A stretch of DNA of 24,239 nucleotides, taken from IMG/VR virus record IMGVR_UViG_3300046512_000150, positions 1 through 24,239 of that record, one strand, 5' to 3'. The notes beneath the pieces are model-generated. The model did not search any database and was not told the DNA's origin. It worked only from the letters and a program-made list of their open reading frames with translations. Shown here piece by piece: positions 1 through 24,239 of this stretch. A program made the translations under genes and the position numbers. How positions within the stretch are numbered: position 1 is the first letter of the stretch; each line of letters opens with the position of its first letter. Source of the DNA: a virus.

Positions 1-2
1 GG

Positions 3-185
3 GCGGAATCACTGCGTGAAACAGCAACGCACCTGTGGCCAAGGGCTCAGGGTGCCGGTCCGACCGGCGATCAAGGTGGCAAGGCCACGAAAAAGTGGGG
101 CGAGTACACGGAAACCGAGCGCGCTGCGCTGGCCCGCGACAACCCCGAGCAGTTCAAAAAACTCTTGGCCACCAAAGGAAACTAA
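3..185 (+). CDS. Probable capsid scaffold/head protein, C-terminal end (partial)
   Basis: The window opens inside this gene; 60 codons are visible before the TAA at 183-185. The visible tail is charged and glycine-rich in its middle and ends with KKWGEYTETERAALARDNP followed by a short helix. Such charged C-terminal ends are common in scaffold or capsid-accessory proteins encoded directly upstream of a siphovirus major capsid gene, and the capsid ATG follows only 3 bases after the stop. The AAGGAAA in the last codons can act as ribosome binding site for the capsid gene, so the two are probably translationally coupled. The scaffold role is inferred from position and composition; no catalytic motif is visible in the fragment. 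Confidence 0.6.
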   Translation, partial: AESLRETATHLWPRAQGAGPTGDQGGKATKKWGEYTETERAALARDNPEQFKKLLATKGN

Positions 186-188
186 TCC

Positions 189-1166
189 ATGGCAACTACC
201 CAGCTGGCGGACATCTTTGTCGCCGATTACTACGGCGCTCTGGCGCCGGTCAACTCCCCGGAAAAGACCGCTGTCTTTGAGTCGGGCATCATCACCAAGT
301 CTCCCGAGCTCGATGCCATTGCGCAGAACGGCCAGGGCACCTCGGAAATCAGCTACTGGCAAGACCTGGATGCTGACGAAGAACCGAACATCTCCAATGA
401 CAACCCGGATGACCTGGGTGAAGTTGGCAAGGCAGAGCAGGGCAGCATGCGCGCCCGCACCCTGTACCTCAACAAAGGCTACGGCGTAGCGGACTTGACC
501 TCGGAGCTTGCCAACTCCGAACCGATGCAGCACATCCGCAACCGTTTCGGCACCTACTGGACTCGCCGTTGGCAGCGTTACCTGCTCGGTGCCGCCCGCG
601 GCGTGATCGCTTCGAACATCTTGAATGATGCCGGTGACATGGTTGTCGACGCCGGTGCGACCATCAGCGCCGGCGCGTTCCAAGATGCAGCTTTCACTTC
701 GGGCGATGCTGCTGATGTGTTTGCTGCTATCGGCGTGCACTCGGTCGTGATGAACCAGATGGTCAAGCAGGACCTCATCGAGTACCTGCGTGATTCCGAC
801 GGCAAGATCATCTTGGCGACCTACCTCGGCAAGCCGGTGTTCATGGATGACAGCCTGATCTACGGGCCTGGTCGTTATCTCTCGGTCTTCTTTGGCCAAG
901 GCGCCTTCGGCTACGGTGAAGGCAATCCGACCGTGCCTGTCGAGCTGGAACGTAAGGCTTCCGGCGGTAACGGTGGCGGCGCCGAGGTCCTGTGGGAGCG
1001 GAAGACGCTGATCCTGCAACCGGCTGGCTTCAGCTGGAAGGGCAGCACCAACCTGAACCTCAGCCCTACCGCCGCGCAGTACGCCGCCGCTGCCAATTGG
1101 GAGCGAGTGTTCGACCGCAAGCAGGTTCCTTTCGCGGCCGTGATCAGCGGCACCGTCACACCGTAA
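189..1166 (+). CDS. Major capsid protein
   Basis: This 325-aa protein has the size of a siphovirus major capsid protein and sits between the scaffold-like gene and the head-tail connector genes. The N-terminal part (residues 1-100) runs from an ADIF/ALAPVNS start into a stretch resembling the N-arm and E-loop of an HK97-fold shell protein. Residues 100-150 contain the conserved helix with RNRFGTYWTRRWQRYLLG, typical of the Gp13-like major capsid family of Pseudomonas and Gram-positive phages. It should form the icosahedral shell. The ATG at 189 is preceded by AAGGAAA at 7-bp distance. No N-terminal delta domain or protease motif is apparent. Family assignment is from recognition; the capsid role is strongly supported by gene order. 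Confidence 0.88.
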   Translation: MATTQLADIFVADYYGALAPVNSPEKTAVFESGIITKSPELDAIAQNGQGTSEISYWQDLDADEEPNISNDNPDDLGEVGKAEQGSMRARTLYLNKGYGVADLTSELANSEPMQHIRNRFGTYWTRRWQRYLLGAARGVIASNILNDAGDMVVDAGATISAGAFQDAAFTSGDAADVFAAIGVHSVVMNQMVKQDLIEYLRDSDGKIILATYLGKPVFMDDSLIYGPGRYLSVFFGQGAFGYGEGNPTVPVELERKASGGNGGGAEVLWERKTLILQPAGFSWKGSTNLNLSPTAAQYAAAANWERVFDRKQVPFAAVISGTVTP

Positions 1167-1178
1167 GCCATTCTCGGC

Positions 1179-1198
1179 GGGGCGCCAGGCGGCGCTCC
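1179..1198 (+). other. Intergenic GC-rich hairpin after the capsid gene
   Basis: GGGGCGCC (1179-1186) pairs with GGCGCTCC (1191-1198) around a 4-base loop, with one G-U pair. There is no T-run, so this is more likely an mRNA-stabilising or polarity hairpin than a Rho-independent terminator. It lies between the most highly expressed head gene and the next cistron. Confidence 0.45.
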
Positions 1199-1217
1199 GG
1201 CCGCAACGGAGAGAATC

Positions 1218-1655
1218 ATGAAGGTTATCTATACCGACAAGCCGGGTAATGAGCCTGGGGTTTGCTATCGCCTGACCGATGAGTTCTTCGGTGTCATCAG
1301 CGCAGCAACCAAGGTAATTGTCGACGGCGATTTCCCGCATATCACTGCGGCCTATCAGCGTGCCGGCATCGCAGTTGAAGACGGGAAGTCGACAGGCCTG
1401 CGCGAAGACGGCCCAACGGTCGTTGAGTTCGTCGCTGCCGGCTACAAGGCGAGCAATTACCCCCCTGAAGGCTATGCCTCGCGCAGCACTGTCGAGGAAA
1501 TCGCGGAAGCGCTGAAAGACGAGAAGGGCGATCCGGAAACCGACCCTCTGAAAATGAAGGTTCCGGAGCTGAAAGAGTGGCTTACCGCCAAGGGCATCTT
1601 CTTCGGCGCAACCGCCAAGAAAGAAGACCTGCAGGCCCTGGTGCCAGCGGAATAA
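1218..1655 (+). CDS. Small head-region protein with C-terminal HeH/LEM-like motif
   Basis: The 145-aa protein starts at an ATG with GGAG about 6 bases upstream. Its first 100 residues are not recognised. The last 40 residues (from about residue 108) read as two short helices around a turn: LKMKVPELKEWLTAKGI, then a GATAKKEDLQALV helix. This is the pattern of SAP, HeH/LEM and Rho-N-type helix-extended-loop-helix domains, which bind nucleic acid or protein and are often found at the C-terminus of small phage head-region proteins. Its position between capsid and connector suggests a role in head assembly or DNA packaging. The domain call is by motif shape only, and the function is unknown. Confidence 0.7.
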   Translation: MKVIYTDKPGNEPGVCYRLTDEFFGVISAATKVIVDGDFPHITAAYQRAGIAVEDGKSTGLREDGPTVVEFVAAGYKASNYPPEGYASRSTVEEIAEALKDEKGDPETDPLKMKVPELKEWLTAKGIFFGATAKKEDLQALVPAE

Positions 1656-1664
1656 GGACTCCAC

Positions 1665-2042
1665 ATGACCGACTTTATCACTGTTGCCGATGTTGATGCC
1701 TCGCTGGGTCCTGGCTGGGCCGGCACCGGTGATCCGGTCCTTGCTGTGACCATGGCCAACGCCTGGCTCACCGCCAAGATTAAGCGGGTTGTTCCGGATC
1801 CGGTGCCAGCCGAGATAAAAATAGCCGGCGCCCAAGTCGCTAAAGAAGCGGCGGCGGGCAAGTTGTACACGGCCACGCAGAAGGAAGTGCAGAGCAAGAC
1901 AGTCTCGGCCCAGTCCGGCACGTCGGTGAGCAAGACCTACGTGGCCGGCTCTAACGACACATCCGCGGGCGTGAACTTCGCTCTGGCGTTACTGGAGCCT
2001 TGGATCAAGCGCTCTGGCGTGATGATGCTGAAGAGGATCTGA
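1665..2042 (+). CDS. Head-tail connector protein (DnaT-like/gp6-like family)
   Basis: The 125-aa product begins with ITVADVDASLGPGWAGTGDP, the signature start of the phage family annotated as putative DnaT-like ssDNA-binding protein. Members sit at the position of the HK97 gp6-type head-tail connector, right after the capsid gene. The protein is mainly helical, as expected for a connector that forms a ring under the portal. Despite the family name, a replication role is unlikely here, since every neighbour is structural. An AAGGA-type ribosome binding site precedes the ATG. The end overlaps the region containing the ribosome binding site of the next gene. Confidence 0.72.
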   Translation: MTDFITVADVDASLGPGWAGTGDPVLAVTMANAWLTAKIKRVVPDPVPAEIKIAGAQVAKEAAAGKLYTATQKEVQSKTVSAQSGTSVSKTYVAGSNDTSAGVNFALALLEPWIKRSGVMMLKRI

Positions 2043-2044
2043 AC

Positions 2045-2434
2045 GTGGGTATGCGCGAAGAAATTCAGTCCGAACTGGCGGAAGCGTTTGACGATCCCGA
2101 CGGCTTGGCCGACGCCGTGAAGCCAGTGCTTGGCGTGCGGAAGGTGGCGGGCGAATACGACCCAGATACCGGCAGAGCTCCTGAGGTAATCACGAGCTAT
2201 GCAGGGCGCGGGATATTCGGCAGCTACCTGAGTAAAGAGATCGACGGGTCGCTGATCCAGACGACCGACGCGAAGCTGACCATCTTGCAGAACGAGATGT
2301 TCGTTACGGTTGAGGGAGTGCCGACGGTGATGATTGCCGAACCGAAAATCGGCGACATCATTGGAGGGAAGCGAGCTCTGAACGTCAGCCAAGACCCCGC
2401 CGGAGCCACCTGGACAGTTCAACTGAGGGTTTGA
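2045..2434 (+). CDS. Putative head-closure / head-tail joining protein
   Basis: This is a 129-aa protein if translation starts at GTG 2045, which has AAGAGGA at 7-bp spacing; an in-frame ATG at 2051 is the alternative. An upstream in-frame ATG at 2000 lies deep inside the connector gene and is less likely. After an N-terminal helix (EEIQSELAEAFDDPDGL) the protein is mostly beta, with TTDAKLTILQNEM and an IGDIIGGKRALNV segment, ending in WTVQLRV. A small beta-barrel at this locus is typical of head-closure proteins (lambda gpFII or SPP1 gp16 type). The assignment rests on order, length and predicted fold style, not on a catalytic motif. Confidence 0.6.
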   Translation: MGMREEIQSELAEAFDDPDGLADAVKPVLGVRKVAGEYDPDTGRAPEVITSYAGRGIFGSYLSKEIDGSLIQTTDAKLTILQNEMFVTVEGVPTVMIAEPKIGDIIGGKRALNVSQDPAGATWTVQLRV

Positions 2435-2436
2435 CG

Positions 2437-3033
2437 ATGGCAAATAGCAGCGCCGGCCAGTCCGGTAGCTTTGCGCTGAGCCTTGCCGAGTTTGCAGCCC
2501 AAGCCACGGAGGCCATCGACGCCAGTCTGCGCGAGATTATTATTGAGGTCGGCAGCAGCGTCATCAGGATGTCACCGGTAGGCAATCCCGAGATTTGGGC
2601 GCAGAACGCCGTTGCGAGTCAGTACAACAAGGCCGTGGACGATCACAACAGTGAACTGCGGAGTGATTCGGACAACCTGTCGAAGGCGGGACGCCTCAAG
2701 CCTGGGCGAAAGCTGAATGACGGCATGGACATCATCGCACCCGAAGGCTACGTCGGCGGTCGGTTCCGGGCGAACTGGCACCTCTCGATTGATGTCGTCG
2801 AGAACGTTACGTTCGATGAGGTTGACCCGAGTGGCCAAGAGACGATCGCCGCACTGGTTTCAGCAGTCAGCGACTTCACTGCCGGCCAGACTGCCTACCT
2901 CATCAACAACCTACCGTACGCGATCCCGCTCGAGTTCGGGCATTCGACTCAGGCACCCGCCGGCATGGTCCGCATCACCGTGGCCCGCTTCCAGCAGATC
3001 GTGCTGGAGGCCATCAGGAACAACCAGGTATGA
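2437..3033 (+). CDS. HK97 gp10-like neck / tail completion protein
   Basis: The 198-aa protein contains the hallmark of the gp10-like neck family. After an amphipathic helix ending in VIRMSPVGNPEIW it has GYVGGRFRANWHLS, in which a processed loop and an R-x-N/S-W strand follow a proline-rich stretch, then YAIPLEFGHSTQAPAGMVR. The segment YAIPLE.GHS.QAP.GMVR is the typical end of these proteins. It should sit at the head-tail interface. The ATG at 2437 has GAGGG at 7-bp spacing; a TTG at 2431 is a poorer start. The end overlaps the next gene by ATGA, implying coupled translation. Confidence 0.75.
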   Translation: MANSSAGQSGSFALSLAEFAAQATEAIDASLREIIIEVGSSVIRMSPVGNPEIWAQNAVASQYNKAVDDHNSELRSDSDNLSKAGRLKPGRKLNDGMDIIAPEGYVGGRFRANWHLSIDVVENVTFDEVDPSGQETIAALVSAVSDFTAGQTAYLINNLPYAIPLEFGHSTQAPAGMVRITVARFQQIVLEAIRNNQV

Positions 3034-3446
3034 GTCACAACATCATCGCTTCGATTTACGAAGCCAAGTTGATCGCCTGGGCAAAGGCGTTACCGGTGCC
3101 GCTGAAGGTCGTTGTCGAGAACGAGGCCTACACGCCAGTTGACGGCGCCACGTACTTGAAGGCCTTCACGCTCCCGGGCGACACCGCAAGCAACACGTTC
3201 GGCGGCGACCACAGGCTCTACACCGGCGTATTTCAAGTCAGCATCGTGACGCCTGCGGGCGAGTATCGTGGCGCGGCCGGCGCGCTCGCTGATCAGATTG
3301 CTGCGTTGTTCCCGCTGTACGAGCGGAACACGAAAGGCGCGCTTACGGTGGTGACCATGAGTCCGGTAGACCCCGGCCCCGGCATTCCGGACGACACCAC
3401 CTACACGGTGCCGGTCTCATTCCTTTACCGAGCCGACACTAACTAA
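3030..3446 (+). CDS. Tail terminator protein (DUF4128-like, gpU role)
   Basis: This 138-aa protein overlaps the preceding gene by ATGA. It has an alpha-beta layout: an N-terminal helix (IIASIYEAKLIAWAKAL), strands, a central YTGVFQVSIVTPAGEY strand pair, a helix GAAGALADQIAALFP, and final strands ending in YTVPVSFLYRAD. This matches the DUF4128/gpU-like tail terminator fold, in which the protein caps the tail tube and fixes its length. Its position directly before the tail tube gene agrees. The family is assigned by recognition. Confidence 0.72.
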   Translation: MSHNIIASIYEAKLIAWAKALPVPLKVVVENEAYTPVDGATYLKAFTLPGDTASNTFGGDHRLYTGVFQVSIVTPAGEYRGAAGALADQIAALFPLYERNTKGALTVVTMSPVDPGPGIPDDTTYTVPVSFLYRADTN

Positions 3447-3469
3447 ATTCGCCCGTTGGGCAACCCCGG

Positions 3470-3491
3470 AGCCCGCCATTGAGCGGGTTTT
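3470..3491 (+). terminator. Rho-independent terminator before the tail tube gene
   Basis: CCCGC (3472-3476) and GCGGG (3483-3487) form a stem around CATTGA, extended by an A-T and a G-T pair, and run into TTTT. It separates the neck genes from the tail tube gene, which has its own AGAGGA ribosome binding site 28 bases downstream. It is a weaker relative of the four terminator modules found later. Confidence 0.6.
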
Positions 3492-3517
3492 GTAATATCT
3501 GCAAAGAGGAAAAACCA

Positions 3518-4165
3518 ATGGGCTACAAACTCCCCAACGGCGCAACCATCCAGCACGGTGCCACCTACGCCGCCGAGCTGCCATTTACTGCGATGTCCAA
3601 TGCCACAGAAGCAGTTGCCACGGTGGTAGGCAGCACATTGGCAGCAGGTGACATCGTCTTGGTCACTGCAGGCTGGAGCCGCCTGAACAACCGTGTAGTG
3701 CGAGTCAAAACGGCCACTGCGACGTCGACCACTCTCGAAGGCATCGATACGTCCGACATCCAGGTCTATCCGGCTGGCGGTGGTGTTGGCACCCTGAAAA
3801 AGGTCCTTACCTGGGTGCAGATCCCGCAAGTGACCGACGTCGCGTTCTCCGGTGGAGAGCAAAACTACCTGGATGTGGTTTTCCTCGAAGACGACCAAGG
3901 CAAGCAAATCCCGACTGATAAATCTGCTGCGAGCATGGCGCTGACCATTGCCGATGATCCGGCCCAGGCTTTTAACGCTGTGCTGCTCGCAGCAGATGCG
4001 GGCAAGAAGATCCAGGCTGCACGGATGAACCTTCCAGGTACCGATACCGTTCTCTACGGCGCGTACACCTCGTTCTCGAAACAGCCGGCGGTATCGCGCA
4101 ACAACCTGCTGACCCGCACCGTCAACCTGGCGCTGCAGGCTGAACCTACCCGCTACCTGTCGTAA
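3518..4165 (+). CDS. Major tail (tube) protein
   Basis: The 215-aa protein follows a terminator and starts at ATG 3518 with AAGAGGAA at 8-bp spacing; an upstream in-frame ATG at 3479 lies in the terminator and is rejected. It is rich in beta strands: ATYAAELPFTAMSNATEAVA at the start, VTDVAFSGGEQNYLDVVFLE in the centre, and a C-terminal strand ending in RYLS. This is the style of the gpV/Phage_tail_3 tail tube family. The next gene is the frameshifted tail assembly chaperone, which in siphoviruses directly follows the tube gene. It should polymerise into hexameric rings forming the flexible tail. Confidence 0.8.
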   Translation: MGYKLPNGATIQHGATYAAELPFTAMSNATEAVATVVGSTLAAGDIVLVTAGWSRLNNRVVRVKTATATSTTLEGIDTSDIQVYPAGGGVGTLKKVLTWVQIPQVTDVAFSGGEQNYLDVVFLEDDQGKQIPTDKSAASMALTIADDPAQAFNAVLLAADAGKKIQAARMNLPGTDTVLYGAYTSFSKQPAVSRNNLLTRTVNLALQAEPTRYLS

Positions 4166-4174
4166 GGAATTCTC

Positions 4175-4558
4175 ATGGCAAAGTTTTCCATCGCACCGAA
4201 GCCGACGTTCACTGTCGAGGTAGCTATCCCGCAGGTCGGCGGCAAGCCGGCCGTGGTGCCGTTCACATTCAAATACCGTGACCGCACGGCGCTGGCTGAA
4301 CTGTTCGACGCTTGGAAGGAAAGGGCAGAAGCCATCGGCGAGCGCTTCAAGGGCTCTGAGCCGACGTTGTCTGAGGTTACCGCCGCAGAAGTCGAGCAGG
4401 GCGTTGAGCAGATCAAGGACCTGGTTGTTTCTTGGGGCTTCACCGACAAGCTCAGCGACGAATCCATCACCGCATTGGTGAAGAGCTGCATCGGCGTCTC
4501 GGATGCGGTGGTGAAGGCCTATAGCGAAGCGTTCGGTAAGGCCCGCCTGGGAAACTGA
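4175..4558 (+). CDS. Tail assembly chaperone, short form (gpG-like)
   Basis: The 127-aa zero-frame product starts at ATG 4175 behind AAGGAA. Its N-terminal PQVGGKPAVVPFTFKYRDR strand followed by helices is typical of siphovirus tail assembly chaperones. It stops at TGA 4556-4558, directly after a slippery heptamer, so it is the equivalent of lambda gpG. It should bind the tape measure protein and recruit tube subunits during tail assembly, and be absent from the virion. Most ribosomes would make this form. Confidence 0.82.
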   Translation: MAKFSIAPKPTFTVEVAIPQVGGKPAVVPFTFKYRDRTALAELFDAWKERAEAIGERFKGSEPTLSEVTAAEVEQGVEQIKDLVVSWGFTDKLSDESITALVKSCIGVSDAVVKAYSEAFGKARLGN

Positions 4559-4878
4559 CCGACGTCGCACGCGCGCTGTACGAGCAGACCACTGATTTCG
4601 ATGTCCTTTCGGTATTTGGGCTTTCTCCTTCAGATATCGATGACTCCATTGAAGTCTGGCCGGACAACTGGCCGTCTTTCCTCGTCATGGAGTCGATGGG
4701 GACTCAGTGGCGTATCGGCACGTGCGGCGCAACCGGTCTCGATTACGGCGTTCTGCCCAGCGTAATGAAGTTCGTCGGCATCCCGGTGAAGGATCGCCCC
4801 GGTGTGTTTCAGGACATCCGCGTTATGGAGTCGGAAGCCATCGCGGTTATGGCTGACGCACGCGACAACAGCCCGTGA
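4175..4878 (+). CDS. Tail assembly chaperone, frameshifted long form (gpGT-like)
   Basis: A -1 shift at 4549-4555 joins the 127-aa short chaperone to 107 more residues, giving about 234 aa. The added part contains IEVWPDNWPSF, then TQWR and ATGLDYGVLP. This WP-x-NWP, TQWR, G-TGLDY pattern is the signature of DUF1799, the usual T-domain of Gram-negative siphoviruses. In lambda the T part binds tail tube protein while the G part binds the tape measure. The downstream part has no good start of its own after the shift site: the first ATG is at 4687, 44 codons in and without a clear ribosome binding site. Translation by frameshift is therefore the best reading. Confidence 0.85.
4549..4555 (+). promoter_or_regulatory. 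Programmed -1 ribosomal frameshift site GGGAAAC
   Basis: The heptamer is placed exactly in X XXY YYZ phase: the zero frame reads G GGA AAC and the next codon is TGA. Slippage by one base gives GGG AAA followed by CTG ACC GAC, which opens a 107-codon reading frame. The lambda G-T site is GGGAAAG, so both sequence and position correspond. Confidence 0.85.
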
Positions 4879-4886
4879 AGACGGGC
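4871..4886 (+). other. Short hairpin at the end of the chaperone cistron
   Basis: GCCCGT (4871-4876) and ACGGGC (4881-4886) form a perfect 6-bp stem around GAAG, overlapping the stop codon and followed by AATTATT. It resembles a weak terminator or attenuator ahead of the tape measure gene, but has no proper T-run. Confidence 0.4.
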
Positions 4887-4905
4887 AATTATTCAAGGTG
4901 AGTCG

Positions 4906-7900
4906 ATGAACATTGCAGAACTCGGCATCAAGGTCGATTCGGCTGATGCCGCCAACGCTGCGACCGATCTCGACAAGCTGACCAAGGCTGGCGATCGCGC
5001 TGAGCAGTCCGCCGTCGGCCTGATGAAAGAGATGGAGGCGCTGGAGAAGTCGCTTTCGAAAGGCGCGACCTCCACGCAGGAACTGGCCAAACAACGTGAC
5101 AGCCTGGCAAAGCTGACCCAAACCGGTGCCTATGGTGAAGCTGAATTCACCAAGATCACCGCGCAGCTCGACAAGCAGCAGGCGGCGCTGGCGAAGTCGA
5201 CGCTAGATGAACAGAAGGCTCTGAACAGTCTGCTGGGTGCGATCGACCCGGCCCGGGCGGCCATGGCCAAGCTGGACACCCAAGTTGAGCAACTTGGGAA
5301 ACACCTCGACGCCGGTCGCATCAGCCAGGACCAGTACAACTCGGCCCTGAGCAAGATCGATAAGGATTACGCCAAGCTCGAAAAGACCGCCACCGGTTTC
5401 GACAAACTTCGCCTCGGCACTCGCCAGGCGCAAGAGAACGTCGTGCAGTTGGGGAATGCGCTGTCCTCGGGGGACTGGGGTAGCGGTGTTCGTGCAGTCG
5501 CTCAGTTGGGCGCCGGGGCGGGCGTGGGCGCCGCGGGGCTGCTCGCGATCCTTGCGCCGCTAGCGCTGGCCACTGCGGCAGTGGGCGGTCTTGCATATGC
5601 TTTTTATAAGGGCAGCGAAGAACAGGACAGCTACAACAAGTCCCTGACTCTCACCGGCAACTACGCCGGTGTCAGTTCTACGCAACTGGGGGAAATGGCG
5701 CGGCAAGTGAGCGCCACTGTCGGCACGACCGGGCAGGCAGCTGAGGTTCTGGCCCTTCTGGCCGGCAACGGCAAGATTGCGGGCGAGAGTTTCATCGGTA
5801 TCACCCAGGCTGCCGTGTCTATGCAGGAGGCGACCGGAAAGGCTGTCAGCGAAACCGTCGCTGAGTTCTCGAAGCTGGCAGATGACCCGGTCAAGGCTTC
5901 CGCTGCACTGAACGAGCAGTACCACTACCTGACTGCATCGGTTTACTCGCAGATCGCCGCACTGGAAGAGCAAGGCGACCACGCGGGCGCCGTGAAGCTG
6001 GCGACTGAGCAGTACGCGGACGCCATCAACGAGCGCACGCCGAAGATCCTCGAAAACCTGAGCTTCTGGGAGAAGGGCTACAACGCTGTCGCGCGCGCGG
6101 CGGACAATATGAAGAACATTGGCCGGCCAGATATTGGTGCAGACATCGAGCAGGCGCGCCGCAATTTGGCGGCGGCCCAAGCTGGCAACATCGGCTTGTT
6201 CCAGAACAAGCAGGAGATGATCGACCTCTATACCAATCAGCTCAACATGCTGGAGGACCAGAGGGACGCCGAGGCTGACATCGCTAATTGGCAAGGTGAG
6301 CAGGCGAAAGCCCAAGGCGCCGCGGTTATAGCGATGGGTAAAGTCGACGCTCTCACCAAGTCGTCATTGACCAACGAGCAAAAGCGCGCCGAGGCAATCA
6401 AGGACTACAAGAAAAGTCTGGACGATATTCGGAAGGTAGATCCGAAAGACTCCCGACTTGATCCGGCGGCAGTCGCCAAGAACATTGCGAACATCAACGA
6501 CAAATTCAAAGATCCGAAGGTCGCCGCAGGCAGTGTCGACACAACCGGATTCAATAACGCGAAGAACTCACTAGCCGACACACTGGCCTACTACAAAAAC
6601 GCCGACAAGGAGCTGGAAGCCTCCCAGCGAGCCGGCGTGATCAGCCAGGCCAGCTATACCGAGCAGCGGGTCAGTCTGTTGAAGCAGCAGGCCGACGAAG
6701 TTGCCCAGGGCTATCAGGCGGAAATCGATGCGCTCGAAGCAGCTAAGACTAAGAAGGGCACAACCGCTGCGCAGGTCATCCAGATTGATCAAAAGATCTC
6801 GGATGCCCGATCGGCCATGGTCAAGGCCCAGCAGGACAGCGACAGCGAACTGGCGGTCATCGCTACCAACGAAGAAGGACGCCTGCGCAAGCAGACCCTC
6901 GCAGTCAACACGTACACCAGCGCCCTACAGCAACAGGTCGACACGCTGCGGCAGCAGGGACTGCGGGCGGCATCTGGCCTTGGTCAGGGTGACCGGCAGC
7001 GCGCACTGACGGATCAGCAGAACGGAATCGATGACCGCTTCAACCAGCAGCGCCTGGAGTTGGCCAACCAGTACGGCGACGGCTCGCGCGGCATGAGCCT
7101 GGACGAGTACAGCGCCAAACTGAAGGCGTTGAAAGCGACTCAGCAGGATCTGCACGACACTGTTCAGACCAATTACGACGATATGACCGCCGCCCAGGGC
7201 GACTGGAGCTCCGGCGCATCGTCTGCATGGCAGAACTATCTGGAGTCGGCGCGTGACGTGGCAGGGCAGACCAAAAGCCTGTTCAGCAATGCCTTCAGCT
7301 CGATGGAAGACGCGATAGTCAACTTCGCCATGACCGGCAAGTTGTCGTTTGCGGACTTCACCAAGTCGATTCTGGCCGACATGGCGCGCATCGCCACACG
7401 GCAAGCCAGTTCGGCATTGCTCGGCAGCCTGGTGGGTGCCGCTACCAATTATTTTGTTGGCAGTGGCACGGGTAATGGCCTGCCTGCTGGTTCTGCCGGC
7501 GCTACCTCGTCGAATCTTGGTGCCTCGCAGGCTGGCTACACCAATGTCGATTTCTCTGGCTACCGAGCCTCTGGCGGTCCGGTCGCGGCCAACTCGCTCT
7601 ATGAAGTCAACGAGCTGGGGCCTGAGCTCTACAACGAGGGCGGTCGGTCCTTCCTCATGACCGGGGCGAATGGCGGCAGCGTCACGCCGCTAACTTCTGG
7701 CGGCGGGCCAGCGCTGGCCGCGATATCTGGTGGTAGGGGTGGCAACACGTACAACTTCCCTGTGGCGGTCTCGGTGCAGACGTCAGGTAGCGACGGGGCT
7801 GGAGTTTCGCAAGAAGCAACCAACCAGCTTGGCAAAAGTATCCAGCAGGCGGCCAAAACCGAAGCGGAAACGGCGATTGCCCGAGCACTCCAACCGGGTG

Positions 7901-7935
7901 GATCAATCTGGCGCCTGACAAATGGGAGGGGCTGA
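4906..7935 (+). CDS. Tail tape measure protein
   Basis: At 1009 aa this is the second longest protein in the window and lies directly after the frameshifted chaperone, as expected. The N-terminal 200 residues are coiled-coil rich and contain a LDTQVEQLGKHLDAGRISQ repeat-like helix typical of lambda-type tape measures. A long hydrophobic stretch around residues 205-235 (GLLAILAPLALATAAVGGLA) could insert into the host membrane during DNA entry. Helical regions continue to about residue 770. Residues ~774-850 (WQNYLESARDV to ASSALLGSLVGAA) match the lambda tape-measure C-terminal domain, with FAMTGKLSFADFTKSIL. The last 150 residues are glycine-rich. The protein sets tail length. Its stop overlaps the next ATG by one base. 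Confidence 0.92.
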   Translation: MNIAELGIKVDSADAANAATDLDKLTKAGDRAEQSAVGLMKEMEALEKSLSKGATSTQELAKQRDSLAKLTQTGAYGEAEFTKITAQLDKQQAALAKSTLDEQKALNSLLGAIDPARAAMAKLDTQVEQLGKHLDAGRISQDQYNSALSKIDKDYAKLEKTATGFDKLRLGTRQAQENVVQLGNALSSGDWGSGVRAVAQLGAGAGVGAAGLLAILAPLALATAAVGGLAYAFYKGSEEQDSYNKSLTLTGNYAGVSSTQLGEMARQVSATVGTTGQAAEVLALLAGNGKIAGESFIGITQAAVSMQEATGKAVSETVAEFSKLADDPVKASAALNEQYHYLTASVYSQIAALEEQGDHAGAVKLATEQYADAINERTPKILENLSFWEKGYNAVARAADNMKNIGRPDIGADIEQARRNLAAAQAGNIGLFQNKQEMIDLYTNQLNMLEDQRDAEADIANWQGEQAKAQGAAVIAMGKVDALTKSSLTNEQKRAEAIKDYKKSLDDIRKVDPKDSRLDPAAVAKNIANINDKFKDPKVAAGSVDTTGFNNAKNSLADTLAYYKNADKELEASQRAGVISQASYTEQRVSLLKQQADEVAQGYQAEIDALEAAKTKKGTTAAQVIQIDQKISDARSAMVKAQQDSDSELAVIATNEEGRLRKQTLAVNTYTSALQQQVDTLRQQGLRAASGLGQGDRQRALTDQQNGIDDRFNQQRLELANQYGDGSRGMSLDEYSAKLKALKATQQDLHDTVQTNYDDMTAAQGDWSSGASSAWQNYLESARDVAGQTKSLFSNAFSSMEDAIVNFAMTGKLSFADFTKSILADMARIATRQASSALLGSLVGAATNYFVGSGTGNGLPAGSAGATSSNLGASQAGYTNVDFSGYRASGGPVAANSLYEVNELGPELYNEGGRSFLMTGANGGSVTPLTSGGGPALAAISGGRGGNTYNFPVAVSVQTSGSDGAGVSQEATNQLGKSIQQAAKTEAETAIARALQPGGSIWRLTNGRG

Positions 7936-8273
7936 TGGCCATCGAGAACTTCACCTGGCCAACCGAACGCGGTGACTCACCTGAGATTTCTTACAGGGTG
8001 CGTACCGCGCAGTTTGGAGGCGGCTATAAGCAGCAGGTCGGCGACGGCCCCAACAACAAAGCGGATTCCTACCCGATCACCTTCACCGGCCTGAAAGTAA
8101 AGGTGCTGGAAATCATGGATTTCTTCGATCGCCACGCGGGAGCCAAGGCGTTTCTGTGGACGACGCCACTCGGCCAGCTAGGCCTGTTCACCTGCAAAAA
8201 TCCCGTGCCCACCCCAGTGGGCGGTGGTGTTTTCAAACTCACGGCTACTTTCGAGCGAGCCTTCCAACCATAA
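7935..8273 (+). CDS. Minor tail protein M
   Basis: The 112-aa product shows the gpM/Phage_min_tail pattern: FTWPTERGDSPEISYRVRTA near the start, FGGGYKQQVGDG, then FDRHAGAKAFLWTTPLGQ, and a terminal strand TATFERAFQP. In lambda, gpM is part of the baseplate-like tip complex and forms a ring at the end of the tube. The ATG overlaps the tape measure stop by one base, so translation is coupled. Confidence 0.85.
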   Translation: MAIENFTWPTERGDSPEISYRVRTAQFGGGYKQQVGDGPNNKADSYPITFTGLKVKVLEIMDFFDRHAGAKAFLWTTPLGQLGLFTCKNPVPTPVGGGVFKLTATFERAFQP

Positions 8274-8282
8274 GGGGCAATC

Positions 8283-9032
8283 ATGCCGCTGATCAGTGAT
8301 ATTCAGGTGCTTGAGCCTGGCAGTGAAGTGTTGCTCTTTGAATTGGATGGCAGCGACTACGGTGCAGACATCCTGCGCTTTCACGGGCATTCGATCCCGC
8401 ACACGCCGGCCGAGCTGATCGCCGCCGGCGCTAATGCCGACCAGCTGCCGGCGAAGGCTATCTGGTGGCAGGGCAATGAGTACGGGGCCTGGCCGATGCA
8501 AATTGATGGTATCGAGTCGAATGGCGACGGCACAGCAGTGCGGCCGACGCTGTCTGTCGGCAACGTCAGCGGGCGCATTACTGCGCTCTGCCTCGCGTTC
8601 GCCGACCTGCTCGAGTTCAAGTTGACGATGCGCCACACGCTAGGCACGTACCTCGATGCCCAGAACTTCCCTGCCGGCAACCCGACGGCAGATCCAACCC
8701 AAGAGACGATCGAGGTCTGGTACATCGACCAGAAGACCAACGAGGACGGCGAGACGGTCAGTTGGGAGTTGGCCAGCCCGGGTGATGTCGGCGGCGAGTC
8801 CATTGGCCGACAGGCCACAACGTTGTGCCACTGGTGCCTCACAGGCAGCTACCGGGGGCCGAGCTGCGGTTATACCGGTGGCTACGTCACAAGGGATGGC
8901 GTGCCAACCGGCAACCCGGAGCTCGATGCCTGTGATGCAACACTGGGCCGGGGCTGCATTCCGCGCTTCGGCGAGGGCAACCCGCTGCCGTTCGGTGGCT
9001 TCCCCGCCGTTTCCTTGATCGCCCGGAGCTGA
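8283..9032 (+). CDS. Minor tail protein L (Fe-S cluster type)
   Basis: This 249-aa protein matches lambda gpL over its length. The N-terminal half (SDIQVLEPGSEVLLFELD, then FHGHSI) is the tip beta domain. The C-terminal half carries a cysteine cluster, C182, C185, C195, C217 and C225, in LCHWCLTGSYRGPSCGY and LDACDATLGRGCIPRFG. Lambda gpL is known to bind a 4Fe-4S cluster through C-terminal cysteines, and the C-x(7)-C ending here is consistent with that. It connects the tube to the J-based tip. The gene lies in the invariant M-L-K order. Confidence 0.87.
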   Translation: MPLISDIQVLEPGSEVLLFELDGSDYGADILRFHGHSIPHTPAELIAAGANADQLPAKAIWWQGNEYGAWPMQIDGIESNGDGTAVRPTLSVGNVSGRITALCLAFADLLEFKLTMRHTLGTYLDAQNFPAGNPTADPTQETIEVWYIDQKTNEDGETVSWELASPGDVGGESIGRQATTLCHWCLTGSYRGPSCGYTGGYVTRDGVPTGNPELDACDATLGRGCIPRFGEGNPLPFGGFPAVSLIARS

Positions 9033-9034
9033 CC

Positions 9035-9790
9035 ATGCGCAAGCACATCTTGATGGCGATCCAGTCGCACGCCGCCGCCGAGTACCCGAAAGAGTGCTGC
9101 GGGCTGCTGCTGGCGATAGGACGCAAACAGCAGTACTACCCGTGCCGCAATGTCGCTTCCGAGCCGAACGAAGAATTCCGGATCGATCCGGAGGACTACT
9201 CCGCGGCTGAGGATATCGGCGAAGTGATCGGCGTGGTTCATTCACATCCGGACGTGACCAGTCGGCCGTCGCCGCGCGACCTGGCCATGTGCGAAGCGAC
9301 GGCGCTGCCGTGGCACATCCTGAGCTGGCCCGAGGGCGACCTGCGCACAGTCATGCCGAGCGGCGAGGTGCCGCTGCTAAAACGGCCATTCGTCCACGGC
9401 GCCTGGGACTGCTGGCAGGTCTGTGCCGATTGGTACAAGCGAGAGTGGGGGGTTGAGTTCGCAGCCTTCAAGCGTGCCGATGGCTGGTGGGAGAGTACGG
9501 AAAATGCCAGCCTGTACGAAGAGAACTACGAGGCTGCTGGCTTCTACAAGGTTGACCAGCCACAGCGCGGCGACATGATCGTGATGGAGGTGGGGCGGAC
9601 AGTTTTCCCGAACCATGCCGGGATCTTTCTCGGCGTCGATCCGGCACTACCCGGCGAGGACGCGGCGACCTTCGGCCCTGGTCCTTTCCTATTGCACCAC
9701 CTGTACGGCAGGCCATCGGAGGTCATTGTATTCGGCGGGCCCTGGCTCGACCGGACACGCCTTGTGCTGCGTCATCGTGATGCTCAGTGA
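9035..9790 (+). CDS. Tail tip protein K: JAMM protease plus NlpC/P60 peptidase
   Basis: The 251-aa protein has two enzyme domains. Residues 1-110 form a JAB/MPN domain with an intact zinc motif: E20, H69-S70-H71, S79 and D82 (HSHP...S..D). Residues 115-250 form an NlpC/P60 domain, with the nucleophile cysteine in WDCW (C126) and the catalytic histidine in NHAGIFLG (H194). In lambda-like phages gpK is needed for tip assembly, and its NlpC/P60 part may cut peptidoglycan during entry. Both active sites look complete. The gene begins 2 bases after the L stop. Confidence 0.9.
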   Translation: MRKHILMAIQSHAAAEYPKECCGLLLAIGRKQQYYPCRNVASEPNEEFRIDPEDYSAAEDIGEVIGVVHSHPDVTSRPSPRDLAMCEATALPWHILSWPEGDLRTVMPSGEVPLLKRPFVHGAWDCWQVCADWYKREWGVEFAAFKRADGWWESTENASLYEENYEAAGFYKVDQPQRGDMIVMEVGRTVFPNHAGIFLGVDPALPGEDAATFGPGPFLLHHLYGRPSEVIVFGGPWLDRTRLVLRHRDAQ

Positions 9791-9823
9791 TATCGTGCAG
9801 CATTTCCCACAGGAGTGACCTGC

Positions 9824-10168
9824 ATGAAATTGATCGTAGGAGCGTTGGCTGTTGCGTTGCTGGCGGGGTGTGTGTCGCCAAGTGATTTAAGAGGAAATAC
9901 CCCGACAGTAAGCGCTGTCACGAAGAAAACGCCGAAGCAGTATGCGCTGTGTGTATTTCCTCGCTGGCAGGACGCCAGATCCGATTCGGTGATGTCAGAA
10001 ACGGAAGACGGTTACCGCCTGGTCGTTGGTTCTATACAGCTCACAGATGAACTACTGGAAATCAAGAACACTCCCACAGGGAGCTCGATCTCTTTCTACC
10101 AGCGCGTTGCATGGATGCCAGGTGTTGGTCGTACCGAGATTGAGTCTGCTGTTAAAAATTGCCTCTGA
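9824..10168 (+). CDS. Small phage lipoprotein between K and I
   Basis: Starting at ATG 9824 (AGGAG at 8-bp spacing) the protein has 114 aa. A classical lipoprotein signal is present: MKLIVGALAVALLAGC, with lipobox LLAGC and Cys16 as the lipidated residue; the following SPS suggests outer-membrane sorting. The mature part, about 99 aa, has two more cysteines and no recognised domain. In lambda K and I overlap, so this gene is an insertion in the canonical order. It is closed by its own terminator. Phage-encoded lipoproteins next to tail genes (Cor and Llp are known examples) often block the phage receptor and so exclude superinfection. That role is an inference here. Confidence 0.75.
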   Translation: MKLIVGALAVALLAGCVSPSDLRGNTPTVSAVTKKTPKQYALCVFPRWQDARSDSVMSETEDGYRLVVGSIQLTDELLEIKNTPTGSSISFYQRVAWMPGVGRTEIESAVKNCL

Positions 10169-10183
10169 CAGAGGTGCAAAAGC

Positions 10184-10206
10184 AACCGCCTTCGGGCGGT
10201 TTTTTA
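10184..10206 (+). terminator. Terminator module 1 (before I)
   Basis: CCGCC-TTCG-GGCGG (10186-10199), extended by A-T pairs, is followed by a T-run. A UUCG tetraloop makes this a very stable terminator. ATTGCCTGGAGG follows directly and supplies the ribosome binding site of the next gene. Confidence 0.85.
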
Positions 10207-10221
10207 TTGCCTGGAGGAAGT

Positions 10222-10812
10222 GTGACGAGAATCGCAAATACCAATCAATCGATGACAACCATTTTGCTGTCCGGTCCGCTGATCAAGCTTTTCGGTCGAG
10301 AGCACTACCGTGAACTTGGAAGTAAATCTGTCGGAGAGGCGTTTAAGGCGTTGAAGTGCACGCTGGATGGGTTTGAGGAGGCTATAAAAAACCTTGAGCG
10401 CCTCGGTATGCGTTTTGCCATTTTCCGCAACCGGAAAAACGTGCCAGAGAAAGACTTCTCGCTCGGCGGCGCACAAGAAATTCGCATAGTTCCGGTGATC
10501 TCTGGCAGCAAGCGCGACGGACTGCTTCAGACCATCATGGGCGCCGCTTTAATCGCGGCCTCGTTCATCCCAGGCTTCCAGGCATTGGCTCCCGCTGGTG
10601 TCGCCATGGTTGCAGGCGGAGTCATTCAGATGCTCAGCCCACAGCAGGGCGGCCTGAAGCAAAGTTCATCCCCAGAAAACGCCCCGTCCTATGCCTTTGG
10701 TAGCGCCAAGAACACCACGGCCAGTGGCTACCCGGTGCCGATTTGCATCGGCGAGCGCCGGTGGGGCGGCATGATCATTTCCGCCTCGATCCTGGCCGAA
10801 GACAAAACGTAG
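10222..10812 (+). CDS. Tail assembly protein I
   Basis: The 196-aa reading starts at GTG 10222, only 4 bases after GGAGG; an ATG at 10252 lacks a ribosome binding site but would give the more usual N-terminus MTTILLSGPLIKLFG. The protein follows the lambda gpI plan: an N-terminal ubiquitin-like beta-grasp region (LGSKSVGEAFKALKCTLDGF), a glycine/alanine-rich hydrophobic segment in the middle (MGAALIAASFIPGFQALAPA), and a C-terminal tail with SGYPVPICIGERRWGGMIIS. gpI is required for tail tip assembly and is not a major virion component. The gene sits between two terminator modules. Confidence 0.85.
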   Translation: MTRIANTNQSMTTILLSGPLIKLFGREHYRELGSKSVGEAFKALKCTLDGFEEAIKNLERLGMRFAIFRNRKNVPEKDFSLGGAQEIRIVPVISGSKRDGLLQTIMGAALIAASFIPGFQALAPAGVAMVAGGVIQMLSPQQGGLKQSSSPENAPSYAFGSAKNTTASGYPVPICIGERRWGGMIISASILAEDKT

Positions 10813-10831
10813 TCAGCACGCAGTCAGTAGG

Positions 10832-10853
10832 CCGCCCGAGAGGCGGTTTTTTT
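10832..10853 (+). terminator. Terminator module 2 (before J)
   Basis: CCGCC (10832-10836) pairs with GGCGG (10842-10846) around CGAGA and is followed by seven T. The TGCCTGGAGGAAA that follows is the ribosome binding site for J. Confidence 0.85.
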
Positions 10854-10869
10854 ATGCCTGGAGGAAAGC

Positions 10870-13800
10870 ATGGGCGCAGTACAACAGATCGATATCCACG
10901 GCGAGAAGGGCGGCAGCAGCAAGCCAAAGTCGCCGATCGAAGCCAGCGACAGCCTGCGCTCCACCAACCTGGGCAAATTGTTGATCGGCGTGGGCGAGGG
11001 CGAGTTCGACGGTACTCCGACCGATTACGACATCTACCTGGACAACACGCCGATCCGCGATGCCAGCGGCAACTACAACTTCCCCAACGTGAAGTGGGAC
11101 TGGCGACCGGGCTCGGTGGATCAGACCTACATCCCGGGCATTCCGTCCGTGGAGAACGAAACCTCGCTGAACGTTGAGCTGCGCAGCGGCACCCCATGGG
11201 TGCGCTCGATCACCAACACCCAGCTGTCGGCTGTGCGCGTGCGTTTCGCCTGGCCCGCCCTGCAGCGTCAGGATGATAATGGCAACGTGGGCGGCTACCG
11301 CATTGATTACGCCATCGACGTGGCCACCGACGGCGGCGCCTATCAGCAGGTGCTGCTGGATGCCGTGGACGGCAAGACCACCACCCGTTACGAACGCTCG
11401 CGCCGTATCGACCTGCCACGCGCTACCACCGGCTGGCAGATCCGCGTGCGTCGCCTGACTGCGAACCAGAACAGCAACAAAATTGCCGACACCATGCTGG
11501 TCGCCGGTTACACGGAAGTGATCGACGCCAAGCTGCGCTATCCAAACACCGCATTGCTCTACATCGAGTTTGATGCCGAGCAGTTCACCAACATCCCGGC
11601 CGTGACCGTGAAGTGCAAGGCTCGGCGCTGGATGGTACCGAGCAACTACAACCCAGTAGCCCGCACCTACACCGGTACCTGGGACGGATCAATGAAATCG
11701 GCCTGGACCAACAACCCGGCGTGGATCACTTACGGTGTTTGCACCGAGGACCGCTTTGGCCTGGGTAAGCGCATCAAGTCGTTCATGGTCGATAAGTGGG
11801 AGCTGTACCGGATTGCCCAGTATTGCGATCAGCTGGTGCCGAACGGCTTGGGCGGTACCGAGCCCCGCTTTCTGTGCGACATGAACCTGCAGGGAAAGGC
11901 TGACGCGTGGTCGCTTTTGCGCGACATTTCGGCGATTTATCGCGGCATGACCTACTGGGCTCAGGGGCTGTTGGTGATGCAGGCCGATATGCCTCGGGCC
12001 CAGGACTTCGACTACGTATTCACCCGGGCCAACGTCATCGATGGCAAGTTCTCCTATGGCAGCGCGTCGGCGAAGACCCGCTACACCCGGGCGTTGATCA
12101 GCTACGACAACCCGGCGAACAACTACGACACCGACGTCATTCCTTTCGCCGACCTGGATTTGCAGCGTCGTTATGGCGACAGACCGACAGAACTGAGCGC
12201 TATCGGTTGCACTCGAGCCTCCGAAGCCCAGCGCCGCGGTAAGTGGGCGATCCTCAGCAACAATCAGGACCGCACCGTGTCGTTCAAGACCGGCATGGAA
12301 GGTGTGATCCCTTTGCCGGGCCACATCATCCCGGTGGCGGATTCGCTGCTGGCGGGGCGTGAGGTGGGCGGGCGCATCTCGGCGGCCGCCGGCCGCGTGG
12401 TGACGCTTGATCGCAACACCCAGGCCAAGGCCGGTGATCGTCTGATCATCAACTTGCCGGGCGGACGTGCCGAGGGCCGTACCGTGCAGAGCGTAAATGG
12501 CCGCGCGGTGACCGTGACCACCAGCTACAGCGAGCCACCGTTGCCTCAATTGCAATGGGCACTGGATGCCGATGACTTGGCTATCCCGCTTTACCGCGTG
12601 CTGCGGACCAAGCGCACGGCCGAAGGCGACTACGAAATCAGCGCGCTGCAGTACGAGCCGAGCAAGTTTGCCTCCATCGACACTGGTGCTCGCCTCGAGG
12701 AGCGGCCGATCAGCGTCATTCCGATCACGGTGGTGCCGGCGCCAGCCAGCGTCACCCTATCGGCAAGTTCAGTCGTTTCCCAAGGCATCGCCGTCGCCAC
12801 CATGACGATTACCTGGCCGGCGGTGCCCGGCGCGGTCGGCTACGACGTGGAGTGGCGCAAGGACAGCGGCAACTGGATCAAAGTGCAACGCACCGGGCTG
12901 ACCAGTGTCGACGTTACCGGCATCTATGCTGGCGCCTATGTGGCCCGCGTCCGCGCGGTGAGTGCCTTTGACATCTCGTCGATCTGGCGCAGCTCGATCC
13001 TGACCAACCTCAAGGGCAAAGCAGGTTTGCCGCCGGCGGTGTCATCGCTGACCGCGACAGCACTGCTATTTGGCATTCGCCTGAAGTGGGGCTTCCCGGC
13101 TGGCGCCGAAGACACCCAGCGCACGGAGCTCTGGTATGGACCGGCGAACAACCTGGGCGCGGCAACGAAGCTGGCAGACCTTGCCTACCCGCAAAGCGAC
13201 TACTCGATGCAGAGCCTGCTGGCGGGCACCACATTCTTCTTCTGGGCGCGCCTGGTAGACCGGATCGGCAACATCGGTCCGTTCTATCCAGTGGTAAATG
13301 GCGTGATGGGGCAGGCCAGTTCTGACGGCGGGCCGATCCTGGACATGCTTGATGGCCAGATCAACGATTCCCATCTTGGCCAGCATCTGCTGGGTGAAAT
13401 CGACAAGATTTCCGGCGACGGACCGGAGTCAGTAAATGGTCGAATTGATGCGGCCAAGGAGGAGCTTCAGGGCCAGATCGATGGCATCACTGATGCACTG
13501 GAATACGTCCCGACGAAAAGCTACCTGAAAGACGACAACGTGCGCGGCGGCCAGCGCCTGTATACCGCCATCAAGGCCGTGCCCCCAAATGCCGGCGGGG
13601 CCAATGCGCCGCCTAATGCGACCTACTGGCAAGACATCGGCGGTATCGTGTCGACGGTTAACGCTCAGGCTTTGCAGATCGGAAAAAACACAACCGACAT
13701 CACCACGGTGGACGGCAAGGTCACAGCTCAAGCGGATTCCCTGCAATCACTGCAGGCGTCGTACCGGGATGAGGATGGTGAAGGGGACTTGGCTGGGGCG

Positions 13801-14835
13801 CTGAGTGAGTGGGATAGCGCCGCGAGGTTTGCGGTGGAAGTGCGAACCCGCGCTACGGAAAGCGAGGCAACGGCCATCCGCCTGACGACACTCGATGCGC
13901 AGGTTGCAAACAACCAAGCTGGAATTCGCACCCTGGAGACAGTGCTGGTCGGAGACCGCTCTGCAACAACGAGCCGCCTGGATTTGTTGAGCGCATCGGT
14001 CGGCGGCAATACCGCGGCCATCGGTGCTGAATCCGAGGCCCGCGTCAGAGAAGATGATGCGCTGGCGCGGAGAATCAACACGATTGAACTAGAGGTCGAC
14101 GACAGCACGGCGAAGATTCAGGACGTGCAGGACGCTCAGGTGGTTACCGATGCGGCGGTGGCTTCGATTCGGACTACCGTCGAGGCCGTATACATGGGCG
14201 GGCGGGATGACGATGCGGAGGGTGCTCTGGCTGGAGCGTTGCAGGCGTGGGGATCTACGGCCAAGTTTGCCGAGGAAACCCGCGTCAGGGCTGATGGTGA
14301 TACAGCCCAGGCGCGGCGCTCGGAACAGATTGAAGTGGCTATCGGCAGTACGAACGCAGCCGTGCAGACAGTCAGTGAGGCGGTGGTATCGCTTGACGGT
14401 AAGGCCCGCACGATGTGGTCGGTAAAAATGCAGCTGAACAGCCAAGGTCAGTATGTGGCGGCGGGCATCGGCCTGGGCATTGAGAACGGCCCGGCTGGAT
14501 TGCAAAGCAAGTTCTTGGTGAGCGCAGATCTTTTTGCCGTGGTTAACGGCATCAACGGTACGTTGTCCTCTCCGTTTGCTGTCACTGGCGGGCAAGTGTT
14601 CATGAACTCAGCCTTTATCCAGAACGGCAGCATCACCATGCTGAAAATCGGCCAGTACCTGCAATCCGATAACTTCATTGCCGGCGTGCAAGGCTGGCAG
14701 CTGGACAAAGCCGGCAACTTGGAATTCAACGGCCCGGGGGCTGGCGGTGGGCGGCTGACGATGACCAATAGAGCCATCAAGGTCTATGACGCGAACGGTG
14801 TGAAGCGGGTGCAGTTGGGAGACCTCGACGCATGA
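10870..14835 (+). CDS. Central tail tip / host specificity protein J
   Basis: The 1321-aa protein is collinear with lambda gpJ. Residues 1-~560 form the tip hub (IDIHGEKGGSSKP start, KCKARRWMVPSNYNP in the middle). Residues ~617-800 contain two fibronectin-III-like units, the first with ITWPAVPGAVGYDVEWR. Around residues 880-925 a short module ends in NAPPNATYWQDIG, often seen in phage adhesins. Residues ~960-1150 are a helical stalk with a duplicated element (D-GEGDLAGALSEWDS at about 967, D-AEGALAGALQAWGS at about 1113). Residues ~1181-1321 are a DUF1983-type C-terminal domain (WSVKMQLNSQGQYVAAGIGL). The protein contacts the receptor and determines host range. An ATGA overlap links it to the next gene. 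Confidence 0.93.
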   Translation: MGAVQQIDIHGEKGGSSKPKSPIEASDSLRSTNLGKLLIGVGEGEFDGTPTDYDIYLDNTPIRDASGNYNFPNVKWDWRPGSVDQTYIPGIPSVENETSLNVELRSGTPWVRSITNTQLSAVRVRFAWPALQRQDDNGNVGGYRIDYAIDVATDGGAYQQVLLDAVDGKTTTRYERSRRIDLPRATTGWQIRVRRLTANQNSNKIADTMLVAGYTEVIDAKLRYPNTALLYIEFDAEQFTNIPAVTVKCKARRWMVPSNYNPVARTYTGTWDGSMKSAWTNNPAWITYGVCTEDRFGLGKRIKSFMVDKWELYRIAQYCDQLVPNGLGGTEPRFLCDMNLQGKADAWSLLRDISAIYRGMTYWAQGLLVMQADMPRAQDFDYVFTRANVIDGKFSYGSASAKTRYTRALISYDNPANNYDTDVIPFADLDLQRRYGDRPTELSAIGCTRASEAQRRGKWAILSNNQDRTVSFKTGMEGVIPLPGHIIPVADSLLAGREVGGRISAAAGRVVTLDRNTQAKAGDRLIINLPGGRAEGRTVQSVNGRAVTVTTSYSEPPLPQLQWALDADDLAIPLYRVLRTKRTAEGDYEISALQYEPSKFASIDTGARLEERPISVIPITVVPAPASVTLSASSVVSQGIAVATMTITWPAVPGAVGYDVEWRKDSGNWIKVQRTGLTSVDVTGIYAGAYVARVRAVSAFDISSIWRSSILTNLKGKAGLPPAVSSLTATALLFGIRLKWGFPAGAEDTQRTELWYGPANNLGAATKLADLAYPQSDYSMQSLLAGTTFFFWARLVDRIGNIGPFYPVVNGVMGQASSDGGPILDMLDGQINDSHLGQHLLGEIDKISGDGPESVNGRIDAAKEELQGQIDGITDALEYVPTKSYLKDDNVRGGQRLYTAIKAVPPNAGGANAPPNATYWQDIGGIVSTVNAQALQIGKNTTDITTVDGKVTAQADSLQSLQASYRDEDGEGDLAGALSEWDSAARFAVEVRTRATESEATAIRLTTLDAQVANNQAGIRTLETVLVGDRSATTSRLDLLSASVGGNTAAIGAESEARVREDDALARRINTIELEVDDSTAKIQDVQDAQVVTDAAVASIRTTVEAVYMGGRDDDAEGALAGALQAWGSTAKFAEETRVRADGDTAQARRSEQIEVAIGSTNAAVQTVSEAVVSLDGKARTMWSVKMQLNSQGQYVAAGIGLGIENGPAGLQSKFLVSADLFAVVNGINGTLSSPFAVTGGQVFMNSAFIQNGSITMLKIGQYLQSDNFIAGVQGWQLDKAGNLEFNGPGAGGGRLTMTNRAIKVYDANGVKRVQLGDLDA

Positions 14836-15155
14836 GCCATGGCATACGGGTATGGGGTGCCGATGGAGTTCTCCAAGTAGATGAAAACACCTTCACCATG
14901 CGGGTCGTTTATAGCGGGCTCGTGACTGGAAGTAGCTCGGTTGCTTATCAAACCATTTCGGTGCCGGGTCTAACGCCGGAGAACGGTGCCGCTTTCGTCG
15001 TGCCGGTGGGCGGCTACAACGTAAACCTAGATAAACAACTTGAGACTGAAGTAATTGCCGGGGCTGTTCGCGTGTATAGCTATATACGTGGGCGAGAGCA
15101 ATACAGTAATAAAACCGGCGTTACCATGCGGCTCATAGTAATAAGGTTCTATTAA
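14832..15155 (+). CDS. Small tail-tip accessory protein, unrecognised
   Basis: This 107-aa gene overlaps J by ATGA and is therefore co-translated with it. The N-terminus (GIRVWGADGVLQVDENTFTMR) resembles the opening of many small Pseudomonas phage proteins encoded right after J, where a short strand pair reports an object-like property. The rest is beta-rich with no catalytic motif. Base composition is more AT-rich than J. A decoration or tip-accessory role is likely from position; the family is not identified with certainty. Confidence 0.65.
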   Translation: MSHGIRVWGADGVLQVDENTFTMRVVYSGLVTGSSSVAYQTISVPGLTPENGAAFVVPVGGYNVNLDKQLETEVIAGAVRVYSYIRGREQYSNKTGVTMRLIVIRFY

Positions 15156-15835
15156 TGTCGTACGGATTAGAGTACACAAATAGCGATAATGTTGTGACAG
15201 TCGATTCTGAGTTTTCAAGGTTGGTAGTACTTGCAAAAGGAACCTATCAGCCTACAGAGGAATCAGGTCTTGGATCGACTACTTTATTCCCTGCTGTAAT
15301 TACGAGCCAGGAACCGCCGCTGGTGTTTATTCGGCCGGCGGGTAACAGTGGTGTTGCCGGCTTGTGTTTTATGCGAGTCAACGGATCACCCGGTGCGTGG
15401 ACAGGTTTCTATGTTCGAGCTTATGACGTAAACACCTTGCAGCCTAATGGGACTTATTTTGTCTGTGGCTTCGCGGCTAGCGCGGTAGCTAAATTCGGCA
15501 TGCGTTTGTGGGATGGGAGCTCTAAGCTGCTGTTTGATTCAGATACGCCGTACGCTGTATTCACTCGTTCATTCCAAAATTGGGGCTATGTAAAAACCGA
15601 TTACACCGCGCAGTCTGTACCTAGGAATTACTATCGAGTCAATTTTAACTTTCCCGCTGGCGAACACATGCTTATTAATACCTTCGGTATGCCGATGTTG
15701 AATGATGGGCAGCAGAGTCGGTCGCTCTATTGTTGGTGGGATTTTTCGGGTGGCAATTTGTATGCACTAACTATTGGCTCCGGTAATCCATTCGCGTTCT
15801 TCTTGCCCGCAGTGTTTGCCAAACTCAGTGCATAA
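15155..15835 (+). CDS. Tail-associated hypothetical protein (possible receptor-binding accessory)
   Basis: The 226-aa protein starts on the last base of the previous stop (TAATG). It begins MSYGLEYTNSDNVVTVDSE, the same style as the preceding gene (GIRVWGADGVLQVDENTF), and continues as an all-beta protein rich in aromatic residues and glycine, ending FAFFLPAVFAKLSA. A similarity to the DUF6453-type phage family is possible but was not verified. The gene is clearly more AT-rich, with codons such as TTA and ATA that its neighbours avoid, suggesting recent acquisition. It is followed by a terminator. It probably acts at the tail tip. Confidence 0.65.
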   Translation: MSYGLEYTNSDNVVTVDSEFSRLVVLAKGTYQPTEESGLGSTTLFPAVITSQEPPLVFIRPAGNSGVAGLCFMRVNGSPGAWTGFYVRAYDVNTLQPNGTYFVCGFAASAVAKFGMRLWDGSSKLLFDSDTPYAVFTRSFQNWGYVKTDYTAQSVPRNYYRVNFNFPAGEHMLINTFGMPMLNDGQQSRSLYCWWDFSGGNLYALTIGSGNPFAFFLPAVFAKLSA

Positions 15836-15853
15836 ACCAACAACCTAAAACCA

Positions 15854-15876
15854 AGCCCGCCCTGAGCGGGTTTTTT
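15854..15876 (+). terminator. Terminator module 3 (before the tail fibre)
   Basis: CCCGC (15856-15860) pairs with GCGGG (15866-15870) around CCTGA, followed by six T and then ATTGCCTGGAGAAA, the ribosome binding site of the fibre gene. Confidence 0.85.
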
Positions 15877-15893
15877 ATTGCCTGGAGAAACTC

Positions 15894-16673
15894 ATGCCCT
15901 GGTACAGATCAGGAACAGTCGCCGTCACCAGCGGCGGCACCACCGTGACCGGCACCGGTACGGCCTTCGCTGCCAACGCTCGCGTGGGCGATGCTTTTCT
16001 AGGTCCGGATGGTCGCTGGTACGAAGTCTCGAACATTGCCAGCCCTACGGTGCTTTCGATTCTCCCCGCCTATCAGGGGGCTACCGCCGCTACTGGGGCG
16101 TATGCCGTGGTCCCGGTGCAGGGGTACGTGAAAGACTCCGCCGATCGCCTGCGGCAATTGATCGATCAATGGGGGGCGACGTTGGCCGGGCTCGGCGCGG
16201 TCTCTGTCGAAAACGTGGTGCCCGTTGCCAAAGGCGGTACCGGTGGCAACACCCCGCCTTTGGCCCGTGCCGGCTTGGGCCTTGGCGCCGCTGCCGTCGC
16301 GGCCATTCTCGGAACCGTCTCGCAAGGCGGCGGGGTGCCTTCCGGCGCCATTTTTGAAAAGGTGGTGAACGCGAATGGTGAGGCTACGAAATTTGCAGAT
16401 GGCCGGTTGATTTGCACGGGGCCAATTGCGGACTTCGCAGTGGCCGCCGGCGCCATCGCGACGGTGTCGCCGCTGGGCGTGTTCCCGGTTCTGTTTGTGG
16501 ACACCACCTACACCTTTCAGGCCTTTGGCACCCCTCAATCAAGTCTTGATGTGTATGGCTACACCACAGATAACTCAAGGGCCAACTGGTCTGCCAAGGC
16601 GGTTTACCGAAATGGTCCGACCGCTCAAACAATCTCCGGTGGCCGGTATTTAGCAATAGGAAGGTGGTTCTGA
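15894..16673 (+). CDS. Tail fibre protein
   Basis: The 259-aa protein begins with WYRSGTVAVTSGGTTVTGTG, the small beta N-terminal module that recurs in Pseudomonas phage fibres and attaches them to the virion. In the middle, VVPVAKGGTGGNTPPLARAG is the typical AKGGTG fibre repeat, followed by an alanine-rich LGLGAAAVAAI segment. The C-terminal ~110 residues (GAIFEKVVNANGEATKFADG to the end) form the probable receptor-binding domain. It is short for a side fibre, so it may be a tip fibre. The ATG has GGAG at 6-bp spacing after terminator module 3. Confidence 0.82.
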   Translation: MPWYRSGTVAVTSGGTTVTGTGTAFAANARVGDAFLGPDGRWYEVSNIASPTVLSILPAYQGATAATGAYAVVPVQGYVKDSADRLRQLIDQWGATLAGLGAVSVENVVPVAKGGTGGNTPPLARAGLGLGAAAVAAILGTVSQGGGVPSGAIFEKVVNANGEATKFADGRLICTGPIADFAVAAGAIATVSPLGVFPVLFVDTTYTFQAFGTPQSSLDVYGYTTDNSRANWSAKAVYRNGPTAQTISGGRYLAIGRWF

Positions 16674-16963
16674 TGATCATCAAGCTTTCACCGCAGGGCG
16701 GCCGGGTGCCGCTTTCAGTTCAAAAATCCGGCGATGTGTTGATCATCAACGGGGAGTCGTACGATTTTCGGCAACTGCCGGAGGGTGCGGTTCTGCCTTG
16801 GTCGGCCGTTCACTGTCAGCATGTGGTGGGTGATGTAACCCGTCGCAATGGTGACCTCATTATCGCCCTGGGGATTCCTTGCGACGCGGATTCCAGTATC
16901 GCGGTCCGCTTCCCCAGCGACATTGTTAACCCTCCCGATGGTGATGTGAGGCTTCCTGAATGA
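16673..16963 (+). CDS. Small fibre-associated protein
   Basis: The 96-aa product starts at ATG 16673 (TGATG overlap with the fibre stop; AGGAAGG upstream). The sequence MIIKLSPQGGRVPLSVQKSG, then INGESYDFRQLPEGA, is a widespread Pseudomonas phage family found right after the fibre gene. These genes are usually thought to act as fibre chaperones or accessory subunits, but no biochemical role is visible here. The end overlaps the next gene by ATGA. Confidence 0.72.
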   Translation: MIIKLSPQGGRVPLSVQKSGDVLIINGESYDFRQLPEGAVLPWSAVHCQHVVGDVTRRNGDLIIALGIPCDADSSIAVRFPSDIVNPPDGDVRLPE

Positions 16964-17220
16964 ACATCGACTTCAGCCAAATGATCACCGCCGAACAGCA
17001 GCAGGAAGATCGCAAAAATGCGGAGCTAGAAGCTGCGCTCAATGCGCGCCGAACCGCTTACCTTGCTGAGTCAGATCCGTTGCGCTTGGAGGCCGACTAT
17101 GACGCGCTCTCCCAAGGCCTGGAGCCTGACTACACCAAATGGCTCGCCTCGGTGGCCGCCATCAAAGCCCGGTACCCGTTGCCGGTGAGTATCGAAGCGT
17201 CCGAGTCCAACGAAGCCTGA
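16960..17220 (+). CDS. Small fibre-associated helical protein
   Basis: This 86-aa protein overlaps the previous gene by ATGA. It begins MNIDFSQMITAEQQQEDR and is almost entirely helical and charged, with alanine-rich repeats. Proteins with the DFSQMITAEQ opening follow the fibre gene in many Pseudomonas phages and resemble tail-fibre assembly proteins in position. Its role as a fibre assembly factor is an inference. It ends just before terminator module 4. Confidence 0.7.
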   Translation: MNIDFSQMITAEQQQEDRKNAELEAALNARRTAYLAESDPLRLEADYDALSQGLEPDYTKWLASVAAIKARYPLPVSIEASESNEA

Positions 17221-17240
17221 GTGCCAATCGCACACCAAGG

Positions 17241-17264
17241 CCCGCCAAGTGCGGGTTTTTTTTT
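17241..17264 (+). terminator. Terminator module 4 (before the endolysin)
   Basis: CCCGC (17241-17245) pairs with GCGGG (17251-17255) around CAAGT, followed by nine T. GCCCGGAGAAAA then provides the endolysin ribosome binding site. It separates the tail genes from the lysis cassette. Confidence 0.88.
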
Positions 17265-17279
17265 GCCCGGAGAAAAGTG

Positions 17280-17705
17280 ATGACCGTATCCGAGAAAGAC
17301 CGCGACATCCTCGCCCGCACGTTGTGGGGCGAGGCCCGCGGCGAATCCCTGGCCGGCCAGATCGCCGTGGCCTGGACCATCAGCAACCGGGTGAACGACG
17401 GCAAGACCAAGTCGTGGTGGGGGGAGGGCTATGCCGGCGTGTGCCAGAAGCCCTACCAGTTCAGTTGCTGGAACAGGAACGACCCGAACTTCGCTTACCT
17501 GAGTGGCGCGAGAAAAATCCCGTTCCGCGAGCTCGCGCAGGCGCGGATTGCCGCTGACCAGGTGATCGATGGAAAGGAGCAGGATCCAACCGGCGGTGCC
17601 ACGCACTACTACGCGACCACCATGCCCAAGCCGCCGGCCTGGGTGAAGGGCGCCAAGTTGACCCTGGCACTCGGTCACCATTTGTTCTTCAAGGATGTGC
17701 CATGA
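17280..17705 (+). CDS. Endolysin, SleB-type cell wall hydrolase
   Basis: The 141-aa protein contains the SleB/Hydrolase_2 signature near its N-terminus: DILARTLWGEARGESLAGQ, then VAWTISNRVNDG. The conserved glutamate of WGEARGE is the expected catalytic acid. The middle has FSCWNRNDPN, and the C-terminal THYYATTMPKPPAW is typical of the family. It lacks a signal peptide, so it needs a holin for release. The ATG at 17280 with GGAG at 7 bp is chosen over an in-frame extension to 17139, which would run through the terminator and the upstream gene. It overlaps Rz by ATGA. Confidence 0.9.
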   Translation: MTVSEKDRDILARTLWGEARGESLAGQIAVAWTISNRVNDGKTKSWWGEGYAGVCQKPYQFSCWNRNDPNFAYLSGARKIPFRELAQARIAADQVIDGKEQDPTGGATHYYATTMPKPPAWVKGAKLTLALGHHLFFKDVP

Positions 17706-18232
17706 ATCCAATCTGGCTGCGGGGCCTTCCGTACTTGGCTGCGTTGGGTCTGACGGTTGGGGCGCTGTTTGGCGCCTATCACCTCGGCGTGACGGTCACG
17801 GATGAAAAGTGGCAGGCGCAATGGAGTGCCCGTGACACCCAGGATGCCGAGGCGAGGGCGCTCAATGAGGTCGCTGCGCGCACAAGGGAGCAAGCCTACC
17901 AACAGTCAATCAACAAGGCGGTTCAAGATGGACAACGCATCATCGATCAAGCGACGGCTGAAGCTGTTGCCGCTCGCGCTTCTGCTGACGGCGTGCAGCT
18001 CGCCGCCGCCAACCTTGCCCGTCGACTCGCAGCCAGTGAAGCCAGCGGAAATTCCTGCATTGCCGACGCAAGCAAGGCAGCTGCCGGCGTCGCCACTGTG
18101 CTTGCCGACGTGTTCAAACGCGCTGACCAGCGAGCGGGCGACCTGGCTGCAATTGCTGACCAAGCCAGAGCTCGGGGAGTGACCTGCGAGCAGGCTTATG
18201 ACGGATTGAACCGATCGTCAGCTCTTCATTGA
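17702..18232 (+). CDS. Rz: Rz inner-membrane spanin
   Basis: The 176-aa protein has the i-spanin plan: a single N-terminal membrane segment (residues ~9-30, PYLAALGLTVGALFGAYHLG) followed by a long periplasmic coiled coil rich in A, E, Q and R. Two late cysteines lie in GNSCIAD and VTCEQAY. With Rz1 it should fuse inner and outer membranes in the last step of lysis. It begins by ATGA overlap with the endolysin, and a second lysis gene is nested inside it. Confidence 0.88.
   Translation: MNPIWLRGLPYLAALGLTVGALFGAYHLGVTVTDEKWQAQWSARDTQDAEARALNEVAARTREQAYQQSINKAVQDGQRIIDQATAEAVAARASADGVQLAAANLARRLAASEASGNSCIADASKAAAGVATVLADVFKRADQRAGDLAAIADQARARGVTCEQAYDGLNRSSALH
17928..18182 (+). CDS. Rz1: Rz1 outer-membrane spanin lipoprotein, nested in Rz
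   Basis: In the +1 frame relative to Rz lies an 84-aa ORF with a lipoprotein signal: basic KRRLK, hydrophobic LLPLALLLTAC, lipobox LLTAC with Cys23. The mature 62 residues start SSPPPTLPVDSQPVKPAEIP and are proline-rich, as expected of o-spanins. It is entirely contained within Rz, exactly as in lambda. A longer in-frame reading from 17802 is possible, but the ATG at 17928 places the signal peptide at the N-terminus. Confidence 0.85.
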   Translation: MDNASSIKRRLKLLPLALLLTACSSPPPTLPVDSQPVKPAEIPALPTQARQLPASPLCLPTCSNALTSERATWLQLLTKPELGE

Positions 18233-18251
18233 AGGCCTGTCATTCGATTAC

Positions 18252-18275
18252 GATACTGTTTATTTATACAGTATC
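18252..18275 (+). promoter_or_regulatory. Probable LexA (SOS) box
   Basis: GATACTGT (18252-18259) and ACAGTATC (18268-18275) are perfect 8-bp inverted arms around the AT-only spacer TTATTTAT. This is CTGT-N8-ACAG, the LexA consensus of gamma-proteobacteria. It ends 9 bases before the start of a small ORF and lies just after the lysis cassette. Confidence 0.75.
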
Positions 18276-18284
18276 GAGAAGATC

Positions 18285-18584
18285 ATGTACTTCATCATTA
18301 CGCGCATGAGAGAGAGGGGTATTGCCAGGGATTGGAAGGCGATCCGGCAAACTGTCGGCGTTCGCGCCGATATCAACATCAGGAATCAGATGTGCGAGCA
18401 GTTGAACCGGACCAGCGACATCGCTGAGATCCGTCCGGCAGGCATGCCGCTTGATGCGATACCGCTTCCGCCGCTACTGGATGCGCGAATCTCAGGGATG
18501 GCGACCAACGCTTTCACGCTCAGTGGCCTGGAGGAAATCGACGGCTGCCTGTATGCGCAGTCGTGGTGGTGCAGGGCGGTGTGA
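18285..18584 (+). CDS. Small hypothetical protein under a LexA box
   Basis: A 99-aa ORF begins at ATG 18285, 9 bases after the palindrome, with a weak AGAAG ribosome binding site. The N-terminal 40 residues (MYFIITRMRERGIARDWKAI onward) are basic; the C-terminal part has a PLPPLLDARISGMATNAF stretch and ends WWCRAV. No family is recognised. The tight spacing to the LexA box argues that the ORF is real and damage-inducible. Alternatives are a truncated gene or a nonfunctional remnant. It is the first gene after the lysis block. Confidence 0.5.
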   Translation: MYFIITRMRERGIARDWKAIRQTVGVRADINIRNQMCEQLNRTSDIAEIRPAGMPLDAIPLPPLLDARISGMATNAFTLSGLEEIDGCLYAQSWWCRAV

Positions 18585-18779
18585 TCGTACGGCAGGACGC
18601 CGGAGAAAGGATCTACTGCGAGGGATTCTTCCCCAAAACGCAACCGTTTGGACCAATGTTTATTGGGTTCCAAAGAGTCGCAAAAGATGCTGCTTTTTGT
18701 GGTCTATTTTTAGTCAAAAGCCTTGATTATAAGGGACTTGTTTGATTTTTATACGACATCCAAAGCTTGAACGCCAACA

Positions 18780-18807
18780 TTGATCGGCCAATTCTGTTGG
18801 ATATAAT
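18780..18807 (+). promoter_or_regulatory. Sigma70-type promoter for the Ntn-hydrolase-like gene
   Basis: TTGATC (18780-18785), a 16-bp spacer and a perfect TATAAT (18802-18807) precede the gene, with transcription expected to start near 18814. The -35 element differs from TTGACA at two positions. Such a private promoter is a mark of a moron expressed from the lysogen. Confidence 0.65.
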
Positions 18808-18836
18808 CTTGGGCTACTCACAACGGGGTGCGGACA

Positions 18837-19727
18837 TTGACGTTGATCATCGCAGGACACTCGCTACGACATTTGGGTTTTGGTGGTTCTAAAAGCGCTC
18901 ATTGTGAAGGACTCTTCTTCGCCGCAGACAGCAATATCACCCAAAAAGGCCATGTGCTTGTCAGCGGATTCAAAAAGGTCGTTGAAATGCCTGTGAGAGT
19001 TCAAGGTCTGAACTTTTTGGGCGATTGGTTCGACGGGTATCACGGGTTTTCTTACGAAGGTGGCTGCGCCATTGCTTTCGCCGGAAGCACCCTTGTAGCC
19101 CAGCACATTTTGAACTCCATCAGGAACCATCTGGGCGAACTGAAGCCTTGTCACTACGATGGAAGGTATCAGCTGGCCATGCTCTGTGAGTCCAATAAGT
19201 TCATAGGCCAATACTGTGATGAGGACATGTTTCTGAGGAGTGACCTAGGCCACAACCATCTGCTCAGTGCCCCTTTCATTGCAGGGGTGGTTAAGCACTC
19301 CATCCAATCTGTGCTTGATCGCGCTAAAGACCATAGCGGAATGAAGCACAATTTTTCAGCATACCAAGCCGACTTCATTCTGGGAGTATGCTGCCCAGAA
19401 ACCCGGAAATATCATATTTATCAATACGCAATCATCCCTGGGAAAACTGGAGGCGCCGAGGCGACGATGGAGGAAGTCCCAATGGGTAAGGTTGCTGTGA
19501 TTGGGATGAAGGATTTACATGAGCAGAAAGCCAACGAGGCCTTTGCTGCAGCCGTCAAAAACAGTGAGCGTACTGACACTGCGATTCTCGATTTTTTGAC
19601 AACCTCTATCCAGGATCAGAACGATATTGGCGTATTTGATATCGGCTTCCCTGCATTCCTCTACAAGCTTACGGGCATTCGTCTGGAGCGTGAGGAGAGG
19701 AAGGACCAAAGCCCAAAACCTGCATGA
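18837..19727 (+). CDS. Proteasome/HslV-like Ntn-hydrolase fold protein (putative)
   Basis: From TTG 18837 (GGGGTG 6 bases upstream) the protein has 296 aa; GTG 18828 would add three residues. The TTG start gives M-TLIIAGHS, so removal of Met would expose an N-terminal threonine as in HslV. Numbering that Thr as 1, AADSN (D30) and GFKKVVEMP (K46) are 16 residues apart, as are D17 and K33 in proteasome beta subunits. CAIAFAGSTLVAQHI (G82) resembles the oxyanion/helix-1 segment, FILGVCCPETRKYHIYQY the second-sheet hairpin, and KVAVIGM a late strand. Insertions make it longer than a usual beta subunit (~200 aa). It has its own promoter and is AT-richer than the phage genes. The family is inferred from motif pattern; activity is not shown. 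Confidence 0.6.
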   Translation: MTLIIAGHSLRHLGFGGSKSAHCEGLFFAADSNITQKGHVLVSGFKKVVEMPVRVQGLNFLGDWFDGYHGFSYEGGCAIAFAGSTLVAQHILNSIRNHLGELKPCHYDGRYQLAMLCESNKFIGQYCDEDMFLRSDLGHNHLLSAPFIAGVVKHSIQSVLDRAKDHSGMKHNFSAYQADFILGVCCPETRKYHIYQYAIIPGKTGGAEATMEEVPMGKVAVIGMKDLHEQKANEAFAAAVKNSERTDTAILDFLTTSIQDQNDIGVFDIGFPAFLYKLTGIRLEREERKDQSPKPA

Positions 19728-19786
19728 TTTGTACCTGCTCGCAGAAACGGCCCCAGGCAGAGCAGTCGCTTTTGACCGATAGTAGG

Positions 19787-19996
19787 TCACTCCGGGGCCA
19801 TCATCACCGCGAGCGTCATCTTGATGAACTCCTCATTTTTGTCGATGACTTCCAGAGCGCCGCGCACGTTGTCGGTGACGTCAGCTGACCCGCGCTGCTC
19901 GACCCAGTTCGACAGCTCCATGATGGCGGCTTCGAGGGCGAGCTGGTTTTCGTTGATCTTGAACAGCAGGGGCGGGAGCAGGTCTGAGTTTGGCAT
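19787..19996 (-). CDS. 69-aa repeated cargo-zone protein, copy 1
   Basis: The protein is acidic and helical (LLFKINENQLALEAAIMELS, then a VEQRG turn and a second helix ending KMTLAVMMAPE). Two further copies lie at 20998 and 23634 on the same strand. By hand alignment copy 1 differs from copy 3 at three of 69 positions (9, 14, 41). A GGAGG ribosome binding site stands at the same distance before each ATG, so all three should be translated. No family is recognised. Copies 1 and 3 also share the leader TTTCAGCGTAGCA upstream of the ribosome binding site. Confidence 0.8.
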   Translation of the reverse strand: MPNSDLLPPLLFKINENQLALEAAIMELSNWVEQRGSADVTDNVRGALEVIDKNEEFIKMTLAVMMAPE

Positions 19997-20066
19997 TGCG
20001 AATCCTCCGTGGAAATTTCAGCGTAGCACTGGAGGGTCGAGGGGATTGCCGGGTAGGAAGGTTCAG

Positions 20067-20104
20067 AAAAAGCAAAGCCCCGAAGGTTCGCGGCTCCGGG
20101 GCTT
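20067..20104 (-). terminator. Terminator after the 222-aa gene
   Basis: AAGCCCCG (20075-20082) pairs perfectly with CGGGGCTT (20097-20104) around a 14-base loop. On the minus strand it continues as TGCTTTTTCTG, and it lies 20 bases after the stop of the minus-strand gene ending at 20124. Confidence 0.7.
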
Positions 20105-20123
20105 CAATTTCCGCAGGTTATAG

Positions 20124-20792
20124 TTACTGAGGAATAACTGGTTCTGCATGTTCGGCAAACTTAGGCACGTAACGATTGATGGTACTCAAGGTTTCATGAG
20201 CTATCTGGCGTACGCAGGCAAACTCTACCCGGCCTATGGGTAAACTCTGGTTGCCTTCGGAATCAAAAAAATGCCAGCCCATCGAGTTTTCGCGTGAGAG
20301 GGCCATGTAAACCTCGTCAAGCTCGGGGTCGACGTGCGCACCTCCATCTGTGTTGGCAATTTCAAGAACAAGCTTCATACGATTCATTTTGCGATTTGCG
20401 TTATCTTTTAGCACGGGGTCATTCCACCAATCGAAGAATGGAATGCGACGGGTGATGAAGCTGTCAATTCCCAGTGTGACCTTCGGTAGATTATGAATTC
20501 CAGTATCAGAAACGCGTACACCGACAAGATTGCACTCAGGTAATAGGTTATTGGGGTTAAGGGGGCCGGCTGAGTCCAAAAAACGGATGGATCGCGACCC
20601 CAGCTGATCAAGTAATGCTCGTGATTGGCGATGGCTGTAGAGCAACACCCGAAGGCTTAGCGCGATGTACCTGGCAACATCCTGGTTTCCTTGGTCATAT
20701 AAGTTACACGTAAGTTTGAGCAGACCTAACTGATCAACAAGCTCTTTCGCGAGTTCACCATTAGGTCTTGCCTTACGAGTGGTACGGGTCAT
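20124..20792 (-). CDS. Conserved-looking cargo protein of unknown function
   Basis: Started at ATG 20792 (AAAGGAT at 7 bp), the protein has 222 aa; the open frame continues upstream to a GTG at 20876, but that part lies in a noncoding direct repeat. The N-terminus is basic (TRTTRKARPNGELAKELVD), followed by a helical segment DVARYIALSLRVLLYSHRQS. Residues ~100-170 are beta-rich. The most striking element is IANTDGGAHVDPELDEVYMA near residue 150, with a GGAHVDP core that looks like a metal or active-site loop, followed by GWHFFD and a C-terminal helix RQIAHETLSTINRY. No family name can be given. It sits alone between copies 1 and 2 of the 69-aa gene and has its own terminator, so it looks like one exchangeable cargo unit, possibly for defence. 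Confidence 0.8.
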   Translation of the reverse strand: MTRTTRKARPNGELAKELVDQLGLLKLTCNLYDQGNQDVARYIALSLRVLLYSHRQSRALLDQLGSRSIRFLDSAGPLNPNNLLPECNLVGVRVSDTGIHNLPKVTLGIDSFITRRIPFFDWWNDPVLKDNANRKMNRMKLVLEIANTDGGAHVDPELDEVYMALSRENSMGWHFFDSEGNQSLPIGRVEFACVRQIAHETLSTINRYVPKFAEHAEPVIPQ

Positions 20793-20857
20793 CAATCGAT
20801 CCTTTTGATTAGGGAGCAGAGGTTGATTCGAAAAGATGCAGGAAGAGGAATCAGCTT

Positions 20858-20938
20858 GTACCAATTTTTGTACCACTGACCGTGTAACGCAGGTTCAAAC
20901 CGAGTAGTCCCAGGTAAGGAAGTGCCCGGTTTCATTGG
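20858..20938. repeat. Imperfect ~80-bp direct repeat, unit 1
   Basis: The unit starts GTACCAATTTTTGTACCACT and ends GTGCCCGGTTTCATTGG. A related unit at 21294-21371 starts GTACCATTTTTTACCACTGG and ends GTGCTCGGTTTCAATGG. By eye about three quarters of positions agree, with small gaps. The two units bracket copy 2 of the 69-aa gene. Attachment-site remnants or duplicated regulatory DNA are both possible. Confidence 0.7.
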
Positions 20939-20997
20939 CTCTGAGTACCTTGCCTTACCCCTTTAGAATTGCGGTGTAATTCTGCACCTGTCGATTG

Positions 20998-21207
20998 TCA
21001 CTCTGGGGCCATCATCACCGCAAGCGTCATCTTGATGAACTCTTCATTCTTATCGATGGCTTCCAGAGCGGCGCGCACGTTGTCGGCAACGTCGGCCGCG
21101 CCGCGCTGTTCGACCCAGTTTGAAAGCTCCATGATGGCGGCTTCCAGGGCAAGTTGGTTTTCGTGGAGCTTGAACAGCAGGGAAGGGAGCAGGTCTGAGT
21201 TTGGCAT
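20998..21207 (-). CDS. 69-aa repeated cargo-zone protein, copy 2
   Basis: Copy 2 is the most divergent at the protein level, differing from copy 3 at four of 69 positions (15, 37, 46, 50). The same GGAGG ribosome binding site precedes it, but the leader beyond it is different (GAGGTCTTCGGCAT on the + strand). It is flanked on both sides by the imperfect direct repeat and stands between two different cargo units, which is what sequential insertion or recombination at this gene would produce. Confidence 0.8.
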   Translation of the reverse strand: MPNSDLLPSLLFKLHENQLALEAAIMELSNWVEQRGAADVADNVRAALEAIDKNEEFIKMTLAVMMAPE

Positions 21208-21293
21208 CGCGAATCCTCCGTGAGGTCTTCGGCATATTTACTGTTGGGATGCGACGAGCGTTCGGCAGGGTGCGTCGCGGGGAAATGAAGCGC

Positions 21294-21371
21294 GTACCAT
21301 TTTTTACCACTGGCCGTTTAAAGCAGGTTAAGCCGGATATTCAAAAGTAAGAAAGTGCTCGGTTTCAATGG
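21294..21371. repeat. Imperfect ~80-bp direct repeat, unit 2
   Basis: This is the partner of 20858-20938, in the same orientation and 87 bases beyond the 5' end of copy 2. Conserved blocks are GTACC-ATTTTT, ACCACTG-CCGT, GCAGGTT and CGGTTTCA-TGG. No corresponding unit was found next to copies 1 or 3. Confidence 0.7.
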
Positions 21372-21389
21372 ACCACACATTGAATAAAT

Positions 21390-21409
21390 GCCGCCCTGTT
21401 TAGGGCGGC
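21390..21409 (-). terminator. Hairpin downstream of the nuclease/DndB-like operon
   Basis: GCCGCCCT (21390-21397) and AGGGCGGC (21402-21409) form a perfect 8-bp stem with a GTTT loop. It lies 33 bases beyond the minus-strand stop at 21443. The following minus-strand bases (ATTTATTC) are only moderately T-rich, so termination may be partial. Confidence 0.6.
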
Positions 21410-21442
21410 CTTCTATTCGAGCGCCTGCGCAAAGTGCCAGCA

Positions 21443-22957
21443 TTATTTCTTTACGGTAATAGGCGCGTCATCGCTTCCAGTTAGTTCGATCCACTTATCA
21501 GAGATGATCTTATTCTTCACAGCGGCGATGTTCGCAGCTGTGTTCTGAGCCAAACCCACAACCTTACGTTCGCCAGTGCTCTTGAGGGCGAAAGTTTTTC
21601 GATTGCCCGTTTTGTCAACATTTGAATTGGTAATATCGATCCAGTGCTTACGGTACCTGAGCCAATCGATCGCCAGCAACCGCTTCTTGAGCTCATCAAA
21701 TGAAATGATCGGCTCTTTCACTGGGCTTTCGGGTGCCGCCAAGGCCTCTGCGAACACAACCTCCTGATGTTTGAGCGCATTTTTAGCAGCCATTGCGGCG
21801 AGGATTGGCGCAAGTTTGTCCGATCTACACTCGAAGTACGCAAATGCAATTGCTTTCAGTGCAAACGGCCATCCATGGACGTAAAGGCGCCGAAAAGTGT
21901 CCTGTTTGGGAGGTGTTGTGGACGGCCATTGCGCCGCGAAGGCCTCATCGAGCAATTCTACGAATTCGCGGGCGAATGGAAGCAAAGGTTCGACGTGGTA
22001 ATGCTTAAGTTGCTCGGGCTTGAATCGATTGTTAGTAAGTGCTCCGAGAAGCATTTGCTCTATGCCGCTCAGGTCTACGATATTCGTGGTTGCCGTTTCC
22101 GATGTGCCGGTCGTTCTTCCATCTGCAATACGGTTTTCGAAAACTGTGCCTTTCGTCGCCCGCAGTCGTAGGTCGCTAATTGGTTCAGCAGTATTTAAGC
22201 CAATCACGAGATTTCGATTTTTCTTGGATCCACGTCCATTCCGATCTGCGAAACTTTGCCCTGCCTTGCGCGAATTGACATTCAATTCGATTTCAAGTGT
22301 CAGGGACAGTCGATCGAGTGCGCTCTTTTCGATCGCATCGATTGTATTTGCCACTGCAAACAGTGCAGCAGTTTGTGTTTGGCCATCAGATTGCATAACG
22401 GGCGACTTGGGAAGGTACAGCGTACCGTACATTGCGTTCGGATCTTCTTCATCAAAGGCAACAAAAATCGTTTTTGAAAATACCGCTTCCGATTGCCAAC
22501 CGCTGATTATCGGCAAAAAGATTGGACGAATCCCACTAATTCCCTCTAGGATATATGTTTTAAACATCTCCTTGTTGGCAGCCTTTTGCCCTTTAAAATC
22601 ACTTTGCGTGAGTTTATGGGCTTCTGCCATTTCAAGCGCGTGGTAATTTTCTTTAGGTGGATCTGCCGGATCATATTTGACAATTTCGGTGAACAGTTTC
22701 AGCGACGGATGGATCATTACGGTAATCCGTTGCTTCTCGGTTACCGCGGTTGCGACAAAACCCTTGCGACAGAGAGTGGCTCGGACGACAGTATAGTCGC
22801 CGTGTTGATGTTGGAATTCGTACTTATTCTCAAAATAGGCTTTATTCGAGTCGTTGTTCGTTTGAGTTCGAACGATTTTAAGGCCTTGATAACCAGGATC
22901 CGCGAAAATCTCATCGTTTGTGATGAGGCTTGATTTGACTTGTGGGATGTTTAACAT
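21443..22957 (-). CDS. DndB-like DGQHR-family protein
   Basis: The 504-aa protein carries the two signatures of the DGQHR/DndB group. Residues 190-200 read SDGQTQTAALFAVAN, the DGQ core with HR replaced by TQ. Residues 236-252 read FADRNGRGSKKNRNLV, corresponding to the F-x-D-L-N...K...L segment of DndB. In phosphorothioation systems DndB is a regulator associated with the DndCDE modification complex; no dndC, D or E is seen here. The remaining ~250 C-terminal residues are unrecognised, and end with a lysine-rich tail. It lies 19 bases after the nuclease-like gene in the same orientation (GGAG ribosome binding site), so the two form an operon. The region is AT-richer than the phage genes, suggesting transfer. 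Confidence 0.68.
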   Translation of the reverse strand: MLNIPQVKSSLITNDEIFADPGYQGLKIVRTQTNNDSNKAYFENKYEFQHQHGDYTVVRATLCRKGFVATAVTEKQRITVMIHPSLKLFTEIVKYDPADPPKENYHALEMAEAHKLTQSDFKGQKAANKEMFKTYILEGISGIRPIFLPIISGWQSEAVFSKTIFVAFDEEDPNAMYGTLYLPKSPVMQSDGQTQTAALFAVANTIDAIEKSALDRLSLTLEIELNVNSRKAGQSFADRNGRGSKKNRNLVIGLNTAEPISDLRLRATKGTVFENRIADGRTTGTSETATTNIVDLSGIEQMLLGALTNNRFKPEQLKHYHVEPLLPFAREFVELLDEAFAAQWPSTTPPKQDTFRRLYVHGWPFALKAIAFAYFECRSDKLAPILAAMAAKNALKHQEVVFAEALAAPESPVKEPIISFDELKKRLLAIDWLRYRKHWIDITNSNVDKTGNRKTFALKSTGERKVVGLAQNTAANIAAVKNKIISDKWIELTGSDDAPITVKK

Positions 22958-22976
22958 GATTAAGGCTCCATGACGC

Positions 22977-23420
22977 TTATTTCAGATTAGGTATTTCAAT
23001 CACCGCCGGTTTGATCGCCAGAGATGGGACATGCCCTGCGTTCCTTATTGATTCTGGTAACCGGATCATCTCAATTCCAAGATTATTAACCTCGATTGCC
23101 ATCCGAATATCATCCGGGAAGTCGAATGCCGCGATGATTGAGCGCACCGTTCTTTTGAAGTTGAATTCAACTTTGGCGCGAGCGGTGTACGCCATTATTT
23201 GCCCAATCGAACTGTAATCGGCTTGGATCTTGAATTCCCACTCGTAGATAACGTCATGCTCATCCACAGTACGCAGATCTGCTCTTATTCTGCTCGTCTT
23301 ATACGTTACTTCCCGCTGGGAAACCAAATGCCCCTGTTTATAGCGCTTCAGGTTCGCTGCGTAAAAATCCCGAATGTGGCATTCATAGGCAAAGTCCTCC
23401 CGTATATATAGGCCGTTCAT
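22977..23420 (-). CDS. Small PD-(D/E)XK nuclease-like protein
   Basis: The 147-aa protein shows the order of a PD-(D/E)XK core: an N-terminal helix with E8/E13, strand RIRADLRTV with D48, strand VIYEWEFKIQ with E62-x-K64, then SSIGQIMAYTA with Q74 and Y78. The E-x-K followed by a helix with GQ-xxx-Y is common in small restriction-type and Cas4-like nucleases. It has no DNA-binding domain of its own, so the partner gene could supply specificity. GGAAGAAG lies before ATG 23420, and the DndB-like gene follows after 19 bases. The nuclease call rests on motif layout; a structural, inactive member cannot be excluded, although D, E and K are all present. Confidence 0.65.
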   Translation of the reverse strand: MNGLYIREDFAYECHIRDFYAANLKRYKQGHLVSQREVTYKTSRIRADLRTVDEHDVIYEWEFKIQADYSSIGQIMAYTARAKVEFNFKRTVRSIIAAFDFPDDIRMAIEVNNLGIEMIRLPESIRNAGHVPSLAIKPAVIEIPNLK

Positions 23421-23481
23421 TTTTCTTCTTCCTTATTCGAGTGGATACAGCCTACAAGGTGGCACCATGAGATTGCAAGAA

Positions 23482-23496
23482 AAATCTCGCAGATTT
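23482..23496. promoter_or_regulatory. Palindrome upstream of the nuclease/DndB-like operon
   Basis: AAATCT-CGC-AGATTT is a perfect 6-bp inverted repeat, 62 bases before the operon start. GAGATT at 23470-23475 can also pair with AATCTC at 23483-23488, so the site has alternative hairpins. A repressor operator is one possible reading. No convincing -35/-10 pair was identified in this 213-base gap. Confidence 0.4.
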
Positions 23497-23633
23497 CTAT
23501 TGTGATCTCGGCGGTGTCGCATTCCGTGTCGTGTCAGGGTGCGTCGGTTCGAAGATTTTGTCTGCTATCGCTGCGTAACAGGCATATGCGATGTGGGGCC
23601 ATGCGGCGAATGTCGGAAATAGGCTGATAGCCA

Positions 23634-23843
23634 TCACTCAGGAGCCATCATCACCGCGAGCGTCATCTTGATGAATTCTTCGTTCTTGTCGATGACTTCC
23701 AGGGCGCCGCGCACGTTGTCGGCGACGTCGGCCGATCCGCGCTGTTCGACCCAGTTCGAAAGCTCCATGATGGCTGCTTCCAGGGCGAGCTGATTTTCGT
23801 TGAGTTTGAAAAGCAGGGAAGGGAGTAGGTCTGAGTTAGGCAT
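23634..23843 (-). CDS. 69-aa repeated cargo-zone protein, copy 3
   Basis: Copy 3 reads MPNSDLLPSLLFKLNENQ at the start and is close to both other copies (three and four differences). It lies upstream, in transcription direction, of the nuclease/DndB-like operon, 213 bases away. The leader after its GGAGG contains TTTCAGCGTAGCA, shared with copy 1 but not copy 2. Copies 1 and 3 could therefore recombine over about 240 bp and delete or exchange everything between them. Confidence 0.8.
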   Translation of the reverse strand: MPNSDLLPSLLFKLNENQLALEAAIMELSNWVEQRGSADVADNVRGALEVIDKNEEFIKMTLAVMMAPE

Positions 23844-24156
23844 CGCGAAATCCTCCGTGGAGATTTCAGCGTAGCATCGGGAATTAGTGCATGTAGAGGT
23901 TGGTGTTCGTCGGCAGGACGCCGGGGAGGGGAATGTAATGCTGACATAAAGCTGTCATTGCATAGCCAAACTGAACCATACAAACCCCAAAGGGGGATTT
24001 TTGAGGGCCTGAAAGCCGCAGCCTGCGCGGCCCTCAGGGTTGCCCTTCAAGATGATGAACCTGGACCGATTCGATCTGAAATAGGGGAGGTTGGCGTAAC
24101 GCTGGAATGACTTGCCCTCCGGCTTCTGCATCAGCGGAGGGCATCCAGTGACCAGA
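23844..24156. other. Intergenic stretch without a confident gene
   Basis: Beyond the leader of copy 3 this region holds no convincing coding sequence. It contains a small CCCC-AAA-GGGG hairpin followed by GATTTTT (23985-24001), possibly a weak terminator, and the 8-bp hairpin at 24114-24142. A minus-strand open frame across it is discussed under rejected items. Confidence 0.5.
24114..24142 (-). other. Perfect 8-bp hairpin after the right-end gene
   Basis: GCCCTCCG (24114-24121) pairs with CGGAGGGC (24135-24142) around a 13-base loop, 15 bases beyond the minus-strand stop at 24157. No T-run follows, so it may stabilise the mRNA end or be a Rho-associated stop. Confidence 0.45.
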
Positions 24157-24239
24157 TTACCCAGTGAATGGGGCATCTTCCTCCTTGAACTGTTCACGAT
24201 TCTTGTAGGCCCATCCAGAGAGCGAATTGCTCTCCAGGA
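24157..24239 (-). CDS. C-terminal end of a minus-strand gene (partial, unrecognised)
   Basis: On the minus strand the window edge begins inside an open frame that ends TAA after 26 residues, including SGWAYKNREQFKEEDAPFTG. The mix of charged, aromatic and polar residues looks like a real protein end. It overlaps a competing frame that stays open longer but has an unnatural composition. A hairpin follows 15 bases after the stop. The fragment is too short to name. Confidence 0.45.
   Translation of the reverse strand, partial: LESNSLSGWAYKNREQFKEEDAPFTG

Follow-up and report, generated by a model that had tools for sequence, protein, structure and literature searches.

Does a small nuclease encoded next to a DndB-like protein, with no Dnd modification genes beside the two, form a defence system of its own? 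This question was raised by the initial annotation of the virus record IMGVR_UViG_3300046512_000150, which has 24,239 bases and was analysed over its whole length (positions 1 to 24,239, here called the window). The structural genes of the window (major head, tape measure, J-type tail, and spanin) resemble those of Pseudomonas phages. The operon in question, 21443-23420, lies on the minus strand near the right end of the window, with the nuclease gene followed by the DndB-like gene. Both ORFs were found at the positions first given for them, and their organization as a two-gene operon with a gap of 19 bp was reproduced. The limits of the operon were drawn too narrowly; it reaches further, to a terminator-like hairpin on one side and to a promoter and operator region near 23449-23495 on the other (Table 1).

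Table 1. Features of the cassette and its surroundings in the window
Feature	Positions	Strand	Remark
Third copy of the 69-aa gene	19787..19996	-	beyond the 250-aa cargo ORF
69-aa phage gene (phrog_12397)	20998..21207	-	downstream flank of the cassette
Mobile cassette block	21381..23619		86.7% identical to Cupriavidus necator prophage
Terminator-like hairpin GCCGCCCT-AAAC-AGGGCGGC	21390..21409	-	end of the operon
Gene 2, predicted DndB/DGQHR-superfamily protein, 504 aa	21443..22957	-	downstream gene; DGQTQ box 191-195, FADRN 236-240
Spacer between gene 1 and gene 2, 19 bp	22958..22976	-	
Gene 1, predicted NucS-like PD-(D/E)XK nuclease, 147 aa	22977..23420	-	upstream gene; E13/D48/E62/K64/Q74/Y78
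Candidate promoter TTGCAA (23473-23478) + TAGGCT (23449-23454)	23449..23478	-	conserved in the Cupriavidus locus; weak match
Palindromic operator AATCTGCGAGATT, core ATCT-N3-AGAT	23483..23495		conserved upstream of the nuclease gene
69-aa phage gene (phrog_12397)	23634..23843	-	upstream flank of the cassette

The product of the first gene was compared with known nucleases by structure prediction and by sequence profiles. Its AF2 model (pLDDT 64, moderate) contains the elements H3-23, E32-40, E43-51, E58-66, H71-85, and E91-98, and this order, helix-E-E-E-helix-E, is that of the alpha-beta-beta-beta-alpha-beta core of PD-(D/E)XK nucleases. The best PDB matches of the model were EndoMS/NucS structures with Z values of 8.8, 7.9, and 7.5 (8.8 for EndoMS and 7.9 for NucS), which is just modestly above the level that the structure-comparison tool calls common; they were followed mostly by other PD-(D/E)XK nucleases (XisH, Can2, FokI, and MspJI). 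Because of these modest values, the assignment rests on the active-site spacing, the profile-profile comparison, and the Pfam family NucS_C (PF01939), all of which agree. Residues E13, D48, E62, K64, Q74, and Y78 are invariant in all five homologues and are spaced 35-14-2-10-4 in the window protein. The corresponding residues of NucS from Pyrococcus abyssi, E127/D160/E174/K176/Q187/Y191, have a spacing of 33-14-2-11-4 (residues from PMC7343888), and D165/E179/K181 of TkoEndoMS show the same 14-2 spacing as the window nuclease. Profile-profile comparison with NucS_C proteins gave an E value of 2.3e-9 at a probability of 96%. The Pfam NucS_C model itself matched two of the five homologues weakly (best E value 9.8e-4) and did not match the window nuclease, for which searches against Pfam, NCBIfam, PADLOC, and PHROGs yielded no match standing out from chance. 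Searching PDB sequences was not informative.

On this evidence the 147-aa protein is predicted to adopt the type of PD-(D/E)XK fold seen in the C-terminal part of EndoMS/NucS. The fold had been proposed from motifs, and the structure prediction agrees with it in the order of its elements as well as in the EndoMS/NucS proteins as best matches. The protein shares the fold, the six active-site residues, and their spacing with EndoMS/NucS but lacks the N-terminal domain of that family, which binds mismatched or single-stranded DNA; the 147 residues correspond to the nuclease core alone. Its active site is intact by sequence, and the protein probably cleaves DNA. A related NucS-type nuclease also occurs in putative defence genes as DUF7669-NucS_C proteins (PADLOC candidate PDC-S02). 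There, however, it is fused to an N-terminal DUF7669, and in the one such locus that was read (L082:8272-10079) the neighbour is an HNH-like ORF rather than a DndB-like one.

The 504-aa product of the second gene appears from profile comparisons to be a remote relative of the DndB/DGQHR superfamily. Against the Pfam DndB model (PF14072), the window protein scored 23.7 bits (E value 3e-5), short of the cut-off of 29.1; the same model matched all five homologues, with a best E value of 2.8e-6. Profile-profile comparison with ten DndB, DpdB, and DGQHR proteins gave an E value of 7.5e-5 at a probability of 62%, and DGQ and FxxxN were aligned. The similarity to DndB and DpdB covers a core segment with these two motifs, approximately residues 165-380, but DndB has about 360 residues in contrast to 504 here. 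The label "DndB-like" given in the initial annotation therefore holds at the superfamily level by the profile-profile E value, whereas the Pfam cut-off was missed and the Dnd framing is remote. No match was found in NCBIfam, and the PADLOC HMMs matched neither protein of the pair up to an E value of 10. The AF2 model of the DndB-like protein was built from a four-sequence alignment and, with a pLDDT of 39, is unusable for assessing a ParB/Srx fold.

All of the motif residues listed at the outset (D48, E62-x-K64, Q74, SDGQTQ, and FADRN) are present and invariant in the five homologues. The replacement of DGQHR by DGQTQ is thus a property of the whole group: the pentapeptide is neither DGQHR nor DGQQR in any member, and its DGQ part and FxxxN are retained. 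In DndI, mutation of the arginine R87 of DGQQR abolished ATP hydrolysis and reduced defence (PMC11662687). Because the box reads DGQTQ in all five homologues, this arginine is missing here. One bacterial DndB-like protein binds ATP and GTP (PMC12704722). The loss of the arginine suggests nucleotide binding without hydrolysis, or another mechanism.

The superfamily match could also point to a variant of the Dnd phosphorothioation system or to a dndB regulator that has become an orphan. We consider this extremely improbable, since DGQHR is not conserved, the partner that never varies is a nuclease, NCBIfam gives no match, and no dndC above the cut-off was found in any of the five carrier records, the 9.7-Mb Cupriavidus genome included. 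A true Dnd system was rejected on the latter ground and because no dndC was seen in the window.

To assess whether the two genes belong together, their homologues were collected. Five members were found, namely the window, a prophage of Cupriavidus necator, plasmid B of Sinorhizobium americanum, and two phage contigs, L006 and L007, which carry phage structural genes (in L007 those of a contractile tail, with tail sheath). Identities to the window proteins are 91% (DndB-like) and 85% (nuclease) for the Cupriavidus copy, which is located near the integrase of its prophage, 53% and 42-44% for the Sinorhizobium copy, and 53-54% and 40-43% for the phage contigs. In all five loci the nuclease gene is directly upstream of the DndB-like gene, so that the pair is adjacent and in the same order. 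The dN/dS values of the two genes were 0.17 and 0.11 between the window and Cupriavidus and 0.20 and 0.09 between L006 and L007; judged by these values, the pair is under purifying selection. Because dN/dS is low and every homologue of each gene is paired with the other, the observation is more than chance, and chance pairing was rejected. The proposal of a pair that travels without dndCDE was thereby sustained by the neighbourhood survey, in which the genes occur together on unrelated replicons and no dndC was found.

The pair is rare. Pattern scans of viral contigs with DGQTQTA and FADRNGRG revealed no further members, E. coli genomes and annotated phages gave no match to the pair, and among 398 Pseudomonadota and 369 Cupriavidus-class genomes sampled there was no convincing member except the Cupriavidus one. 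One genome match at an E value of 1.5e-4 was dismissed, as its frame overlaps a long gene of the outer-membrane-assembly type. Other sampled DndB-family neighbourhoods, in Dnd-type, Dpd-type, or unplaced context, contained no NucS-like partner, and the pairing is absent from PADLOC (2023 version), NCBIfam, PHROGs, and the open-access papers searched.

The cellular carriers also bear on the possibility that the pair supplies the restriction function to a modification system of the host, notably 7-deazaguanine (Dpd) modification, and cuts unmarked DNA. Both of them encode a dpdA-dpdB-que cluster. In Sinorhizobium the cluster (L003:8001-16415) is located on the same plasmid as the pair, and the distance to the pair is about 0.6 kb for the first gene of the cluster and 3-7 kb for queCDE/dpdA; in Cupriavidus it is found elsewhere in the genome (L078:4588-8790). 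DpdA is rare: a sample of 299 Pseudomonadota genomes contained 3 that encode it (about 1%), Cupriavidus among them. However, only two genomes are concerned, the link was noticed after the fact, and in Cupriavidus 2.8 Mb separate the cluster from the prophage that carries the pair. In the window, L006, and L007, no dpdA or que gene was noticed. We regard the connection to 7-deazaguanine DNA modification as a weak lead and a restriction function of this kind as quite improbable.

The region upstream of the nuclease gene contains a conserved palindrome. Its consensus across loci is AATCTCSGAGATT, with the core ATCT-N3-AGAT, and it precedes the nuclease gene in each of the three lineages. The window has one exact match to the core. 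The distance from the palindrome to the start codon is 74 bp in the window, 73 bp in Cupriavidus, 54 bp in Sinorhizobium (if the nuclease gene starts with the TTG at L003:7545), and 56 bp in L006; the palindrome of L007 has one mismatch. None of 20,000 shuffles gave a palindrome of such form common to three independent lineages. In L006 and L007 the palindrome is located between the -35-like hexamer TTG(C/A)TA and the -10-like hexamer TATA(T/G)T. The candidate promoter of the window is a weak match found by eye that a promoter scan did not report. The ATCT-N3-AGAT operator is new in the present analysis. In the 9.7-Mb Cupriavidus genome, the sole other AATCTCNNAGATT is found in the same prophage (L179:2689-2701), where a lysozyme-like ORF follows after about 96 bp; this site is compatible with chance and was left unused.

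DndB is an autorepressor of its own operon, where it binds a palindromic site at the promoter (PMC4507180). The placement of the conserved palindrome appears to be that of an autorepressed promoter and, being upstream of the nuclease gene, suggests autoregulation, a further likeness to DndB. We infer that the DndB-like protein binds the palindrome; either protein or a host factor could be the binder. The conserved operator favours a regulatory role for the DndB-like protein at least as much as recognition of phage DNA.

The same evidence bears on the main rival of a defence function directed at phage DNA, a toxin-antitoxin or abortive infection system. The small nuclease would be a toxin that cuts host DNA, the DndB-like protein would be antitoxin and autorepressor, and loss or inactivation of the antitoxin at infection, or loss of the cassette, would free the toxin. 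An operon of two genes in which the small enzyme precedes its partner, an operator of the autoregulatory type inside or next to the promoter, the lack of a self-protecting modification gene nearby, and the known autorepression by DndB are all consistent with such a system. Antitoxins are usually small and fast-evolving. The partner here, in contrast, has 504 residues and is more conserved than the nuclease (91% versus 85% and 53% versus 42%), and the full conservation of DGQ and FADRN suggests an active role in binding a ligand or nucleotide. Overall, we consider a toxin-antitoxin system unlikely.

The genomic setting was analysed through the cassette borders. The block shared with Cupriavidus is 2.24 kb long, has sharp edges, and ends just before a 69-aa gene. 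Its GC content is 47%, compared with 57% for the record and 61% for the structural genes. By composition and borders, the cassette is a mobile, horizontally transferred unit that has a control region of its own and a terminator-like hairpin. The three copies of the 69-aa gene in the window share about 90-94% protein identity and separate cargo units. The gene is found in at least 436 viral stretches. In other Pseudomonas prophages, ORFs within 2.5 kb of it encode AriA/AriAB (PARIS), ZorA (Zorya), AbiLi, and PtuA, and further neighbours are PD-T7-1 (E value 2.9e-175), type IIG RM, and Mrr_cat nucleases. Matches to 161 PADLOC families were obtained at 1e-10 for 133 neighbour ORFs, compared with 29 families, mostly methyltransferases, for 133 control ORFs from unrelated viral contigs. 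Non-defence cargo also occurs beside the gene (acyltransferases, LysR, and transporters). The cargo zone postulated in the initial annotation thus has equivalents that hold known defence genes, and the cassette site is a defence hotspot marked by the 69-aa gene. As five members of the pair were found, its association with the hotspot rests on one, the window copy.

Several observations were made on the 69-aa gene itself. The Pseudomonas prophage contigs L090, L115, L120, L130, L155, and L159 contain 2-3 copies 0.4-4 kb apart, and the repeated copies suggest that recombination between them shuffles cargo. A candidate cargo gene of the window, a 250-aa ORF with a GC content of 48% (20124-20876, minus strand), is located between two copies and had no Pfam or PADLOC match. 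In two contigs (L115:604-2531 and L120:1662-3586) an Mrr_cat endonuclease is encoded between two 69-aa genes beside a 308-aa protein with PD-(D/E)XK-like motifs, possibly as another two-gene defence unit. A three-gene operon of low similarity adjoins the gene at L154:1848-3781 and had no significant family match. The 69-aa gene marks a site in Pseudomonas prophages where cargo appears to recombine, and it may serve to find further defence systems.

The location in phage genomes leaves room for a module of phage lifestyle (recombination, repair, or lysogeny control) or of anti-defence instead of defence. Four of the five copies are in phage or prophage sequence, and the nuclease is closest to a family of mismatch and repair endonucleases. 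One copy, however, is on a plasmid, and the cassette was not found in 50,697 phage records and is therefore accessory. Its own control region, its terminator-like hairpin, its foreign GC content, and the defence genes held by the hotspot elsewhere also speak against a lifestyle module, which we judge improbable.

Among known defence systems, TgvAB/GmrSD of type IV are similar in that a stand-alone DGQ-box protein of the ParB/Srx superfamily, a putative placement for the window protein, is paired with a nuclease and needs no linked modification gene. GmrSD cuts DNA with modified cytosine and is stimulated by NTPs. Both proteins of TgvAB are required (PMC11411939). These systems consist of a split DUF262 sensor and HNH nuclease, whereas the pair described here contains a NucS-type PD-(D/E)XK protein instead, and membership in GmrSD was rejected because neither protein has a DUF262 or DUF1524 match in Pfam. 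The DGQ box of GmrSD/TgvAB also has the arginine for NTP hydrolysis, whereas the window box ends in Q. SspE and DndI, which act in phage defence, likewise couple a sensor of the ParB superfamily to a nuclease, but in them the sensor detects phosphorothioate and forms one protein with an HNH nuclease, and R87 of the DndI box is Q here.

Taken together, we see an even chance that the operon encodes a compact, self-contained nuclease module of two proteins, which is autoregulated and guards the lysogen against other phages. In this module the NucS-like protein would be the DNA-cutting effector and the DGQTQ protein its control subunit. The latter probably binds the ATCT-N3-AGAT operator and thereby holds expression low. 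It probably also guides or restrains the nuclease by physical interaction and releases or targets it on incoming phage DNA, which would then be restricted. A more specific version is tentative: a non-hydrolysing protein of the DndB clade would both repress the operon and license the NucS-type nuclease, and phage DNA or a phage-induced metabolite as trigger would free expression and cutting together. Self/non-self discrimination is unexplained under every reading, the best one included.

If the pair is indeed a defence system, the DGQ-box module of the ParB/Srx type known from GmrSD, SspE, and DndI would combine with a different class of nuclease, with DGQ-box protein and nuclease as two separate proteins and without a modification partner. 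A DGQ box that is naturally deficient in hydrolysis would then still work, and the role of nucleotide hydrolysis in the superfamily would be directly testable through the substitution Q195R.
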